The notes under the pieces are model-generated. The model worked only from the letters and a program-made list of their open reading frames with translations, ran no database searches and was not told where the DNA came from. Below, one piece after another: positions 1-64,000 of a DNA stretch of 64,000 nucleotides. Numbering within the stretch: position 1 is the first letter of the stretch; every line of letters begins with the position of its first letter. The position numbers and the translations under genes were made by a program. Origin of the DNA: a bacterium. Lineage in GTDB: Bacteria > Armatimonadota > UBA5829. The stretch spans positions 1-64,000 of the forward strand of contig JAJFVF010000009.1 in the NCBI GenBank assembly GCA_021371935.1, in the 5' to 3' direction.

Positions 1-1
1 C

Positions 2-85
2 CTTGCATGGTCGCCGGACGGACAGAACTACGGCATCGACAAAGACAAACGACTGTGGCTGGAGATGTGCGGCAGGTCCTATTAA
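2..85 (+). CDS. C-terminal end of an unidentified protein (cut by window start)
   Basis: An open frame runs from the window edge to a TAA at 83-85 and encodes about 27 residues ending in WLEMCGRSY. A bidirectional hairpin terminator follows within a few bases, which supports this being the true end of a plus-strand gene. The tail is too short to place in a family; the stretch AWSPDGQNYGIDKD is not diagnostic. Function unknown. Confidence 0.45.
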   Translation, partial: LAWSPDGQNYGIDKDKRLWLEMCGRSY

Positions 86-87
86 GC

Positions 88-127
88 AAAAAAGAGCGCA
101 CTGCCTATATGGCAGCCGCTCTTTTTA
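88..127. terminator. Bidirectional intrinsic terminator
   Basis: A stem of AGAGCG and CGCTCT enclosing CTGCC/GGCAG is flanked by six A on the left and five T on the right. It therefore has a U-tract in both directions. It separates the plus-strand partial gene ending at 85 from the minus-strand zinc-ribbon gene ending at 147, so it can serve both. Confidence 0.8.
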
Positions 128-146
128 TTGAAAATGAGTTCAGAGA

Positions 147-482
147 TTATTTTTTTGCTTCTTCCATAGCATCTATGAATTCGCGTAAACTGCTTAGCTT
201 CTCAAGCTCGAAGTGCGCGTCAATGCATTCGTGGATGTCTATTCTGCCCATCTTTTCAAACCTTGGCTTATCTTCGGGTTTGATCTCGCTCGGGATATCA
301 TTGAGGATTCCATCTTCCCAGTCCTCCTGCTTTACAAACTGTTCACCGAGCTTCTTGCAGCGGGGGCATCGGTACTTGACATACACAAAACTGGGACCAA
401 TCAAACGAAGATAGTAGCCTGTCTGCATTACGTCCTTTGCAAGCACACGTTGTCCGCAGTTGCATTTGATCGCGGTTTTCAT
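147..482 (-). CDS. Small zinc-ribbon-like hypothetical protein
   Basis: A 111-residue protein with a CxC pair at residues 7-9 and a CPRC knuckle at 39-42, together forming a likely four-cysteine zinc ribbon, followed by a charged helical C-terminal half. I do not recognise a named family. An ATG lies six codons further upstream, but GGAGGTG sits 8-9 bases before the ATG at 482, so that start is preferred. The gene stands alone on the minus strand, with a terminator directly behind it and a divergent Lrp-type regulator ahead of it. A role in nucleic-acid or protein binding is only inference from the ribbon. Confidence 0.7.
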   Translation of the reverse strand: MKTAIKCNCGQRVLAKDVMQTGYYLRLIGPSFVYVKYRCPRCKKLGEQFVKQEDWEDGILNDIPSEIKPEDKPRFEKMGRIDIHECIDAHFELEKLSSLREFIDAMEEAKK

Positions 483-651
483 GTTTGAGCACACCTCCAT
501 GTTCTATCCATATTCCGGGGTTAGCTTCTTTGAGAACAGGAGAACTATCACAGGAATGAATTACATTTTCATTATATCACGCTAATCCGCCATTGCCAAC
601 TGAGCGGGGAAAGTTTCTTTATTTTTTCTACTGCTCGCGCATTTGCGAACG

Positions 652-681
652 TTGACGCTGACGTGCCTTCAGTGGTATATT
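652..681 (+). promoter_or_regulatory. Sigma-70 promoter of the Lrp/AsnC gene
   Basis: TTGACG at 652-657 and TATATT at 676-681 are separated by 18 bases, with a TGG just before the -10. The predicted start near 688 leaves a leader of about 20 bases containing AGGA before the ATG at 710. The rest of the 200-base gap upstream shows nothing else definite. Confidence 0.55.
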
Positions 682-709
682 TTGATCAATATAAAAGTTA
701 GGAACAGCT

Positions 710-1195
710 ATGGACAAACAGATACTGAAGATTCTTGAGCGTGATGCCCGTACCTCCCCGGCGCAAATGGCCGTGATGCTGGGCAAGACCGAGGAGGAGA
801 TCGAAAAATCCATCAAGCAGATGGAGGAAGCCGGCATCATCAGACACTATAAGGCCATCATCGACTGGGAAAAGGCGGGTAAAGAACAGGTCTTCGCATT
901 TATTGATGTGCGTGTCAGCCCGTCCCGCGGGGTCGGTTTTGACGATGTCGCCAGACGGGTCTATAAGTATCCTGAAGTCCATTCGGTATATCTGGTTTCG
1001 GGCGATTATGACTTGAGAGTCGTCGTCGAAGGCAAGACCATGCGCGATGTCGCATTTTTTGTTGCGGAGAAGCTCTCCACCCTTGAGGGAGTCCTTTCAA
1101 CAAAGTCCAGTTTCCTGCTGAAAAAATATAAGATGGACGGTGACATTTTCGAGGAACCCGCAGCAGAAGAAGACAGATTGGCCGTCGCTCCATAA
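710..1195 (+). CDS. Lrp/AsnC family transcriptional regulator
   Basis: A 161-residue protein with the Lrp/AsnC layout. An N-terminal winged helix-turn-helix (about residues 1-50) starts directly at MDKQILKILERDARTS. A RAM/effector-binding alpha-beta domain (about 65-145) carries the family-typical VSGDYDLRVVV segment. Such proteins form octamers that sense amino acids and control nearby metabolism genes. A class I aminotransferase starts 78 bases downstream on the same strand, a pairing common in bacteria and archaea, so local control of that gene is likely. The last 15 residues are an acidic/alanine tail beyond the usual domain. Confidence 0.9.
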   Translation: MDKQILKILERDARTSPAQMAVMLGKTEEEIEKSIKQMEEAGIIRHYKAIIDWEKAGKEQVFAFIDVRVSPSRGVGFDDVARRVYKYPEVHSVYLVSGDYDLRVVVEGKTMRDVAFFVAEKLSTLEGVLSTKSSFLLKKYKMDGDIFEEPAAEEDRLAVAP

Positions 1196-1273
1196 GTCGC
1201 TCATCAGTTGTCGACGCTTGATCGTCAGCAGGCAACTGATGATCGAGCATAAAAGAAACTGAGAGAGGCAGCA

Positions 1274-2431
1274 ATGAAACCAATATCCAAAGTCGTTTGC
1301 ACGACACCTGCGTCGGGAATACGCAGGTTCTTTGATATAGTATCCCAAATGCAGGATGTAATCTCGCTGGGGGTAGGCGAACCGGATTTCGACACTCCAT
1401 GGCGGATAACCGAGGCCTGCATATATTCGCTCGAGCGAGGCAAGACTCACTACACCTCCAACTACGGCACCATCGAACTGCGGCGGGCTATTGCCGATTA
1501 TCTGCGCAAGCACGAATATCTGTCATACAACCCCGACAATCAGATATTGATAACGGTAGGCGTAAGTGAAGGCATGGATCTTGCCATGCGCGCCATACTA
1601 AACCCAGGCGATGAGGTCATCATACCGGAACCATGCTTTGTGGCATATAAGCCTTGTGTCAGCTTTGCTGGAGGCGTGCCTGTGCCGGTCTGTTCTTATA
1701 TGGAAAATGGGTTTGCGGTAGAACCGGAGCAGATCGAGGCTGCGATTACTCCAAAAACCAAAGCTGTCTGGATCAGTTACCCGACAAACCCTACCGGCGG
1801 GGTGGCTTCGCGCAATGCACTGGAGCAGATCGTCAAAATAGCAGTCAAGCATGACCTCTACATAATCTCGGATGAAATATACGACCGCCTCACTTACGAC
1901 GGACGTCATACGTGTGTGCCAACCATTCCTGGAGCATACGAGCGCACGATCCTGCTCAACGGTTTTTCCAAGGCATATGCAATGACCGGCTGGCGGATTG
2001 GTTACGCATGCGGCTCACCGGATATAATTGAGGCGATGATGAAGATCCATCAATACGGCATGATGTGCGCGCCGGTGATGGCGCAGGTCGCCGCTCTGGA
2101 AGCCATAAAGAACGGTTACGAAGACAGCGAGAGCATGATCGAACAATACAGCCAGCGCAGACGGGTGATAGTACAGGGACTCAACGATGCTGGGCTTACA
2201 TGCCTGATGCCCAGGGGAGCGTTCTACGTTTTCCCATCCATAAAGGAAACCGGCCTGAGTTCAGAGGAGTTCGCTGAAAAGCTCTTGTTTGAGGAAAAAG
2301 TAGCCGTTGTGCCGGGAAATGCTTTTGGTGAGTGCGGAGAAGGCCATATCCGCTGCTCGTACGCGACTTCTATAGAAAAGATCGAGCTGGCAATCGAACG
2401 TATCGCGCGTTTCGTGCGTAAATTGAAATAA
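1274..2431 (+). CDS. PLP-dependent class I/II aminotransferase
   Basis: A 385-residue fold-type I aminotransferase of the aspartate aminotransferase superfamily. The N-terminal segment has ISLGVGEPDFDTP, the cofactor region has SYPTNPTGG, and the Schiff-base lysine sits in NGFSKAYAMTGWRIGY (about residue 236). The conserved arginine that binds substrate carboxylate lies in HIRCSYATS near the C-terminus. Length and motifs are complete. The substrate cannot be read from sequence; relatives accept aspartate, alanine or aromatic amino acids. It follows the Lrp-type gene and probably shares its transcript. GAGAGGC precedes the ATG. Confidence 0.9.
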   Translation: MKPISKVVCTTPASGIRRFFDIVSQMQDVISLGVGEPDFDTPWRITEACIYSLERGKTHYTSNYGTIELRRAIADYLRKHEYLSYNPDNQILITVGVSEGMDLAMRAILNPGDEVIIPEPCFVAYKPCVSFAGGVPVPVCSYMENGFAVEPEQIEAAITPKTKAVWISYPTNPTGGVASRNALEQIVKIAVKHDLYIISDEIYDRLTYDGRHTCVPTIPGAYERTILLNGFSKAYAMTGWRIGYACGSPDIIEAMMKIHQYGMMCAPVMAQVAALEAIKNGYEDSESMIEQYSQRRRVIVQGLNDAGLTCLMPRGAFYVFPSIKETGLSSEEFAEKLLFEEKVAVVPGNAFGECGEGHIRCSYATSIEKIELAIERIARFVRKLK

Positions 2432-2473
2432 TCGCTTTCTGCCGGGGTGTATGTCAGCTTAACGGAATTTGTA

Positions 2474-2693
2474 TTGAGGGTGAAACCCTCAAACTTCCAC
2501 CAGAGACTCTGTCTCTGGGCTCTGCAAGGAAACCCGGTTTCCTTGACCTTCTGACCCGAACTTGATTGTCCCCCTTTTTGTGGGGGACAATCAAGTTCGA
2601 GATGGGGGTCCAGGGGCCACTCGGCTCCTGGCGGGTTCAAAGGGCAGCGCCCTTTGCGGGGGATTGGGGGCAAAGTCCCCATCTCAAGTCTCG
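2474..2693. repeat. String of consecutive short palindromes in the intergenic gap
   Basis: The 317-base gap after the aminotransferase holds at least six adjacent inverted repeats: 2474-2492 (TTGAGGG stem), 2500-2518 (CCAGAGAC), 2525-2545 (CAAGGAAAC), 2558-2598 (17-bp GAACTTGATTGTCCCCC stem), 2610-2631 (CCAGG) and 2639-2656 (CAAAGGGC), with a GGGGACTTTGCCCC-type stem near 2670-2693. The 17-bp stem could terminate the aminotransferase transcript, although its T-run is in the loop. No coding frame is convincing here. Confidence 0.75.
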
Positions 2694-2748
2694 GTAAATA
2701 TGACGTATCCCCCAGCATAAGGGGAATATATCTCAAGGAAGGTCGCTT

Positions 2749-5700
2749 ATGAAGTCAGGAAAGTTTTTCGCTCTTGCGCTTGTCTGCATGATGATGGCCG
2801 GTGTGCTTGTGCTACCCGCAGTGGCAGAAGAGCCAATCAAGGATCAGGTCAAGTGTTACACCACGTTTGACGACACATATCTCTATGTCGCCGTTTCAGT
2901 CGACTGCCCTGATATTCGGGCGACCCATTCGGCTCCAAATGCAGATGTCACCGGCGACGACAGCGTCACTGTGTTTGTCGATACCAGCGAGCAACGCTTC
3001 AGCAAAATCGGTCCTACGTGTTTTTCGATGACCGTTTCACCGGCGGGCGGCGCTCAGTTCAGGTCGGGCAGTGACTCTGGTGTGCTGGAACCAGAGACCA
3101 TATGGACGTTCAAATACGGTAATAATGTGCAGGGCACTCTCAATAACGGTGACGATATTGACCAGGGCTACAGCATGGAGATGGCAATCCCATGGGCTGT
3201 GATGAACGTCAATAAGCTCTCGCCCGGCGATATGATGGGCTTCAACTTAATAGTCCGCAGGCATGGTGATAAACCCAACGACTTTGTGAGCCTTTCGCAG
3301 AATGTCAAAACTGAGGCGGATGTGCTCGACCCGGCAAAGTGGTCGAAGATAGTGTTTGCCAACTATTCCTTCGGCGTGGCGACCGCAAGTTGGGACAAGA
3401 TACTCTCGGCGCGATATATCTCCCGTGCACCGCTCATAAATGGTGTGATTGCAGATAAAGAGTGGCACAAGAACACATCATACTCTATGGATATGCCCGT
3501 ACCGGAGGGCTTTATATATGAGGCAAAGTTTCCGGTGCAGCCACTCATTATAGCCAGGTATGAATATAACTACCAGGCAGACAAGCGTAAAGCTGCACCC
3601 GTATCGGGCATAACAGCAGCAGACGGCATACCCGCTCTTATCGACTTTCCAATAGAAAATGCCGGGCCATGGTTCAGTTATGACAGAGTGCAGTGGCATA
3701 AACAGCAGCTTTCTGATATGATCGCGGCTGGCATTGATGTTGTTGCGCCGTTATATAGCGGCGATGCTGCAAGCCGTGCCGGATATGCTGATAAGGGTCT
3801 GGACTGCCTGGTGAGCGCACTTGAGGAACTAAGGGCTGAGGGTAAGCCTTACCCAAGAGTTGCTCCGGAACTTTGTTTGAGAGGCAATGAATCACAAAAT
3901 GAGGCTTACGGTTTTATAAAGAGCTTCTTTGATCGCGTACCGAATGACTTCCGCGCGCAGGCTCAGACCACAAAACCTGGCGCTGGAAAGCTCGGTGCCA
4001 TCGTGTTATTGAAACCGGATATGCCCCCCTTGCTGTCAGCATCCTGCAGCGAGCAGTTTGAGAAAGACTACGGCTGCCCGCTGGTATTTGATTCGGCTGA
4101 TTTTGGTGCAATGAGCAAGGTCGTGCCTGGATTTGATAATTGCACGCTGGAAACCAATATTCCCTTTTTGTGTTCCAGAATGAATGGCGAGTTTTATGAC
4201 AAACAGTGGGCATCTGCTGTAGAGAAGAAGTCGAACTGGGTGCTCTGCGACTCCTGGAACGATTTCTCCGCAGGCACAGACATCTGCTCTTCGCGCCAAT
4301 ATGACGGCAAATACACCGACGCCACGGCCAATAATTCAAAGCGCTTCCATGGCAATAAGGACTTCGACGCACAGTATCTCAGGGTGAGCGTGCCGCCTGT
4401 TCTCGGTTCCAAGCAGATTGCCCAGGCCGAGCTTGAGATCAAAAACATCGGCAACTCACCATGGCGGGTCTCCGAGGGCTATGCGCTGGCATACCGCTGG
4501 TATAAGAGCGGCAGATATTACGGCGAGAGCAAGGTGCGTGTGCCAATAGGCAAAGATGTTCTGCCGGGAGAGACCATTACGATAGATGCAGGAATCGCCA
4601 CAGTCAACTCTCAGGGCACCGCCATTGCGGACGGCAAATGGGAGCTTCGCATCGAACTTATCAGAACGTCAGACGGCAAATGGCTCAGCGTGCTTGGCGA
4701 CCAGCCGCTGGTGGTGCCGGTGACCATAGGTGAGGTTCCTGAATGGGGCGCGACATGGCTTACCTGCAAAGGTCCGGTGATGCTCGCTGCCAACCAGGAC
4801 TATCCGGTGACTGTTCGAGTCTGCAACGACGGCACACAGCCATGGCTCAAAGGTACGGCAAAACTGGGATGCAAGCTCTATAAGGTGAATTATGACGGTT
4901 CCAGCGAGGAGGTTCCGATCAAGACTGTGCGCTGCATACTCACCAAGGACTGCAAACCGGGCGAGGTCGGAGAATTTTCGTTCGATCTCAATCTTGCCGG
5001 GGCTAACAAAAAGCCTATTACGCCGAGCGATCAGTCCGAGCAATGGGATTATCAGCTTCAATTCGACATATATAACGGCAAAAACTGGCTGGGCGAAAAC
5101 GGCGTCCGCACATTAAGCCGCATTGTCGATATTTACGAGAAAGACTACGGTCCCAGGATAGTGGACTGCGACCTGCCGGAAACAATCGACGCAGGCAAGA
5201 CATATGAAGCCAAGGTGGTCGTGCGCAATACAGGTGCGCAGAACTGGGACCGCAAGCGCACAAAGATAGGATATCATTGGTATTATCTGGACGGCTCAGA
5301 AATGCTCTGGGACGGCATCACAACCCCCATCAAGCAGAATATTCAGCCCGGCTGGCCGATTGTGGTCACAGCTCAGGTCAAAGCGCCTGAGTATGACGGC
5401 CAGTATGTGCTGGTTTGGGATGTAATGATAGATGATCAGTGGCTTTCGGCCGGACCGCTGAGCCGTGGTGGAGATATTCTGCCTGTGAGCGTGGAAGTCA
5501 GGAGTGGCAGGTTGGTTTTTGCTGACTTAAGCGGTCTTTGTGATGTTGCGCTCTCAAGCCCGGATACGGACAGGACATCAGGCGATTTCGACGGCAAGGG
5601 CTCGAGTTTTCCATCCGAGATGATCCCCCCGGACTCAGGCATGACCAAAGAAGTCAAGCGCATCTATCCGACCGGCTACAACTGGCTGAGCCAGGATCAG

Positions 5701-6144
5701 CCCGAGGGCAGGATCAGCTTTATGTATCCCGACAAGACTCCGGGCACCTCCGGCGCACTTGCCTGCAGCGGTCAAAAAGTGACGTTCGAGGCGGGATCAT
5801 ATAAGTCGTTGCACATATTGGCTGCGTCTACCAGTGGTGACACATCCGGCGATATATCGCTGGACTATGCAAAGAACCCACAGACTGTGTCACTGCAGAT
5901 CAGCGATTGGAGTAAAGGGCCTTCTCATGGCGAGAAGATCGGGTTTGCCGCGAGGCATCGACACAGTCATGGGGGCGATGAAGTCGGCACTCCTTGCTAT
6001 CTATACGAATATGCCGTCCCGCTTGATGAATCAAGCATACTGGCCGGAATAATGCTGCCAGAAAATCCCGATATCAAAGTGGTGGCCGTGACTCTCGAAC
6101 GCGCGGAAGCTCCAGTCGCAAAACCTGATAATGCTAAGAGATAA
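2749..6144 (+). CDS. Large secreted multidomain protein: CBM9-like, GH-like, Ig-like repeats
   Basis: A 1131-residue exported protein. A signal peptide with a long hydrophobic core ends at about residue 26 (VAEE). Residues about 30-205 resemble a CBM9/DOMON-type sugar-binding beta-sandwich (FDDTYLYVAVSVD, DDSVTVFVDT, MEMAIPW). Residues about 265-520 look like a TIM-barrel domain of the GH99-like/DUF5010 kind (WFSYDRVQWHKQQL, AAGIDVVAPLY). Residues about 540-920 hold three Ig-like repeats with the signature NxGxxxW (NIGNSPWRV, NDGTQPWLK, NTGAQNWDR). The last 200 residues are unassigned. Probably a cell-surface or secreted glycan-active protein; catalytic residues were not identified. The ATG follows AAGGAAGGTCGCTT. 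Confidence 0.75.
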   Translation: MKSGKFFALALVCMMMAGVLVLPAVAEEPIKDQVKCYTTFDDTYLYVAVSVDCPDIRATHSAPNADVTGDDSVTVFVDTSEQRFSKIGPTCFSMTVSPAGGAQFRSGSDSGVLEPETIWTFKYGNNVQGTLNNGDDIDQGYSMEMAIPWAVMNVNKLSPGDMMGFNLIVRRHGDKPNDFVSLSQNVKTEADVLDPAKWSKIVFANYSFGVATASWDKILSARYISRAPLINGVIADKEWHKNTSYSMDMPVPEGFIYEAKFPVQPLIIARYEYNYQADKRKAAPVSGITAADGIPALIDFPIENAGPWFSYDRVQWHKQQLSDMIAAGIDVVAPLYSGDAASRAGYADKGLDCLVSALEELRAEGKPYPRVAPELCLRGNESQNEAYGFIKSFFDRVPNDFRAQAQTTKPGAGKLGAIVLLKPDMPPLLSASCSEQFEKDYGCPLVFDSADFGAMSKVVPGFDNCTLETNIPFLCSRMNGEFYDKQWASAVEKKSNWVLCDSWNDFSAGTDICSSRQYDGKYTDATANNSKRFHGNKDFDAQYLRVSVPPVLGSKQIAQAELEIKNIGNSPWRVSEGYALAYRWYKSGRYYGESKVRVPIGKDVLPGETITIDAGIATVNSQGTAIADGKWELRIELIRTSDGKWLSVLGDQPLVVPVTIGEVPEWGATWLTCKGPVMLAANQDYPVTVRVCNDGTQPWLKGTAKLGCKLYKVNYDGSSEEVPIKTVRCILTKDCKPGEVGEFSFDLNLAGANKKPITPSDQSEQWDYQLQFDIYNGKNWLGENGVRTLSRIVDIYEKDYGPRIVDCDLPETIDAGKTYEAKVVVRNTGAQNWDRKRTKIGYHWYYLDGSEMLWDGITTPIKQNIQPGWPIVVTAQVKAPEYDGQYVLVWDVMIDDQWLSAGPLSRGGDILPVSVEVRSGRLVFADLSGLCDVALSSPDTDRTSGDFDGKGSSFPSEMIPPDSGMTKEVKRIYPTGYNWLSQDQPEGRISFMYPDKTPGTSGALACSGQKVTFEAGSYKSLHILAASTSGDTSGDISLDYAKNPQTVSLQISDWSKGPSHGEKIGFAARHRHSHGGDEVGTPCYLYEYAVPLDESSILAGIMLPENPDIKVVAVTLERAEAPVAKPDNAKR

Positions 6145-7075
6145 ACAGGTGAATTATAAGATATTTGTTGACGGACAAGAAGGAACCACCGGGCTGAAGA
6201 TCCACGACTATCTTTCTGTGAGAAAAGATATCGAGGTACTCAAGATTGACCATGACAAGCGCAAAGACATCAATGCCAAGAGAGCGCTGTTAAATGAGGT
6301 GGACGTTGTTTTTCTTTGTCTGCCCGATGATGCAGCGCGCGAGTCGGCGTCTCTTGTTACAAATCCAAACACTCGCGTTATAGATGGAAGTACTGCTCAT
6401 CGAGTCGATCCCGACTGGGTCTATGGTCTGCCGGAGCTGAATAAGCAGCAGAGAGAAAGAATACGCGAGGCCAAAAGAGTCACGGTTCCTGGTTGCCATG
6501 CAACTGGATTCGTGATTGCAATGTATCCTCTTGTTTGTCAGGGTATTGTCCCAAAGGATTATCCGGTTGTATGTCATTCCATTACAGGCTATAGCGGCGG
6601 CGGACGATCATTGATAGCGCAGTATGAAACAGCCACAACCGACCCGAAAGCGCCAAAGCATTATGCACTTGGACTGAACCATAAACACCTTCCCGAGATG
6701 CAAAAGGTTGTCGGCTTGGATAACCCGCCGGTTTTTACTCCCACTGTGGCGGATTACTATAATGGCATGACAGTCTCGATTCCGCTGATTCCGCGACTGT
6801 TAAGTAGGGTTGTCACACCAAGCGATGTGGCAGAAATTTTATCAGAATATTATGCAGACGAGAAATTCATACAGGTAATGCCAGCCGACCAAGACAGTAT
6901 CGATACACTCGGCTGTAATGGCACAAACAGGGTTGAGCTGTTTGTTTTCGGTAATAAAGATCGGATTTTGCTGATTTCAAGGCTGGATAATCTTGGCAAA
7001 GGAGCCTCTGGGGCTGCAGTTCAGAATATGAACATTATGCTGGGTGTTGACGAGTCAGCAGGCATTGCTTGCTAA
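6131..7075 (+). CDS. argC: N-acetyl-gamma-glutamyl-phosphate reductase, short (type 2) form
   Basis: A 314-residue NADPH-dependent reductase of arginine synthesis that turns N-acetylglutamyl-phosphate into the semialdehyde. The start FVDGQEGTTGLKIHDYL and the length of about 310 residues are those of type 2 ArgC. The catalytic cysteine is in VPGCHATGF, and the C-terminus carries GASGAAVQNMN, as expected. The ATG at 6131 overlaps the previous gene by 14 bases and lacks a clear ribosome site. A GTG at 6149, giving VNYKIFVDG, fits the family better and may be the true start. No other arginine genes are nearby, so the gene stands apart from a classic arg operon. Confidence 0.92.
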   Translation: MLRDKQVNYKIFVDGQEGTTGLKIHDYLSVRKDIEVLKIDHDKRKDINAKRALLNEVDVVFLCLPDDAARESASLVTNPNTRVIDGSTAHRVDPDWVYGLPELNKQQRERIREAKRVTVPGCHATGFVIAMYPLVCQGIVPKDYPVVCHSITGYSGGGRSLIAQYETATTDPKAPKHYALGLNHKHLPEMQKVVGLDNPPVFTPTVADYYNGMTVSIPLIPRLLSRVVTPSDVAEILSEYYADEKFIQVMPADQDSIDTLGCNGTNRVELFVFGNKDRILLISRLDNLGKGASGAAVQNMNIMLGVDESAGIAC

Positions 7076-7124
7076 CACAATGAAGGTATTGTAACCCAGT
7101 TGATCCCAAAGGCATTGTGTATTC

Positions 7125-8153
7125 TCATGCACTTCGACGTCTGGCAAACCCTGCCAAACCGACAATACCACACATTATTGCCAATATGCCGGCAGGCTCA
7201 GGAACTTGCGACAAGTTATAGGGAGTAAGCAGAGCGCCGGGTGTATTGGCTGCAAGTGAAGAAGTCAGGGTGTCTCCAAACTCCGACCAGGCTTCACGTC
7301 CTGATTCGTTGAAAGAGTTTTCAACTTCTGCGGTAATTTTAATCATTGTCTCCACGACAAGATAATCACCTACCGCTGCCTGCGCTGCGACATTCATCTG
7401 ACCATCGACATCTGCACTTGTTGTGGAATAGTTCGTGTATCTGTCGCAGCCGAGATAGCTCTCCTGCATTCCCATTTCATATATGCTCGTTACGTCCGAC
7501 CAGTCCAGATAGGAAGCCCCTCCGTTGAATGTAGAGAAATCTGCCTCGGTCAACTTGGATACAAACATAACTGCATCAACACTGGTGCTGCTCGCGTCAG
7601 CATTGTTCTCGTTTTGAAACTCGCCATTTATCGTGGCATTTGCTTCAATATCTACTATGTCTCCTGTCGAAAGTGTGCCATCCGACTGAACCTGCACCAG
7701 ACGACTCATGTATGCATAACATGAGGCATACCCCCAGGTCGACGGCGGCGGATAAGATATATCATGACCCAACCATGGGACATATATGCTGTATGGCTCG
7801 GTGGGTCCTCCATAGTTTCGTGCACCTGTCCGAATGCCTATCGTGCCTGTGGCAGGGTCCACATTAGCGGTGCTCCAACCCATGCATGTCCCTGGGTTGA
7901 TAATAATCCCAGTGGAGCCGGAAGTCCACCACTCGGATCCGCTCGTTAAGGACGTTGTGCCTTTACATTCCGAGGCCTCAATAGTCCAATTGCCGTAAGG
8001 ACCAGGGTCGGCTTGACCCGAATCGGTTCTTGCCCCGCACTGCGTTTCGATTTCAGTGTAGCAGTAGTAAGGCCCTTCCAACGCCAGAGAGTTTGTAATG
8101 CATATCATACTAAGTATCAGCATAATGCTGAAGAATAATACAAACCTGACCAT
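7125..8153 (-). CDS. PEP-CTERM sorted secreted protein
   Basis: A 342-residue exported protein. The signal peptide is residues 1-25. The body is polar and rich in Ser, Thr, Asn and Gly, with no family I can name. The C-terminus has the complete PEP-CTERM sorting tag: VPEP, a hydrophobic helix, then ARRRSA. Exosortase is known to recognise this tag and process the protein at the membrane, usually in organisms that make exopolysaccharide, as this one does. GAGGGGAG precedes the ATG. A sigma-54 promoter sits about 45 bases upstream, like that of the other PEP-CTERM gene at the right end. No exosortase gene lies in the window. Confidence 0.88.
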   Translation of the reverse strand: MVRFVLFFSIMLILSMICITNSLALEGPYYCYTEIETQCGARTDSGQADPGPYGNWTIEASECKGTTSLTSGSEWWTSGSTGIIINPGTCMGWSTANVDPATGTIGIRTGARNYGGPTEPYSIYVPWLGHDISYPPPSTWGYASCYAYMSRLVQVQSDGTLSTGDIVDIEANATINGEFQNENNADASSTSVDAVMFVSKLTEADFSTFNGGASYLDWSDVTSIYEMGMQESYLGCDRYTNYSTTSADVDGQMNVAAQAAVGDYLVVETMIKITAEVENSFNESGREAWSEFGDTLTSSLAANTPGALLTPYNLSQVPEPAGILAIMCGIVGLAGFARRRSA

Positions 8154-8194
8154 TGCCCGTCTCCCCTCTTGCTACAAATGACCATTGCAAGCTC

Positions 8195-8210
8195 TGCAAA
8201 AAGCGTGCCA
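8195..8210 (-). promoter_or_regulatory. Sigma-54 promoter of the PEP-CTERM gene
   Basis: Read on the minus strand the site is TGGCACGCTTTTTGCA: TGGCACG, four bases, TTGCA, which matches the RpoN -24/-12 consensus exactly. The predicted start near 8183 leaves a leader of about 30 bases with a strong ribosome site before the ATG at 8153. Confidence 0.85.
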
Positions 8211-8276
8211 AACTGTTATATTTAACAGCAGAGTTTCATATAGCACAAAGAATTTTTAACATTGCTTAAGCTGTAG

Positions 8277-8303
8277 TGTTCAATAATCTGATGGTGTTGA
8301 ACA
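8277..8303. promoter_or_regulatory. Inverted repeat about 107 bases upstream of the sigma-54 start, possible enhancer site
   Basis: TGTTCAA and TTGAACA form perfect 7-bp arms 13 bases apart. The centre lies about 107 bases before the predicted sigma-54 start, the usual distance for an enhancer-binding protein. A second palindrome, CTGTTA-TATT-TAACAG, lies at 8213-8228 next to the -24 box. Function is inferred from position only. Confidence 0.4.
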
Positions 8304-8332
8304 TATTTTCCGCTTGATCGGGTGTTTGGCAC

Positions 8333-8402
8333 GCATTATTCACGGGGAGCGTGAATAATGCTCTCGGAGCCCTTATTATGCGGGAAGCGCATAATAAGGG
8401 CT
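8333..8402. repeat. Double-hairpin dispersed repeat, copy 1
   Basis: Hairpin 1 has arms GCATTATTCACG (8333-8344) and CGTGAATAATGC (8350-8361). A TCTCGGAG linker follows. Hairpin 2 has arms CCCTTATTATGCG (8370-8382) and CGCATAATAAGGG (8388-8400). The same architecture recurs at 9062, 16452 and, inverted and shortened, at 24858. The remaining part of the 361-base gap (8154-8514) holds the sigma-54 region and a hairpin AGCCCATCT/AGATGGGCT at 8453-8484. Confidence 0.85.
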
Positions 8403-8514
8403 AGACGAAACATAGTAATAGCCGGCATATACAGCTTTTTAGCTTATGAAGTAGCCCATCTCAGGCGCAGGCACAAGATGGGCTGAATTGCAGTGGGAGC
8501 TATTGAGGATTTAC

Positions 8515-9021
8515 TCAGCCCGTAATTACCAGGTCATCGAGTGTTTTTCGATGTTTTTCTCTGGGCACATCTGCCGGATATCCCAACGGAGTGAATATGG
8601 CCGGGACCAGATCATCAGGAATATTCAATACTTCGCGTGCTGCCTCAGGATCGAATGCTGCTATCCAACATGTGCCCAATCCCAGATCAGTGGCGGCTAG
8701 TATGAGATGGTCCATTACAATTGCGAGATCGATATCGGCATGGTTCTTATTGTCATAATTGCGAACCCACGCTTGGGATGGAACCGTGCATCCGCAGATG
8801 ATAACAGGAGCCTGGACGAACCAATCAGCTTTATATATCTTTCTGAGTTCGTTTTCTCTGCCGCGCGTTTTAGCCACAATCAGTTTGAACGGCTGTATAT
8901 TACATGCTGTTGGAGCCAGCCGTGCCGCATCAAGCACTTTTTGAAGTTTATCGTCTTCGACAGGCTTCGATGTGTACGCGCGCACGCTGTATCGTTTTGC
9001 TATAAGTTCGTCAAACTCCAT
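8515..9021 (-). CDS. Nitroreductase family protein (FMN-dependent)
   Basis: A 168-residue member of the nitroreductase/flavin reductase fold. KRYSVRAYTSKPVEDDKL near the N-terminus contributes the FMN-phosphate-binding arginines. LAPTACNIQPFKLIV is the usual SxxNxQPW-type segment. DLGLGTCWIAAFD and ALGYP-like TPLGYP near the end complete the family pattern. Such enzymes form dimers and use NAD(P)H to reduce quinones or nitro compounds; the physiological substrate is not deducible. The longer frame begins at 9042, but AAAGGAGG eight bases before the ATG at 9021 fixes the start there. It lies downstream of the GH4 operon on the same strand, separated by a double-hairpin repeat. Confidence 0.88.
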   Translation of the reverse strand: MEFDELIAKRYSVRAYTSKPVEDDKLQKVLDAARLAPTACNIQPFKLIVAKTRGRENELRKIYKADWFVQAPVIICGCTVPSQAWVRNYDNKNHADIDLAIVMDHLILAATDLGLGTCWIAAFDPEAAREVLNIPDDLVPAIFTPLGYPADVPREKHRKTLDDLVITG

Positions 9022-9061
9022 GACAACCTCCTTTACCCGCAATTACGGACTCATACACTAA

Positions 9062-9136
9062 CCCGCATTATTCACGAGAAACGTGAATAATGCTCTCGGA
9101 GACCCGTATTATGCGCTTTACGCATAATACGGGCTA
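9062..9136. repeat. Double-hairpin dispersed repeat, copy 2
   Basis: Hairpin 1 has arms GCATTATTCACG (9065-9076) and CGTGAATAATGC (9082-9093) with loop AGAAA. The linker is TCTCGGAGA. Hairpin 2 has arms CCCGTATTATGCG (9103-9115) and CGCATAATACGGG (9121-9133). The last arm ends exactly where the TAG stop codon of the minus-strand NagB-like gene (9134-9136) begins, so the repeat starts the 3-prime end of that transcript. Confidence 0.88.
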
Positions 9137-10063
9137 ATGCATTTCTACTTCACATCTGCCGATTCCGCCCCGGAAGTAGTTGAACTGCACATTCGGGTGC
9201 AGAGCCAGCAGAGACATAGGCACGGCGCTGTCGGCAATCTTTTTACCGATCATATATGCTGTCAGCCTCTGACCGAAGGGATTATCGTGCATACCCGCCT
9301 GCCAGATGGATATTTTCTCGGCTTTCCAGGTTTGGACGGGTCCGACACTCACAGCCTGATTCGGTACAAGGTCTACTTTTCCGCCGCCGGATGTGCGTGC
9401 ATTTTGCATTACAGTCACTGGATGCAGGTCCACCACACGTGTCGAAAGCTTCAGGTATTCCTCCGGAGTCGGCGGGTTATCCTTATAAGCCCCCTCGCGC
9501 CTTACGGGGTCGTTGAACGCCCAGTGCTTGGTATCACCCTGGCCGCCCTGCATAATCGCACACCTGACTCCTTCCCAGCTCTTGACGTATTCCGCCGGGT
9601 CGGCCTTAGGGAAATGCATATTGGATGCAGGCATAGCCAGTTCAGGTTTGATCCTATTGAAACACAGTTCCTTGTCCGCCTTGGCAAACGAGAGAGGATG
9701 ACCTTCGGGAGCTTCTTTGCCGTCGATTATCCACTCGTCCATTCCCCAGAAGTGACAGTCTTTGAGGTCTAGACCTATGGAGTTGACTATACGAGCAACC
9801 AAAGGTAGCTGCTCTGTAGGGCCTATGGGTCCACAGATACCTACGGGATTATCTGGTGTAGATTGCTTCCAAGCCTCAATATATTCCAGAGCCTCGGCGC
9901 AGTAGAACTCCTCGAGAGTGTCATAAAAGACGACTTTGAATCCGGGTCGGGACAAAGCGATCATATCATCTATGGTCAGCTTTGCCGCTTCATCCAGGAT
10001 TGCCTGGTCAATAGTAGTATAATCCCACCAATCGGGGGCGATTTTGCTTAAAGGTCTTGCCAT
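9134..10063 (-). CDS. NagB-like glucosamine-6-phosphate deaminase/isomerase family protein
   Basis: A 309-residue protein of the NagB/RpiA/SOL fold. Motif GMDEW corresponds to the LDEY active-site region of NagB, and [12 protein letters not shown] corresponds to GxGEDGHIAFNEP, where the catalytic histidine and substrate loop lie. It is longer than classical NagB (about 266 residues), with an extra N-terminal segment (about residues 1-50). The likely role is isomerisation or deamination of an amino sugar phosphate in the cytoplasm. It follows two GH4 genes on the same strand with a 28-base gap, so sugars released by them probably feed it. The exact substrate is uncertain because the family also holds divergent isomerases. 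Confidence 0.75.
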
Positions 10064-10091
10064 TTCCTTCTCCTGTGCAATAGTGTTTATC

Positions 10092-11411
10092 CTACTTTAG
10101 GTGCTTGAACTGCGGCAGCAATTCTTTGTTTGCCTCGAACATCTCGTCAACCATCTGCTTGGTTTCCTCCATACTCAAAACTGCCGAGGTTAATGGGTCG
10201 AAGAGAATTGCATGGAAGATCATGGTCGGGTCTCCGGCAAGGCATCCCTCGACTGCCAATTCTTCGCATCGTGCGCTGATATTGTTCAGCAGGGCAAGCT
10301 GAGCGGGCAGTGCGCCGACATGCATGGGATCAAGACCACGCTTTGACGCCAGCACAGGTACTTCGACACAGCAGCCCTCCGGCAGATTGTCTATCAGGTT
10401 GAAATTGCGCACATTGCCGTTGAACTGATACAGAGCGCCGTCACCAAACGTAGCATTGAAGATGAGAGAGGCATACTCATGACCTCTTTTGAGTTCCACA
10501 GGCTTAGCCAGTTCTTCTTTGATGTTATCACGCCACGTATCGGCAACTTTCTGATACTCATTAAGTATATACGCATGATGACCTGGATTCCAATAGGTGC
10601 CGTGCGTGCAGTATTTCTCGATTAGGTCAGGGCGCTTGCGAAACCATGCGACATACTCGGAGTTATGTCCACTGGACTCCGTGACATAATAACCCAAGTG
10701 TTTGAACATTTCATTGCGCACCTGCTCAGTATTCCATATCTCCGGTTTTTTGAGAGCCTCACGCAATAGAGGGTATGCGTCTTTGCCGTTCCACTTGTAA
10801 TCGAGATACCATGCCTGATGGTTGATTCCTGCGCAGTGGTATGTGATCTCGTCTTTTGGTGCGCCGATCCACTCGGCAAGCATCTCGGCAGTGCCCTGGA
10901 CACTGTGACAGAGTCCCGTGACATTTACGCTGCTGACACCCTGCATTGCCCTGCATAGCATTGCCATAGGGTTTGTATAGTTGAGCACCACAGCGTCCGG
11001 GCAGTAGCGCTCTATGTCTTTGCAGAACTCCAACATCACCGGAATCGTTCTGAGCGCCCGGAAGATGCCGGCTGGTCCGCGGGTGTCGCCGACATTGATA
11101 TCGACCCCATATTTCATTGGTATCTCGATATCGCTTCTGAATACATCAACTCCACCCTGAAGTATGGTAATGACGACTCCGTCCGCTCCCTTGAGAGCCT
11201 CAGCTCGATCCGTGGTTGTTACAACCTTTGCCGGATAATCGCCTGCTTTGATGATATTGTCGACTGCAGATTTAATGAAGCTCAGACGCTCCTTGTCAAT
11301 GTCCATTAATGCAATTGTGCTGTCCGCCAGTGCGGGGAATGTCAAAATGTCACGCACCAGTCCTCTGGTGAATACAAAACTGCCAGCTCCAATAAATGCG
11401 ATTTTTGCCAA
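10092..11411 (-). CDS. GH4 family glycosidase, alpha-galactosidase-like (paralogue 1)
   Basis: A 439-residue NAD- and metal-dependent glycosidase of family GH4. The Rossmann motif [11 protein letters not shown] begins at residue 5, NYTNPMAM is the conserved sugar-binding stretch, and the metal ligands are the cysteine of GLCHSV and the histidine of GINHQAWYL. The CHSV motif is the one associated with alpha-galactosidases within GH4, as opposed to CHEV for alpha-glucosidases. Start is TTG at 11411, preceded by AAGGAG. It is the second gene of a GH4-GH4-NagB-like operon and is a close tandem copy of its upstream neighbour. Acts in the cytoplasm on imported sugars. Confidence 0.88.
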
Positions 11412-11436
11412 TGTCCTATATCTCCTTACTTAAGAC

Positions 11437-12753
11437 CTATTTGAAATGCTTGAACTGTGGAAGCCAGTTTTTATTGGCTTCAAACATCTTATCTACCATA
11501 TCTCTGATCTCCTGCATGCTGAGGATTGCAGAAGTTAGCGGATCGAATAGAATTGCCTGGAAGACCATAGTCGGGTCTCCGGCAAGAGAGCCTTCGACCG
11601 CCAGTTCTTCACATCGCGCGGTGATGTTATTTAGTAATGCAAGCTGAGCAGGCAATGGCCCAATATGGATAGGGTCGAGCCCACGCTTTGAAGCCAATAC
11701 CGGAACCTCCACACAGCAGCCTTCCGGCAGGTTATCGATCAGCCCGAAATTGCGGACATTGCCGTTGAACTCGAAGAGATCACCGTCACCGAATGTGGCA
11801 TTGAAGATACTGGCAGCATATTCGTTACCCCGATTGAGGTCTATCGGCTTTTCAAGCTCATTTTCTATATTGTTTCGCCAGTTGTTTTGTCGCTCAGCAT
11901 ATCTTCGCACTATAAGACCATGCTCACCATAGTTACCGGTACCCGATGAGCAATACTTCTCGATAAGCTCAGGCCGCTTGCGGAACCATGCTACATACTC
12001 TGAGCTGTGCCCGCTCGACTCGGTGACATAATAGCCGAGATGGATAAACATCTCATTTCGGACTTTCTCTTCATTGTATACTTCCGGCCTCTTCATAGCT
12101 TCGCGGACCAGAGGATATGCGTCCCTACCATTCCATTTGAAGTCGAGATACCATGCCTGATGGTTCAAACCCGCGCAGCGGTATGTAGTCTCTCCCTCTG
12201 GAACTCCAATCCAGCGGGCAAGTATTCCCGCCAGCGCCTGAACGCTGTGGCAAAGGCCCGTAACATTTACATTGGTAGCGCCCTGCATTGCCCGGCAGAG
12301 CATTGCCATTGGGTTGGTATAGTTAAGGACGGTTGCGCCCGGGCAGTAGCGCTCAATATCCCGGCAGATATCCAGCATCACCGGTATGGTCCTGAGCGCT
12401 CTAAAAATACCGGAGGGCCCGCGCGTATCACCGATATTTATATCGATGCCGTACTTCATAGGGATCTCGACATCGTTTCTGAAGACATCGACCCCGCCCT
12501 GAAGAATGGTAATAACAACCCCATCTGCGTCTTTTAGCGCTTCAGAGCGGTCAGTCGTGGCTATTACCTTTGCCGAGTAATTGCCGGATTCAATTATCGT
12601 GTCCACTGCGTTCTTGACAAAGTCCAATCGTTCATTATCTATATCCATAAGAGCGATTGTGGTGTCTGCAAGAGCAGGAAATGTCAGGATATCTCGTACC
12701 AGGTCTCTGGTAAAGAGAAAACTGCCAGCTCCAATAAATGCGATTTTTGCCAA
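11437..12753 (-). CDS. GH4 family glycosidase, alpha-galactosidase-like (paralogue 2)
   Basis: A 438-residue GH4 enzyme, mostly identical to the gene 25 bases downstream, with the same [11 protein letters not shown] dinucleotide motif, CHSV metal motif and GLNHQAWYL histidine. The copies also share a TTG start and an AAGGAGATAT ribosome site, so the duplication included the translation signal. Differences cluster in the segment about residues 160-300 (for example [13 protein letters not shown] against [13 protein letters not shown]), which may shift specificity. It is probably the first gene of the operon. The 240-base gap ahead, up to tRNA-Gln, shows no clear -35/-10 pair for this strand. 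Confidence 0.88.
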
Positions 12754-12955
12754 TGCCCCATATCTCCTTAAGCTGCTTGCTTTTTCGGCAACATACCGGA
12801 CTAACTATTGTGTTGAAAACTGAATGCTCAGATTCCTTCTATTTGCAAACATGATGTAAAATTTATTGTGGCACTTTCGGCCACTATCATGCGAGACAGG
12901 AGAAGATTATACTATATCGCCACTCAGGCATGTTATCTCAAATTCTATCCAAATC

Positions 12956-12984
12956 TTGACGTTCATTGCTGTATATGCTACTCT
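12956..12984 (+). promoter_or_regulatory. Promoter of tRNA-Gln
   Basis: TTGACG at 12956-12961, 17 bases, then TACTCT at 12979-12984. The predicted start near 12991 is only a few bases before the tRNA 5-prime end. Confidence 0.6.
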
Positions 12985-12994
12985 ATATTGGTGC

Positions 12995-13070
12995 TGCCGG
13001 ATAGCTCAGTTGGAAGAGCGACTGACTCTGGATCAGTAGGTCCAAGGTTCGAGCCCTTGTCCGGCAGCCA
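12995..13070 (+). tRNA. tRNA-Gln (anticodon CUG)
   Basis: A 76-base cloverleaf with CCA encoded. The acceptor stem is TGCCGGA with TCCGGCA, the D-arm GCTC/GAGC, the anticodon stem ACTGA/TCAGT with loop CTCTGGA (anticodon CTG), and the T-arm CAAGG/CCTTG with TTCGAGC. The weak U1-A72 pair is typical of glutamine tRNAs in many bacteria. Confidence 0.95.
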
Positions 13071-13094
13071 AAATTATTTCTTGGAACAGTTAAT

Positions 13095-13123
13095 ATACCC
13101 TGTCGATATGATCGGCAGGGTAT
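13095..13123 (+). terminator. Hairpin behind tRNA-Gln
   Basis: ATACCCTGTCG pairs with CGGCAGGGTAT (one G-U) over a short loop, followed by AGTTATTTATT. The T-run is weak, but the position just behind the tRNA makes termination likely. Confidence 0.55.
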
Positions 13124-13250
13124 AGTTATTTATTAGCCAAACCGTCACCACGAAAGACAACCAGGGAAAAACGAAATATTGATCATCTGTGCTACCAGAT
13201 GCAATTGGGCATACTCAGGAAGAATGAGTCGGATTGACATCGAGCTAGCC

Positions 13251-13279
13251 TTGACAATGTGGCGGTCTGCACGTATGAT
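13251..13279 (+). promoter_or_regulatory. Sigma-70 promoter of the ROK-like gene
   Basis: TTGACA at 13251-13256 and TATGAT at 13274-13279 are 17 bases apart, close to consensus. The leader is about 52 bases, ends with AGAGGGGAAT, and reaches the ATG at 13339. Confidence 0.75.
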
Positions 13280-13338
13280 GAGTTAGATAGGCCGCCGGAT
13301 CCTCCCGTGCGGTTCGCGAATCACAAGAGGGGAATACA

Positions 13339-14739
13339 ATGAGTAAGTTTTCTCAGCTTGCAAAGCCGGCTATCGTGCCGCCTCTGCATAAAGATTTCGC
13401 CCCTGCGGCAATTGTAAACCGCGCATTTTTGCGTATGGTCGAAGAGTCGGGCGAGGGCGTGAAACTGGTTATCGCGCTTGAAAGAGGCGATGGATCAGTA
13501 TCCGTATTCAACACAAAATGCTTTGCCGAAGGCTCGGCAAATTCCGACCTCAATTTGCCGTTTGCAGAACGTGTGGTCAAGACACTGCTCTGGCAGCGCG
13601 GCGGATGGAAAGTCATTGTCGGTGGACCAAAGAGTGTCGGCGAACACATAAAGAATGTGTATTCATCCACCGGAGAACGTAAATTCGACGCCGATTTTAT
13701 GGGCGGAGTGTATGAGAAGCCGTTTACTGTGGAGGTAACCGACGCGGACAAGGTTCCAGCGCCCTCAGAAGGCACCATGCCCCTGGGCGGCCACCTTGAC
13801 GGATGCAGAATAGGTTTCGACCTCGGCGCAAGCGACCGCAAAGTCTCCGCAGTAATTGATGGTGAGGCGGTCTACACTGAGGAAGTCAACTGGGACCCTC
13901 GCAATGCCACAGACCCGGCTTATCATTATAATGAGATCAATACTGCTCTCAAAACAGCCGCATCACATATGCCCAGGGTCGACGCGGTCGGCGGAAGCTC
14001 GGCTGGTGTATATATCAACAATCGCCCACGTGTGGCATCTCTCTTCAGGGGTGTGCCGAAAGATAAGTTCGACAAGATCGCAAGTCTGTTTATCGACCTC
14101 AAGAAAGAATGGGGTGGGATTCCGTTTGATGTGGTCAACGACGGTGAAGTCACCGCGCTTGCCGGAGCCATGTCCTTGAAAGACGATTCAGTGCTTGGCG
14201 TGGCTATGGGTTCGAGTGAAGCAGGCGGATATGTGACTCCTGCCGGCGAGATTACATCATGGCTCAATGAGGTTGCATTCATTCCGGTTGACTATGGAGA
14301 CAATGCTCCCGCGGACGAATGGTCTGGTGATTTGGGCTGCGGCGCGCTGTATTTCTCTCAACAGGCCGTTTTCAGACTCGCAAAGGTTGCGGGTATCGAG
14401 ATTGATGAGGGCCTGGGTCTTGCCGAGAAGCTCAGATCGGTACAGGATCTGCTAAACGCAAATGATGAGAGAGCGATCAAGATTTGGGAGAGCATCGGCG
14501 TGTTTACGGGCTATGGCATTGCGCACTATGCGATGTTCTATGAACTCAAGCATGCGCTCGTCCTTGGCCGCGTAACTTCGTTCGATGGCGGAAACATCAT
14601 TCTTGCTCAGGCAAAGAAGGTTCTCGAAACCGAGTTCCCTGAACTTGCCAAAAAGATAGAACTACATCTGCCTGATGAGAAGATTCGCCGCATCGGTCAG
14701 GCTGTTGCCGCGGCAAGCCTGCCGGTTATACCGCACTGA
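13339..14739 (+). CDS. ROK-like sugar kinase/actin-fold protein with N-terminal extension
   Basis: A 466-residue protein. Residues from about 155 show the actin-like ATPase fold of the ROK family: phosphate-1 motif GFDLGASDRKVSAVIDGE, a VGGSSAG segment, the catalytic-aspartate region VVNDGEVTALAGA, and a phosphate-2-like LGVAMGSSEAGGY. The first 150 residues are additional to the usual 300-residue ROK kinase. The zinc-binding CxCGxxGC motif of typical ROK kinases is not visible. It may be a sugar kinase or a ligand-binding relative. It sits near the GH4 and NagB-like operon but on the opposite strand and with its own promoter. Confidence 0.7.
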   Translation: MSKFSQLAKPAIVPPLHKDFAPAAIVNRAFLRMVEESGEGVKLVIALERGDGSVSVFNTKCFAEGSANSDLNLPFAERVVKTLLWQRGGWKVIVGGPKSVGEHIKNVYSSTGERKFDADFMGGVYEKPFTVEVTDADKVPAPSEGTMPLGGHLDGCRIGFDLGASDRKVSAVIDGEAVYTEEVNWDPRNATDPAYHYNEINTALKTAASHMPRVDAVGGSSAGVYINNRPRVASLFRGVPKDKFDKIASLFIDLKKEWGGIPFDVVNDGEVTALAGAMSLKDDSVLGVAMGSSEAGGYVTPAGEITSWLNEVAFIPVDYGDNAPADEWSGDLGCGALYFSQQAVFRLAKVAGIEIDEGLGLAEKLRSVQDLLNANDERAIKIWESIGVFTGYGIAHYAMFYELKHALVLGRVTSFDGGNIILAQAKKVLETEFPELAKKIELHLPDEKIRRIGQAVAAASLPVIPH

Positions 14740-14766
14740 TTTTGTAGGATCACAGAAACACTTAAT

Positions 14767-14806
14767 AAGGGGAAACATGGAATCTAATTATCGTGTTTCC
14801 CCTTTT
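14767..14806 (+). terminator. Intrinsic terminator of the ROK-like gene
   Basis: AAGGGGAAACA (14767-14777) pairs with TGTTTCCCCTT (14794-14804), ending in a TTTT run. It lies 28 bases behind the stop codon. Confidence 0.8.
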
Positions 14807-14882
14807 GTGCACCTATTACCTAAGATAATGTAACACAGCCTTTGCGGTAATGTTAAGTTGTTCTTACATGCCCCGTTTGAGC

Positions 14883-14912
14883 TTGACTGCCCGATGTTGT
14901 TTCCCGTAGCAT
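14883..14912 (+). promoter_or_regulatory. Promoter of pyruvate kinase
   Basis: TTGACT at 14883-14888, an 18-base spacer and TAGCAT at 14907-14912. The leader of about 20 bases contains TTGGAGA before the ATG at 14940. Confidence 0.55.
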
Positions 14913-14939
14913 GAAAACAAGAAAGATTGGAGATATGTC

Positions 14940-16355
14940 ATGCGAAGAACCAAGATTGTATGCACCATCGGACCTGCGAGCAACTCACCAGAAAAAATAA
15001 TGAAGTTGATAAAGGCCGGAATGAATGTAGCCAGGCTCAACTTCTCTCACGGAACCTATGACGAACACCTTGCTCAGATAAAACTTATCCGGCGAATATC
15101 TGAAAAACTCGGCAAGACCGTCGGGATTCTTCAGGACCTCTCGGGACCCAAAATACGCATCGGCAAGATAGCCAAGGCGCCTGTCATGCTCACCGCAGGG
15201 CAGACATTTACTTTTACATCATCCGACGTCGAAGGTAACGCCGAGCATGTCACGCTACCGTTTCCAAATCTTGCAGCTCAGGTCAAAAAAGGCCAGATGA
15301 TCTATGTGGACGATGCCAAACTGGAGTTTAAGGTCACCTCGACTGATGCACAAAACATAGTTACAAAGGTCGTAATAGGAGGCGAACTCTACTCGAACAA
15401 GGGCTTCACCGTGCCGGGTGCTGATTATGATGTGCCGGGTGTGACCCAAAAGGATAAAAATGATCTGCGCTTCGGCCTGGAGCATGGAGTTGACTGGGTC
15501 GCCAGTTCATTCGTGCGCTCGGCGGATGATATCAAGCCTCTGAGAAAGGTGATGAGAGAGGTCGGCAAGCGTGTGCCCGTCATTGCGAAGATAGAGCAGC
15601 CTGAGGCCGTGCGCAATATGATCAGTATTATCGAGGAATATGATGGGGTCATGGTCGCTCGTGGAGACTTGGGCATCGAGCTGCCTATAGACGAGGTGCC
15701 GACTATTCAAAAAAACATTATCCGGCACTGCAACCGTCTCGGCAAACCTGTAATCACAGCTACTCAAATGCTCGACTCGATGATCTCTAATCCACGTCCC
15801 ACTCGCGCCGAGGTTACCGATGTCGCCAACGCCATCATAGACGGGACGGATGCTACCATGCTCTCCGGCGAGACGGCAATGGGCAAGTTTCCCATAGAGA
15901 CTGTGCAGATGATGGACAAGATCGCGCGCAGCACTGAAAAATCGCTGGACTATAAAAGCATCACCGAAAGGCGTATGGCATATCCGACTCACGACACGAC
16001 CGAGGCCATTGGTGAAGCTGCGGCCAAGCTGGCGCATGACATAAAAGTATCCGCAATCGTTACCTGCACATATGGCGGCACAACAGCCCGTCTGGTGAGC
16101 AAATATCGACCTGAGGCTCAAATTATCGCGGCTGCCTCAAATGATGAGACAGCCCGGCGTCTGGCTCTTTCTTGGGGAGTCAGCCCCATTTTTGTCGAGA
16201 TGGCTAAAGACACAGATGGTTTGATCGAAAACGCCGTAGAAGCTGCATGCGATAACAAACTGGTAAAGAAAGGTGACACCGTACTGGTAATTGCGGGAGT
16301 GCCCGTGGGAATCCCCGGCAATACGAGTTTAATTAGGGTTCTGACTGTGGAATAA
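14940..16355 (+). CDS. pyk: Pyruvate kinase
   Basis: A complete 471-residue glycolytic enzyme converting phosphoenolpyruvate and ADP to pyruvate and ATP. RRTKIVCTIGPASNS opens the barrel, MNVARLNFSHGTYDEH follows, the B-domain lies near residues 70-165, the active-site signature is IAKIEQPEAV with MVARGDLGIELP, and ITATQMLDSM is the substrate loop. The C-terminal domain (about 345-471) ends in the usual GxxG-x-NTSLIRV pattern. Single gene with its own promoter and a GC-rich hairpin behind it. Confidence 0.97.
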   Translation: MRRTKIVCTIGPASNSPEKIMKLIKAGMNVARLNFSHGTYDEHLAQIKLIRRISEKLGKTVGILQDLSGPKIRIGKIAKAPVMLTAGQTFTFTSSDVEGNAEHVTLPFPNLAAQVKKGQMIYVDDAKLEFKVTSTDAQNIVTKVVIGGELYSNKGFTVPGADYDVPGVTQKDKNDLRFGLEHGVDWVASSFVRSADDIKPLRKVMREVGKRVPVIAKIEQPEAVRNMISIIEEYDGVMVARGDLGIELPIDEVPTIQKNIIRHCNRLGKPVITATQMLDSMISNPRPTRAEVTDVANAIIDGTDATMLSGETAMGKFPIETVQMMDKIARSTEKSLDYKSITERRMAYPTHDTTEAIGEAAAKLAHDIKVSAIVTCTYGGTTARLVSKYRPEAQIIAAASNDETARRLALSWGVSPIFVEMAKDTDGLIENAVEAACDNKLVKKGDTVLVIAGVPVGIPGNTSLIRVLTVE

Positions 16356-16386
16356 TTAGCAAATCTTGCAAGAAAGGGTATAAATC

Positions 16387-16442
16387 ATACGGCCCGTATG
16401 CAACCGCCCCAACCCCGGAGTGCGGTTGTAGCGGGCCGTATT
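16387..16442 (+). terminator. Long hairpin behind pyk
   Basis: ATACGGCCCG pairs with CGGGCCGTAT and encloses a second stem GCAACCGC/GCGGTTGT. There is no good T-run, so it could be a 3-prime stabilising structure rather than a classic terminator. Confidence 0.5.
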
Positions 16443-16451
16443 GGTCTTAGC

Positions 16452-16526
16452 GCGCATTATTCACGAGAAACGTGAATGATGCGCAGCCCGGACCCGAAAT
16501 ATGCTCGACGAGCATAATTCGGGTTA
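16452..16526. repeat. Double-hairpin dispersed repeat, copy 3
   Basis: Hairpin 1 has arms GCGCATTATTCACG (16452-16465) and CGTGAATGATGCGC (16471-16484) with loop AGAAA. Hairpin 2 has arms CCCGAAATATGCT (16493-16505) and AGCATAATTCGGG (16511-16523). As in copy 2, the element ends exactly at the stop codon (TAA, 16524-16526) of a minus-strand gene. Several stem positions differ from copies 1 and 2 on both arms together. Confidence 0.85.
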
Positions 16527-16859
16527 GGATTTTTCTTCCCAACTCGGAATACCCTCGGATTTACTCGGTGTGCCACCTGCTTGAGTGCCGCCAGCCGGGA
16601 CACCGCCGGTCACTTTGGTTCCTGTGATGCCGCCGGTTGCGGATATCTCGTCTCCACTCTCGTAAAGGTCCTCTTCATCGATATCGAATTCCAATCCAAT
16701 GAATCCTCGCCTGTGGGTCTTCTCAACATCCTCTTCACTGGTAAGTCCATAAGTGCCATGTCTCGTTCGTCCCTTTTCGGGTGTTTCACCTGCCGGTGTG
16801 CCGATTTGGGCACGTTCCTGCGCTGGGGTCCTGCCTTCCATATCGCGTTCATCTGTCAT
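16524..16859 (-). CDS. Small acidic, Gly/Thr-rich hypothetical protein
   Basis: A 111-residue protein that is probably largely disordered: charged at the N-terminus (MTDERDMEGRTPAQERA), a short conserved-looking core RRGFIGLEFDIDEEDLYES, then a Gly/Thr/Pro-rich tail with repeated GG-T steps. No signal peptide or membrane segment, and no family recognised. An upstream in-frame ATG exists at 16895, but AAAGGGGTG lies before the ATG at 16859. The gene ends directly at a double-hairpin repeat. Confidence 0.6.
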   Translation of the reverse strand: MTDERDMEGRTPAQERAQIGTPAGETPEKGRTRHGTYGLTSEEDVEKTHRRGFIGLEFDIDEEDLYESGDEISATGGITGTKVTGGVPAGGTQAGGTPSKSEGIPSWEEKS

Positions 16860-16967
16860 AGCCAACACCCCTTTCAGGAAAGATAATGAATCCATATTGT
16901 CTTTACCCTTCAGGCATGAGAAATATGTGAGCCGGACATCATTGACTTATGGACTGACGGCGGGATG

Positions 16968-18599
16968 CTAATATTTACTCTGTTGATTACTACCTGATTG
17001 ACCCCAGAAAAGATGAACATTTCCAGGCTGCTGTTGTGCATCATCCTTTGGCGCTACGTAAACCCTGCCCTTTTCGGGAGTGGCTGTTATGGTTACGACA
17101 AAATCGACTTTGCCGATGTCGAGATTGATTGATCCTGCAGCTATGTTGTAGGGCTTGCCGACATCAACTGAAGCTGCCAGATTAAAAGACTTTGTCAATT
17201 GATTCTCTGGATGTTTATCAAATGGAAAAGAAAAACGTCCTTGACCCGATAAACCAATTGTGCCGTCTGCATTCATTGATGGTACAATTGCTGCCTGCAG
17301 TAGATTGATCACTGCATAATTAAGGGTTTCTTTCTTTTCAACCGGCTTGTTGGCCGATGTCGTATAGCCCACAGATGCTTCAAGATTCAACGCTATAGGT
17401 GTCTGCTCGGCTCCCACACTCTCAGTGCTTGTATCATAGACTTTAGGACCTTGTTCAGTAGCAACAGTAATCTTTGCCGCCAGCTTAAGCCGGACAGGTC
17501 TGGGCAGCGCGTTTTCCGTATCCAGCGCGCGTATAACATCCTCTGCAGATGCGATGTCATCTTCTGTTCCCCGAAGGATGATCCTGTTGCCGCTTGTAGC
17601 TGTTACAGTCAGTGGAATGATTGAGCGTGACTTTATAAACGGTGCAATGTCTCCCGCATTTACATACTTTAGGTCAATTACTTCAGTGGCCGTACCAGCG
17701 GTCATACCCGGCATCATATCCAGCCTTGCACCGGCATTAAAGCCACTTGACGCATTAAGCGCATCAGGTGTAACAGCACAACCCATCGCACCATTAAACA
17801 TCTGTTGTGGTTTTGCAGAAATCAGATAGATACCGTTATCTATTCTGTAGACAAGCCCGGCTGTCTTGCAGACCGATTTGAGTGCAACTTCGAGAGGTGC
17901 ATTTTTCAGCACGGCTGTTACGCTAAGCGCATCCAAACCCTGATCCATAGTGTAGCTGATTCCTGAATTCTCAAAAATCGTATGCAGAACATCAGAAAGA
18001 GGCATGTTTTTTGCCTCGATATTTATTACTTTATCGAGCGAGTCTATCCAAATGCGTTTATCAGCGAATTTAGCCTTGGATGGTCTTAATATTTCCACCA
18101 AAGCCCGACGAAAAGGAACGTCTGTGGCTGAGTATGTCACCTTCACGCCTGAAACGCTCTTGTCGATGCTCCATCCGCTCTCACCAGCCTTTTGGAAAAG
18201 AGTATTCAAAGCCTCTTCAATAGGAGTGTCTTTGAAATCAACACTGACGGATTTGCCCAAGCGCGCAGGGTCGACAGTTATGATAACAACTCCGTTATCC
18301 TCTCTGTAAGTAAGCCCTGCTGTCTTTATCAAGGCATCTAGCGCAGTGCGTAAGCGCATATCACGGATGCTGAATGATTGGATATATCCGTCTACAATCG
18401 AATCGACTGCATAATTTATTCCTGTGCCACTAAAGAGTGCATCAAGAGCTTTTCGCGTCGATACATCTTTCAAATCAATTGTAATAGGTGTTTGCCATGG
18501 ATCAGTTTTTTGCTTTTCCTCGGCGCCACATATTGCACAAGAAGTAAGCACAGCCAATACAACCAGCAAAACACTCAATAGGCGTATATATTTCATCAT
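16968..18599 (-). CDS. Lipoprotein with three STN-like repeats and a secretin-N-like domain, no secretin barrel
   Basis: A 543-residue exported protein. The signal sequence ends in LTSC at residues 18-21, a plausible lipobox. Three repeats of the STN/secretin short domain follow at roughly 37-112, 117-185 and 190-265, each with the pattern ISxDFKDxPLxxALxxLF...YxxxNGVxxI. Residues about 305-365 (VIDLKYVNAGDIAPFI, NRIILRGTEDDI) resemble the secretin N1 domain. The C-terminal 170 residues form an unassigned beta-rich domain; the conserved secretin pore domain is absent. It follows an anti-sigma gene by 19 bases, suggesting an envelope sensor or partner of that system. Confidence 0.75.
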   Translation of the reverse strand: MMKYIRLLSVLLVVLAVLTSCAICGAEEKQKTDPWQTPITIDLKDVSTRKALDALFSGTGINYAVDSIVDGYIQSFSIRDMRLRTALDALIKTAGLTYREDNGVVIITVDPARLGKSVSVDFKDTPIEEALNTLFQKAGESGWSIDKSVSGVKVTYSATDVPFRRALVEILRPSKAKFADKRIWIDSLDKVINIEAKNMPLSDVLHTIFENSGISYTMDQGLDALSVTAVLKNAPLEVALKSVCKTAGLVYRIDNGIYLISAKPQQMFNGAMGCAVTPDALNASSGFNAGARLDMMPGMTAGTATEVIDLKYVNAGDIAPFIKSRSIIPLTVTATSGNRIILRGTEDDIASAEDVIRALDTENALPRPVRLKLAAKITVATEQGPKVYDTSTESVGAEQTPIALNLEASVGYTTSANKPVEKKETLNYAVINLLQAAIVPSMNADGTIGLSGQGRFSFPFDKHPENQLTKSFNLAASVDVGKPYNIAAGSINLDIGKVDFVVTITATPEKGRVYVAPKDDAQQQPGNVHLFWGQSGSNQQSKY

Positions 18600-18618
18600 G
18601 ACAATTTCTCCTTATCGG

Positions 18619-19299
18619 TTAATCACCGGACTCGACGTCCACGTATACCATCACCATATTTCCAGACCGCAACCCCGAGCACTGCGTGATGTTACCGGTG
18701 GCAGGGTCACGTTCGGTGGTGCTGTAACTGTAATTATCATCAGGCACTTCATTGGTTACTGCCACAATCGTGACCGGCGCTTCAACAATTGGTTCGATGG
18801 CAGGTTGGGGCTGCTTTGGTTCGTCCTTATCCACACTTGCTTGAAGCTTACTTGACGAAGGCTTACGGTCAATAATCGGCAGCCTTTTCTTCGGGATGCT
18901 GTATTTTTTCCTGGGCTCGACTCTATGTGGAACACCAGGAGATTTGTAATGAACACCGGGTTCTTTTGGCTGTTCCTGCTTTACAGTCTCCACGTCGACT
19001 TTAGGACGCGGAGCAACAATCGAGTTGGCAGGCTCGGCTGCTTTTGGCAGCCTGGGAGCCATGGCAATCTCGCTTTCTGGCGGCACCGGCTTGTTCATAA
19101 TAAACAAAACGAGGACCAGCGCAGCAACAGGAATCAACCCGAATGCATAAAACCACACAGATCTGCTCTTGGACGGTCGGCGCACGATTTTTGCCATTAC
19201 AGCCTGCCTGCAGTCAGGCGCCGGAGGAACATAGTCCGTGCTTTTCAAAAGCTCATGCACCTCAGCGTCATCATCAATGTTGAAATGTCCACACTTCAT
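18619..19299 (-). CDS. Anti-sigma factor-like membrane protein
   Basis: A 226-residue protein starting at the ATG at 19299. This overlaps the TGA of the sigma gene as ATGA, with GGAGGA ahead, so the longer frame from 19359 is not used. Residues about 1-45 are cytoplasmic and helical (AEVHELLKSTDYVPP, DCRQAVMAKIV). One membrane segment lies at about 50-68 (FYAFGLIPVAALVLVLFIM). The remaining 150 residues are Pro/Lys/Glu-rich and probably periplasmic, ending in a small Thr/Ser domain. The canonical zinc HxxxCxxC motif is not present. Position and topology are those of an ECF anti-sigma factor. Confidence 0.75.
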   Translation of the reverse strand: MKCGHFNIDDDAEVHELLKSTDYVPPAPDCRQAVMAKIVRRPSKSRSVWFYAFGLIPVAALVLVLFIMNKPVPPESEIAMAPRLPKAAEPANSIVAPRPKVDVETVKQEQPKEPGVHYKSPGVPHRVEPRKKYSIPKKRLPIIDRKPSSSKLQASVDKDEPKQPQPAIEPIVEAPVTIVAVTNEVPDDNYSYSTTERDPATGNITQCSGLRSGNMVMVYVDVESGD

Positions 19300-19844
19300 T
19301 GGTCTTCCTCCTTCAGACAGGCTTCCAGCTTGTCTCGAAGCAGTTTTCTTGCTTTGCAACAGCGCACTCTCGCGCTTCCAACTGAGCAGCCGAGTATCCT
19401 TGCAATCTCTTCAAAAGGTCTCTCTTCAATCTCCCGCAGCACAATAACTGCCATGTAATTTGCCGGTAACTGCGCCATGGCATTCCTTACCACCATAGCG
19501 GTCGCCACTCGGTCCGCACATGTGTACGTCCGAATGTCGACAGAACACTCGATCAAGTCATCATCAAACGACACAAGGTCCGGCTTGATGCGTCTCTTTT
19601 TCGATAGACACAAATTTACTGTGATCCTGTGCAGCCAGGTTGAAAACCCGGCCTCGCCGCGAAATTTATGCAAAAACCTCCATGCCCTGACAAATGTCTC
19701 CTGCTGAACATCCGCGGCATCTTCCATATTACACAAAATCCTGTATGCCAGGGCAAACACCCTATCCTGATGAAGAGACATCAGGCGGTCGAATGCCCCG
19801 ACATCGCCTGCCCGCGCCTGCTCAACCAAGTCTGTTTCCGACAT
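19296..19844 (-). CDS. ECF-type RNA polymerase sigma factor
   Basis: A sigma-70 family factor of about 182 residues. Region 2 spans roughly residues 3-75 (LVEQARAGDVGAFDRLM, DVQQETFVRAWRFLHKFRG) and region 4 roughly 115-170 (LPANYMAVIVLREIEERPFEEIA, CSVGSARVRCCKARKLLR). No region 1 or 3 is present, as usual for ECF factors. The frame is open to a GTG at 19931 with two further possible starts at 19889 and 19844; none has an ideal ribosome site, and the domain begins right after the one at 19844. It is translationally coupled to the anti-sigma gene. The target regulon is unknown. Confidence 0.9.
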   Translation of the reverse strand: MSETDLVEQARAGDVGAFDRLMSLHQDRVFALAYRILCNMEDAADVQQETFVRAWRFLHKFRGEAGFSTWLHRITVNLCLSKKRRIKPDLVSFDDDLIECSVDIRTYTCADRVATAMVVRNAMAQLPANYMAVIVLREIEERPFEEIARILGCSVGSARVRCCKARKLLRDKLEACLKEEDQ

Positions 19845-20047
19845 AGACAATAAGAATACCCTCGGCTTCTCTTCTATTTCCTTAGACATCTGCCACGCGG
19901 AAAATGTTAACATACACGATTTGTCTTTCACGTTTAATAAGGGCGTTCCTTCGTTTTAGCGCAATAAATGGAACATAGCTGAGCAGAATAAGCGTCTCAT
20001 ATAAACATAGGAAATGTGATGGTGGTTTTGTCCGAAAGGAGTATGTT

Positions 20048-21037
20048 ATGAAAACAAAAAATGGACTAACTATGCTTGTAATGGCTGCAACACTGATAAC
20101 AGCAGCCGCAAGTCCTGCTATTACGGCTACGCTTGGGACAAAAGTTATCAAAGGTGCCGCAATTGGTTTTGCCGTCACCAAAGCAGCAGGGCCGCTCGAT
20201 AAATTCATAAATACCGTGACGTTCCGCCACGGAATGAAAAGTAAGCTCGCCACAAAAGTGGTGCCGATTCTCAGCGTTGGTGAAAAGGGCTATATCGGGG
20301 GAGCGCAAGTAAGCGGCCCTAAGGCCAAGGTGGACAGCGTAAAAGCAGTATTTCAGTATGAGAAAAATTTGAGCAACAATAACTATCGTGCAAAAGTGCT
20401 GCTGCCAAGCGCCAGTCTGAACCCGGTTAAACTTAACCGCGTTGCCGGTGTGGGTGTCACGGCAATAATAGATGTTGCTCTTGATGGACGGCTGAAATAT
20501 AACACTGTCGGCACCGGCATCCAGGCTGGTGATGTAATCAGGGGAGCCGCTGTGCTGGTGGCCGTAAAAAATGCGGGGTCGACCATCAATAAGGCACTCA
20601 ATACAATTACGTTCAATAAAGGTTCTGTGACAAAGGTTGTCCCGATGGGCAGCGTCGGTGAAAAGGCGTATTTGGGGGCGGCGCAAATCTCGGCATCGAG
20701 CAAAGTCATCGGTTCGGTAAATGCGCTCTGGCAATATGAAGACCTTTTCAGCGGCGGCAAATTCAGGGTTAAGATACTTGTCCCGACAACCTCTTCAAAC
20801 CCATTGAAAATGAAGCGAGTTGACGGAGCAGGTGTTACGGCTGTTGTCGACATGGCACTCTCAGAACAAAAAGATGTCACATCAAAAAATAACTCACGTC
20901 CGACCGTAAAAGAGATATTGAAATCACGTGTCACCAACAGTGAAAAAACCAACAATGACAATGGCAAGCACAAGGGCTGGTATAAAGGCGAGCCGAACGG
21001 TCCCAAGCCTTTTGTCGACGGCGACAAAAATAAATAG
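20048..21037 (+). CDS. Secreted protein with two long internal repeats, unknown function
   Basis: A 329-residue exported protein with a signal peptide (about residues 1-27, ending SPAITA). Two homologous repeats of about 115 residues span roughly 29-146 and 155-272. Each contains a GAA-V/G-AVTKA helix, a NT-I/V-TF strand, the VP-x-x-SVGEK-x-Y-x-GxAQ motif, a WQYE/FQYE segment, and a VxGVGVTAxxDxAL end. The tail is hydrophilic with a GWYKGEPNGPKP patch. No family recognised. AAAGGAG precedes the ATG. It is divergent from the ECF sigma operon and may be one of its targets, which is inference. Confidence 0.7.
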   Translation: MKTKNGLTMLVMAATLITAAASPAITATLGTKVIKGAAIGFAVTKAAGPLDKFINTVTFRHGMKSKLATKVVPILSVGEKGYIGGAQVSGPKAKVDSVKAVFQYEKNLSNNNYRAKVLLPSASLNPVKLNRVAGVGVTAIIDVALDGRLKYNTVGTGIQAGDVIRGAAVLVAVKNAGSTINKALNTITFNKGSVTKVVPMGSVGEKAYLGAAQISASSKVIGSVNALWQYEDLFSGGKFRVKILVPTTSSNPLKMKRVDGAGVTAVVDMALSEQKDVTSKNNSRPTVKEILKSRVTNSEKTNNDNGKHKGWYKGEPNGPKPFVDGDKNK

Positions 21038-21115
21038 CAGCAAAATGAGGAACGGCGGGCAGGCATGCGCGTCAAATACTGAAGATGGCCATCCAAATCA
21101 TATGGAGGATGCAAT

Positions 21116-21454
21116 ATGAAAAAAGTATTTGTTTGTATTTGTGCGCTAGCTCTGCTTAGTGTGTCACTGTTACCAACACTTGCAGCCACAAAAAAACCTG
21201 CGCCAAAGAAGGCAGTGCCGGCTAAAACAGCCGTAGCCGCAAAATGCGTAAAGCCTGCGGCACCAGCCAGAGTTGCAAAACCGGTATGTAAGATGATAAA
21301 AGTAAAGAAAGCTCCGGTAAAGGCACTCAAGCCTGCGAAACCTGCAAAGAAGGTCATGAAGTCTGCTGCCAAGCCTATCAAGCGGACACCAAAAGCTATA
21401 AAGCCGGTAGCCAAGCCTGCAAAAAAAGCAGTTAAGGCGTCAAAAACAAAGTAG
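21116..21454 (+). CDS. Secreted Lys/Ala/Pro-rich small protein (histone H1-tail-like composition)
   Basis: A 112-residue protein with a clear signal peptide (MKKVFVCICALALLSVSLLPTLAA). The mature part is about 85 residues of almost only Lys, Ala, Pro and Val in KPA/KPV/PAKKA repeats, with two cysteines (about residues 44 and 58). The composition resembles bacterial histone-like or H1-type tails, but the signal sequence points outside the cytoplasm. There it could bind polyanionic polysaccharide or peptidoglycan. It lies 78 bases after the two-repeat secreted protein, on the same strand, and is closed by a strong terminator. ATGGAGG lies ahead of the ATG. Confidence 0.7.
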   Translation: MKKVFVCICALALLSVSLLPTLAATKKPAPKKAVPAKTAVAAKCVKPAAPARVAKPVCKMIKVKKAPVKALKPAKPAKKVMKSAAKPIKRTPKAIKPVAKPAKKAVKASKTK

Positions 21455-21468
21455 TCGTATCACGTCGC

Positions 21469-21517
21469 TAGACAGGCAAATTGGCTATTAGCGTTACAAG
21501 ATTTGCCTGTCTATTTT
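21469..21517 (+). terminator. Intrinsic terminator of the small basic secreted protein
   Basis: A 13-bp perfect stem, TAGACAGGCAAAT with ATTTGCCTGTCTA, is followed by TTTT, 14 bases behind the stop codon. Confidence 0.88.
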
Positions 21518-21594
21518 GTATATTTGCCCACGCAATTCCCTCATTTTGCCCGTCGCCCGCAATGATTCTTCAAGGTTGCACTCAGGCTTGCTCG

Positions 21595-21623
21595 TTGACA
21601 GCCGCCCGGCTTCGTCATATAAT
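21595..21623 (+). promoter_or_regulatory. Consensus sigma-70 promoter of the MBL-fold gene
   Basis: TTGACA at 21595-21600, exactly 17 bases, TATAAT at 21618-21623. The predicted start near 21630 gives a leader of about 19 bases with GAGAGGAAA before the ATG at 21649. This also shows that the longer open frame from 21481 is not the start. Confidence 0.9.
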
Positions 21624-21648
21624 GCCGCTGTCAGAGAGGAAACACCAG

Positions 21649-22305
21649 ATGCAGATCCGATTTTTGGGACATTCGTCATTTCTGATAACGACAGACTCTG
21701 GAACGAGGATTCTTACGGATCCATATGATCCCAGCGCATATCCTGGGACTCTGGCTTATGATGTCTTCAGCGAGCCTGTGGATATAGTCACAATAAGCCA
21801 TGAGCACAAAGATCACAACGGCATGCATTTAGTGAAGGGCAGCCCTGTTATTATTCGCGGCAGTGGCAAGTTTGGCGCCGATGATGTGGATTTCCTGGGA
21901 GTCGAGACATATCATGATAATGAAAAAGGCGCCAGACGGGGAAAAAATACGGTCTTTGTCATGAGCGCCGAGGGACTGCGCATTGCACATATGGGCGATC
22001 TGGGTCATATATTGACCGCGGATCAAGCTGCTGAGATCGGGACTGTGGATGTAGCGCTGGTCCCGGTTGGAGGGTTCTTTACAATAGATGCTGTGCAAGC
22101 AGCAAAGGTCGCATCTCAGGTCGAGGCGAAAATTGCGATCCCTATGCATTATCGCACGGCAAAATGTTCGTTCAACATTACTGGTGTAGATGAGTTTATT
22201 GAAAATAAGCCGAACGTAATTATGCCTGCCGGCTCAATTTTTGAAGTGACGAAAAAAAGCCTGCCGGGCGAACAACAGATAGTGGTGCTTGAGCCGGAAT
22301 TATAG
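21649..22305 (+). CDS. Metallo-beta-lactamase-fold metal-dependent hydrolase (UPF0173-like)
   Basis: A 218-residue cytoplasmic protein of the metallo-hydrolase/YtkL type. QIRFLGHSSFLI opens the fold, ILTDPYDP carries the acidic turn, and the metal motif is SHEHKDHNG (HxHxDH). IAHMGDLGH holds the second-metal aspartate, and IPMHYRT the last histidine. Relatives include UlaG-like lactonases, but the substrate is not known. The start is set by the consensus promoter 26 bases upstream. The gene converges with the next one with a single base between stops. Confidence 0.85.
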   Translation: MQIRFLGHSSFLITTDSGTRILTDPYDPSAYPGTLAYDVFSEPVDIVTISHEHKDHNGMHLVKGSPVIIRGSGKFGADDVDFLGVETYHDNEKGARRGKNTVFVMSAEGLRIAHMGDLGHILTADQAAEIGTVDVALVPVGGFFTIDAVQAAKVASQVEAKIAIPMHYRTAKCSFNITGVDEFIENKPNVIMPAGSIFEVTKKSLPGEQQIVVLEPEL

Positions 22306-22306
22306 A

Positions 22307-22807
22307 TCAGTTACCAGTCTTTATCCCGGTCGCAGTGATACTGGCTTGTTCTTTCATCTTGCCGACACATCCGGCAAGCACATCGATCATCGTTCGGCGG
22401 ATGGCGTCAGCCAAGTTAGGTACATCGGCCAGCCCTTTTTCTTTGTTTACAATATCGACAGAGGCCAAGTATGTGCCGATAAGTTCATGAGAAGGGATAC
22501 TCATCTCACAGATTTTGGAGCAGAATATATTGAATGCTGCATCATAATAGCCCTTGGTGTTGCCCATATTGCCTACACTGAGCCTGATGTAATCGGCTAT
22601 AAGCTCGGCTCTATAAAATTGCCGTTCTGAAGCCGTAAGCATCTCGAATCGACCTCGTGTAGAATTTACACCGCGCTCAAGGGCTGCGGCTTCGTATTCC
22701 ATCATCTTGTTGATGAGATCACGAGCTTCAGCAGCGCTCGGTTTGCGTAGTGTCGGACCGGATACTGCACTTGAAGTGGTCGGAGCTTTTGTTTTTAATT
22801 GTGGCAC
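22307..22807 (-). CDS. Hypothetical helical protein
   Basis: A 166-residue soluble protein starting at GTG (AAGGGTGGTG upstream). The first 25 residues are Ser/Thr/Pro-rich and probably flexible. The rest is predicted helical with regular hydrophobic spacing (AAEARDLINKMMEYEAAALERG, ERQFYRAELIADYIRLSVGN, LADAIRRTMIDVLAGCVGKM). I do not recognise a family and see no catalytic motif, signal or membrane segment. It is divergent from nadE and convergent with the MBL-fold gene. Confidence 0.6.
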   Translation of the reverse strand: MPQLKTKAPTTSSAVSGPTLRKPSAAEARDLINKMMEYEAAALERGVNSTRGRFEMLTASERQFYRAELIADYIRLSVGNMGNTKGYYDAAFNIFCSKICEMSIPSHELIGTYLASVDIVNKEKGLADVPNLADAIRRTMIDVLAGCVGKMKEQASITATGIKTGN

Positions 22808-22901
22808 TTTACTACACCACCCTTATAAGGATTTGGGCAAGCAGCCCTATGAAGTATATCGGCGTAATTGAACTAGGACTTGAGAGCTTAGGAGAATCGA
22901 A

Positions 22902-24641
22902 TTGAGAAGCGACCTTTCACATAGCCTGCGTATTGCTCTAGCACAGCTGAATCAGACTGTCGGTGACATCGAAGGCAACACACGTAAAATAATAGATAAC
23001 ATCGCACAGGCAAGACAGTGCGGCGCCGACCTGGTCGTGTTTCCGGAACTGGCCGTGACCGGGTATCCACCGGAAGACTTGCTCTTGAAGCAGGGTTTTG
23101 TGGAAGGCAATGTGGCTGCCATGGCAGACATCGCAAAAGCAACGGAGGGAATAACTGCGATTGTGGGGTTTGTGGATGTGGCAAAAGATATCTACAATGC
23201 GGCCGCGATCATACATAACGGCGAAATTGTGGGGGTTCAGCACAAATTTTTCTTGCCCAACTACGGTGTGTTTGACGAAGACCGCTATTTTCAGTCCGGT
23301 ACAAAAGCGCAGGTATATACCCTAAATCAGGTGACTTTCGGCGTGGAGATATGCGAAGACGCATGGTACGCGGGCGGACCGCATACGGTTGAGTCTCTGG
23401 TGGGCGGTGCGCAGCTTATAGTCGATATCAACTCATCACCTTTTCACCACAGTAAATGGCGATCCCGCGAAAGGATGCTGTGCACGCGCGCCAGCGACAA
23501 CACTTGTGCTTTCATATACTTAAATGCAGTCGGCGGACAGGATGAACTGGTCTTTGACGGCCACTCGCTGGTTGTTGGGCCGACGGGCGATGTAGTGTTC
23601 CGATGCAAGGCTTTCGAGGAGCAGCTCGCGATAGTCGATCTGGATTTGTCTCTGGTGGAGCATCAAAGGCTTGTGGACCCGCGCAGGCGCAAAGCAAAGC
23701 TCAAAGGCTCATCAGAAGTATGTGTTCCGGAAGTTATGCTGGAAAGTGCTAGAAAGATTGAGCACAACGGCAAGCTGTCCGAATCGGCCTGCCCTCCTGG
23801 CAAAGTAGAAGAAGTCTACAAAGCCCTGGTGTTGGGCACTCGTGACTATGTGAACAAGAACGGCTTCAAAGAGGTTGTGCTGGGTATGAGCGGCGGTATC
23901 GATTCGGCTCTGACAGCCTGCATTGCCGTGGATGCGCTCGGTAAGGACCGAGTAAGAACGCTGATAATGCCCTCAGTCTATTCGTCAAGCGAGACACAGT
24001 CAGACGCCGAGACCATCTCAAAAAACCTTGCTATCAGGTATGACTGGATCGCCATCTCCGACATTATGGACTCGTACAACAGGTCGCTGTCGGATGTCTT
24101 TGAGGGCACGGAAACGGGGACTGCCGAAGAGAACTTGCAGGCAAGGATCCGCGGAAACCTGCTGATGGCTCTCTCAAACAAATTTGGCCTGCTGGTGCTC
24201 ACTACCGGCAACAAAAGCGAGATGGCGTGCGGCTACTCCACGCTGTATGGAGATATGGCTGGCGGATTTGCGGTCATCAAGGATGTGCCCAAGACCCTTG
24301 TCTATAAACTGGCCGCATATCGCAATTCGATATCACCCGTGATCCCTGAGACGATCATAACACGTCCGCCGTCAGCTGAACTTAAACCCGATCAGAAGGA
24401 TCAGGACACACTGCCTCCATATGAAATTCTCGATCCTATAATTGATGCTTATGTGCAGGAAGACCGCAGCATAAAAGAAATAGTCGCTCTCGGATTCGAC
24501 GAGGAGACAGTGCGGCGCGTAGTGAAGATGATTGACCGAAATGAATATAAACGTCGTCAGGCCGCCCCTGGGGTCAAGATTACACCCAAGGCGTTCGGAC
24601 GGGACAGAAGGCTGCCTATTACCAACAGGTATAGGGAGTAG
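22902..24641 (+). CDS. nadE: Glutamine-dependent NAD+ synthetase
   Basis: A 579-residue two-domain enzyme making NAD+ from deamido-NAD+, ATP and glutamine. The N-terminal nitrilase-type glutaminase domain has its Glu-Lys-Cys triad in VVFPELAVTGYPPEDLL, HKFFLPNYGVFDEDRYF and GVEICEDAWY. The C-terminal synthetase domain starts near residue 300 with the PP-loop LGMSGGIDSALTA and has LTTGNKSEMACGYSTLYGDM. Start is TTG at 22902 with AGGAG eight bases before. A classical single-chain enzyme; nothing missing. It is not obviously linked to its neighbours. Confidence 0.96.
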   Translation: MRSDLSHSLRIALAQLNQTVGDIEGNTRKIIDNIAQARQCGADLVVFPELAVTGYPPEDLLLKQGFVEGNVAAMADIAKATEGITAIVGFVDVAKDIYNAAAIIHNGEIVGVQHKFFLPNYGVFDEDRYFQSGTKAQVYTLNQVTFGVEICEDAWYAGGPHTVESLVGGAQLIVDINSSPFHHSKWRSRERMLCTRASDNTCAFIYLNAVGGQDELVFDGHSLVVGPTGDVVFRCKAFEEQLAIVDLDLSLVEHQRLVDPRRRKAKLKGSSEVCVPEVMLESARKIEHNGKLSESACPPGKVEEVYKALVLGTRDYVNKNGFKEVVLGMSGGIDSALTACIAVDALGKDRVRTLIMPSVYSSSETQSDAETISKNLAIRYDWIAISDIMDSYNRSLSDVFEGTETGTAEENLQARIRGNLLMALSNKFGLLVLTTGNKSEMACGYSTLYGDMAGGFAVIKDVPKTLVYKLAAYRNSISPVIPETIITRPPSAELKPDQKDQDTLPPYEILDPIIDAYVQEDRSIKEIVALGFDEETVRRVVKMIDRNEYKRRQAAPGVKITPKAFGRDRRLPITNRYRE

Positions 24642-24703
24642 CCTCCACCCAGCCGCATGTATTGCTCAGCGGAGGCTGAGTTTCGCTGGTTTATCCATTG
24701 AGA

Positions 24704-24829
24704 CTACTGGCTTTTGTTCTTTTTCTTCTTTATAGGCTGAGGAGAACCCAGCTCTTCAAACGAACCGCCCTTTTGTCCCGAAATTTTGTTTTGTTTGGGT
24801 TTCTTCTGCTTGGCTTTCTTATTTGCCAT
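24704..24829 (-). CDS. Very small, highly basic protein (41 residues)
   Basis: Translating the minus strand from the ATG at 24829 to TAG gives 41 residues: a Lys/Gln-rich start (MANKKAKQKKPKQNK), a middle GGSFEELGSPQP, and a KKKKNK end. AAGGAG lies nine bases ahead; another ATG at 24835 is too close to it. Thirteen of the first 34 residues are lysine. It may bind nucleic acid or ribosomes, but that is inference from charge only. It lies in the gap behind nadE, on the opposite strand, next to a double-hairpin repeat at its 5-prime side. Confidence 0.6.
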   Translation of the reverse strand: MANKKAKQKKPKQNKISGQKGGSFEELGSPQPIKKKKNKSQ

Positions 24830-24857
24830 GGCCATGCGCTCCTTAAAGTATCTTAAT

Positions 24858-24905
24858 CCGGGTCTCCGAGAGCATTATTCACGTTTCTCGTGAATAATGC
24901 GGGTT
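24858..24905. repeat. Double-hairpin dispersed repeat, copy 4 (inverted, second hairpin lost)
   Basis: Arms GCATTATTCACG (24872-24883) and CGTGAATAATGC (24889-24900) enclose TTTCT, the complement of the AGAAA loop in copies 2 and 3, so this copy is inverted. Its flank CCGGGTCTCCGAGA matches the complement of the linker. Only the first few bases of hairpin 2 remain. The flank toward 24905 (CGGGTTAA) matches copy 2. Confidence 0.8.
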
Positions 24906-24973
24906 AATGCGCTTCTACCCTCCATGCGAAAACACAAAACAACGCTCTAATTTCTGCATTCATGCGGATAAAT

Positions 24974-24997
24974 GAGGCTCGGCGGGAGCCTCGCCCT
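24974..24997. repeat. GC-rich hairpin in the gap before the LacI gene
   Basis: GAGGCTC and GAGCCTC arms around GGCGG, followed by GCCCTCCCA. From memory, a very similar string occurs as a dispersed repeat in other bacterial phyla; this is not verified. The rest of 24906-25019 shows nothing definite. Confidence 0.4.
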
Positions 24998-25019
24998 CCC
25001 ACTCTGTTGATGTGATATG

Positions 25020-25052
25020 CGATCAGACGACAAACGTTACACGATCAGACGA
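25020..25052. promoter_or_regulatory. Direct repeats upstream of the LacI-gene promoter
   Basis: CGATCAGACGA occurs at 25020-25030 and again at 25042-25052, a spacing of exactly 22 bases (two helical turns), about 50 bases before the -35 box. This spacing suits a dimeric or cooperative regulator. Function is inferred from position. Confidence 0.4.
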
Positions 25053-25101
25053 AAACCATCTTCGGGTAATAAGCTGTTCCCAGAAACTGAGCTTGTAAGT
25101 G

Positions 25102-25130
25102 TTGACATTGATATCAGGTTGAGATATACT
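25102..25130 (+). promoter_or_regulatory. Sigma-70 promoter of the LacI-family gene
   Basis: TTGACA at 25102-25107, 17 bases, TATACT at 25125-25130; near consensus. The transcript should start near 25137, inside the palindrome annotated next. Confidence 0.8.
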
Positions 25131-25132
25131 GC

Positions 25133-25151
25133 GCACAGTGCGCCACTGTGC
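25133..25151. promoter_or_regulatory. Palindromic operator at the LacI-gene transcription start
   Basis: GCACAGTG-CGC-CACTGTGC is a perfect 8-bp inverted repeat with a 3-base centre. It begins three bases behind the -10 box, so a bound LacI-type dimer would block initiation. Autorepression by the following gene is the simplest reading. Confidence 0.65.
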
Positions 25152-25174
25152 AATATCAGCAAAAGGTGATAAAA

Positions 25175-26164
25175 GTGTCCAAGAGCAGAGTCGATCAACA
25201 AGCTATCGCAGACAGGCTCGGCATCTCGCGAAGCACAGTCACGCGCGTGCTCGGCCATGACCCGCTCCACCGCATATCGCCGGATACCAGAAAGCTGATC
25301 CTCAAGACCGCCCGCGAGATGGGATATAACCCCAGAAGACGGCGCACCGGCAATATCGCGTTTGTCGTGTGTGGAGAGATGGCTCCTGCGCAACATGAAC
25401 TGCACCTCGCGATCTGCAGTGAAGCGTTTCACAACAGCTACCGCATTTTTCTTGTGGGCATGCCCGAGTTTGCGTCATACAACCAGATTAAAGTGTACGT
25501 CAACCCTCTTGCGGCGGACGGTGTTATCCTGACAGGAAAGTTCAGCATGGAATTGGCTCGCAGCTTGGCAGACGTGATGCCGACAGTGCTGCTTGATGAT
25601 AGGTCCCAAACACTCGATATGGATATGGACAGAGTTCGGGTTGATTATGTAGATCTGGGATATGAACTGACACGGATGATGATAGATGTGGGACACAAAC
25701 GCATTGCAGCCATTGTTCAGTTTCCCGATGACGTGGCATGGTCCGGTCCTATGGAGGGGTTTCGCAAGGCTTATGAGGAGGCCGGCCTTGTCGCGGACAT
25801 ATCGCAGGTGCGGCACAAGTCCCGCGTTGTCTACACCAAGCTGCTGAGTGACTTGCTGGCCACAAAGCCGACGGCCATATTTGCCTGGACAACATCCGAC
25901 CACGCAATAATTCTAAGCACTCTGAGCGCTATGGGCTGCCGGGTTCCACAGGATATAAGCTATGTCGGGTGGGCACAGTCGTATTCGGCTGCGCTGCTGC
26001 CTTTTCCCGCAATCACATGTCTCGACGACATCTATCCGGCTATGGCCAGGACAGCAGTCCACAGGCTCTTTGACAGAATGGAAGACCCGCTGATGCCGCC
26101 GGAGAGTATGACAGTGCCTGTGGGTATTAGAAGAGGCGAAACGCTAAGTAAATTACGCCCATAA
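25175..26164 (+). CDS. LacI family transcriptional regulator
   Basis: A 329-residue repressor-type protein. The helix-turn-helix is at the N-terminus (QQAIADRLGISRSTVTRVL), the hinge RRRRTGNIAFVV follows near residue 55, and a periplasmic-binding-protein-like effector domain runs to the end, with DGVILTG, DVGHKRIAAI, GFRKAYEEAGL and ISYVGWAQS. The GTG at 25175 follows AAAGGTG by seven bases and is preferred over the GTG at 25148. The last codons (ETLSKLRP) lie inside the left end of a 100-bp repeat element, so the native C-terminus may have been replaced. The ligand is unknown; likely controls the genes downstream. Confidence 0.88.
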   Translation: MSKSRVDQQAIADRLGISRSTVTRVLGHDPLHRISPDTRKLILKTAREMGYNPRRRRTGNIAFVVCGEMAPAQHELHLAICSEAFHNSYRIFLVGMPEFASYNQIKVYVNPLAADGVILTGKFSMELARSLADVMPTVLLDDRSQTLDMDMDRVRVDYVDLGYELTRMMIDVGHKRIAAIVQFPDDVAWSGPMEGFRKAYEEAGLVADISQVRHKSRVVYTKLLSDLLATKPTAIFAWTTSDHAIILSTLSAMGCRVPQDISYVGWAQSYSAALLPFPAITCLDDIYPAMARTAVHRLFDRMEDPLMPPESMTVPVGIRRGETLSKLRP

Positions 26165-26244
26165 ACTTGTATCAGAGATTGCACTTTAACACATACGGAT
26201 TCTATGCTGAGAAGTGCAATTTACTTAGCGTAAATTGTTTAGCT
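26144..26244. repeat. About 100-bp element with terminal inverted repeats, copy A
   Basis: The left end CTAAGTAAATTACG and right end CGTAAATTGTTTAG are imperfect inverted repeats. The right end also contains GTGCAATTTAC-TTAGC-GTAAATTG. An element of the same length and ends lies at 55870-55969. It overlaps the 3-prime end of the LacI gene and the spurious early part of the M20 frame. Confidence 0.65.
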
Positions 26245-26265
26245 CAAAGAAAGGACCAGTATCTC

Positions 26266-27489
26266 GTGGATATTAAGCAACACCTGGCATCGCAAAAGGA
26301 AAGCGCTGCAAAGCTCTTGCAGGAGCTGATTTCAATTAAAAGCACGGCGTGCTGCGAGCATGAAGTGCAGAAATTCTTATTCGATTATCTGAGCAAGCAG
26401 GGCTTTGCACCGCAGTTTGAGGACATTGACGAAAAAATAGTCGATGACCCGGATTATACGGTTGTGCCGGGACTTAAAGACTATCATGGCCGTCCCAACA
26501 TACTCGTGAACCTGCCCGGCTCAGGGGGCGGCAGGAGCGCGATTATCAATTCTCACAGCGATGTCGTGCCCGCAACCGACGAAATGTTCGTGCCGAGGTA
26601 TGAAGACAGCATTGTATACGGCAGAGGAGCCTGCGACGCAAAGGGGCAGGTGCTCACTGTCATTCTTGCGCTCGAAACATTGAAAGTGCTCGGGCTGAAG
26701 CTGAAAGGTGATCTGCAGGCGCAGTTGGTGATCGAGGAAGAAGCTGGTGGAAACGGCTCGCTCTCAGTGATAAAGCAGGGTCACAAAGCGGATGTTGCAG
26801 TAGTGCTGGAGCCGACGAGCCTCAAGGTGCATCCTGCCAATAGAGGAGCTGTGTGGTATAAGCTGGCGGTTGACGGCAAATCGGCGCATATGGGCAAGTA
26901 TTGGGACGGCATCAGCGCGATTGACGAGATGGTAGGTCTCATCAAAATACTCAGAGAATATGAGCAGGCACTGCGTGAAGAGTCGAAGGGCAGCCCTTTG
27001 TTTCCATTCGAGCCAAGCCCGGTGAATGTGAATATCGGCCAGATAAACGGCGGCGACTGGCCTGCTACAGTGCCCGCAAACTGCTGGATCGAGGGTGGAA
27101 TAGCGTTTTTACCCAACAGGCGGATTGCACAAATATATGATGAAGTGCATGGCCTCATCGACGCAAAGGCGAGTGAGTGGGCAAAGCAGCATTACACATT
27201 CGAGTTCTCGCGGCTGCATAACGAGGCATTTGAGACGGATGTGAATCATCCGGCAGTGAAATCGTTCTGTGAAATCGCCGGGTCTGTGCTTGGACCGGAA
27301 CCGCTGCTGGGCTGGATTGCATCATGCGACGGCAGGCTTTTCTATCACACCGGTCAGATGCCTACGATAGTCTTTGGCGCGGGAGACCTGGGTTACGCGC
27401 ATTCTCTCAACGAGCAGGTCAAGATGGACGATATACTGCGCGCAGCGGAGGTTTTGACACTCTTCTTGATCGACTGGTGCGGTGCTTAA
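26266..27489 (+). CDS. M20 family metallopeptidase/deacylase (ArgE/DapE-like)
   Basis: A 407-residue di-zinc amidohydrolase of the M20/ArgE/DapE/CPG2 group. The metal and catalytic motifs are INSHSDVVPA, YGRGACDAKG, VIEEEAGGNGS (general-base glutamate) and LEPTSLKVHP, with a dimerisation lid domain at about 190-310 that contains GKSAHMGKYWDG. The frame is open from 26167, but its first 33 codons cross a repeat element. GTG at 26266 has AAAGGA ahead and begins at the first conserved residues. It probably removes an acyl group or a peptide residue from an amino-acid derivative; the following aminotransferase and glutamate dehydrogenase would handle the released amine. Confidence 0.85.
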   Translation: MDIKQHLASQKESAAKLLQELISIKSTACCEHEVQKFLFDYLSKQGFAPQFEDIDEKIVDDPDYTVVPGLKDYHGRPNILVNLPGSGGGRSAIINSHSDVVPATDEMFVPRYEDSIVYGRGACDAKGQVLTVILALETLKVLGLKLKGDLQAQLVIEEEAGGNGSLSVIKQGHKADVAVVLEPTSLKVHPANRGAVWYKLAVDGKSAHMGKYWDGISAIDEMVGLIKILREYEQALREESKGSPLFPFEPSPVNVNIGQINGGDWPATVPANCWIEGGIAFLPNRRIAQIYDEVHGLIDAKASEWAKQHYTFEFSRLHNEAFETDVNHPAVKSFCEIAGSVLGPEPLLGWIASCDGRLFYHTGQMPTIVFGAGDLGYAHSLNEQVKMDDILRAAEVLTLFLIDWCGA

Positions 27490-27540
27490 TAGCGGAAACA
27501 CTGAAGAATATTTATCGCTAAGAATGCGAATACATTCTCT

Positions 27541-27635
27541 GTTCGGGCTGGATATCCGATCCAGCCCGGAAAAGAACTCCGCGATTTCAAATCGCGAAAT
27601 TTCCTTGCGGTCGCAATCAGATATTGCGCCCGAAC
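27541..27635 (+). promoter_or_regulatory. Structured leader with alternative pairings before the Gfo/Idh gene
   Basis: GGGCTGGAT (27545-27553) pairs with ATCCAGCCC (27559-27567). GTTCGGGC (27541-27548) also pairs perfectly with GCCCGAAC (27628-27635), sharing GGGC with the first stem. Between them lie hairpins CGCGATTT/AAATCGCG (27580-27596) and CGCAAT/ATTGCG (27612-27628). The gap of 221 bases (27490-27710) has no coding frame and no T-run. Confidence 0.5.
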
Positions 27636-27710
27636 AAAGGAGTATAAATCACACCCGCATTCCTAATATATATGGTTTCAGATTTACTCATAGCAGGAGG
27701 ACTTAATTAG

Positions 27711-28784
27711 ATGTCAATAAAAGTGGCAGTGGTGGGCGCAGGTAAGTTCGGTCAGATGCATCTGGACGCATTCACTCAGCTCGGGTATACGAATGTTGCC
27801 GAACTCGCCGCCATTGCAGAAGCAAACCCAAAACGCGCGGATCAGCTGCGCAAAGAATACAATTGCCCGATATACACGGACTATAACGAGATGCTCGCAA
27901 AGGCGGATATCGATGCAGTGAGCATAGCCACCCCCGATCATCTGCACAAAGACATTGCAGTGGCTGCAGCCAGGGCAGGCAAGCATGTGCTGGTCGAAAA
28001 GCCGCTGGATATCACTGTGAAAGGATGCGATGAAATCATTCAGGCGGCCAAAGATTCGGGCGTGCTGCTCCAGGTGGACTTTCACAAGCGATATGACCCG
28101 GACCATCAGGCTGTCGAGCGCAGAGTGCAGGCGGGCGAGCTTGGTGATATACTCTATGGCAGCGTATATATGGAGGACCGCATAGAGGTGCCGAGCAAAT
28201 GGTTCCCGCACTGGGCGCCGAACTCGTCTCCGGCATGGTTTCTTGGTGTTCACTTCTATGATCTCATTCGATGGATTGTAAAGAGCGAGGTGAAGAGCGT
28301 ATATGCGACCGGCACCAAAAACACGCTCCTCAAGGACTACGGCGTGGACACATATGACTGCATCAATGCAAAGATGACATTTGAAAACGGATCTGCATTT
28401 ACGTTCGATACATCATGGATCATGCCGCTGGGCTTTGAGGCGATTGTTAACCAGGCACTGCGCGTTGTCGGCACAAAAGGGGTCTTTGAGTGCGACAGTC
28501 AGGACAGGGGAACCCGATCCTGCATCACCGACGAGGGCATGGCGACATATAACAACAACTTCACACGCAAACTCGAAGACAAATACGGACGCAAGATTCT
28601 GCGCGGTTATGGCATCGAAAGCATCGAAGACTTCGCATACAATGTCTCTTTCCTCAAAGGTGGCGGCTCGATAGACAAGATAAAAGGCTGCTGGGCATCC
28701 GGTGAGGACGGAAGAGAAGTTACACGCATTGCTGTCGCCGTCCATGAAAGCATCAAGACTGGCGAAGTGATTAAATTGAGATAA
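27711..28784 (+). CDS. Gfo/Idh/MocA family oxidoreductase
   Basis: A 357-residue NAD(P)-dependent dehydrogenase. The Rossmann domain opens with VAVVGAGKFGQMHLDAF and has the family EKP motif in HVLVEKPLDITVKG. The C-terminal alpha/beta domain carries GVHFYDLIRWIV, where the conserved aspartate and histidine contribute to the active site. Members oxidise or isomerise sugars, inositols or related polyols; the substrate here is not deducible. AGGAGG precedes the ATG. It is 12 bases ahead of the class III aminotransferase, and the two are surely co-transcribed, suggesting oxidation of an alcohol to a carbonyl that is then transaminated. Confidence 0.9.
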   Translation: MSIKVAVVGAGKFGQMHLDAFTQLGYTNVAELAAIAEANPKRADQLRKEYNCPIYTDYNEMLAKADIDAVSIATPDHLHKDIAVAAARAGKHVLVEKPLDITVKGCDEIIQAAKDSGVLLQVDFHKRYDPDHQAVERRVQAGELGDILYGSVYMEDRIEVPSKWFPHWAPNSSPAWFLGVHFYDLIRWIVKSEVKSVYATGTKNTLLKDYGVDTYDCINAKMTFENGSAFTFDTSWIMPLGFEAIVNQALRVVGTKGVFECDSQDRGTRSCITDEGMATYNNNFTRKLEDKYGRKILRGYGIESIEDFAYNVSFLKGGGSIDKIKGCWASGEDGREVTRIAVAVHESIKTGEVIKLR

Positions 28785-28796
28785 CAGGGGAATAAA

Positions 28797-30164
28797 ATGG
28801 CTGTGTATGATCTTACACCTGTGGATGTGCCGCAGGTCAATACAAAATACAGGACTATAAAGACAAAGATTCCGGTGCCGGAGTCGCTGCCTATACTCGA
28901 AAAACTGAGACAGTGCGAGCCGCAGAGTATGTCCGGCCAGCCGCCTGTGATCTGGCACAAGGCAGACAATTTTATCATTGAAGACCGCTGGGGAAACTGC
29001 TGGATAGACTGGTCGAGCTGTGTGCTGGTCGCCAATGCCGGTCATGGCCGAAAAGAAATTCGTGATGCCTTGAAAAAAGTTATAGACCAGGGTCTGCTGG
29101 CAAGCTATGTGTTTGTGCACGAGCAGCGCGCTGAGCTTTGCGGAATTCTCCAATCGCTTGCTCCTGAGCCTGAAAAGTATCGTGTGTTTCTCCTCTCGAC
29201 CGGCAGCGAGGCCACAGAGAACTGTATCAAGCTCTCAAAGACATATGCTCTGAAAAAGCATGGGCCTCACAAAAAATATTTCGTCTCATTTAAGAATGCA
29301 TTCCATGGCAGAACCATGGGCGCGCAGCTTGCAGGCGGGATGGACAGACAGAAGGAATGGATGGTCGACAGAAATCAGACATTTGTCCAGGTACCATTCC
29401 CGGACGGCTATAAAACTGTAGACCGATCATTCGATCTATTCCTTAGCACTCTTAAGGAGAAAGGAATCAAGCCTGAAGACATAGCCGGAGTTATGACTGA
29501 GAGCTATCAGGGCGTGGGACCGGATTTCCTGACTGTGGAGTATGCTCAAAAGCTGCAGGAGTTCTGCCGCAAATACGATATCGTGATGACATTTGATGAA
29601 GTGCAATCGGGTTTCGGGCGCACCGGCAAGTTGTTCTGCTTCGAGCATTATGGAGTCAAGCCAGACCTGATCTCATGCGGCAAAGGGATATCGTCATCGC
29701 TGCCGATATCGGCTGTGATCGGGCGTGAAGACATTATGGGTCTATATCCGCCAGGGTCGATGACATCCACTCACTCAGCTTCGCCTCTGCCTGTGGCTGC
29801 CGCTGTTGCCAACCTCAAGCTGATATTGGACGAAAAGCTCACCGAAAGGGCTGCACAACTCGGAAAGATTATGAACCCCGAACTTGAGCGCATCCAGAAA
29901 AAATACCCGGATAGACTGGGATGCTTCCATGGCCTCGGGCTGGTTGCTGGTATTCAAGTGGTAAAACCGGGAACAAAGGAACCAGACCCTGTTACTGCTA
30001 CAGCCATAAATCTCAAATGCATTCATAAGGGTCTGTTGATGTTTGCGCCTGTAGGTATCGGTGGGGAATGCCTTAAAATTGCGCCTCCACTTACGATTGC
30101 CGAAGATGCGCTGCACGAGTCTATCGATGTGTTTGAAGAAGCGGTTAATGAAATTCTTGGATAA
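28797..30164 (+). CDS. Class III PLP-dependent aminotransferase
   Basis: A 455-residue omega-type aminotransferase. The N-terminal region contains WGNCWIDWSS, the cofactor phosphate loop LLSTGSEATENCIK, the ring-stacking FHGRTMGAQ, VMTFDEVQSGFGRTGK (aspartate to the pyridine nitrogen), and the Schiff-base lysine in SCGKGISSSLP. It resembles 4-aminobutyrate and ornithine aminotransferases, but the substrate is open. Next to it is glutamate dehydrogenase, which would regenerate 2-oxoglutarate from the glutamate formed. It lies within the LacI-M20-Gfo/Idh cluster. Confidence 0.92.
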   Translation: MAVYDLTPVDVPQVNTKYRTIKTKIPVPESLPILEKLRQCEPQSMSGQPPVIWHKADNFIIEDRWGNCWIDWSSCVLVANAGHGRKEIRDALKKVIDQGLLASYVFVHEQRAELCGILQSLAPEPEKYRVFLLSTGSEATENCIKLSKTYALKKHGPHKKYFVSFKNAFHGRTMGAQLAGGMDRQKEWMVDRNQTFVQVPFPDGYKTVDRSFDLFLSTLKEKGIKPEDIAGVMTESYQGVGPDFLTVEYAQKLQEFCRKYDIVMTFDEVQSGFGRTGKLFCFEHYGVKPDLISCGKGISSSLPISAVIGREDIMGLYPPGSMTSTHSASPLPVAAAVANLKLILDEKLTERAAQLGKIMNPELERIQKKYPDRLGCFHGLGLVAGIQVVKPGTKEPDPVTATAINLKCIHKGLLMFAPVGIGGECLKIAPPLTIAEDALHESIDVFEEAVNEILG

Positions 30165-30209
30165 ACGCTGAATGCAAAGAAGCAATGGATCATCAAAGGA
30201 GATGATGAA

Positions 30210-31397
30210 ATGAGCGTTGTGGATTTTGATCTTGTTTCACGGTATATCGACATCAGCCCGGAAGCGGTGCAGCTTCTGAGCAAGAGCGAGATGGAACTGT
30301 ATTCTAACCTAAGCCTGAAGTGGGACGGACACATTATTCAGGCGGATTCGTTTATTGTGCAGCACAGCAGTGTGAGGGGGCCGGCAAAGGGCGGCATCAG
30401 AATGTGGAATGATGTCAGCATCGAGGAAACTCGTCGGCTTGCTGAACTGATGACCTATAAGTGCGCACTTGCCAAAATTCCCTTCGGCGGCGGCAAGTCG
30501 GGTATCAGGATAGACGGAAACTGCCTGAGCCCGGAGGCAAGGCGCGCGCTTCTTTCTGAATATGTGCATGTATTCGGACCGTATCTTCATTCCGGCGCAT
30601 ACGTCCCTGCGCCGGACATGGGGACTGGACCAGCGGATATGGCTACTATCTATGGCTGCACACACATCCTCGAATCGGTTACAGGCAAACCGCCGCGGAT
30701 AGGAGGTCTGCCGGGCAGGGCAGAGGCGACTGGTTACGGCGTGGCAACCACGGTAAAGCTCGCTGCAGCCGACATTCTCGGTAAAGAAATAAAAGACCTC
30801 ACCGTAGCAGTCCAGGGCTTCGGCAATGTTGGCAGATGGACCGCAATATTCCTGCATGAATGGGGCGCGCGAGTTGTCGCTGTTTCGGATGTGTCAAAAG
30901 CTATATACTGCGAGCATGGAGTGCCGATTGACAAGATAAAAACAGTCCGCGACCTCGAAGAGCTGGATTTGCCTGCAATCCCAAGGGATGATCTGCTATA
31001 TCTGCCTGTGGATGTGCTCGTTCCGGCTGCAGCAGGTGGGGTTATCACTGACAAAGTCGCAAGTAAAGTCCGGGCAAAACTGATAGTAGAGGCAGCCAAC
31101 GATCCTACAATGTCCACTGCCGACACGGTGCTTAATGACAGAAAAATAATGGCGGTGCCTGATATTCTTGCAAACTCAGGTGGCGTAATCGCATCTTACA
31201 TAGAGTGGCGCCAAGCGAAATCGGGGAGTCTGACAGATAAGCGTGAGACCTATGAAGTCATAGAAAGACAGATATCACGCTCATATGCCGAGGTCTCGGA
31301 GTTTGCCGTGAGCAAAAAAGCATCCTACAGGCATGCGGCATGGGCACTGGCTGTGGATGAGGTCGTGCAATCGATGCGTGATCGGGGATGGGTGTAA
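30210..31397 (+). CDS. Glu/Leu/Phe/Val dehydrogenase family, glutamate dehydrogenase-like
   Basis: A 395-residue enzyme. The N-terminal catalytic domain has GPAKGGIRMWNDVS and KCALAKIPFGGGKSGI with the active lysine, then PAPDMGTG. The NAD(P)-binding domain has VQGFGNVGRWTA and later ILANSGGVIASYIEW. Length and motifs are those of hexameric glutamate dehydrogenases. It catalyses reversible oxidative deamination of glutamate and here most likely recycles the amino acceptor for the upstream aminotransferase. AAAGGAG precedes the ATG. The stop codon is one base from that of the opposing alpha/beta-hydrolase-like gene. Confidence 0.92.
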   Translation: MSVVDFDLVSRYIDISPEAVQLLSKSEMELYSNLSLKWDGHIIQADSFIVQHSSVRGPAKGGIRMWNDVSIEETRRLAELMTYKCALAKIPFGGGKSGIRIDGNCLSPEARRALLSEYVHVFGPYLHSGAYVPAPDMGTGPADMATIYGCTHILESVTGKPPRIGGLPGRAEATGYGVATTVKLAAADILGKEIKDLTVAVQGFGNVGRWTAIFLHEWGARVVAVSDVSKAIYCEHGVPIDKIKTVRDLEELDLPAIPRDDLLYLPVDVLVPAAAGGVITDKVASKVRAKLIVEAANDPTMSTADTVLNDRKIMAVPDILANSGGVIASYIEWRQAKSGSLTDKRETYEVIERQISRSYAEVSEFAVSKKASYRHAAWALAVDEVVQSMRDRGWV

Positions 31398-31398
31398 T

Positions 31399-32205
31399 TC
31401 AAAACAGTGCAATCTTCTCGGCCAGATAGTCGTCAATAATGGCATTGAAAAGATCATGTCTTGTGTGGAAGTAGAAGCGGTCTGTACCTTCGATTATTTC
31501 GAGGCTTGCATTCGGTATGCTCTCTTCCAATACCTGTGAGCCTGCCAGGATATACGCCGCATCATCTGTGGAAGCTGTCACAAGCGTGGGGACTTCAATC
31601 TCACTGACTAAGGATGTCAAGTCTGTATTTCTCAAAATATTCATGCGCTTAGCCAGTGTAACATGATCTATTTTAGACAGGCATTCGGTGAGAATAGCGT
31701 TTGGTTCGGCTGCGCAGGGACCAGCTTTGCGTCCGAACCACCGTTTCCACCATCTGACAATGGCGCTCTCTAGTTTGACTTCTCCTGGAAGCATGTGCGA
31801 GATAAACTCGTCGTCTGACAAGCGGGGAAATGATGGCGAGGTGGAGCACAAAATCAGTGCAGGACAGCATTCGGGATGCATTGCGGCAAACTGCATAGCT
31901 ATCAATCCACCCAGACCATGACCGACGACCACTGCGGCATATATTCTCAGTCTATCAAGCAGACGGATCAGATCATCAGTCAGAATATCGTGAGTATAGG
32001 CGGTTTGATTTCGAGACCGACGCATGTCGTAGCTGATTATGCGATAATGGTCAGCCAGCCCCAAAGCCTGATAATAGAACCAGTCCTTCGCTCCGGCAAG
32101 CCCAGGGACAAACACTATCGGCATACCGCTACCGGTGTCGTTGTAGTTGACCCGCAGGCCATCCACGTTAATTGCCGGCACTTGTTGCCACCCCATCAAG
32201 AGCAT
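31399..32205 (-). CDS. Alpha/beta-hydrolase-fold protein lacking the nucleophile serine
   Basis: A 268-residue protein with the alpha/beta-hydrolase core: INVDGLRVNYNDTGSGMPIV, the oxyanion-region VPGLAGAKDW, and the elbow VVGHGLGGLIAM near residue 97. In active enzymes the elbow reads GHSxGG; here the codon is GGT, so the nucleophile serine is glycine. The typical YDxRGxGxS segment is also changed to YDMRRSRNQ. A C-terminal aspartate region (TASTDDAAYI) and histidines (FHTRHDLF) remain. It may be a non-catalytic binding protein or work by another mechanism. It converges with glutamate dehydrogenase and has no same-strand partner. Confidence 0.8.
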   Translation of the reverse strand: MLLMGWQQVPAINVDGLRVNYNDTGSGMPIVFVPGLAGAKDWFYYQALGLADHYRIISYDMRRSRNQTAYTHDILTDDLIRLLDRLRIYAAVVVGHGLGGLIAMQFAAMHPECCPALILCSTSPSFPRLSDDEFISHMLPGEVKLESAIVRWWKRWFGRKAGPCAAEPNAILTECLSKIDHVTLAKRMNILRNTDLTSLVSEIEVPTLVTASTDDAAYILAGSQVLEESIPNASLEIIEGTDRFYFHTRHDLFNAIIDDYLAEKIALF

Positions 32206-32324
32206 TTACACAGCAATATAATACTCAGGCAGACCAATACGTGTCAATAAAAAGGCTACTGACTGCCTTGGGGACGCGATGTAGTATGGCGTGGTGTAGA
32301 TAAAGTATATCGTGCTCATGATAT

Positions 32325-32352
32325 ATGGCCTGGACCACCCGGTTCAGGCCAT
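32325..32352 (-). other. Hairpin behind the wzz-like gene
   Basis: ATGGCCTG pairs with CAGGCCAT around a 12-base loop, immediately behind the stop codon of the minus-strand Wzz gene. It lacks a T-run, so it is more a 3-prime structure than a clear terminator. The 150 bases up to 32205 show nothing else. Confidence 0.4.
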
Positions 32353-32355
32353 AAT

Positions 32356-33534
32356 TTACCTTTTTGCCGGAGTATTTTCTATGGGTCTTGCATAAGTGCT
32401 TCTATTGGTTCTCGAACGCTTTTTCCGGTTTATTCTACTGCGGATAAGCAAAACCACTGACATAATCAACATTCCAACAAGAAATCCGAAAATTGCATTT
32501 GACGTATTGCTTGGGGCGACTTTCTCGGGGTTTGGCCGGGCTCTATCTATAATTTGATAGTCGCCGTCTTCGCCTTTTTGTGTAATTTGCGCGATCTGAT
32601 ATTGTTCAGTGAGGAGTTCGTATGTCTTGCTCAAGACTGCGACTCTGCGTTGAATTCGCGCATATTTGGTTGCAGTCTCAGGCAGTTTTTCAATTTGTAA
32701 AGTGAGTTTTGTGCGCTCGTTTTGAATATAATCCCGTGTAGCCTCAAGCGACTTCTGTGAGACTTCTTTATTAACGAGATCGTCAAGATTGCCTGCTGTT
32801 GCCAGCTCGCTGTATAGGCCTTGAAGTTTGGTATTTACATCCAGCAGATCAGCATCGAGTTTGCTGAGTTTGTCGACCATGAGCTTGGTTTGTTCATCGA
32901 TCGAGGCAACCTGGTTTTTTTCTAGAAACCGGCTCATATCGTCTTCTGCTTTTGCAAGATCGGTTTTGGTCTCATCAATACGCTCTTCTATGAAATCAGA
33001 TTTACGTGTTGATATTCTGATCACCATTACTTCCATTTGATCGAGCATGGCATTTGCAATGTCTGCAGCAAGTTTGGGCTGCTGAGCGCGGACAGAAAGA
33101 CTGATGCTGCCATTTTTATCTTGATTTATAGTTGTTGCACTAGTTAGAGCCTCAACAGCAGCAGATTCTGGATTCAGACCATTCGGACATTTTTTCATAA
33201 AATGCCTATTGTCAACAAGCTTCAAGCGTCTCACGACTTGTCTTTTGAGCGTATTGCTTTGAAGAATAGTAAGGAAATAACCGCTTTGGCCGCTGCTGGC
33301 TCCTAAGCCAGCAATGGGAAGACTATTTACCAGGCTGGATACTGAAGAGTTCTGTTGGACAAAAAACGTTGCTTTGGATTGGTATATTTCAGGAAGTGTG
33401 CGGCTGTAGAAGAAAGCAATCAATCCACAAAAGATAGCGACAATGAGTATAAACTTCCATGCCACAAACACAGGACGAGCTAGTTCTACTAAATCAATCT
33501 CATTATCGTATAAATTCTCAGTCTTACTTTCCAC
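32356..33534 (-). CDS. Wzz/polysaccharide co-polymerase chain-length determinant
   Basis: A 392-residue inner-membrane protein with the co-polymerase layout. A first transmembrane segment lies near residues 27-46 (FILIVAIFCGLIAFFYS), a long periplasmic part contains a coiled-coil region (about 175-310), and a second membrane segment lies near 350-370 (AIFGFLVGMLIMSVVLLI) after a Pro-containing stretch. No cytoplasmic tyrosine-kinase domain follows. It regulates polymer length in Wzx/Wzy-dependent synthesis. The frame runs up to 33582, but the promoter at 33583-33612 would place the transcript start at about 33576; GTG at 33534 with GGGAAGG ahead is the likely start. Divergent from the wzx operon. 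Confidence 0.85.
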   Translation of the reverse strand: MESKTENLYDNEIDLVELARPVFVAWKFILIVAIFCGLIAFFYSRTLPEIYQSKATFFVQQNSSVSSLVNSLPIAGLGASSGQSGYFLTILQSNTLKRQVVRRLKLVDNRHFMKKCPNGLNPESAAVEALTSATTINQDKNGSISLSVRAQQPKLAADIANAMLDQMEVMVIRISTRKSDFIEERIDETKTDLAKAEDDMSRFLEKNQVASIDEQTKLMVDKLSKLDADLLDVNTKLQGLYSELATAGNLDDLVNKEVSQKSLEATRDYIQNERTKLTLQIEKLPETATKYARIQRRVAVLSKTYELLTEQYQIAQITQKGEDGDYQIIDRARPNPEKVAPSNTSNAIFGFLVGMLIMSVVLLIRSRINRKKRSRTNRSTYARPIENTPAKR

Positions 33535-33582
33535 TAGGAATACCCTTCCCGGCAAGAACACTTTGTGATCATCGGTCAGCAA

Positions 33583-33612
33583 ATTCTACTTGTCTTACAT
33601 TTGTTTTGTCAA
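33583..33612 (-). promoter_or_regulatory. Promoter of the wzz-like gene
   Basis: Minus strand: TTGACA (33607-33612), 18 bases, TAGAAT (33583-33588). The predicted start is near 33576. Confidence 0.6.
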
Positions 33613-33680
33613 GCAATATAAGATGCGAAATCAGCTACATGGTACCCAATGCAAAACGCTCATAGGCAGGCGTGATTCGG

Positions 33681-33710
33681 TTGGACAGCGTGTAAGCGAT
33701 TTGTTATACT
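33681..33710 (+). promoter_or_regulatory. Promoter of the polysaccharide operon
   Basis: TTGGAC(A) at 33681, 18 bases, TATACT at 33705-33710. The leader to the wzx start is about 165 bases, AT-rich, without a recognised riboswitch or strong hairpin. Together with the opposing wzz promoter this fills the 349-base gap. Confidence 0.5.
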
Positions 33711-33883
33711 ATTAAGGCTGAGGGCGATATATATAAGCTATGCATTGCTTGAGAGATCATGCTGATATGTTAGTATCATTATCAGAAAGCATTGTATGTA
33801 ATCAACTAAATGTTACCAAATACGAATTATATCGCGTAATCAAGATGCTTGAGTAGAACATGGGCTTCGTTCGAGGAATCATT

Positions 33884-35173
33884 ATGCGAATTCTGCCCAA
33901 AAGTGAATTCGCACGCCACATAACAATGCTGTCGGCTGGGTCTCTAGCCTCACAGGTAATATTGTTTGTGATTACTCCAATCACTACACGTTTCTATACC
34001 CCGGCCGATTATGGTGTGCTTGGAATTTTTACCGCAATACTTAACGTGATATTGCTCGCATCCAGCGGACGCTACGAACTTGCAATTACGATACCCGAAA
34101 AAGACGGTGATGCAATAAACCTGTTTAGCTTATCGGTTATTCTAAATACGTTTACGGCAGTTATTGTAGGTCTTGTTGTCTGGTTATGGGGCAAGCAAGT
34201 CTTGTCGCTTGTAAATGGTTCGGCGCTGGCTCCATATGCATGGATGCTTCCGGTAAGCATATTTGGAGGCGGGATATATCAGTCACTCACATATTGGGCT
34301 GTGAGAAGCAAACGTTTCAGTGATCTGACAAAAACAAAGCTTCACCAAAGCATCGGCGGCGGTGTAACCACGCTTGGTTTGGGTTACCTGCAAATTCGAC
34401 CATTAGGGCTTCTGGTTGGCCAGTTTGTTTCAATGTCTTTCGGTTTGACAACACTGCTCCGACCACTCATTAAGAATCATAAAAAAGAGCTTAAGTCAAG
34501 TAGTATAAGGGAGATGGGCAGGCTAGCGGTCAGGTATAAGAAATTCGCATTGCTGAGCGCACCGTCAGCATTGCTAAATAATGCTGCATCGTTTCTTCCG
34601 ATTCTCCTGATATCTTCGTTTTATGGTACGGAAAAAACCGGGCTCTTTTCACTTGCGATGAGGATAGTCGGCATTCCCGGTATTCTTGTAGGTGCAGCTG
34701 TTATGCAGGTATATATGGGTGAAACTGCAGAAATTGTACGCAATGATAGAAGCAAGCTTGCCGGTATGTTCAGCAACGTAACACGCAAGCTCGTAAGGAT
34801 TAGTGGGCTTGTAATATTGTTTGGCTGTGTGTCGCCATATATATTTGGGTTTATATTTGGCCATAACTGGCAGAATGCGGGGCTTTATGCTGCATTTCTG
34901 TCGGTTAGCGCGGCTGCTCAACTGGTTGTTTCTCCTATATCCACAGTAGCGATATTAATGGAGAGGCAGGATTTGCAGATGATAGGAGACCTGACAAGGA
35001 GTATATTGGTAGCCATAGCGTTAGTGGTTCCGCATACCCTTGGTTGGACAGCGGAAGCGACAGTTGCAACGTATGCTCTGACAATGGCTTTAACATATGC
35101 CGGTTTCTACCTAATGTATCGATGGATTGTATGCAATGCGAGTGTTGGAGATATGGGTGGGATCACATCGTGA
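33884..35173 (+). CDS. Wzx-type polysaccharide flippase (MOP/MATE superfamily)
   Basis: A 429-residue integral membrane protein with about 12 hydrophobic segments, spread from ITMLSAGSLASQVILFVITPITTRF at the start to YALTMALTYAGFYLMYR at the end. It belongs to the polysaccharide-specific transporter group that flips undecaprenyl-linked repeat units to the periplasm. An ATG at 33860 exists, but the one at 33884 has GAGGAATCATT ahead. The stop overlaps the GTG of the next gene by four bases (GTGA). First gene of the plus-strand polysaccharide operon. Confidence 0.88.
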   Translation: MRILPKSEFARHITMLSAGSLASQVILFVITPITTRFYTPADYGVLGIFTAILNVILLASSGRYELAITIPEKDGDAINLFSLSVILNTFTAVIVGLVVWLWGKQVLSLVNGSALAPYAWMLPVSIFGGGIYQSLTYWAVRSKRFSDLTKTKLHQSIGGGVTTLGLGYLQIRPLGLLVGQFVSMSFGLTTLLRPLIKNHKKELKSSSIREMGRLAVRYKKFALLSAPSALLNNAASFLPILLISSFYGTEKTGLFSLAMRIVGIPGILVGAAVMQVYMGETAEIVRNDRSKLAGMFSNVTRKLVRISGLVILFGCVSPYIFGFIFGHNWQNAGLYAAFLSVSAAAQLVVSPISTVAILMERQDLQMIGDLTRSILVAIALVVPHTLGWTAEATVATYALTMALTYAGFYLMYRWIVCNASVGDMGGITS

Positions 35174-35727
35174 AGAGTCTTGCTAAGAGATTGTTTTCTT
35201 GTATTGTGCCTCTGCTACGTCTGGCAGCATCTCCTTTTTTTGACTCGAAGTATCTAAGGGGCAGATATTTTGATTCTTCCATAATAGGATGGAGATGGGC
35301 TTGGAGGTCTTTTTGGCTGCAGAAAATCTTGGGCTTTAACAGACACGTGCCCTGGCCTGTGAGCCCGTGTATCATGGTGGCTTATCCGAGGAATATTGAG
35401 TTCCATCCTGACGACATCAACAACTTTCAAACCATTGGGTGCTATTTCCGAGCATCTGAAGCAAAGATAAAGATCGGCAGGGGATCTTACATAGCTCCCG
35501 GTGTCGGAATAATAACCGCAAATCATGACATCGATCGACTCGAATGCTCTGCTCCGGGTCAAGAAGTCGTTATTGGAGAAAGATGCTGGATCGGGATGAA
35601 TTCAATAATCCTCCCAGGCGTCACACTTGGACCTCATACCATAGTGGGAGCAGGAGCGGTCGTCACCGGCAGCTTTCCTGAAGGACATTGTGTGATTGCA
35701 GGTGTACCCGCCAAACAAGTCAAGTAA
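35170..35727 (+). CDS. Hexapeptide-repeat acyltransferase
   Basis: A 185-residue left-handed beta-helix acyltransferase of the WcaF/maltose-acetyltransferase kind. Hexapeptide repeats cover about residues 95-180 (IKIGRGSYIAPGVGII, VVIGERCWIGMNSIILPGVTLGPHTIVGAGAVVTGSF), with the catalytic histidine in TANHDID. The C-terminus AGVPAKQVK is typical. The longer frame from 35044 lies inside wzx; GTG at 35170 forms a GTGA overlap and follows GGTGGGATC. Probably acetylates a sugar residue of the repeat unit, using acetyl-CoA. Confidence 0.88.
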   Translation: MKSLAKRLFSCIVPLLRLAASPFFDSKYLRGRYFDSSIIGWRWAWRSFWLQKILGFNRHVPWPVSPCIMVAYPRNIEFHPDDINNFQTIGCYFRASEAKIKIGRGSYIAPGVGIITANHDIDRLECSAPGQEVVIGERCWIGMNSIILPGVTLGPHTIVGAGAVVTGSFPEGHCVIAGVPAKQVK

Positions 35728-35778
35728 GCAAATTGAGTGCTATAATTATAGGTAAAATAATCTGAGGGCTGCAACCTA

Positions 35779-36354
35779 ATGGGGCTAATATATAAGTTGC
35801 TTTCGCTTGTGGTCGGTTATCGATTCAGGAGAAGGGCTGCATGCGGCAATAATACCGAGATCGGATGGACGGCCAAGGCCATAAGCCATAACAAGAGGCA
35901 AATACAAATAGGTGCCAATTGTGCCATTATGTCGGCTTGCATATGTAATAGCGAAGGAAACATAGAAATAGGACCATACACCACTGTCAGGTATAAGTCA
36001 GTTATAGGTTCTGCAATAGGAATTAAAATCGGATCTCACTGCATCATATCCAATAATGTGACAATCTACGACCATAATAGCCACCCGACTGATCCTGATG
36101 TCCGCAAGAAAATGTGTGAGAGCGGGTTTAACAGCAGTTTATGGGATTGGAAATATGCGGACAAGAAACCCATAGTGATTAAGGACAATGTGTGGATAGG
36201 ACAAAACGCATTGATCTGCAAGGGGGTCACAATAGGCGAAGGGGCGGTAGTGGCTGCCAATGCCGTGGTCACAAAAGATGTGCCGGCTTACTCCATCGCG
36301 GCTGGAAACCCTGCAAAAGTAGTAAAAACACTTCAGCCGCAGAATCGTATATGA
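35779..36354 (+). CDS. Hexapeptide-repeat acyltransferase (second)
   Basis: A 191-residue trimeric beta-helix acyltransferase. Repeats begin near residue 40 (IQIGANCAIMSACI, IEIGPYTTVRY, IKIGSHCIISNNVTI), the catalytic histidine is in YDHNSHPTD, and the second set KPIVIKDNVWIGQNALICKGVTIGEGAVVAANAVV leads to AGNPAKVV. It differs from its neighbour in N-terminal sequence and loop, so the two probably modify different positions. Its stop overlaps the ATG of the next glycosyltransferase as ATGA. Confidence 0.88.
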   Translation: MGLIYKLLSLVVGYRFRRRAACGNNTEIGWTAKAISHNKRQIQIGANCAIMSACICNSEGNIEIGPYTTVRYKSVIGSAIGIKIGSHCIISNNVTIYDHNSHPTDPDVRKKMCESGFNSSLWDWKYADKKPIVIKDNVWIGQNALICKGVTIGEGAVVAANAVVTKDVPAYSIAAGNPAKVVKTLQPQNRI

Positions 36355-37568
36355 AGATCATATTTTTAACTGCAAATCCGTTTCCTTCGTATTCCGGAGG
36401 AATAGAGAACTGGTTGTATAACATAATCAGGGTCTTGGATTCAGTGGATGATATACAACTGGTAATTATCTCACCGGAGTCGGATGAAAAACCATTTTAT
36501 GATCTTTCGCCTTTCACACACCTTTCGCTTGTAAGGACTCAACGGAAGTCAACAACAAAGTATTCAGTTAAATTACCACGTCCTCTTCGACTGGTTGCCT
36601 CTAATATGCAGAGCATAAAATGGATAACCCAATCATATAAGGCGCTTTGTGCGACTGCGAAAAAGGGTGATGTAGTAGTAGTGCTCCATCCAATACCCGG
36701 CATGCTGCCGGCAGCAGGATTGAAACTGACAAGACGTACGCAGCGAGTTCTATGTTCTGTTCGTGGAAGGATTGGACTTGATCTTGAGGCTATGGGACAT
36801 CCGTTGGTTGCGCGCATCTACAAGAGTATTGAGAAATTCTTGCTTCGGTATTCAGACGCTGTTCACAGCAATGGACGCGATACTGCAGATTATCTGTTGA
36901 ATGAATTGGGCGTGGAGTCGACAGTGGTTTCAAATGGTGTAAACTATAACCAGTTTGCTCATCCACAACCTATCTTTGGCAACAACACTTTATGTGATAT
37001 TGAAAAGCAGAGGCTTTCAGGAATTCGATTTGTGGCCACAGTAGCAACGTTGAGGGATGTCAAAGGCATTCGATACATAATCGAGGCCGCAGCAGTTTTG
37101 AAAGAGAAATATGCAAACAGTGTACGCTTTGCATTTATTGGTAAAGGCGACCCAACTGCCTATAAGGAATATGCGCATAGTCTCGGTGTTGAAGATATGA
37201 TGTTCTTTGCGGGTGAGCAGAAGGAGGTGAGCGCATTCCTCCAACAGATAGATGTATGCGTGGCAGTATCAGGTGGTGGCGGAGTCAGTAACGCGGCAAT
37301 TGAGATGATGGCTGCAGGTAAAGCCATAGTAGCTTGGAACAATATGACTTATAGTCAACTCCTTGAGCACGATCAAACTGGATGTTTAGTTGATGAGTGG
37401 AATTCTCAGTCACTTGCGGCCGGCATAGAAACTTTGTTGGATGATCCATGCAGAGCGGGCCGGCTCGGCAAGAATGCACAAACCAAAGCGGCAGATTATG
37501 ACTGGAGCAAAATTGCGTCGGCATTTTTGGAAATTGCATTAGGTGGATGCAAGGAGAATTCCAAATGA
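36351..37568 (+). CDS. GT4-family glycosyltransferase
   Basis: A 405-residue GT-B fold enzyme. The N-terminal acceptor domain begins IIFLTANPFPSYSGGIENWL. The C-terminal nucleotide-sugar domain contains VATLRDVKGIRYIIEAA, the typical FIGKGDPTAYKEYA, and the EX7E-like region VSNAAIEMMAAGKAIVAW. Cytoplasmic or membrane-associated, transferring a sugar to the lipid-linked repeat unit; donor and linkage unknown. ATG at 36351 overlaps the previous stop; the longer frame from 36192 lies in the acyltransferase. Confidence 0.88.
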   Translation: MKIIFLTANPFPSYSGGIENWLYNIIRVLDSVDDIQLVIISPESDEKPFYDLSPFTHLSLVRTQRKSTTKYSVKLPRPLRLVASNMQSIKWITQSYKALCATAKKGDVVVVLHPIPGMLPAAGLKLTRRTQRVLCSVRGRIGLDLEAMGHPLVARIYKSIEKFLLRYSDAVHSNGRDTADYLLNELGVESTVVSNGVNYNQFAHPQPIFGNNTLCDIEKQRLSGIRFVATVATLRDVKGIRYIIEAAAVLKEKYANSVRFAFIGKGDPTAYKEYAHSLGVEDMMFFAGEQKEVSAFLQQIDVCVAVSGGGGVSNAAIEMMAAGKAIVAWNNMTYSQLLEHDQTGCLVDEWNSQSLAAGIETLLDDPCRAGRLGKNAQTKAADYDWSKIASAFLEIALGGCKENSK

Positions 37569-38971
37569 ATGCGACGAATGCAATTCAAAGACTATCAGCC
37601 AGGAAAATCAGCATGGTGTTGATAGCTATATTTGCGTGTATTGCAGTGGGTCTTCTGATGGCTCTGCAGATTCCTTGCGTCCCTGTCATATGCTTCCTGG
37701 CATTTGTTATCATTTTAATAGTTGTGATTGAGCATCCGGCGTATTTAGTCTCGTTGCTTGTCATAACATACCCCTTGGAATACTCCAAAACATTCTTTCC
37801 TTTCTTGTTGTTGGATAAAAGTATTGATGGAGCCAGTGTCTCAATTATTGACCTTTTTCGGTTGACCGCATTACTTACAATAATAGTGGCTGCTTTTCTG
37901 AGTGCGAAGACATTCAAAAGTATCCGTCCGCGCGGCCATGTAGCGTTGATTATGGCTCTATTTATCCTTTATTATGCATTTTCTGCAATAATAATATCAT
38001 CAGATCATAAGGGATCGATGATAGAGCTATTCAGGCTCATTTTCAATGTCGCAATGTGCGGAGCGATTATTTATCTGCTGAACAATCAAAAGCGGATCGA
38101 ACTATTTGCAGCAGCGATTATCTATACAGGCTTTGCGATTGGGCTCCTAAGTATATTTCAATATGCTACAGGCATCTATATCTGGAACAGTGCCCTTACG
38201 ATATCCGGTATGAACCGCGTTAATGCCACCTTTGGCGACCCAAATATTCTTGCAAGATTTATACTGGAGGCTTTTGTATTCTATCTGTGCGTCTATAAAC
38301 AGCATAAGATTGTCAAGCTGCCTGCTTTTCTTGCTTTTCCGGTATACTTGCTCGCATTATTTGTCACCTTTTCCCGAAGCGGTTTCATTGGGTTGTTGTT
38401 TGTTATAGTCATCCTTGGAGTATATGGAGTTTGGAGAGTTAATTTAAAATCATCACTGGCGCTTTTCGGATGTTTGGTGATAGCTGGAACGTTTACATTA
38501 GCCAGCAAGGAGTTTACGAGCAGAATTGGTTCATTTTCTTCAGGGATATCTGCATTTGGTGCAAGAATCGCTTTGATTAATACAGCCGTAAGAATGTTTA
38601 TAGATCATCCTATTTTCGGTGTGGGCATTAATACATTTCAATCATGCGCATCAATGAACTATACGAATTTATTGCCATATGGCGGAAACTATGTAGCGAA
38701 ATCACATACATCATTATTGACAATTGCAGCAGAGCTAGGGTTAGTTGGTATAATACTCACTGTTGCGCTGTTTGTATCGCTATATAGGCTGACCAAAAAA
38801 ATAAGCAGCGGTTCAAGGTTGTGGTTCATCGGCATCGCCTCATGGGTATCAATTCTGGTTATTTTATTGAGTTCTCAATCTGAAGGCCGCTTGCTGGATG
38901 ATCCAATGCTTTTTATGCTATCAGGAGTAATTGTTGCAGCGTATCGCAACTTCACAAGGAAGCCATTATGA
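37565..38971 (+). CDS. O-antigen ligase/Wzy-type polymerase family membrane protein
   Basis: A 468-residue protein with about 12 membrane segments and one larger periplasmic loop near residues 325-390. The loop contains the family-typical VNATFGDPNILARF just before it and FGVGINTFQ within it. The pfam-type Wzy_C/O-antigen ligase group includes both ligases and polymerases; in this Wzx/Wzz context a polymerase role is more likely. ATG at 37565 has AAGGAG ahead and overlaps the previous stop as ATGA; its own stop overlaps the next gene the same way. Confidence 0.82.
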   Translation: MNATNAIQRLSARKISMVLIAIFACIAVGLLMALQIPCVPVICFLAFVIILIVVIEHPAYLVSLLVITYPLEYSKTFFPFLLLDKSIDGASVSIIDLFRLTALLTIIVAAFLSAKTFKSIRPRGHVALIMALFILYYAFSAIIISSDHKGSMIELFRLIFNVAMCGAIIYLLNNQKRIELFAAAIIYTGFAIGLLSIFQYATGIYIWNSALTISGMNRVNATFGDPNILARFILEAFVFYLCVYKQHKIVKLPAFLAFPVYLLALFVTFSRSGFIGLLFVIVILGVYGVWRVNLKSSLALFGCLVIAGTFTLASKEFTSRIGSFSSGISAFGARIALINTAVRMFIDHPIFGVGINTFQSCASMNYTNLLPYGGNYVAKSHTSLLTIAAELGLVGIILTVALFVSLYRLTKKISSGSRLWFIGIASWVSILVILLSSQSEGRLLDDPMLFMLSGVIVAAYRNFTRKPL

Positions 38972-40041
38972 GACTTGCCATACTCTCCGATGGAATATCG
39001 TCTCATGCGCAAAAGTGGGTTCGCTCTTTAAGCGAGCGTGGGCATGATGTCCATCTCATTTCTATGGAGAATATGGAAGATCCTGGCGATGTGCGTGTAC
39101 ATCTTCTGCCTTTCAAACGGCCTTTTGGCTATTATCTGAATGTAGGCATTCTCAGGCGCCTGCTCAAAAAGATACAGCCGGACTTGCTGCATGTGCATTA
39201 TGCCAGCGGAAACGGTACTCTGGGGCGTCTTGCCAATTATCGGCCTTGTATTTTGTCGGTCTGGGGGAGTGATGTGTTTAAGTTTCCATATCAGTCCCGG
39301 TCGCGTTTCAATATACTTCGGCGAAACCTGGAGCATTATGACTATATATTATCCACAAGCAGTGCAATGGCGGACCAGGTGACTGACCTCTATCCGCACC
39401 TTGCCAGGCCGACAGTTATACCGTTTGGAGTAAACACGGCGCAATTTCGGCCGATTTCGCCGGCCGGCAAGAACGATTTCGTAACTGTAGGGATTATTAA
39501 GTCGTTGAGGCACTCATACGCTATCGATATATTGCTCAAAGCATTTGCCAAGGCAAGCTGTGATGACAGCTTGAAGATGAGATTGATGATCGTTGGAAAC
39601 GGATCACTAAAGAGGCAGTTCGTTGACTTGGCACAAAGTCTGAACATCCAAAATTTAGTTGATTTCGTTGATCGTATACCGCATCATGATGTGCCTCGAT
39701 ATATGAACAGGATTGATATATTTGTCAATGCCAGTCGATCGGAAAGCTTTGGAGTTGCGGTGTTGGAAGCATCGGCCTGCGGCGTGCCTGTTATCACAAG
39801 CAGCGTTGGGGGACTGCCTGAGGTCACTGTCAATGGTGTCACCGGGAAGATCGTTCCAGCAGAAGATGTTGATGCGCTTGCTGACGCGATACTGCTGCTG
39901 GCAAGAGACGAATCTCTGCGTAAGGAAATGGGGGAAAATGGGCGCGAATTCGTCAAGGAACACTACGAATGGTCTGCCTGTGTAGATCGGATGGAAGAGG
40001 TCTATAAGAACATTTTGCAGGGTGTTGATATCCACAAGTAG
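38968..40041 (+). CDS. GT4-family glycosyltransferase (second)
   Basis: A 357-residue GT-B enzyme. LAILSDGISSHAQKWVRSLSERGHDV is the acceptor-side start and SVWGSDVFKFP is typical of WbaZ/PimB-like members. The donor domain has VGIIKSLRHSYAIDILLKAFA and the ESFGVAVLEASACGVPVITSSVGGLPE region with the conserved EX7E glutamates, followed by NGVTGKIVPAEDVDAL. Adds a further sugar to the repeat unit. Linked to the polymerase gene by a 4-base overlap; a 120-base gap follows. Confidence 0.9.
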   Translation: MRLAILSDGISSHAQKWVRSLSERGHDVHLISMENMEDPGDVRVHLLPFKRPFGYYLNVGILRRLLKKIQPDLLHVHYASGNGTLGRLANYRPCILSVWGSDVFKFPYQSRSRFNILRRNLEHYDYILSTSSAMADQVTDLYPHLARPTVIPFGVNTAQFRPISPAGKNDFVTVGIIKSLRHSYAIDILLKAFAKASCDDSLKMRLMIVGNGSLKRQFVDLAQSLNIQNLVDFVDRIPHHDVPRYMNRIDIFVNASRSESFGVAVLEASACGVPVITSSVGGLPEVTVNGVTGKIVPAEDVDALADAILLLARDESLRKEMGENGREFVKEHYEWSACVDRMEEVYKNILQGVDIHK

Positions 40042-40161
40042 AAAACAATCATATTGTTTAGATCTAGTCACTTAGCCGGCAATCATCTTGTCTGATAGCA
40101 GTTGCAGTCGATATGGTTACAGATTATATGGTTGAGTGGGATGTTTTTTGGGAGATGTAGT

Positions 40162-41427
40162 TTGCACGTTTGGTTGCTCAAAATAAGCGAAATTCTGCCT
40201 CTTAGCGATGATGCAAGAATGATGCGTGCAGGAATGCTGGCAAAGTCGCTTCTGGCAAGAGGACATCAGGTCACATGGTGGACCAGCGCATTTGATCACA
40301 TGAAAAAGGAGATGCTGTATCCAGAAGATACGGTTGTTACACCGGAGCCCGGCTTTACACTCAACATCCTCAAAGGCAGAGGCTATTCAAGGAATATCTC
40401 AATTGACCGCTATTTGGACCACCGTCAAGTCGCAATGAAATTCAGACAGATGTCGCGCAAAGCAGATCCACCGGATATTGTGGTTGCGGCCATGCCTGAC
40501 CATCAACTGGCGCTGGAGGGGGTGAGATATGCTAATGAGGTGGGGATCCCTATAGTGGTGGATACAAGAGATCAGTGGCCAGACACTTTTCTTGATGTGC
40601 TGCCATACAAGTGGCTGAAGGTATTGGCCCAGTTTCCGCTTGCCGGAGAGTGCGCGAAGCTGAGAGCAATTATGCGTAATGCTGATGCAATTGTAGGCAT
40701 AAACGCCACACTTCTGGATTGGGCACTCGATTATGCCGGAAGGTACGCAACACCTAACGATAAGGTCTTCTACCTTGGTGCTCGCAGGCCAATAGATTTC
40801 GACCTCGCAGATTTTTCTCCAGATTTCTTGGATATGCTGGCAAAGATCAAGGACAAGTTTGTAGTCACATATGTCGGCACATTTGGCAGAAATACCGATC
40901 CTTATGTGATCGCGCAGGCCACTGAGTTGATAAATAAGAGTGAGAATGAGGCTAATAAGTTCGCGTTCGTTATCGCCGGCACGGGCACATCATATGAAAA
41001 AGTATTGCATCTGTCCAAAGGACATGACAATATTTATGTGCCGGGATGGGTCAATGAGAAACAGATATCGGCTCTGCTGAGTATTTCTTCCGCCGGAGTG
41101 ATTCCATGCTTGGAAGCATTCCCGAATAAGGCGTTCACTTATATGAGCGGCGGACTTCCAATACTGACATCAACAAATGGAGACCTGACTCGTATGGTTA
41201 ATAACGAGAAAATGGGACTCTATTTTAAGCCCAATGATCCCACTGATCTTGCACGTTGCATCTGCAAACTGAAAGATGACCCGGCTTTGAGGGATGAAAT
41301 GGCATCAAATAGTCTGCGCATATTCAACAGCAGCATGAACTCTGATGTGATATATGGCGAGTATATTGATCATATCGAGCGAATCGCAGCACAGCATGCA
41401 TCTAAGCAGGAAAGCTTAACGAGATGA
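40162..41427 (+). CDS. Glycosyltransferase, WbuB-like GT4 type
   Basis: A 421-residue GT-B protein. SEILPLSDDARMMRAGMLAKSLLARGHQVTWW resembles WbuB/FucNAc-transferase-like members, VDTRDQWPDTFLDVLP is the characteristic segment, and the donor domain has VTYVGTFGRNTDPYVIAQA and FPNKAFTYMSGGLPILTS. The frame is open to 40102; a TTG at 40162 with GGGAG 7-8 bases before is preferred, giving LHVWLLKISE. The stop overlaps the sugar transferase by ATGA. Confidence 0.82.
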   Translation: MHVWLLKISEILPLSDDARMMRAGMLAKSLLARGHQVTWWTSAFDHMKKEMLYPEDTVVTPEPGFTLNILKGRGYSRNISIDRYLDHRQVAMKFRQMSRKADPPDIVVAAMPDHQLALEGVRYANEVGIPIVVDTRDQWPDTFLDVLPYKWLKVLAQFPLAGECAKLRAIMRNADAIVGINATLLDWALDYAGRYATPNDKVFYLGARRPIDFDLADFSPDFLDMLAKIKDKFVVTYVGTFGRNTDPYVIAQATELINKSENEANKFAFVIAGTGTSYEKVLHLSKGHDNIYVPGWVNEKQISALLSISSAGVIPCLEAFPNKAFTYMSGGLPILTSTNGDLTRMVNNEKMGLYFKPNDPTDLARCICKLKDDPALRDEMASNSLRIFNSSMNSDVIYGEYIDHIERIAAQHASKQESLTR

Positions 41428-42128
41428 TTAAGCGAACGATTGACATAGTTGTCTCGGCAATGGCTCTTATTGTTTTGAGCCCGATTATATTGCTTACTGC
41501 TATCGCAGTATGGCTTCAGGACCGACACTCACCGTTATATATTGCCTGGAGGGTCGGCTTTAACGGACGTGAGTTTGGCATGATCAAGCTGCGCTCCATG
41601 GTTGTAAACAATGACCGTGTGGGATCACACATTTCAGGCAACGACCCGCGAATAACGGCTTTCGGGCGGGTTATGAGGCGCTGTAAACTTGACGAGTTTA
41701 CCCAGTTCTGGAATGTGCTTAAGGGCGAGATGAGCCTGGTGGGACCGCGTCCCGGCCTCAAACGTGAAACAGATGTATTCACACAGACCGAGCGAAAACT
41801 CTTGAGTATCAGGCCCGGAATAAGTGACTTCGCATCGATTGTTTTTGCCGATCAGGGTGAGATACTTAAGACGAGTGACGACCCCAACCGTGATTATACG
41901 CAGCTCATCAGACCTTGGAAAAGCAGACTGGGCTTATTCTATCTTGAGCATGCGTCTATCATGCTCGATCTGAAGGTATTGACACTTACAGCAGTCGCAC
42001 TCATAAACAGGAAACAAGCCCTGCGAGGAGTTCGGGCGATCTTACTGAATGACAATGCCGATGAGGAATTGATCCGCATTGCATCGAGGCAGGATCCGCT
42101 TGTTCCGGCTCTTCCACCTGGTGCATAG
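41424..42128 (+). CDS. Initiating sugar-phosphate transferase (WcaJ/PglC-like)
   Basis: A 234-residue bacterial sugar transferase that places the first sugar-1-phosphate on undecaprenyl phosphate. A hydrophobic reentrant helix lies at about residues 8-30, followed by MIKLRSMV, the catalytic LDEFTQFWNVLKGEMSLVGPRPG with the conserved acidic pair, and IRPGISDFASI. It is the short PglC/WbaP-C form without the N-terminal membrane domain. Last gene of this run of the operon. Confidence 0.9.
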   Translation: MIKRTIDIVVSAMALIVLSPIILLTAIAVWLQDRHSPLYIAWRVGFNGREFGMIKLRSMVVNNDRVGSHISGNDPRITAFGRVMRRCKLDEFTQFWNVLKGEMSLVGPRPGLKRETDVFTQTERKLLSIRPGISDFASIVFADQGEILKTSDDPNRDYTQLIRPWKSRLGLFYLEHASIMLDLKVLTLTAVALINRKQALRGVRAILLNDNADEELIRIASRQDPLVPALPPGA

Positions 42129-42175
42129 ATATGCACTGACCTATGTTCTATATTGCCCCGCAGTAAATTACGTGA

Positions 42176-42994
42176 TTACTGATAAATCAGATATAGTCCG
42201 ATCGGCACCGCCCATGTGCTGTTTGTTGTACCTGTCGCACTACCTCCGAAGAACGGTCCACATTTGCCGTTAAATCCTGCCACTATTGTAAACGGGCTAT
42301 ATCTGCCTTTCGGCCTCCATCCCAGTCCTGCGTTGATCTGATAGCCGTCATATTCACTTGCGATGCTCAAGTGGTTATTGATCGGATATGAAAGACCCAC
42401 GAACGGTCTGTTCAGGAACTTTCCTGCTCCATAGCCGAGCGTGGTATATATTGGTTTATCATCGATATCGAACTTTTTGGTGGCGACGGCATAATACCCG
42501 ACTTTGGTATTCATTTTTTGCCTATATTGTTTCCACTCTTTATTAAGCAGGTCCTGAATACCAACCGCAACAGCGGGTGTCTTATCGGTTTCCTTTATGC
42601 ACTGGAGTTGAAGGCTCACAGCTTTACTGTCATCGGCAATCCAACTGCTCACAGCCATAGCCGAACCGTAGAGTCTTGGCCAGCCTCCGAATCCGAACGC
42701 AAGGACGCCTGTGCCGTTTTGCTCAGCATCATTGTAATAGACATCAAGATGCTCACCGCTAAAAGCCCCCAGGCTGGTATAGCCATTACCCGGTGTATAT
42801 GCCACAGGAATATTTATCTGCATCGCACCCTGGCCATCCGGCTTGCCGTCCTGGTTAAGTGCTATGCAGCCTCCGGGAAGCGGCGAGACATTTGCGTATT
42901 GCGTGACGGGAACTTTAATAGCCCAGCAGGCTGTTGAGAAGATAATACAACCCAGCATGGCGCTTACTCGAATGCAATTTGAAATCATTATCAT
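42176..42994 (-). CDS. YjbH-like outer-membrane beta-barrel protein
   Basis: A 272-residue exported protein with a signal peptide (about residues 1-25). The body alternates short beta strands rich in Gly, Tyr and Asn and ends in an aromatic-type strand (VPIGLYLIYQ). It shares landmarks with the protein at 55968-56801: PAVAVGIQDLLN with PAVALAVRDIFN, and YAVATKKF with FLLATKRL. YjbH-family proteins belong to exopolysaccharide export or assembly systems, which suits its place in the locus. It is on the opposite strand to the rest of the operon. Confidence 0.65.
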   Translation of the reverse strand: MIMISNCIRVSAMLGCIIFSTACWAIKVPVTQYANVSPLPGGCIALNQDGKPDGQGAMQINIPVAYTPGNGYTSLGAFSGEHLDVYYNDAEQNGTGVLAFGFGGWPRLYGSAMAVSSWIADDSKAVSLQLQCIKETDKTPAVAVGIQDLLNKEWKQYRQKMNTKVGYYAVATKKFDIDDKPIYTTLGYGAGKFLNRPFVGLSYPINNHLSIASEYDGYQINAGLGWRPKGRYSPFTIVAGFNGKCGPFFGGSATGTTNSTWAVPIGLYLIYQ

Positions 42995-43010
42995 GCCCCA
43001 TAATGTGTAG

Positions 43011-43040
43011 GCTAAGCAATTTACGCTCCGCTAACTGCAC
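43011..43040. repeat. End fragment of the 100-bp inverted-repeat element, copy C
   Basis: GCTAAGCAATTTACGC followed by TCCGCTAACTGCAC is the reverse complement of the right ends of copies A and B (GTGCAATTTAC...GTAAATTGCTTAGC) with a few changes. The opposite end is not seen, so this copy is partial. It lies just before the start of the YjbH-like gene. Confidence 0.5.
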
Positions 43041-43225
43041 GTCTCGGTCCGGTCCATTATATCTCCGACACGAGTTCAAGGAGGTATTTTGCTCAGGTTA
43101 CTTGATATATCATAGCATCATACAGCCAAACTCATCAAGATTAATAGAGTTCCAAGACGATGCATTTTCTTGAGTGAGCGCTACTGCATATGGTAAAATA
43201 CCTAAGAAACAGGAGGTGTGCGGAA

Positions 43226-44203
43226 TTGATTATCACTCAAACTCCTCTAAGAATCAGTTTTGCGGGTGGTGGAACCGACTTTAAGGGTTTCTATGATAAA
43301 GAATACGGATCAGTTGTCTCCACCGCAATAGACAAATATATCTATGTTATAGTCAAAGAGAGATTTGACGGCCTGATCCGCGTGGGGTATACACGCACCG
43401 AGATGGTCGACAATATAAAGGAAATCCAGCATGAGTTGGTCCGCGAAGCCATGAAGATGGTAGGCATCGCGAGCGGGATTGAGGTCTCAACGATGGCTGA
43501 TATACCATCCGAAGGCTCGGGGCTCGGTTCGTCGAGCACTGTGACTGTCGGACTGCTCAATGCGCTTTATGCATATAAGGGCGAAGCGATTACTGCCGAG
43601 ACTCTTGCGCGGCAGGCTTGCAAGATTGAGATCGATATTCTTGGCAAACCGATAGGCAAGCAGGACCAATATATCGCCGCATACGGCGGGATAAAACATT
43701 TTAAGTTCTATCCAAATGAGGAAGTCGAAATATCTGGAATAGAACTTGATGAGAGTAAGCGCCAGCGCTTGTGCGAAAGCCTGCTGCTCTTTTACACTGG
43801 AACAACCCGAAAGTCATCGGACGTATTGACTGAACAGAAGGGCAATATTGCATCTAAGATGGCTCTGCTAACACAAATGAGAGACCAGGCTGATGACCTC
43901 GCAAGGCATCTAAAACATGGGGCTATAGCGTCACTTGGTCAGACACTGCGTGACGGATGGGCAAGAAAGAAACAGCTCGCCACCGGAGTATCAAATCCGC
44001 AGATAGACGAACTCTATGAGCTTGCAATATCGGCAGGAGCCTTTGGAGGCAAAATTACTGGAGCTGGAGGGGGCGGATTCTTCTTGGTATGCGTTCCGCC
44101 GGAAAACAGAGCCGCAGTGCGCAAAAAGCTGTCTAATTTGCGCGAAATGCCGATTAACTTGTCTCGCGACGGATCGAAGATTATCTTCAACGTGAGAAGA
44201 TAG
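43226..44203 (+). CDS. hddA: D-glycero-D-manno-heptose 7-phosphate kinase (GHMP family)
   Basis: A 325-residue GHMP kinase. The three family motifs are TPLRISFAGGGTDFKGFYD near the N-terminus, EGSGLGSSSTVTVGLLNAL (ATP loop), and GGKITGAGGGGFFLV near the end. HddA phosphorylates heptose 7-phosphate at C1 (alpha form) in GDP-heptose synthesis. The start is TTG at 43226, seven bases after AGGAGGTG; the frame from 43190 is longer but lacks such a site. gmhA and gmhB follow directly, which supports the heptose assignment over other GHMP kinases. The nucleotidyltransferase (hddC) is not in the window. Confidence 0.85.
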   Translation: MIITQTPLRISFAGGGTDFKGFYDKEYGSVVSTAIDKYIYVIVKERFDGLIRVGYTRTEMVDNIKEIQHELVREAMKMVGIASGIEVSTMADIPSEGSGLGSSSTVTVGLLNALYAYKGEAITAETLARQACKIEIDILGKPIGKQDQYIAAYGGIKHFKFYPNEEVEISGIELDESKRQRLCESLLLFYTGTTRKSSDVLTEQKGNIASKMALLTQMRDQADDLARHLKHGAIASLGQTLRDGWARKKQLATGVSNPQIDELYELAISAGAFGGKITGAGGGGFFLVCVPPENRAAVRKKLSNLREMPINLSRDGSKIIFNVRR

Positions 44204-44212
44204 GAGCGTGAA

Positions 44213-44773
44213 ATGTCCTCGATAACCGATTATTTGGACCTGGTAAATAAGGCTATTTCTGATCTGCCGGAGAAATCGATCCGAGACATCGTTGATATTC
44301 TTAAGACCGCTTTTGCCGAAGGCAAACAGGTCTTTATGCTCGGCAACGGCGGCAGCGCCGCCACTGCAAGTCATGTGGCGGAAGACCTCCAAAAAGGAGT
44401 TAAAGAGTGCACAGGCAAGCGCTTCAGGGTGGTCTCGCTCACGGACTGCACGCCCCTTATATGCGCATGGGCAAACGACAGCGGCTACGATTGCATATTT
44501 GCCGAACAGCTTGACAGCTTTCTTGATCCGGGGGATGTGGTTATTGCGATCAGCGGCAGCGGTAACTCACCGAACGTAATCAAAGCAGTCGAAAAGGCAA
44601 ATGAGATGGGAGCCATCACCATCGGCTGGACCGGTTTTTCGGGTGGAAAACTGGCAAAGGTGGCACAAAAGTCTATAGTCGTGAGCAGCGACAACATGCA
44701 AAGGATCGAGGATATTCACCTGATAATCGGTCACTTGATCTTTACTTGCATGATGCATGAATGCAGTAAGTAG
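44213..44773 (+). CDS. gmhA: Phosphoheptose isomerase (SIS domain)
   Basis: A 186-residue sedoheptulose 7-phosphate isomerase. A single SIS domain shows FMLGNGGSAATASHVAEDL and VVIAISGSGNSPNVIKAVEKA, the phosphate-binding serine loops, and a late histidine-rich stretch LIIGHLIFTCMMHE. The first step to D-glycero-D-manno-heptose. AGGAG precedes the ATG, nine bases after hddA. Length matches GmhA (about 190). Confidence 0.9.
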   Translation: MSSITDYLDLVNKAISDLPEKSIRDIVDILKTAFAEGKQVFMLGNGGSAATASHVAEDLQKGVKECTGKRFRVVSLTDCTPLICAWANDSGYDCIFAEQLDSFLDPGDVVIAISGSGNSPNVIKAVEKANEMGAITIGWTGFSGGKLAKVAQKSIVVSSDNMQRIEDIHLIIGHLIFTCMMHECSK

Positions 44774-44778
44774 GGCGT

Positions 44779-45339
44779 ATGAGAGTTGTTTTTCTGGATA
44801 GGGACGGGGTAATAAACGAGGACCGGGACGATTATGTCAAAAATCTCAATGAGCTGAAGGTCTTTCCATTCACTCCGAATGCTGTTAAAAAGCTCAATGA
44901 TGCAGGTTTCAAGGTGCATGTCGTATCCAACCAGCAGGGAGTTGCGAAGGGTCTGATCCGAGAAGAAGACCTCAAGGCCATGCAGGCCGAGATAACCCGC
45001 CAGGTGGAGGCAGTCGGTGGCAAAATAGCAAGTTTTTCTTATTGCAAGCACCTTGCCTCGGAGAAATGCAATTGTAGAAAACCCAAAATCGGGATGCTGT
45101 TGGCTGCTGCGTCAAACTATAATATCGACCTCAAAAGCTCCTACATAATCGGCGACAGTGAAAAAGACATCCAGGCAGGCAAAGCCGCAGGGTGCCGGAC
45201 GATACTGGTAATGAGTGGAGCGAGCGATGCGCAGTCTGTAAAAGAGTTATCGTGCAGCCCTGATTACATAGCTGACAATCTCGCCAAAGCTGTAGATTAT
45301 GTGATTGAAAAAGCAGATTTCTCATTGCATTCTGAGTAA
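44779..45339 (+). CDS. gmhB: D-glycero-D-manno-heptose 1,7-bisphosphate phosphatase (HAD family)
   Basis: A 186-residue HAD phosphatase. Motif I is VFLDRDGVINED, motif II VVSNQQGVAKG, the zinc loop CNCRKPKIGM has its cysteines and lysine-containing motif III, and motif IV is YIIGDSEKDIQAGKAAG. Removes the C7 phosphate of heptose bisphosphate. Third gene of the hddA-gmhA-gmhB run, so the polysaccharide or its core probably contains heptose. Converges with the fumarase genes. Confidence 0.92.
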   Translation: MRVVFLDRDGVINEDRDDYVKNLNELKVFPFTPNAVKKLNDAGFKVHVVSNQQGVAKGLIREEDLKAMQAEITRQVEAVGGKIASFSYCKHLASEKCNCRKPKIGMLLAAASNYNIDLKSSYIIGDSEKDIQAGKAAGCRTILVMSGASDAQSVKELSCSPDYIADNLAKAVDYVIEKADFSLHSE

Positions 45340-45358
45340 TCTGTTATGCAGACATAGG

Positions 45359-45925
45359 TCAGTCGCCAAGGAATGATTTGGCGTATCTTTCCTGGTTCTC
45401 GCTGTAGAAATCGCGGCCGTGGCAGTCATTGATTACGATCAAGGGCAGGTCCTTCACTTCCAGTTTGCGTATAGCCTCGCATCCCAGGTCTTCGTAGGCG
45501 ATAACCTCACAAGAAATGACACGCTTTGCAAGCATTGCCGCCGCTCCACCTGTGGCGGCAAAGTAGACAGCCTTATGCTCCTTTATGGCATCCACCACTC
45601 TCTGATCCCGCTGACCCTTGCCTATCATTCCCTTTAGGCCAGCTTCAAGAAGCTCCGGCGTGAAGGAATCCATTCGACCTGAAGTAGTTGGTCCCGCGGA
45701 GCCGATAGTCCGGCCGGGCTTCGCAGGCGTTGGCCCCACATAGTATATGACCTGACCTCTGATATCGAACGGAAGAGGCTTGCCCTGCCTGAGAAGTTCG
45801 ACAAGACGTGCATGGGCAGCGTCGCGCGCGGTATACACAATTCCTGACAAAAGAACATGATCGCCCGCTTTAAGATTATCGATCACATCATCTTCCAGGG
45901 GTGTCGTCAGGCGGATTGGATTCAT
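45359..45925 (-). CDS. fumB: Class I fumarate hydratase beta subunit (C-terminal domain type)
   Basis: A 188-residue subunit matching the C-terminal part of class I (iron-sulfur) fumarases and L-tartrate dehydratase beta. It shows LKAGDHVLLSGIVYTARDAAHARL, YYVGPTPAKPGRTIGSAGPTTSGRMD and VYFAATGGAAAML. With the alpha subunit it interconverts fumarate and malate in the TCA cycle. ATG at 45925 overlaps the alpha-subunit stop (ATGA); the frame to 46000 is not needed. A tartrate dehydratase role cannot be excluded. Gene symbols for this split form vary. Confidence 0.85.
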   Translation of the reverse strand: MNPIRLTTPLEDDVIDNLKAGDHVLLSGIVYTARDAAHARLVELLRQGKPLPFDIRGQVIYYVGPTPAKPGRTIGSAGPTTSGRMDSFTPELLEAGLKGMIGKGQRDQRVVDAIKEHKAVYFAATGGAAAMLAKRVISCEVIAYEDLGCEAIRKLEVKDLPLIVINDCHGRDFYSENQERYAKSFLGD

Positions 45926-46782
45926 CAGAGCACGATCTCCTTGTGACGTGCTGCATGGCACTGGATAGTAATTGCTACGGGCAGGCTGGCTATATGGCAC
46001 GGGTAGGATTCTACATGCACTGCCAAAGCAGTCACTCTTCCCCCAAGACCCGCCGGTCCGACACCTGTGCTGTTGACCGCCTTAAGTAAATCCCGCTCGA
46101 TTTCGGCATCTATTGAGTTGGGATTAGGCTCACCCACCTTCCGCAGGATTGCCTTCTTAGAAAGCAGTGCAGCCTTTTCGAGATTACCTCCCAGACCAAT
46201 ACCCACTATGATCGGCGGACATGGGCTTGGTCCCGCACTGCGTACAGCATCAACCACAAATTTCCTGACGCCATTAAGCCCATCGGAAGGTTTGAGTACA
46301 CGCGCTATGCTCATGTTTTCACTTCCGCCGCCCTTTGGGGCAATGATAATCCTTAGACTGTCACCGTGAACTATTTGGGTGTGGATAACAGCCGGAGTGT
46401 TATCACCCGTGTTAATCCGATCCAAAGGGTGCTGAACAATCGATTTGCGCAGATTGCCCTCTTCATAGCCCTGTCGTACTCCCTCATTGATCGCATCGTA
46501 CATAGAGCCGCCTACAATATGCACATCCTGGCCAAGCTCGACAAAGACAAGTGTAAGGCCGGTATCCTGACAGATTGGAACACGTTCTGCTTTGGCAATT
46601 TCAGCATTCTCGATGATCTCGTCAATTACAGTCTTGCCAACGGGAGACTCTTCTTTGCCCCATGCGTGTTTGAGTGAGGCAAATACATCATCCGGCAGCA
46701 CATAGCATGCCTCGATGCAGGCCTCCTTGACATGTTTAGTAATCTCCCGAGCTTTGATCTCTTTCATTGCTGGCATTTTCAA
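45925..46782 (-). CDS. fumA: Class I fumarate hydratase alpha subunit
   Basis: A 285-residue oxygen-sensitive [4Fe-4S] hydratase subunit. The cluster cysteines are in VPICQDTGLTLVFVELGQ, GPSPCPPIIVGIGLGG and ITIQCHAARHKE. SENMSIARVLKPSDG and GGRVTALAVHVE are family landmarks. The start is probably TTG at 46782 (GGGAAAG seven bases before, TTGA overlap with the prepilin stop) or ATG at 46776. It works with the beta subunit just downstream and appears to be the far end of the complex I transcription unit, which links TCA cycle and respiratory chain expression. Confidence 0.88.
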   Translation of the reverse strand: MKMPAMKEIKAREITKHVKEACIEACYVLPDDVFASLKHAWGKEESPVGKTVIDEIIENAEIAKAERVPICQDTGLTLVFVELGQDVHIVGGSMYDAINEGVRQGYEEGNLRKSIVQHPLDRINTGDNTPAVIHTQIVHGDSLRIIIAPKGGGSENMSIARVLKPSDGLNGVRKFVVDAVRSAGPSPCPPIIVGIGLGGNLEKAALLSKKAILRKVGEPNPNSIDAEIERDLLKAVNSTGVGPAGLGGRVTALAVHVESYPCHIASLPVAITIQCHAARHKEIVL

Positions 46783-47555
46783 TCTATATCTTTCCCATAA
46801 ATGCCGTTTCTCGTCAAATTGATATCAGGCAGTAAACGCGGCCTGGTGACCAGAGGGCTTGTGGCTGGATGAATTTGTTTGGTCGGTACAAATTTCACAT
46901 GTCCATCCGGGAAAAGGCAGTTGCGCGCACCGCTCCAGGGGTCATTGCCTGTAGTTGCCGGGTCGTCATACCAGCCGACTTTGTTATTCGAGCTGTGCAG
47001 TGTCCAGTATTCGGCCACTAATACCTTTTTGGAAACAAACCTGACTTGTGAGCTTTTTATGGCCGTGCAGGGAAACTCAGGAGTTTGCGTGGTATATTTG
47101 CTCGACCGCAGATAATCGCAATCAGCCACAGAATCGACCTTACTCGGTGTCATATAAAATGACGCAGAATAAGCATACGACGTACCTGCATATATACCCA
47201 CCGCATTCGGGTCGGAAGGACATGTCAAAATCATATGCTTGGAACCTTCATATGAGATGCTTCCGATTACTGCATACTTGCGAAAAGGCTCTCTCCAATT
47301 GGCACCCGCCCAAAGATACTGAGGGTCGGGATACGGAGTCTCCGGTTTATCGGATATACAAGGATAACAGCCATTGTGATCTGAAAGGTACATGTCAAAA
47401 CCTTTGGATATCTGAGACAAATTGGACTGACAGGCAGAGCGCACAGCCGATCTCTTTGCATCGATGTAGACAGGTGCAAGGACTGCTGCTATTATGGCGA
47501 TGATGCCGATCACAACGAGCAGCTCAATAAGTGAGAAGCCATGCGACTTGCTCAC
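46779..47555 (-). CDS. Type IV prepilin-like protein with H-x9-DG type C-terminus
   Basis: A 258-residue protein with a class III prepilin leader: SKSHG followed by FSLIELLVVIGIIAIIAAVLAPV, with cleavage after the glycine and the E5 residue present. The first-strand stretch KRSAVRSACQSNLSQISKGFDMYLSDHNGCYP and the late CLFPDGHVKFVPT motif are typical of the DUF1559-like/pseudopilin families abundant in Planctomycetota and Armatimonadota. GTG start, GGAGGG ahead, GTGA overlap with the upstream gene. It is embedded between nuoN and fumarase genes; it may be a surface pseudopilin rather than a pilus subunit. Confidence 0.85.
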   Translation of the reverse strand: MSKSHGFSLIELLVVIGIIAIIAAVLAPVYIDAKRSAVRSACQSNLSQISKGFDMYLSDHNGCYPCISDKPETPYPDPQYLWAGANWREPFRKYAVIGSISYEGSKHMILTCPSDPNAVGIYAGTSYAYSASFYMTPSKVDSVADCDYLRSSKYTTQTPEFPCTAIKSSQVRFVSKKVLVAEYWTLHSSNNKVGWYDDPATTGNDPWSGARNCLFPDGHVKFVPTKQIHPATSPLVTRPRLLPDINLTRNGIYGKDID

Positions 47556-48193
47556 TTGAACTTGCCCTCCTCACGCAGTCTGTAGTACTCATAAGCAAGC
47601 CATGTGCTGGACATATCGACGGCAGTTGCGAATTTCTCGAACATTCTGGCGAAAGCGCGCTTGTGCGCATCACCGGATTCATCGGAATAATTGAACTTGA
47701 CCACAGCCTCATGAACAATTCCAAGGCCCCATCTGACAAATCTTGCCTTGTTCTGTGCAAACTGCCTCTGCTGAAGCCTTGCATAACCTCGAGTGATTTT
47801 TTCGGTGACTTCTTCCCATGCCAGCTCAACCTGGCGCTCCTGTGCGCGCTGTGCACTGACAGTTTCTGCGGTAGCTTCACGCGCCTGCGCAAGTTTTTTT
47901 TGGGCTTCATAGTCTGCAAGAGTGGTCCCTTCGATAGTCTTCAGGCGGACCTTCTTTTTCAAAACTTCACTGATCGACTGCTCTATGATAGCAAGATGCT
48001 GCGCACTGCGGAGGTGACCAGCCATAGGAGCATCAGCATTGCTGAAACCCAGGATGAACTGGCCATGCTCGACAGTTATACCAACCGCCTTCTCCAGCGC
48101 TATATACAGCGTCGGGGCGATGACTCTGTCTTTAACCTTCTCCTGCGCGACTTTCCATACGTTGATTGCTTCTTGTTGTGTTATTTCTCCCAT
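47552..48193 (-). CDS. Hypothetical protein with possible DnaA-N-like domain
   Basis: A 213-residue soluble protein. Residues about 10-90 (AINVWKVAQEKVKDRV, HGQFILGFSNADAPMAGHL, IIEQSISEVLKKKVRLKTI) have the order of tryptophan, helices and strands seen in DnaA domain I-type modules, which mediate protein contacts. This is a weak match by eye. A coiled, Gln/Arg-rich middle follows and the C-terminus is helical. It is not a DnaA: no AAA+ or DNA-binding domain. It begins 15 bases after nuoN and overlaps the prepilin gene, so it is co-transcribed. Confidence 0.5.
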   Translation of the reverse strand: MGEITQQEAINVWKVAQEKVKDRVIAPTLYIALEKAVGITVEHGQFILGFSNADAPMAGHLRSAQHLAIIEQSISEVLKKKVRLKTIEGTTLADYEAQKKLAQAREATAETVSAQRAQERQVELAWEEVTEKITRGYARLQQRQFAQNKARFVRWGLGIVHEAVVKFNYSDESGDAHKRAFARMFEKFATAVDMSSTWLAYEYYRLREEGKFK

Positions 48194-48208
48194 TGCAGTA
48201 TTTCCGTT

Positions 48209-49861
48209 CTATCGACTCGAAATAATATGGACCAGATTATTAGCATAAACGGCTTTTGCCGTGATATCCGATGCGGGCTTGGCAAATATGGCCAATGCAA
48301 GAGTCAGAATAAGCATTATTACGATAGCCGAATTGACAGCCGTGCCGCCGACAACCTTGATCTCTTCCCTTGCAGGCATAAAGAACATGAGGCGCACGAC
48401 GTTCAGGTAATAATATGCCGAAATGACACTGTTTACAACGCCCAAAATTGCCAGGACAATCATTTCCGGGCTGCCTACATTGATCGCACTGCCAAAGACA
48501 AAGAGCTTGCCGAGGAATCCTGCAGTGGGCGGCACACCTGCGAGGGATACCAAGAATATGGCCAGAGATGTCGCGTAAAAAGGCGCATGCCTCATCAGCC
48601 CGGCATAGCTATCTATTGCGTCGCTCTTCAGGCGCTTGCCGACTGCGACCACAACAGCAAATGCACCGAGGTTCATAAACAGATATGCCATTATATAGAT
48701 CAGCACACCCTGTATATCCATTGGAGAGCCGCCCGTCACGTCTGCTCGCACGGATGCATTAGGCACACCTAATGCCGACCCGTCACGGTTGAATGTGTGC
48801 ATTGCGGCCAGCACGCCGATCATCATATATCCGACCTGAGCGATGCTCGAATATGCAAGCATGCGCTTGATATTGCGCTGCCAGATGGCCACCAGGTTGC
48901 CGTAGAACATGCTCAGTGTCGTGAGCACCACCAATATCCAATACCAACTTAGTGAGGCTGCACTTGATGGTGTAGCCACAACAGTAATAAAACGGATAAT
49001 GACTGCCAACCCGGCTGCTTTGCTTACAACCGAGAGGAAAGCCGTGACCGGCGTAGGAGCGCCCTCATATGTGTCGGGAGCCCAGAAATGGAACGGCACA
49101 AGAGCTAACTTAAAGCCCATGCCGACAAGAGTAAACATAATCGCGACCCAGCCCACTCCGGTAAAAGCTGCCTTATCGGCAGAAAAACCTGCTGCTATCG
49201 CGCTAAGGGATGTGTTGCCGCCTGTTATACCAAACAGAATAGACATGCCGTAGAGCATTATAGCCGAGCACGCCGCGCCATAAAGGAAATACTTGAGTCC
49301 GGCTTCGGCTGAACGCCTGTCTGACTTGGCGTACGCCGCCAGCACATAACTCGACAGACTCAAAAATTCGATACTCAGATATATCGCAATCAGGTCGGAC
49401 GCGGCGGATGCAAGGCTTGCTGCGACTGTCGCGAACATCAGCAGACTGTAGTATTCCGCCTTGTGAATCTGATGCTCACCGAAGTGATCCAGCGAGAGGA
49501 GCATCACGACCAGTGTCCCTGCTATTGCCACGAATGAGAGTATTGCTGCAAACGGATCGACTGTAAGCTGCGCGTGTCCACCGGCAGTTACAAACAGCCC
49601 GACTGCCGGGAAGTCCGTGAGTACGCCATTGATTGGAGCCTGTAACGTCCTGCCGACAAGCCCGAGTGACCAACAGATCACAGCTCCCGAGAGCACTAGT
49701 CCGAAAAATGTCAGCACAGGAGCGGCATACTGAGTGGGGAAATAGTGATCCAGACCCTTATCAGGCCGCTTGGACGCAACCACACCCAGCAGCAATACAA
49801 TGATTGCCGAGACAGTGAGCCATATGGCCGGTGATATTAGTATTATGTTGCCTATTTGCAT
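48209..49861 (-). CDS. nuoN: NADH-quinone oxidoreductase subunit N
   Basis: A 550-residue antiporter-like membrane subunit of complex I with about 14 helices. Landmarks are DLIAIYLSIEFLSLSSYVLAAY, GLKYFLYGAACSAIMLYG, the proton-path lysine in ALVPFHFWAPDTYEGAPTPVTAFLS, RMLAYSSIAQVGYMMIG, and GVPPTAGFLGKLFVF. Somewhat longer than the common 480-490 residues, with an insertion near residue 375 (DGSALGVPNASVRADVTGG). Works with NuoL and NuoM in proton pumping. Confidence 0.95.
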   Translation of the reverse strand: MQIGNIILISPAIWLTVSAIIVLLLGVVASKRPDKGLDHYFPTQYAAPVLTFFGLVLSGAVICWSLGLVGRTLQAPINGVLTDFPAVGLFVTAGGHAQLTVDPFAAILSFVAIAGTLVVMLLSLDHFGEHQIHKAEYYSLLMFATVAASLASAASDLIAIYLSIEFLSLSSYVLAAYAKSDRRSAEAGLKYFLYGAACSAIMLYGMSILFGITGGNTSLSAIAAGFSADKAAFTGVGWVAIMFTLVGMGFKLALVPFHFWAPDTYEGAPTPVTAFLSVVSKAAGLAVIIRFITVVATPSSAASLSWYWILVVLTTLSMFYGNLVAIWQRNIKRMLAYSSIAQVGYMMIGVLAAMHTFNRDGSALGVPNASVRADVTGGSPMDIQGVLIYIMAYLFMNLGAFAVVVAVGKRLKSDAIDSYAGLMRHAPFYATSLAIFLVSLAGVPPTAGFLGKLFVFGSAINVGSPEMIVLAILGVVNSVISAYYYLNVVRLMFFMPAREEIKVVGGTAVNSAIVIMLILTLALAIFAKPASDITAKAVYANNLVHIISSR

Positions 49862-49931
49862 AGTTTTACATTCTCAACTGAGTGACTCCCGCTCCTGCAT
49901 ATTGGGATAGGGAATAGACATTATCCGGCCT

Positions 49932-51473
49932 TTACGGATGAAACACACCTATAATCGCGCTCGACGCATTGCTGAAGAACGCCATCACCGGTCCCGGAAT
50001 CACACCGAAGAAGAGTGTCAAAGCCATCAGCGGAGCCACGCTCACGATCTCGCGGCCGTCGGCGTCCGGCATCTTGTCCCACTTCGGATTGAGCGGACCA
50101 AGCAGCACTCTCTGGAGCATCCAGAGCATATATGCAGCCGTCACTACAATACCGATCAGCGCAAGACCAGCCAATAGCGGGCTGGCCGCATATGTGCCTG
50201 TGAGGACCGAAAGCTCTGCGATAAAACCCGTCATTCCCGGCAGACCAAGTGATGCAAAGCTGCAGAATGAAAGCATTCCTGCATAGATCGGAACTTTGAC
50301 TCCCAGGCCGCCGAATGCGCTCAAATCTCTTGTGTGGGCACGCTCATAGACTACACCGACCAGAAGGAAGAGCGCACCCGTGATCAGGCCATGGCTGAAG
50401 TTCTGCATCTGAGCGCCATTAAGTGCCGATTCTCTGGTGATGAACGTCCCAAGGCCGCTTGCTGCAACCGCGCAGCCGAGAGTTACATAACCCATGTGGT
50501 TAACCGACGAATATGCAATCAGTTTCTTGAGGTCCTTCTGAGCCATGGCTACAAATGCGCCATAAATAATCGCAACAACCGACACCACAGCGATAATCCA
50601 CCAAAACCTGGCAAACTGCCCCGGCATCATTGGCATCAAAACCCGCATAAAGCCGTAACTACCCATCTTGAGCAAGACTCCTGCCAGGATCACTGAACCT
50701 GCAGTTGGAGCCTCCACGTGAGCGTCGGGAAGCCATGTATGGAACGGGAACATCGGCACCTTCACTGCAAAACCGAGGAAGAGTCCCCAGAATACAAGCG
50801 CGGCAATGCCCACGGGCACTGCGTCGCCGTTTGCCATAGCCTGCTGTGCCATCACCAGCATGCTGAATGTGTGTCCGCCGCCCGCCGCGTTTGTATGGAA
50901 ATACATTGCCAGGATCGAAAGGAGCATTGCCATACTTCCGACCATGGTATACAGGAAGAACTTGATCGCGGCATATTCTCTGCGCGGGCCGCCCCAAATG
51001 CCGATCAGGAAATACATCGGGACCAGCGAGACTTCCCAGAACACAAAGAAGAGCACGAAGTCCATAGCCGTAAAGACACCCAGCATACCCGTCTCCAGGA
51101 GCAGGAACATCCAGAAATACTCCTTTGGCCGGACCTCGATGAAGTGCGAATAGATCAAGCTAAGGGTGGTAAGCAATGTCGTCAGGAAGATGAGCGGCAC
51201 GCTCAGCCCGTCCACACCCATAGCAAAGTTCACGCCGATGCTCGGTATCCATGGCACATTGATTGCAAACTGCAGCCCATGCGGGAACTGCGCGCCGCTG
51301 TGTCTGTACGCAAACCAAAGCCAGATCGACATAATCAGCGGAATAATGCTGATAAGGATCGAAAGACCCTTAATAGCGCTGGGCTTCTCCTTTGGAATAA
51401 ACATTATGAGCACCGCTCCCGCGAGCGGCAGGAATGTGATTAATGGAAGAATCCAGTGATTGGTGGAATCCAT
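49932..51473 (-). CDS. nuoM: NADH-quinone oxidoreductase subunit M
   Basis: A 513-residue antiporter-like membrane subunit of complex I. Landmarks are VDGLSVPLIFLTTLLT, FFVFWEVSLVPMYFLIGIWGG (with the conserved glutamate), FAVKVPMFPFHTWLPDAHVEAPTAGSVILAG and LKKLIAYSSVNHMGYV. GGAGGT lies seven bases before the ATG. It overlaps the end of nuoL by 34 bases, so the two are translationally tied. Confidence 0.95.
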   Translation of the reverse strand: MDSTNHWILPLITFLPLAGAVLIMFIPKEKPSAIKGLSILISIIPLIMSIWLWFAYRHSGAQFPHGLQFAINVPWIPSIGVNFAMGVDGLSVPLIFLTTLLTTLSLIYSHFIEVRPKEYFWMFLLLETGMLGVFTAMDFVLFFVFWEVSLVPMYFLIGIWGGPRREYAAIKFFLYTMVGSMAMLLSILAMYFHTNAAGGGHTFSMLVMAQQAMANGDAVPVGIAALVFWGLFLGFAVKVPMFPFHTWLPDAHVEAPTAGSVILAGVLLKMGSYGFMRVLMPMMPGQFARFWWIIAVVSVVAIIYGAFVAMAQKDLKKLIAYSSVNHMGYVTLGCAVAASGLGTFITRESALNGAQMQNFSHGLITGALFLLVGVVYERAHTRDLSAFGGLGVKVPIYAGMLSFCSFASLGLPGMTGFIAELSVLTGTYAASPLLAGLALIGIVVTAAYMLWMLQRVLLGPLNPKWDKMPDADGREIVSVAPLMALTLFFGVIPGPVMAFFSNASSAIIGVFHP

Positions 51474-53512
51474 GATACCTCCGAGTGATGGCCTAATACG
51501 GCCGCAGCCAAAGCAATCACGCTCATCAGCGCGATCGATACAACCAATAGAAAGACATACTGCTCCGTTACGCCTGTCTGAATGTAGCGCAGTCCGCGCC
51601 CGGCAGTGCCTGTTATCCAGCCAGTCAGGTTGACCAAGCCGTCAACGATATTCCTGTCGCACCATCCCCAAACTTTTGATATGACAAGTGAAAGATAACC
51701 GACGCCGTTTACTATAACATAGTCGATTATCCACTTATCGAACCAGAACAAGATGCCCGCGACGAGCATAATTCCACGAATGACCGTGGCGTGATATATC
51801 TCGTCGATGTAATATTTATTTTCGACTATATTAGCCAGCCAGCCGAATACGGGCTCCAGCTTTTCAATCTTTATGACATGCCACTTCCAAATCATTGTGG
51901 CAAGCAGTATTCCCAACAGAGCAGCGCTTGTCCCAATCAAGAACACAGGGACATGGAAGCCGTGCGGCATGTGCGCACTATCGAGCACATTTTCGAGAAC
52001 CATTTCATAGTGGTGTCCAAGTACGGGAGCCATAGAGTGCTCGAAAGCATTCTCGAACGGCGTTCCGACATATCCGGCGCATATCGCCAGCGCAGCAAGG
52101 ATCGCCAGAGGCACAAGCATCACCTTCGGGCTTTCGTGCGCGTGAATCTCATGGTTCTTTGGCTCGCCATGGAAGGTCATATAGATCAGACGGAACATAT
52201 ATGTGCTGGTGATGAATGCGCCGATGGCGCCTGCCCAGAAGACAATCTTATTGGTGTGGAACGCAACCGTGAGAATCTCTTCCTTGCTCCAGCCGCCTGC
52301 AGTCACAAACGGGATTCCGCACAACGAGAGCGTAGCAATAAGAACTGTCCAGTATGTCCAGGGCATTTTGTTTTTGAGTCCGCCCATCTCGCGCATATCC
52401 TGAGTGCCTGTGCCATGGATCACACTACCCGAGCCGAGGAAGAGCTGCGCCTTGAAGAACGCATGCGTCATCAGGTGGAAGATGGCGGCCACATAGCCGA
52501 ACACACCCAGAGACATTATCATATATCCGAGCTGGCTCACAGTCGAGTAGGCAAGCACCTTTTTGATATCATTTTGAGCAATGCCGATAGTGGCCGCGAA
52601 TAACGCGGTGAAAGCTCCAATATACGCGACTACTGTAAGTGCGATCCCACTGGTGTCAGCAAGATATACCGGATACATCCTAGCGACCAAATATACGCCT
52701 GCCGCAACCATTGTGGCGGCATGGATCAATGCCGAGACCGGAGTAGGACCCTCCATGGCATCTGGGAGCCAGACATGCAGTGGAAACTGCGCTGATTTTC
52801 CCACAGCCCCGCAAAAGAGCAGCAGCCCTGCAAGCCCGGCCAGAGGAATTGCCCATGGTCCGATATGCACCAGCGCCTGCATTTTATCCAGGTTCTCGAA
52901 CACCCCGCTTGAGCCGAAGAGATTGAACGAGCCTGTTTTGATAAAAAGCAGCATCATACCGGCCATAAACCCGACATCGCCGACTCTGGTCACCAAAAAT
53001 GCCTTCTTTGCTGCACGCATTGCAGAGGGCTTTTCAAACCAGAACCCGATCAGCAGGTAGCTCGTCAGGCCGACAAGTTCCCACGCCATGAACATCAGCA
53101 ATATGTTATTAGCGATCACCAGCGTGAGCATCGCTGCAGAGAATAGCGAAACATACGCAAAATATCTCGGGTAGCGCTTGTCGCCGTGCATATAGCCGAC
53201 TGAGTAAATCAATACCATCGATGCGACAATCGTCACCACCAGCAGCATTACGCACGAAAGCGCATCCACACTGAATCCCATATCGATATTGAAGCTGCCG
53301 ACCGGCATCCAGGGAATTGTCACGCTCAGCGGGTCTTCATGTACTCCGCCGACAAACCATGTTGCTGCGACCCATGCAGCACCCACCAGTGAGAGGAGCA
53401 TACCGGTTATGGCGACATATGCTCCCTGTCCGGGCAGTTTTTTGCCGAACGCGATGATGAGCGCGAAGGCGACAACCGGCAACACGGGTATCAGCCAAGT
53501 GTAATCAATCAT
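51440..53512 (-). CDS. nuoL: NADH-quinone oxidoreductase subunit L
   Basis: A 690-residue subunit with the antiporter core plus the long lateral helix at the C-terminus. Landmarks are GFSVDALSCVMLLVVTIVAS, MFMAWELVGLTSYLLIGFWFEK, KSAQFPLHVWLPDAMEGPTPVSALIHAATMV, KKVLAYSTVSQLGYM and GGWSKEEI. The C-terminal part (about 560-690) holds the amphipathic helix and anchor. GTGGAGCG precedes the ATG. The gene is separated from nuoK by a 3.3 kb insert, unlike the usual uninterrupted nuo order. Confidence 0.95.
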   Translation of the reverse strand: MIDYTWLIPVLPVVAFALIIAFGKKLPGQGAYVAITGMLLSLVGAAWVAATWFVGGVHEDPLSVTIPWMPVGSFNIDMGFSVDALSCVMLLVVTIVASMVLIYSVGYMHGDKRYPRYFAYVSLFSAAMLTLVIANNILLMFMAWELVGLTSYLLIGFWFEKPSAMRAAKKAFLVTRVGDVGFMAGMMLLFIKTGSFNLFGSSGVFENLDKMQALVHIGPWAIPLAGLAGLLLFCGAVGKSAQFPLHVWLPDAMEGPTPVSALIHAATMVAAGVYLVARMYPVYLADTSGIALTVVAYIGAFTALFAATIGIAQNDIKKVLAYSTVSQLGYMIMSLGVFGYVAAIFHLMTHAFFKAQLFLGSGSVIHGTGTQDMREMGGLKNKMPWTYWTVLIATLSLCGIPFVTAGGWSKEEILTVAFHTNKIVFWAGAIGAFITSTYMFRLIYMTFHGEPKNHEIHAHESPKVMLVPLAILAALAICAGYVGTPFENAFEHSMAPVLGHHYEMVLENVLDSAHMPHGFHVPVFLIGTSAALLGILLATMIWKWHVIKIEKLEPVFGWLANIVENKYYIDEIYHATVIRGIMLVAGILFWFDKWIIDYVIVNGVGYLSLVISKVWGWCDRNIVDGLVNLTGWITGTAGRGLRYIQTGVTEQYVFLLVVSIALMSVIALAAAVLGHHSEVSWIPPITGFFH

Positions 53513-53540
53513 TCGCTGCGCTCCACTTCTCGGGTTGCGG

Positions 53541-53566
53541 GTTTTGAGTTATGAGTTTTGAGTTAT
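53541..53566. repeat. Short tandem repeat at the edge of the nuo insert
   Basis: GTTTTGAGTTAT occurs twice with a period of 14 bases (53541-53552 and 53555-53566) in the 75-base gap between nuoL and the membrane hypothetical. Confidence 0.6.
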
Positions 53567-53587
53567 TCATGTATTCAGTTTGCGTTG

Positions 53588-54043
53588 TTATTTATTGTTA
53601 TCCTGAATTGAAGGAGGCGGCCCTCCTAACAAACGAAAAGCAAATGTCTTAGGTTCATCTATGGGCAAAATACCGATATCTCTTCTTATTGCCCTTATAA
53701 ATTGGCTTAAAAGTAAATCATGCTCTTCTTTCAGTATGTGGCCTTTTGAATTTGAAATGCCATCCCAGAATGCTAAAAACGCATCAATGACGTACTGTGG
53801 AGCGGCTAATCCAACAGTATTAAATGCCTGAGCCATTCTTAGGTGTGCATCTCTACTATTATTATCAATAGCAACATCAGATATTGCTGAGAGCAATTCA
53901 TTATAATGCTCCAGCTTGCGTTTGCGCCAGTCAGCTTCGATCTCTTTCTTCCTGGTAAAGTAATATGTCAGTGTCGGAACAGCTACTCCGACCAAAACAC
54001 TTCCGATAACAGTAAACGCTGTAGGCCACACTGAGCTTTGCAT
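53588..54043 (-). CDS. Hypothetical protein with one membrane anchor
   Basis: A 151-residue protein. One hydrophobic segment lies at about residues 8-28 (AFTVIGSVLVGVAVPTLTYYF), followed by a charged TRKKEIEADWRKRKLEHYNELLSAIS helix and a helical cytoplasmic domain. The topology resembles small anchored proteins often found near phage-defence or toxin loci, but I recognise no family. It lies two bases behind the HicB-like gene and belongs to the insert between nuoL and nuoK. Confidence 0.6.
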   Translation of the reverse strand: MQSSVWPTAFTVIGSVLVGVAVPTLTYYFTRKKEIEADWRKRKLEHYNELLSAISDVAIDNNSRDAHLRMAQAFNTVGLAAPQYVIDAFLAFWDGISNSKGHILKEEHDLLLSQFIRAIRRDIGILPIDEPKTFAFRLLGGPPPSIQDNNK

Positions 54044-54045
54044 CT

Positions 54046-54264
54046 TTACGCCACTTTATAAATCGCAGGTCGGTATTTTGGCCTTGGCACGGGTTTGCCC
54101 TCTGCACGAGCGGCTTCCAGCCACGCATCCTTGGCTGTCTGCACCTCGGCCAAAGCCTCTTCGGGAGTCTTGCCGAAAGCTGAACACGCCCGAAGATCAG
54201 GAATATCTGCGATGTATCCATCATCTTCTTCACTATAGAATATGTTGATATGATAATCTTTCAT
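54046..54264 (-). CDS. HicB-like protein without HicA partner
   Basis: A 72-residue protein with the HicB partial RNase-H-like fold: MKDYHINIFYSEEDDGYIADIPDLRACSAFGKTPEEALAEVQ is the family pattern, read here in pieces (YSEEDDGYIADIP, CSAFGKTPEEALAEV). HicB is the antitoxin of HicA, but no HicA-like frame lies on either side. The frame is open to 54342; those extra residues are encoded by a dispersed repeat (54291-54373) and read RFLVVPPRND, so the start at 54264 or 54270 is preferred. It lacks a DNA-binding C-terminal domain. Confidence 0.8.
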   Translation of the reverse strand: MKDYHINIFYSEEDDGYIADIPDLRACSAFGKTPEEALAEVQTAKDAWLEAARAEGKPVPRPKYRPAIYKVA

Positions 54265-54290
54265 CTGCATTACAACAAACGTTCCGTATA

Positions 54291-54373
54291 TGTCATTCCG
54301 AGGAGGAACGACGAGGAATCTGCTGTTTGCAATACGATCCAAAAGCAGATCTCTCGCTCCGCTCGAAATGACA
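54291..54373. repeat. Palindromic repeat of the TGTCATTCCGAG type
   Basis: The arms TGTCATTCCGAGGAGGAA...GGAATCTGCT and AGCAGATCTCTCGCTCCGCTCGAAATGACA are imperfect inverted repeats across an 83-base unit, with ends TGTCATT and AATGACA. From memory, near-identical elements are scattered in many unrelated bacterial genomes. Here it sits between the HicB-like and GT87 genes inside the nuo insert. Confidence 0.75.
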
Positions 54374-54384
54374 GCATGCGACCA

Positions 54385-55857
54385 CTACCCAAAGACCTGT
54401 AAATCTTTGATATTCTTTTGATGCTCAGCCAGGTCCACTACAGGCAGACTCGACACTATCAGCATAGCCAGCCCCACGATCCTGTGAAAGCTGAACGGCC
54501 ACACATCAAAAGACGGCGGGAGCAGTATCAGCATGCTTCCCAGGCCGACAAGCCATGGTCTTCGCCTGTGCTGGCATATGATCGCCCATAAAATAACAGG
54601 CACAGCCAGCACATAGTGATGCTCCCAAACCAATGGCGATAGAACAAGCGCCAGTGCCAGTAGATCAACTGCATGTCCCGTAAACCGAATAGTATCGGCC
54701 TGGCCGATATCGCCACAGGTTTTTGCCTGTAATGCAAAAGACCTCTCTCGTACCACGATCCTGGATGTAGTATATATCAATGCAGCAATTGCTGAAAGGC
54801 GCCACAAGAGCAATGCTATCACAAAAGCGCCCCGACTTGTAACGCCGGTCGACATGAACCATGCTGACCGCACAATGATATTATACAAACTGTTATCACG
54901 GCTTGTTGAAAACACTGGAAATCCGCTTGGGAAACCCCTGAAGAAATCCAGATACCATAGCCATATATCGAAATTTCTGCGTAAGCCTACATCCAGAGCA
55001 ATAATAGCAAACATCGCAACTGCAAAGCCGGCCAGCGTGCGCCACCGCCGCGTGATGATAACAGGCAGCAACAGTACTACCGGATACAGCTTAATACACA
55101 CACCAAGCGCGAGTACCGCTCCTGCCAGAAATGGCCGTTTCTTTCCCATAGCCAGGACATATAATATTGCAACCAGCATCAACAGGTTCGCCTGGTTCCA
55201 TCTGAGTGTTCGGATTAATGGGATATCGAACACAAACACCGCAGCCACAAGCAGCACAGGCAGAATCCCTTTGCCGCCGAGCACTTTTACGAACCTTACA
55301 CTAAGCAAATATGCTGCTATCGCAAGAAAGAACTGAGCGCATTGCCATAAATAAAATATAGATGAACATATATCTGCATCGGACGCTCTGGCTCCGATTG
55401 CATCCGTGATCCCAACTAAGGCTTGATGCACACCGGCCATTGCTTCAGCAAGCACCGGAGGATACAAATAGCCAGTGCCGCTATATGGGTTCTGACCAGC
55501 CAAGACCTTTTCCGCTGCTGAACGGTAGCATTCATAATCGCCCGTTTTGCGTGTGCATTCGCTGATGAGCATCGCCATATGCGAGAAAACCAGTACGAAC
55601 AGCACAACCGATACAATGCCGACCAGACCGGCAGATCTGCGTCTTTTGATCTCTACATAAGCAACAACTGCCAGCGCAGCCATCGAGCAAAAGCCGAACA
55701 GCTCGAACACCTGGTAAGACTTGCCACATGAACTGCCTATACTCGGCAGGCCGCTACAAGCCATAAGCAGTGGCAATATGGCTATACACGCTGCAAGCAC
55801 ACCATACAGCGCCCACGTTTTCCAATCGTATACAAAACTGTCATTGCCGGTGTCCAT
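54385..55857 (-). CDS. GT87/DUF2029-type membrane mannosyltransferase-like protein
   Basis: A 490-residue polytopic membrane protein with about 11 segments. YECYRSAAEKVLAGQNPYSGTGYLYPPVLA is the signature periplasmic loop of polyprenol-phosphate-sugar-dependent GT-C enzymes of family GT87, with the acidic D/E residues nearby, and LRWNQANLLML is another landmark. Probably transfers mannose or a similar sugar from a lipid carrier outside the membrane. It lies in the nuo insert, next to a YjbH-like gene, so the two may serve a surface glycan. GGGGTC lies ahead of the ATG. Confidence 0.78.
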   Translation of the reverse strand: MDTGNDSFVYDWKTWALYGVLAACIAILPLLMACSGLPSIGSSCGKSYQVFELFGFCSMAALAVVAYVEIKRRRSAGLVGIVSVVLFVLVFSHMAMLISECTRKTGDYECYRSAAEKVLAGQNPYSGTGYLYPPVLAEAMAGVHQALVGITDAIGARASDADICSSIFYLWQCAQFFLAIAAYLLSVRFVKVLGGKGILPVLLVAAVFVFDIPLIRTLRWNQANLLMLVAILYVLAMGKKRPFLAGAVLALGVCIKLYPVVLLLPVIITRRWRTLAGFAVAMFAIIALDVGLRRNFDIWLWYLDFFRGFPSGFPVFSTSRDNSLYNIIVRSAWFMSTGVTSRGAFVIALLLWRLSAIAALIYTTSRIVVRERSFALQAKTCGDIGQADTIRFTGHAVDLLALALVLSPLVWEHHYVLAVPVILWAIICQHRRRPWLVGLGSMLILLPPSFDVWPFSFHRIVGLAMLIVSSLPVVDLAEHQKNIKDLQVFG

Positions 55858-55869
55858 TGAAACCGACCC

Positions 55870-55969
55870 CTAAGTAAATCACGGTTGGTCACTTGCGTAT
55901 CACTATAGTTTTTTACGCCGGTAAAACCACATACAATCGTGCAATTTACTGACCGTAAATTGCTTAGCT
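55870..55969. repeat. About 100-bp element with terminal inverted repeats, copy B
   Basis: The left end CTAAGTAAATCACG and right end CCGTAAATTGCTTAG correspond to those of copy A (26144-26244), as do the inner CTTG(C)GTATCA, ACATAC and GTGCAATTTAC. The length is the same within a base. It fills the gap between GT87 and YjbH-like genes; the right end overlaps the YjbH-like stop codon. Confidence 0.65.
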
Positions 55970-56801
55970 ATAGTCCTGCAACGTAGCTGAACCCCCAGCA
56001 ATATTCAGGCTGACTGTCGGCCATAACTCCAAGGTCTATAACAAAGCCGGGAAGCACATCAGGATATATCCGAAAACCGGTATCAAAGATGAACCGTCCA
56101 GGGTGATCGCTGGTGCCCTTCTTGTCGGCATGATAATACATGTCTCGGAAATTCAGATAGGGCGAGTCCCACATGCCCTCGGCCACAAAACTGATACTGG
56201 GCGACAGTGCCATCTCCATACCAAAGAGAGCCGCCAGTCTCTGATCATCTTTCGTAATGCCTAATGTGCCGTCCACAAAGCGACCGGTATCCTGCTTATA
56301 GACAAGCCTTTTGGTCGCAAGCAGGAAGTACTTAGTGCCGTTATTTACGTCAGTAAACGGGCCGACATCCTGCATGTCATTGAATATATCTCTCACAGCC
56401 AGCGCCACAGCCGGACGGCTCTTTGTCTCATCACAAATACGCCACTTCGCGCTGAAATTGCTGAAGCTCTCGTTCGATAGAGTAGGAGTGAAGTTGTCAC
56501 CGGCAGTCAGCATATCCCTTATGTAACTGCCCGATATCTCCACACGATCCGAAAGACCATATGTCATTGTTGCCCGTATTTGTCTGTCAAGGAACCGGCC
56601 ATTACCTATAAACTCGGCATGTCGAGACTCGTTATATCCCATGGCAAGCTGTCCGCGGCCTAAACTGCGAGCAGTCGGCACTACATAAAGACCCGAAAGG
56701 CCATGCCATGATGTGGTCGTTATCTGATACGTCTGCTGCTGAGCAAAACAAGCCGCGCTCAGCAACAAAAGCACGACCACACAAGCAAAAACCCTTCGCA
56801 T
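55968..56801 (-). CDS. YjbH-like outer-membrane protein (second)
   Basis: A 277-residue exported protein; signal peptide MRRVFACVVVLLLLSAACFAQ. The mature start SWHGLSGLYVVPTARSLGRGQLAMGY is the classic YjbH opening, followed by beta strands (IRATMTYGLSDRVEISGSY, KWRICDETKSRPAVALAVRDIFND, TKYFLLATKRLV). It is a paralogue of the protein at 42176-42994. YjbH proteins are part of exopolysaccharide export modules. Here it lies between nuoK and GT87, far from the main polysaccharide locus. Confidence 0.78.
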   Translation of the reverse strand: MRRVFACVVVLLLLSAACFAQQQTYQITTTSWHGLSGLYVVPTARSLGRGQLAMGYNESRHAEFIGNGRFLDRQIRATMTYGLSDRVEISGSYIRDMLTAGDNFTPTLSNESFSNFSAKWRICDETKSRPAVALAVRDIFNDMQDVGPFTDVNNGTKYFLLATKRLVYKQDTGRFVDGTLGITKDDQRLAALFGMEMALSPSISFVAEGMWDSPYLNFRDMYYHADKKGTSDHPGRFIFDTGFRIYPDVLPGFVIDLGVMADSQPEYCWGFSYVAGL

Positions 56802-56824
56802 CCATTCTCTCCTGGAAGTTTCTT

Positions 56825-57148
56825 TTACATCTTCATCGCGCTGATCTTGTCGGCGTCGATGTGCTGTTCGTTTCTATATATGTTGATTACGATTGCTAGC
56901 CCAACGGCAGCCTCGGCAGCAGCCAGAGTAATTACAAACACTGCAAAGACCTGACCTGCAATCACGGGCAGTTTCAGGTACGATCCGAACGCGACCAGAT
57001 TAAGGTTGGCTGCGTTGAGCATCAGTTCTATCGAAAGCAGCATTCCTATTGCGCTGCGGCGTACCATCATGCCGAATAGCCCTATGCAAAATAGCATTGC
57101 GCCGACAGTCAGGATCCAGCTTATCGGGATGCCGTATGCGCTATGCAT
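56825..57148 (-). CDS. nuoK: NADH-quinone oxidoreductase subunit K
   Basis: A 107-residue membrane subunit with three helices. FGMMVRRSAIGMLLSIELMLNAANLNLVAF holds the conserved membrane glutamate, and FAVFVITLAAAEAAVGLAIVINIYR the second one. ATG at 57148 has AAGGAGG nine bases before; the in-frame TTG at 57154 is less likely. It overlaps the end of nuoJ by eight bases. Confidence 0.93.
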   Translation of the reverse strand: MHSAYGIPISWILTVGAMLFCIGLFGMMVRRSAIGMLLSIELMLNAANLNLVAFGSYLKLPVIAGQVFAVFVITLAAAEAAVGLAIVINIYRNEQHIDADKISAMKM

Positions 57149-57677
57149 CTTCAATATCCTCCTTGGCTATCACCACAGCCCCGATCAAAACTGCCAGCAG
57201 GACCACGGACGCAAGCTCGAACGGAAATACATACGGCTGGAGCAGCGCGGTTGCCACCGCGTCTATTCCCGCGCCCGACTTGGCGGGTCCGCCAGCTGAT
57301 ATTTGTCTGACCCATACCGAGTTTGCGACGGTCACGAACAAAAACAAAAACATAACACCCGCTGCGGCGGCAGCAAGCAACGGATTATAAATAGCCTGTG
57401 AGAACCCGATCTTCATGACCCTGTGCGACAGGAATATCGCCAGGATAATCATAGTCGTGATCGCGCCGACATATATCATAACCTGCACGGCAGCCAAAAA
57501 CGGTGCATTCATCAGAGCATATATACCGGCAACACCAAATAGCATCAGTCCAAGACACAGCGCCGCGCGCAGTATGTTGGGCAGCAGCACCACGCCTATT
57601 GCCGAGAGCACAGTAATGCCTGCAACGGCTATGAAAGCTACCTGATATCCTGTTATATAGAATCCAAATATATGCAT
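57141..57677 (-). CDS. nuoJ: NADH-quinone oxidoreductase subunit J
   Basis: A 178-residue membrane subunit with five helices. VQVMIYVGAITTMIILAIFL is the pi-bulge helix segment typical of NuoJ, and VVLLAVLIGAVVIAKED is the C-terminal helix. The acidic tail EDIEDA carries the ribosome site of nuoK. It follows nuoI with two bases between. Confidence 0.93.
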   Translation of the reverse strand: MHIFGFYITGYQVAFIAVAGITVLSAIGVVLLPNILRAALCLGLMLFGVAGIYALMNAPFLAAVQVMIYVGAITTMIILAIFLSHRVMKIGFSQAIYNPLLAAAAAGVMFLFLFVTVANSVWVRQISAGGPAKSGAGIDAVATALLQPYVFPFELASVVLLAVLIGAVVIAKEDIEDA

Positions 57678-57679
57678 AT

Positions 57680-58174
57680 CTACTTGTTGGATGATGATTT
57701 CTCATCATCGGGTTCGGGTAATGGCGGCAGCTCGCCGCCAAGTTTATTCAATTTTTCGAGATCGTATATCATTCCTTCGCGGGAAAGGCATGCCAGTTCA
57801 AACGTGCGGGCAGGCTTGAGACATCCCTTAGGGCAGACCTCCATGCACAGCCCGCAAAACATGCATCGTGATATGTCTATGGTAAACTTCGCAGGCTTGC
57901 GATCCTTTGGGTCTGTCTTGTCGACCTCGACGGTTATGATCTGCTCCGGGCACATCCTGGCGCATGCGCCGCATGCGATGCAGTCCGATCGCCCTGTCTC
58001 GGGTCTCACCGGCAGAGTCGGCATCCCACGATAAGCCTCTGGAAGCTGAGGTTTCTGCTCAGGATAAAGCTCGGTCACACACGGGCGCAAAACGCTCCAG
58101 TTTACTGCAGTGACCTTCAGTCCTTTTATGATACTCACAAACGAGTTTTTTATGTCATTGAGTATGGTAGACAT
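57680..58174 (-). CDS. nuoI: NADH-quinone oxidoreductase subunit I (two [4Fe-4S] clusters)
   Basis: A 164-residue ferredoxin-type subunit. Two CxxCxxCxxxCP motifs (CIACGACARMCPEQ and CMFCGLCMEVCPKG) bind clusters N6a and N6b that pass electrons towards quinone. An N-terminal amphipathic segment contacts the membrane arm. Its start overlaps the nuoH stop by one base. The C-terminal tail EPDDEKSSSNK is unique and flexible. Confidence 0.95.
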   Translation of the reverse strand: MSTILNDIKNSFVSIIKGLKVTAVNWSVLRPCVTELYPEQKPQLPEAYRGMPTLPVRPETGRSDCIACGACARMCPEQIITVEVDKTDPKDRKPAKFTIDISRCMFCGLCMEVCPKGCLKPARTFELACLSREGMIYDLEKLNKLGGELPPLPEPDDEKSSSNK

Positions 58175-59217
58175 TATTTATGCATCCAGAAAACCACATA
58201 CGCGCCGGTCAACAGCAGATTAACGAGCCCGGTCGGTATAAGAGCTTTCCATGAAAGGTTCATAAGCTGATCGACACGCACACGAGGCAGGGTCGAGCGA
58301 ACCCACATAATGAAAACGACCAGCACCCAGCACTTCGCCATAAACCAGAACAGCGATACTGCCGAGAATGCTATTCCCGTAAGCTGACCGCCGAGTATAT
58401 GAAGTGGAGGCTGATAACCACCCAGGAAGAGCGTCGTTATTATTGCAGCCAGAGTAAAGGACTCGGCGAACTCAGCCAGGAAAAACAGTGCGAACTTCAT
58501 CCCCGAGTATTCAGTGTTGAAACCGGCGACAAGCTCCGATTCGGCTTCCATAATATCAAATGGCGTGACGTTGATCTCAGCGAACCCTGCTATGACCAGC
58601 ATCAGAAATGCCAACTGCAGCATCGGGAAACCAGTGAACAGGTTCCAGTGCCAGAACCCGCCTGCCTGGTTTTCGACTATGATGTTAAGGTCAAGTGAAC
58701 CGTTAACCAGCACAGGCACGACCAGCGCGAGAATAATCGGGACTTCGTATGATATCAACTGTGATGCGCCACGAAATGCGCCCAGCAGAGACCACTTGTT
58801 GTTGGATGCCCATCCGCCCACTATAATCCCAATTACGCTGATCGAGGAGATTGCGCTGATATACATCACGCCGACATTGAGACTCTGCGCAGTAAGCCCA
58901 GCGCCGAATGGAATGACTACATATACCAGATATGAGGGGATGAACACCAGCGCAGGAGCAATGGTGAAGAGCCACTTGTCTGCGCCTTTTGGAATGATAT
59001 CTTCCTTTTGAAAGAGTTTCAGAGCATCGGCGACCGTCTGCGCCACGCCCCAGGGACCGGTTCGGTTTGGTCCAAGACGCGATTGAATGCGGGCGATGAC
59101 CCATCTGAGCTTGAGAACCAGATACAGCACCGCCACGAGCATAAACACAAGCACAACAATAGCAATTGCTATCAGCTTGCCCAGTTCCAGTGCCAGGTCA
59201 ATGAGGATTTGGTTCAT
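58174..59217 (-). CDS. nuoH: NADH-quinone oxidoreductase subunit H
   Basis: A 347-residue membrane subunit that links the peripheral arm to the proton channels. ARIQSRLGPNRTGPWGVAQTVADALKLFQKEDIIP is its hallmark quinone-site loop (read here as SRLGPNRTGPWG and DALKLFQKEDIIP), with ASNNKWSLLGAFRGASQLISYE and EINVTPFDIMEAESELVAGFNTEYSG following. It is the first gene of the array. Subunits A-G are not in the window. GTAGGGG precedes the ATG; a consensus promoter and a hairpin lie upstream. Confidence 0.96.
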   Translation of the reverse strand: MNQILIDLALELGKLIAIAIVVLVFMLVAVLYLVLKLRWVIARIQSRLGPNRTGPWGVAQTVADALKLFQKEDIIPKGADKWLFTIAPALVFIPSYLVYVVIPFGAGLTAQSLNVGVMYISAISSISVIGIIVGGWASNNKWSLLGAFRGASQLISYEVPIILALVVPVLVNGSLDLNIIVENQAGGFWHWNLFTGFPMLQLAFLMLVIAGFAEINVTPFDIMEAESELVAGFNTEYSGMKFALFFLAEFAESFTLAAIITTLFLGGYQPPLHILGGQLTGIAFSAVSLFWFMAKCWVLVVFIMWVRSTLPRVRVDQLMNLSWKALIPTGLVNLLLTGAYVVFWMHK

Positions 59218-59234
59218 ATTGCCCCTACAAGATT

Positions 59235-59259
59235 AAAGCGCTCCCCATAGAGCGCTTTT
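59235..59259 (-). promoter_or_regulatory. Terminator-like hairpin in the nuoH leader
   Basis: AAAGCGCTC pairs with GAGCGCTTT around CCCAT. On the minus strand it is followed by TTTAATCTT, and on the plus strand by TTTTC. It lies between the nuoH promoter and start codon, so it could act as an attenuator or block antisense transcription. Confidence 0.6.
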
Positions 59260-59280
59260 CATACGCATATCAACGGGTTA

Positions 59281-59309
59281 ATTATATGAGTGTGGAGACC
59301 CAGTGTCAA
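59281..59309 (-). promoter_or_regulatory. Consensus promoter of the nuoH array
   Basis: Minus strand: TTGACA (59304-59309), 17 bases, TATAAT (59281-59286). Transcription should start near 59274, about 57 bases before the nuoH start codon. Confidence 0.88.
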
Positions 59310-59331
59310 GGTTCATAGCGAATTCGGTTCA

Positions 59332-59360
59332 TTGCCAGGTAACCTTGCTGCTGCTATAAT
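59332..59360 (+). promoter_or_regulatory. Promoter giving a nearly leaderless GCS2 transcript
   Basis: TTGCCA (59332-59337), 17 bases, TATAAT (59355-59360). The expected start at about 59366-59368 lies only 3-5 bases before the ATG at 59371, leaving no room for a ribosome site. Confidence 0.75.
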
Positions 59361-59370
59361 TGGAATCACG

Positions 59371-60357
59371 ATGCCGACATATGGAATTGAAGAGGAAGTA
59401 TTTATAACCGAACCCGAGCGTCCCACGTTCGATTCGTTTTACTATCTGGCCAGGCTCCTTGCCAAGGACCCGGGGTTTTACTACACCCATTCAGCCCACA
59501 ACTTTGCCAGAGGCAAGGACTTAAAGCAGGGATGGGTCAGCGGAGTCGAGATCAGCACTGGCGTCCATAAGGATGTCGAGTCACTCGCTGATGACTTGGC
59601 CGAGCGCAGAGCCGAACTGGCATCGGTCACATCCGGTCTTATTGTCCCGATGGGTCACCTTATCAATTACGATGCCTCCACCAACACCTGTGCAATCCAC
59701 ATCCACATCGGCAATGTCGAAGACAAGCGTCGGCTCTATGGCAATCTGATCCACTTTCTACCGGTTCTTCCTCTGTTTACTGCAAATTCTCCAATGGTCA
59801 AAGGCAGATATTTCGGCCAGTCGTATAGAATGTTCAAGTCGTTCGCCATCGGACCGATCAAGAGTGATTGGGCGGTGCGGTTTCAAGATGTGATCCTGTC
59901 AAAGCGGCTGGGGACTATCGAGCTGAGGGTGTGTGATACATGCTGGGATATGAATCGCATTCGGCTGCTGCTGAGGGCTGTGAGGGCGATAGCAGAGTTG
60001 AACGAAACGCTTGATCCCAACGTAGAACAATATAACCGGCTGCGCAGCGAAATCTGCCGCATAGGGATTATAGACGAGACGTCAGGTCTTATCGATGAAC
60101 TCAAGTCAATTGTCGACTTTCCGGTCGAAGCGCTGATGCACACAGCCTCTGATGATGTGCGCGATCTATATGAAAAAGAGGGGCTGCTGGCAGCATACAG
60201 TGCAATGGACGATGGTTACAGAAATGGCGTCTTTGAGCCCAGGCCGGTCGAGAAGCGACAGCAGGCCGACATAATAAAGGGAACGTTTGGTTTTCTGGCG
60301 TATTTCGTGCCCAGGCTGCCGTATTACGCCTGGAAAGGTTTTAAAGAGCAGGCATGA
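59371..60357 (+). CDS. GCS2-family glutamate-cysteine ligase-like carboxylate-amine ligase
   Basis: A 328-residue ATP-dependent ligase of the YbdK/GCS2 family. TYGIEEEVFI at the very N-terminus is the family opening that binds magnesium-ATP; SGVEISTGVH, CAIHIHIGN and RLGTIELRVCDTCWD are further active-site stretches. It may form gamma-glutamylcysteine or join other amino acid pairs; YbdK-type proteins show only weak GCL activity. The frame is open from 59290, but GIEEE must be near the start, and the promoter lies inside the earlier part. The next gene overlaps by ATGA. Confidence 0.85.
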   Translation: MPTYGIEEEVFITEPERPTFDSFYYLARLLAKDPGFYYTHSAHNFARGKDLKQGWVSGVEISTGVHKDVESLADDLAERRAELASVTSGLIVPMGHLINYDASTNTCAIHIHIGNVEDKRRLYGNLIHFLPVLPLFTANSPMVKGRYFGQSYRMFKSFAIGPIKSDWAVRFQDVILSKRLGTIELRVCDTCWDMNRIRLLLRAVRAIAELNETLDPNVEQYNRLRSEICRIGIIDETSGLIDELKSIVDFPVEALMHTASDDVRDLYEKEGLLAAYSAMDDGYRNGVFEPRPVEKRQQADIIKGTFGFLAYFVPRLPYYAWKGFKEQA

Positions 60358-61085
60358 TTTTTGTTTATATACTTATTGCAATCGCAATATTGTGGATAGC
60401 GGCGCTCACTTTTCTGCGCCGGGTGTGGTTTTATCGAGACCCCGTTCGCATGCCCGAAAGCCGCGACGGCGTGATCGTATCTCCAGCCGATGGCCGTGTG
60501 GTCTATATCAAGCGAGTCAATGAGAACTCTATATATGCCGAGAAACTGGGTGAGAAGATACCTCTGCCCGAGATCACCGGCTGCGATTATGAGCAAAAAA
60601 ATGGTTGGGCAATAGGCATATACATGTCCCCGCTCGACGTACACTTCAACTATACTCCTCTGCCCGGCACGGTCGAGAATATACATCGGGTCAGCGCCAA
60701 AGTCAATTTGCCCATGCTCGATCTTTGGGAGTATATCAGGGTTGTCTGGCTGAGGAAGATGGTGGACATGTTCGCCCGCCGCTATCATCTTGAAAATGAG
60801 CGGAACACTATTTTCGTCGACTGCAACGGCCTCAAGATGGCCGTTGTGCTGATTGCCGATAAGTTCGTGGCAAAGATAAGGTGCTTTGTGGAGCCGGGCG
60901 AGAGGTTGGAATATTCCCAAAAACTGGGGTTCATAGAGCGCGGCAGTCAGGTCGATCTGGTAATCTTTTCGGATGATGTCGAGTTCAACGTCGCTGTGGG
61001 TGAACAGGTCTATGGCGGCAAGACTGTCATTGCCAGGCTTGTTCATGCCCTTGAGGGTAATAGAGATATAATGGCCGCCGGTTGA
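60354..61085 (+). CDS. psd: Phosphatidylserine decarboxylase-family protein (short type)
   Basis: A 243-residue pyruvoyl enzyme of the short Psd/archaetidylserine decarboxylase type. A membrane helix lies at residues 2-22. FYRDPVRMPESRDGVIVSPADGRVVYI carries the first catalytic region, IYMSPLDVHFNYTPLPGTV the HxxxxP segment, and the self-cleavage site is the Gly-Ser of FIERGSQVDLVIF near residue 204. It makes phosphatidylethanolamine in the inner membrane. The stretch of about 25 residues near WEYIRVVWLRKMVD is an insertion relative to the shortest members. Overlaps the GCS2 gene by four bases. Confidence 0.88.
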   Translation: MIFVYILIAIAILWIAALTFLRRVWFYRDPVRMPESRDGVIVSPADGRVVYIKRVNENSIYAEKLGEKIPLPEITGCDYEQKNGWAIGIYMSPLDVHFNYTPLPGTVENIHRVSAKVNLPMLDLWEYIRVVWLRKMVDMFARRYHLENERNTIFVDCNGLKMAVVLIADKFVAKIRCFVEPGERLEYSQKLGFIERGSQVDLVIFSDDVEFNVAVGEQVYGGKTVIARLVHALEGNRDIMAAG

Positions 61086-61112
61086 TTCAAGGGCTGGGGG
61101 AATGGTTAGAAA

Positions 61113-61553
61113 ATGAAACGAATGGGATGTTTATTCTTTATATTAGTGCTGCTGATAATCGGCTACGATCAGTGGCGTATCGAGCAGCTCAGAAGCGAAG
61201 TTCGCGCCATATCAGCCAGGGTACATATTCAGGATAAGGCAAAGAATGCAGCAAAGCCCGATCTTGTGACGGCTCTTGCCGAAGCTCAGCGTTATGCCAC
61301 GAATGCAAAAGAACTTATAGCCAAAAAGAAACCTCAGCAGGCTCAAGTGGAACTTGACAAGGCTTTGAAACGTCTTAATTCGGCTAATGATGTTACTAAG
61401 GATATTGTCGGAGATGCTGCTGTGTTTCTGGGTAATGCCCGAGACAGGACTGTTCGCACCTTCCAGAAAGCCTGGAACGATATCTCCGAAGAAGCAAAGA
61501 TCGAGAAGAATAGCAAGCAGGAAGTAAGCGGCGAAAAAACGGGTAACAGGTAA
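61113..61553 (+). CDS. Small membrane-anchored coiled-coil protein
   Basis: A 146-residue protein. The N-terminal segment (about residues 6-18, LFFILVLLIIGYD) is a short anchor or signal. The rest is charged and helical, including an Ala/Lys/Gln-rich stretch (VTALAEAQRYATNAKELIAKKKPQQAQVELDKAL) that looks like a TPR-like or coiled pair, and a later FQKAWNDISEEAK segment. No family recognised. It lies between psd and a GT2 gene with 4-28 base gaps, so it is part of the same unit. Confidence 0.65.
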   Translation: MKRMGCLFFILVLLIIGYDQWRIEQLRSEVRAISARVHIQDKAKNAAKPDLVTALAEAQRYATNAKELIAKKKPQQAQVELDKALKRLNSANDVTKDIVGDAAVFLGNARDRTVRTFQKAWNDISEEAKIEKNSKQEVSGEKTGNR

Positions 61554-61557
61554 CAGC

Positions 61558-62205
61558 ATGAAAGTAGCGGCTGTGGTGCCGGCATATAATGAAAAAGACC
61601 GGATATCGGTCGTGCTGGAGGCAATAAAGAGTGCTCAGTCTGTAGACGAGATACTCGTGGTCAGTGACGGCTCGACAGACGGCACATATGAACTGGTCTC
61701 ATCCGACCCATGTGTGCGTGTGATGCACTTGGATGCGAACCGAGGCAAGGGCGGGGCTATGCGCGCGGGTGCTCTCGGCACTGATGCGGACGTCATACTT
61801 TTTCTTGACGCCGATCTGGTCGGTATGGATGGTGAGAAAGTTGATGCCATAATACAGCCTGTCGCCGATGGCCAAACCGATATGGCTATTGGAATATTCA
61901 GCGGTGGCAGAGGTGCGACCGACCTTGCACAATTTCTCACTCCATATATCTCAGGCCAGCGTGCAATGCGCCGCGATGTATTTCTGGATATACCCGGCCT
62001 CGATGGTGTGCGTTCAGGGGTGGAGACTGCTATCACCAAGTATTTTCATTCACGCAACTTAAAAGTCAGCCGTGTAAGCCTTACCGGCTGCACCCATCAT
62101 ATGAAAGAAGAGAAACTGGGCTTTATAAGAGGTTTCTCCGCACGGATGAAAATGTACTACGACATCGCCAAAATTTTGCTCGACGGCCACGAATTCAGAA
62201 AGTAA
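61558..62205 (+). CDS. GT2-family glycosyltransferase
   Basis: A 215-residue GT-A fold transferase. VAAVVPAYNEKDRISVVLEAI and VVSDGSTDGTYEL are the nucleotide-sugar site, GKGGAMRAGAL follows, and the DXD motif appears as FLDADLVG. It is short, without C-terminal membrane helices, and resembles the soluble part of dolichyl-phosphate sugar synthases or glucosyl-3-phosphoglycerate synthases. Substrate unknown. Last gene of the GCS2-psd unit, converging with the beta-propeller PEP-CTERM gene. Confidence 0.85.
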   Translation: MKVAAVVPAYNEKDRISVVLEAIKSAQSVDEILVVSDGSTDGTYELVSSDPCVRVMHLDANRGKGGAMRAGALGTDADVILFLDADLVGMDGEKVDAIIQPVADGQTDMAIGIFSGGRGATDLAQFLTPYISGQRAMRRDVFLDIPGLDGVRSGVETAITKYFHSRNLKVSRVSLTGCTHHMKEEKLGFIRGFSARMKMYYDIAKILLDGHEFRK

Positions 62206-62225
62206 GCGCACAGCCGTCAGTCACT

Positions 62226-63470
62226 TCAAACACGCACTCTACGCAGTTTCAAAGAAACCAGAGCCGCCAAAGCTGCTGCCAATGATACGAAAGCAGATGG
62301 TTCCGGTGTTGTTGGATTGGACGATGTGACAGGTCCGGAGAACTTGGAAAGTCTTCCCTCTGAGTCCATAACAAATATACTTCCGTCGCTGCCGATTGTC
62401 GGAGAAGTGTATATAGTTGCGCCAATGCTTCTGCTCCAATTCAGCGAACCGTCAGTGGGGTCAATGGACACAATATCTCCGCTGTATGTGCCGAAAATTA
62501 TTGTGCCGTCCGCATCCAGAGTTGGCGAGGAATATATGGCAGCGTTGGTGCGGTAATACCACTTTAGCGTGCCGTCAGGGTTTATAGCGTGCAAGCAGGT
62601 GTCCTGTGCACCGACATATATAGTGCCATCAGCTCCGACGGCGGGCGCTGTTGTAATAGTCCTGCCCTGCGTAGGATATGTCCACTTTGTCGAGCCATCC
62701 GAATTCAATGCCACCAGTGATCCGCTGGCTGTTCCTACATATATAGTACCATCGGGGCCGACCGCACAGTTATTGCTTGGATTAATCACAGCCGATTTCC
62801 AGATGAATATGCCGTTTGAGCTGACGGCATAAATTCTGCCGTCTTGTGACGGCGCATATATCACACTTCCGTCAGCCGACATAGTTAAGGCGCGTGTAAT
62901 ATCCCCGCCCGTGTAGTAGCTCCACTTGATCGCTCCACTAGAATCGACCGCATATATGCGGTTGTTGTCCGAGCCAACATAAAGCGTCCCGTCTTCTCCT
63001 ATCAACATGGAACCGTTTACTGCTCCTGCAATTTTGCACGGTGATGCCCAGTTCGATGTTCCGTCAGAGTTGAACGCATATATGGAACCGCTGAGTGTTG
63101 CAAAGTATATGATTCCATTGCTTGCGACAGCCGCGCTGCCGATGATTGACGAGGAGTATCTGGACGAGCGCCATGCAAGCGATCCGTTGCCCTCCACGGC
63201 ATAGAAATACCTGTCATATGCGCCAAAATAAGCCGTGCCGTTTGATGCAATAATGGGTGATGCGCTGCATGTGGTCCCAGTCGAGTATTGCCAGTCGAGC
63301 CCAGGAGAGTATGTCGCTGTATAGCCGATCTGTCCTGTGCGCAGTGTGTTTCCTCTATATTGTGAGGCTGGCTGCAGGCAATTGCCGCGGACAGCAAAAG
63401 CTGATACTGCGGCAATCAAGATTGAGGCTGTGCATAAACAGCCTTTGAGACGAGCATTAAGTATTGGCAT
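62226..63470 (-). CDS. PQQ-like beta-propeller protein with PEP-CTERM tag
   Basis: A 414-residue exported protein. It has a signal peptide in the first 30 residues, then about eight repeats of a PQQ/outer-membrane-assembly-type blade (pattern GTxYVGSxDxxxYAxxxxGxxxWxY; for example DGTLYVGSDNNRIYAVDSS, DGTIYVGTASGSLVALNSDG). It ends in a PEP-CTERM tag: TPEP, a hydrophobic helix and KLRRVRV. Probably a surface-exposed binding protein processed by exosortase. ATG at 63470 follows AGGGTAGGGAT; the frame to 63500 begins at or before the predicted transcript start. It has a sigma-54 promoter upstream like the other PEP-CTERM gene. Confidence 0.85.
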   Translation of the reverse strand: MPILNARLKGCLCTASILIAAVSAFAVRGNCLQPASQYRGNTLRTGQIGYTATYSPGLDWQYSTGTTCSASPIIASNGTAYFGAYDRYFYAVEGNGSLAWRSSRYSSSIIGSAAVASNGIIYFATLSGSIYAFNSDGTSNWASPCKIAGAVNGSMLIGEDGTLYVGSDNNRIYAVDSSGAIKWSYYTGGDITRALTMSADGSVIYAPSQDGRIYAVSSNGIFIWKSAVINPSNNCAVGPDGTIYVGTASGSLVALNSDGSTKWTYPTQGRTITTAPAVGADGTIYVGAQDTCLHAINPDGTLKWYYRTNAAIYSSPTLDADGTIIFGTYSGDIVSIDPTDGSLNWSRSIGATIYTSPTIGSDGSIFVMDSEGRLSKFSGPVTSSNPTTPEPSAFVSLAAALAALVSLKLRRVRV

Positions 63471-63510
63471 ATTGATCCCTACCCTTGAATCGTGATGCAA
63501 TTACAACCAC

Positions 63511-63526
63511 TGCAAAAAACGTGCCA
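63511..63526 (-). promoter_or_regulatory. Sigma-54 promoter of the second PEP-CTERM gene
   Basis: Minus strand: TGGCACGTTTTTTGCA, which is TGGCACG, four bases, TTGCA. It differs from the site at 8195-8210 at one spacer base only. The predicted start is near 63500, about 30 bases before the ATG at 63470, the same distance as in the first gene. Confidence 0.88.
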
Positions 63527-63844
63527 CATCGTCATAATTAAGTTATACATTTTCGTTGATTTGCATATAGTAGAGCTATATTATTTATACTCAGCAATAC
63601 AATATGGTCGAGCTGGTGAATCATAATAGCAGAGGCTGTGACAATATGATGTAGTTTTATGTATGGCAGGTTTGAAACTATGCGGTTGCTGGGTATTTTG
63701 CCTGGGCTGGTAAATGCGGCGGGCTGATGGGCCTTTCTGCAAATGCTCAGTAAGCGATGATACGGTTTCCGGTCCGTCCGCAGAGGCCGCGGCGGACAAT
63801 TATGGAAGCCGGTCAGCGGCGTAAGCCGTGCGCAACCTGTCAAG

Positions 63845-63925
63845 TAAAAATGAAAGGCTGAGAAGTATGCCTTCTCAGCCGTGGCCTCCAAGAACGGTCA
63901 TGGGTAGGGATCGCTTTGTCGGCCA
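63845..63925 (-). ncRNA. Candidate small RNA of about 80 bases
   Basis: A strong minus-strand promoter (63931-63959) is followed, without a ribosome site, by about 45 bases and then a terminator-like hairpin GGCTGAGAAG/CTTCTCAGCC with a TTTCATTTTT run. TGGCC near the start can pair with GGCCA before the terminator. A 28-codon frame exists in it but has no ribosome site. The rest of 63527-63840 shows no convincing gene or known RNA family. Confidence 0.5.
63856..63880 (-). terminator. Intrinsic terminator of the candidate small RNA
   Basis: GGCTGAGAAG and CTTCTCAGCC form a 10-bp stem with a 5-base loop; on the minus strand TTTCATTTTTA follows. Confidence 0.65.
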
Positions 63926-63930
63926 TGCGC

Positions 63931-63959
63931 ATTGTATATAGGTTTGATCTGCGTGTCAA
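63931..63959 (-). promoter_or_regulatory. Near-consensus promoter of the candidate small RNA
   Basis: Minus strand: TTGACA (63954-63959), 17 bases, TACAAT (63931-63936). The start is predicted near 63924. Confidence 0.7.
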
Positions 63960-64000
63960 GCCTCCGATGTGGTCGCAAGGCTGTCAACAGCCCGATGAGG

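Follow-up and report, generated by a model that had tools for sequence, protein, structure and literature searches.

The operon described here lies on the minus strand of a 64,000-nucleotide stretch of DNA from a bacterium of the phylum Armatimonadota (the window) and consists of three genes. An ECF sigma factor gene (19296-19844, start codon ATG at 19844) is followed by a gene for a membrane anti-sigma factor (18619-19299), which was delineated from alignment, an AlphaFold2 (AF2) model and a class-wide search, and by a gene for a miniature secretin-like protein of 543 aa (16968-18599), which was characterized by Pfam, alignments, the AF2 model and fold comparison. The sigma and anti-sigma genes overlap as ATGA (sigma end 19296, anti-sigma start 19299), and only 19 bases separate the end of the anti-sigma gene at 18619 from the start of the third open reading frame at 18599, so the coordinates confirmed the tight linkage of three minus-strand genes reported in the first-pass annotation. 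The sigma protein contains regions 2 and 4 only (Pfam Sigma70_r2, 63 bits; Sigma70_r4_2, 49 bits) and scored 85 bits with TIGR02937, above the NCBIfam cut-off; judged from these profiles, it is an ECF sigma factor. An ECF-type promoter is predicted upstream of the sigma gene, also on the minus strand (19881-19911, GTTAACATTT-N14-GTCTAAG), and the same element was found before the sigma gene in relatives.

Several other open reading frames surround the operon. An acidic 123-aa frame lies downstream (16524-16895, minus strand) and a Lys/Ala/Pro-rich secreted 112-aa frame lies nearby (21116-21454, plus strand), both without Pfam families of note. The product of the divergent gene at 20048-21037 (plus strand) is secreted, contains two repeats and matches nothing in Pfam; its homologues were present in 26 of the 28 class genomes, many of them interrupted by a stop codon in the match. 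We rejected this gene as a fourth member of the operon: despite its presence in 26/28 genomes, it adjoins the operon only in the window's genome (G000), its congener G003, and G004, which was also counted as a congener.

The third protein begins with a signal peptide, followed by STN1 (residues 38-109), a degenerate STN2 (117-188), STN3 (191-262), an N1 domain (303-359) and a C-terminal beta-domain (366-512). In Pfam, the STN profile matched five stretches (98 bits) and Secretin_N covered residues 305-361, and the N-terminal part matched PilQ and GspD chains by sequence with an E-value of 1e-10. By sequence, N0(STN) and N1 periplasmic domains thus precede the beta-domain, as in secretins. The three STN-like repeats and N1-like domain of the first-pass annotation are present in the window protein, with the second repeat degenerate in the AF2 model, but STN multiplication does not characterize the family as a whole: alignments and Pfam gave one STN in G001, G004, G010, G018 and G022, two in G005 and G017, and three in the window protein, G003 and G016. 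All members share the final STN, N1 and the C-terminal domain. The lipobox fared similarly, with LTSC occurring in the window protein and in none of the eight aligned relatives or the G003 copy; we therefore rejected lipidation as a family trait, and the lipobox of the window protein might tether it to a membrane in this one species. No TonB receptor plug or barrel was detected on the STN protein by Pfam, in agreement with the annotation, and neither Pfam nor NCBIfam found a MucB/RseB domain in it.

To the sequence profiles the protein has no secretin barrel, as first noted, since PF00263 (Secretin) gave no match up to an E-value of 1 in the window protein or in seven relatives searched to the same threshold, and PDB sequence matches to secretins end at the N1 domain. 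The predicted fold contradicts this. An AF2 model built from a nine-sequence alignment (mean pLDDT 69, pTM 0.41) gave a C-terminal domain of eight strands (368-381, 384-397, 402-408, 431-442, 448-459, 467-478, 484-493 and 496-508), with pLDDT of 73-92 in this block outside a disordered loop at about 410-430. Secretins ranked first for the whole model in Foldseek (E 1e-14). In VIA-align, residues 302-511 (N1 plus beta-domain) matched MxiD with a Z-score of 14.0 over 194 residues at 3.7 A, and residues 366-512 alone matched RcpA with a Z-score of 12.9 over 128 residues at 3.6 A. A profile-profile comparison with Armatimonadota PilQ gave a weak but collinear beta-domain match (E 0.003), against 0.04-0.78 for five reversed or permuted controls. 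According to the model, the last ~145 residues have the secretin beta-domain fold in reduced form, a stripped domain encoded at 17064-17504 (minus strand) and delimited by AF2, VIA-align and a loop motif scan. The protein had been read as an STN array freed from any pore; what the model depicts is the full order N0(STN)-N1-beta-domain with the membrane-contact insertions gone, that is, a miniature secretin with one to three STN domains, N1 and a stripped secretin sheet.

In secretins the strands are four outer and four inner ones, and contact with the outer membrane is made by the beta-lip, located between outer strands, and the adjacent amphipathic helical loop (PMC8563730, PMC6532946). In the model, strands 1-2 and strands 7-8 are each joined by a two-residue turn, and the corresponding hairpins span 25-35 and 24-30 residues in 9/9 proteins. 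The beta-domain measures 123-158 residues in these proteins versus 224 in PilQ of the window's genome, and the amphipathic helical loop motif P-x-L-G-D-x-P-x-x-G-x-L-F occurred in none of the nine versus 14 of 16 Armatimonadota secretins. Taking strand order and the PilQ profile alignment as guides to which strand pair corresponds to the lip and which to the loop, we infer that both elements are reduced to tight turns in all nine modelled or aligned proteins, so the third protein most likely stays periplasmic and does not form an outer-membrane pore.

The product of the second gene has one predicted membrane helix, as expected of the membrane anti-sigma factor first annotated, followed by a long Pro/Lys-rich linker and a conserved C-terminal tail of ~35-45 residues with the consensus Y-x-Y...D-x-x-T-G-E-x-T...R-S-G-D-x-V-x-I-x-x-E-S. 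AF2 predicted this tail, at modest confidence, as three strands after a disordered linker. No Pfam family matched the anti-sigma protein above its cut-off, FecR and FecR_C included, a fold search returned nothing below an E-value of 0.6, and no relative was found in a search of viral contigs. An H-x3-C-x2-C zinc-finger motif is present in the G005, G010, G016, G017, G018 and G022 copies and in paralogues, and is absent from the window genus, which on this comparison appears to have lost the zinc-binding motif of its relatives; the zf-HC2 profile reached only an E-value of 0.05. Paralogous sigma/anti-sigma pairs with the same tail were seen at G004:C9 and G003:C288 (L180 3510-6355, L181 1832-4654), each with a third gene of 470-478 aa in which no STN was apparent by eye. 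The tail is therefore conserved also in pairs without a visible STN partner and does not have to be a ligand of the miniature secretin; this is chiefly why we remain cautious about docking between the two.

Neighbourhoods were read with profiles for all three proteins. Among the 291 genomes surveyed across the phylum Armatimonadota, the third protein's C-terminal domain was found in only ten (E<=1e-8), and 10/10 of these have the sigma and anti-sigma genes immediately before it on the same strand. Such linkage, kept across four families of the class, argues against chance. Loss of linkage in relatives had been named beforehand as grounds against the envelope-sensing proposal; as linkage is kept across the class, that objection falls. 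In G003 the operon is split by the assembly: the promoter and the start of the sigma gene end contig C169, the anti-sigma and third genes open contig C219, and the two contigs presumably adjoin. Extra copies of the C-terminal domain occur in G018 (C347) and, as a weak match, in G005 (C67); ORF tables contained no sigma or anti-sigma gene beside either, and each of the two genomes carries a linked copy as well. Genes that flank or follow the miniature-secretin genes of G005 (L133 4883-10730, L044 9586-11559) encode large secreted proteins (657-763 aa), and the two that were scanned had no Pfam match. Other STN proteins are encoded next to sigma/anti-sigma pairs in G020, G023, G015 and a second locus of G004. 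From these gene neighbourhoods, the sigma/anti-sigma/STN layout appears to recur, with the family carrying the secretin-like domain as one branch.

The element GTTAAC-N17/18-GTCTAA precedes the sigma gene in G000, G001, G004 and G010, with changes in G003, so that five of the ten sigma genes share it; a sixth (G016) has a looser version, and it was not recognized before the sigma genes of G005, G017, G018 and G022. Genome-wide counts of the pattern do not exceed those of the reversed control; for this reason we give weight only to matches preceding sigma genes. Such a shared ECF-type promoter points to autoregulation of the sigma operon. The exact pattern has two sites in the window's genome, the second of which lies 33 bases before a gene for a secreted S41-family peptidase (G000:C7:132558-134564; L127 8556-10565). 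We rejected the S41 protease as a conserved sigma target, as relatives lack either the gene or the motif; at most, it may be a species-level target of the same sigma factor.

Several known systems resemble parts of this operon. In the rpoE-rseA-rseB operon, the order is sigma, anti-sigma and periplasmic protein. The RpoE-RseA-RseB system shares with our operon the succession of sigma, membrane anti-sigma and periplasmic partner, as well as the proposed control of anti-sigma proteolysis, but the partner here is secretin-derived and lacks the RseB/MucB domain. Cell-surface signalling (CSS) systems such as FecIRA, FoxIRA and PupIRA likewise place an STN domain beside an ECF sigma/anti-sigma pair whose anti-sigma has one membrane helix; here, in contrast, there is no TonB-dependent receptor, and no FecR-type periplasmic beta-solenoid plus STN in the anti-sigma. 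The third protein would thus be RseB-like in gene position and CSS-like in domain. With secretins (PilQ, GspD, pIV, RcpA) it shares the domain order STN(N0)-N1-beta-domain and the predicted fold, differing in a beta-domain of ~145 versus ~224 residues and in the absence of the lip, the amphipathic helical loop, a PF00263 match and a secretion or pilus operon. The closest precedent is PUMA3 of Pseudomonas aeruginosa (VreA-VreI-VreR), which likewise combines an ECF sigma, a membrane anti-sigma and a periplasmic barrel-less STN protein, VreA, the putative receptor (PMC2729926). VreA is described as one STN plus a TolA/TonB-like C-terminal domain, and this description sets it apart from the N1 and stripped secretin domain found here; VreR, moreover, seems to be a separate transcription unit, while the Armatimonadota anti-sigma family is of zinc-finger type with a short tail. 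Given VreA, STN receptors without a barrel are already known from ECF signalling. Of the different envelope-sensing design suggested in the first-pass annotation, the ECF sigma/anti-sigma pair in one operon with a non-TonB STN protein, no secretin by sequence, therefore holds, but it is not unprecedented (PMC2729926). A literature search that covered few subscription papers found no paper on a secretin-derived anti-sigma partner.

Considering these results, we propose a model in which the three genes form an ECF sigma module that activates itself and the third gene product is the periplasmic partner of the membrane anti-sigma. The anti-sigma would span the inner membrane once, keeping the sigma factor in the cytoplasm, and its flexible Pro/Lys-rich linker would carry the short conserved beta tail outward. 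The tail might dock on the miniature secretin through an STN or the beta-domain, as inner-membrane partners do on secretin N0, and an envelope signal, acting in whichever direction, might alter this contact and open the anti-sigma to stepwise proteolysis. The freed sigma factor would then transcribe its own operon from the GTTAAC-N18-GTCTAA promoter. In CSS, the receptor meets the anti-sigma on its periplasmic side through an STN-STN contact and, without a signal, protects it from proteolysis (PMC11637429). This known contact, the gene order shared with rpoE-rseA-rseB and the M50 (site-2-type) proteases present in the window's genome, as in nearly all genomes, led us to take the miniature secretin as the partner of the anti-sigma. 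We put the probability that it controls anti-sigma proteolysis and sigma release in this way at roughly 50%. Somewhat more tentatively, these proteins may be signalling secretins, in which the scaffold without its membrane-inserting parts serves as a periplasmic receptor gating an ECF anti-sigma, perhaps as a ring bundling several tails.

The third gene could also be a target of the sigma factor and not a sensor, and operon order alone is compatible with either. On such a reading, the miniature secretin would be a product of the sigma factor that acts as a periplasmic part or assembly helper of a true secretin, with the anti-sigma sensing something else. The first-pass annotation had anticipated this with its proviso about a pilQ or gspD gene elsewhere for which the protein is an accessory; PilQ and two other true secretins are indeed encoded elsewhere in the window's genome, pilMNO-type genes beside pilQ, but what ties them to the operon's protein is remote homology only. 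A free STN protein already accompanies pilQ in this genome, which speaks for a helper: a short protein with a Gly/Ser-rich tail and no secretin domain is encoded between the pilMNO-type genes and pilQ (G000:C6; L039 7488-8219 and 5731-7434), and relatives encode comparable proteins of STN plus Gly-rich type, either next to pilQ or on their own. However, the linked copies adjoin sigma/anti-sigma genes and not secretin genes (in G017, pilQ is ~2.9 kb away on the other strand), and many class genomes have pilQ and no such operon. We consider a helper role rather unlikely and place the periplasmic partner of the anti-sigma ahead of it.

Self-piloting lipidated secretins exist, and with its lipobox the window protein might still assemble into a ring or small pore in the outer membrane, with the lipid anchor as one possible means, and signal or transport as a minimal secretin. 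The eight strands retained in the model, four plus four, would fit such a pore, but the relatives do not share the lipobox and all nine proteins lack the beta-lip and the amphipathic helical loop (PMC6532946), which makes this improbable. The varying STN number (one to three) and the degenerate repeat of the window protein would suit a secretin paralogue that has decayed and been caught in the operon without a signalling role; yet the open frame and the conserved C-terminal domain persist in species only ~25-35% identical, and linkage is complete in all ten genomes, so that decay seems very improbable.

Secretins are known as large pores, and if a miniature secretin does serve as the periplasmic partner of the anti-sigma, a pore scaffold would have been turned into a sensor. 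The operon would then offer a concrete test case for STN signal transfer without a TonB receptor. Furthermore, operons of sigma, anti-sigma and STN protein may be a recurring signalling layout in the poorly studied Armatimonadota.
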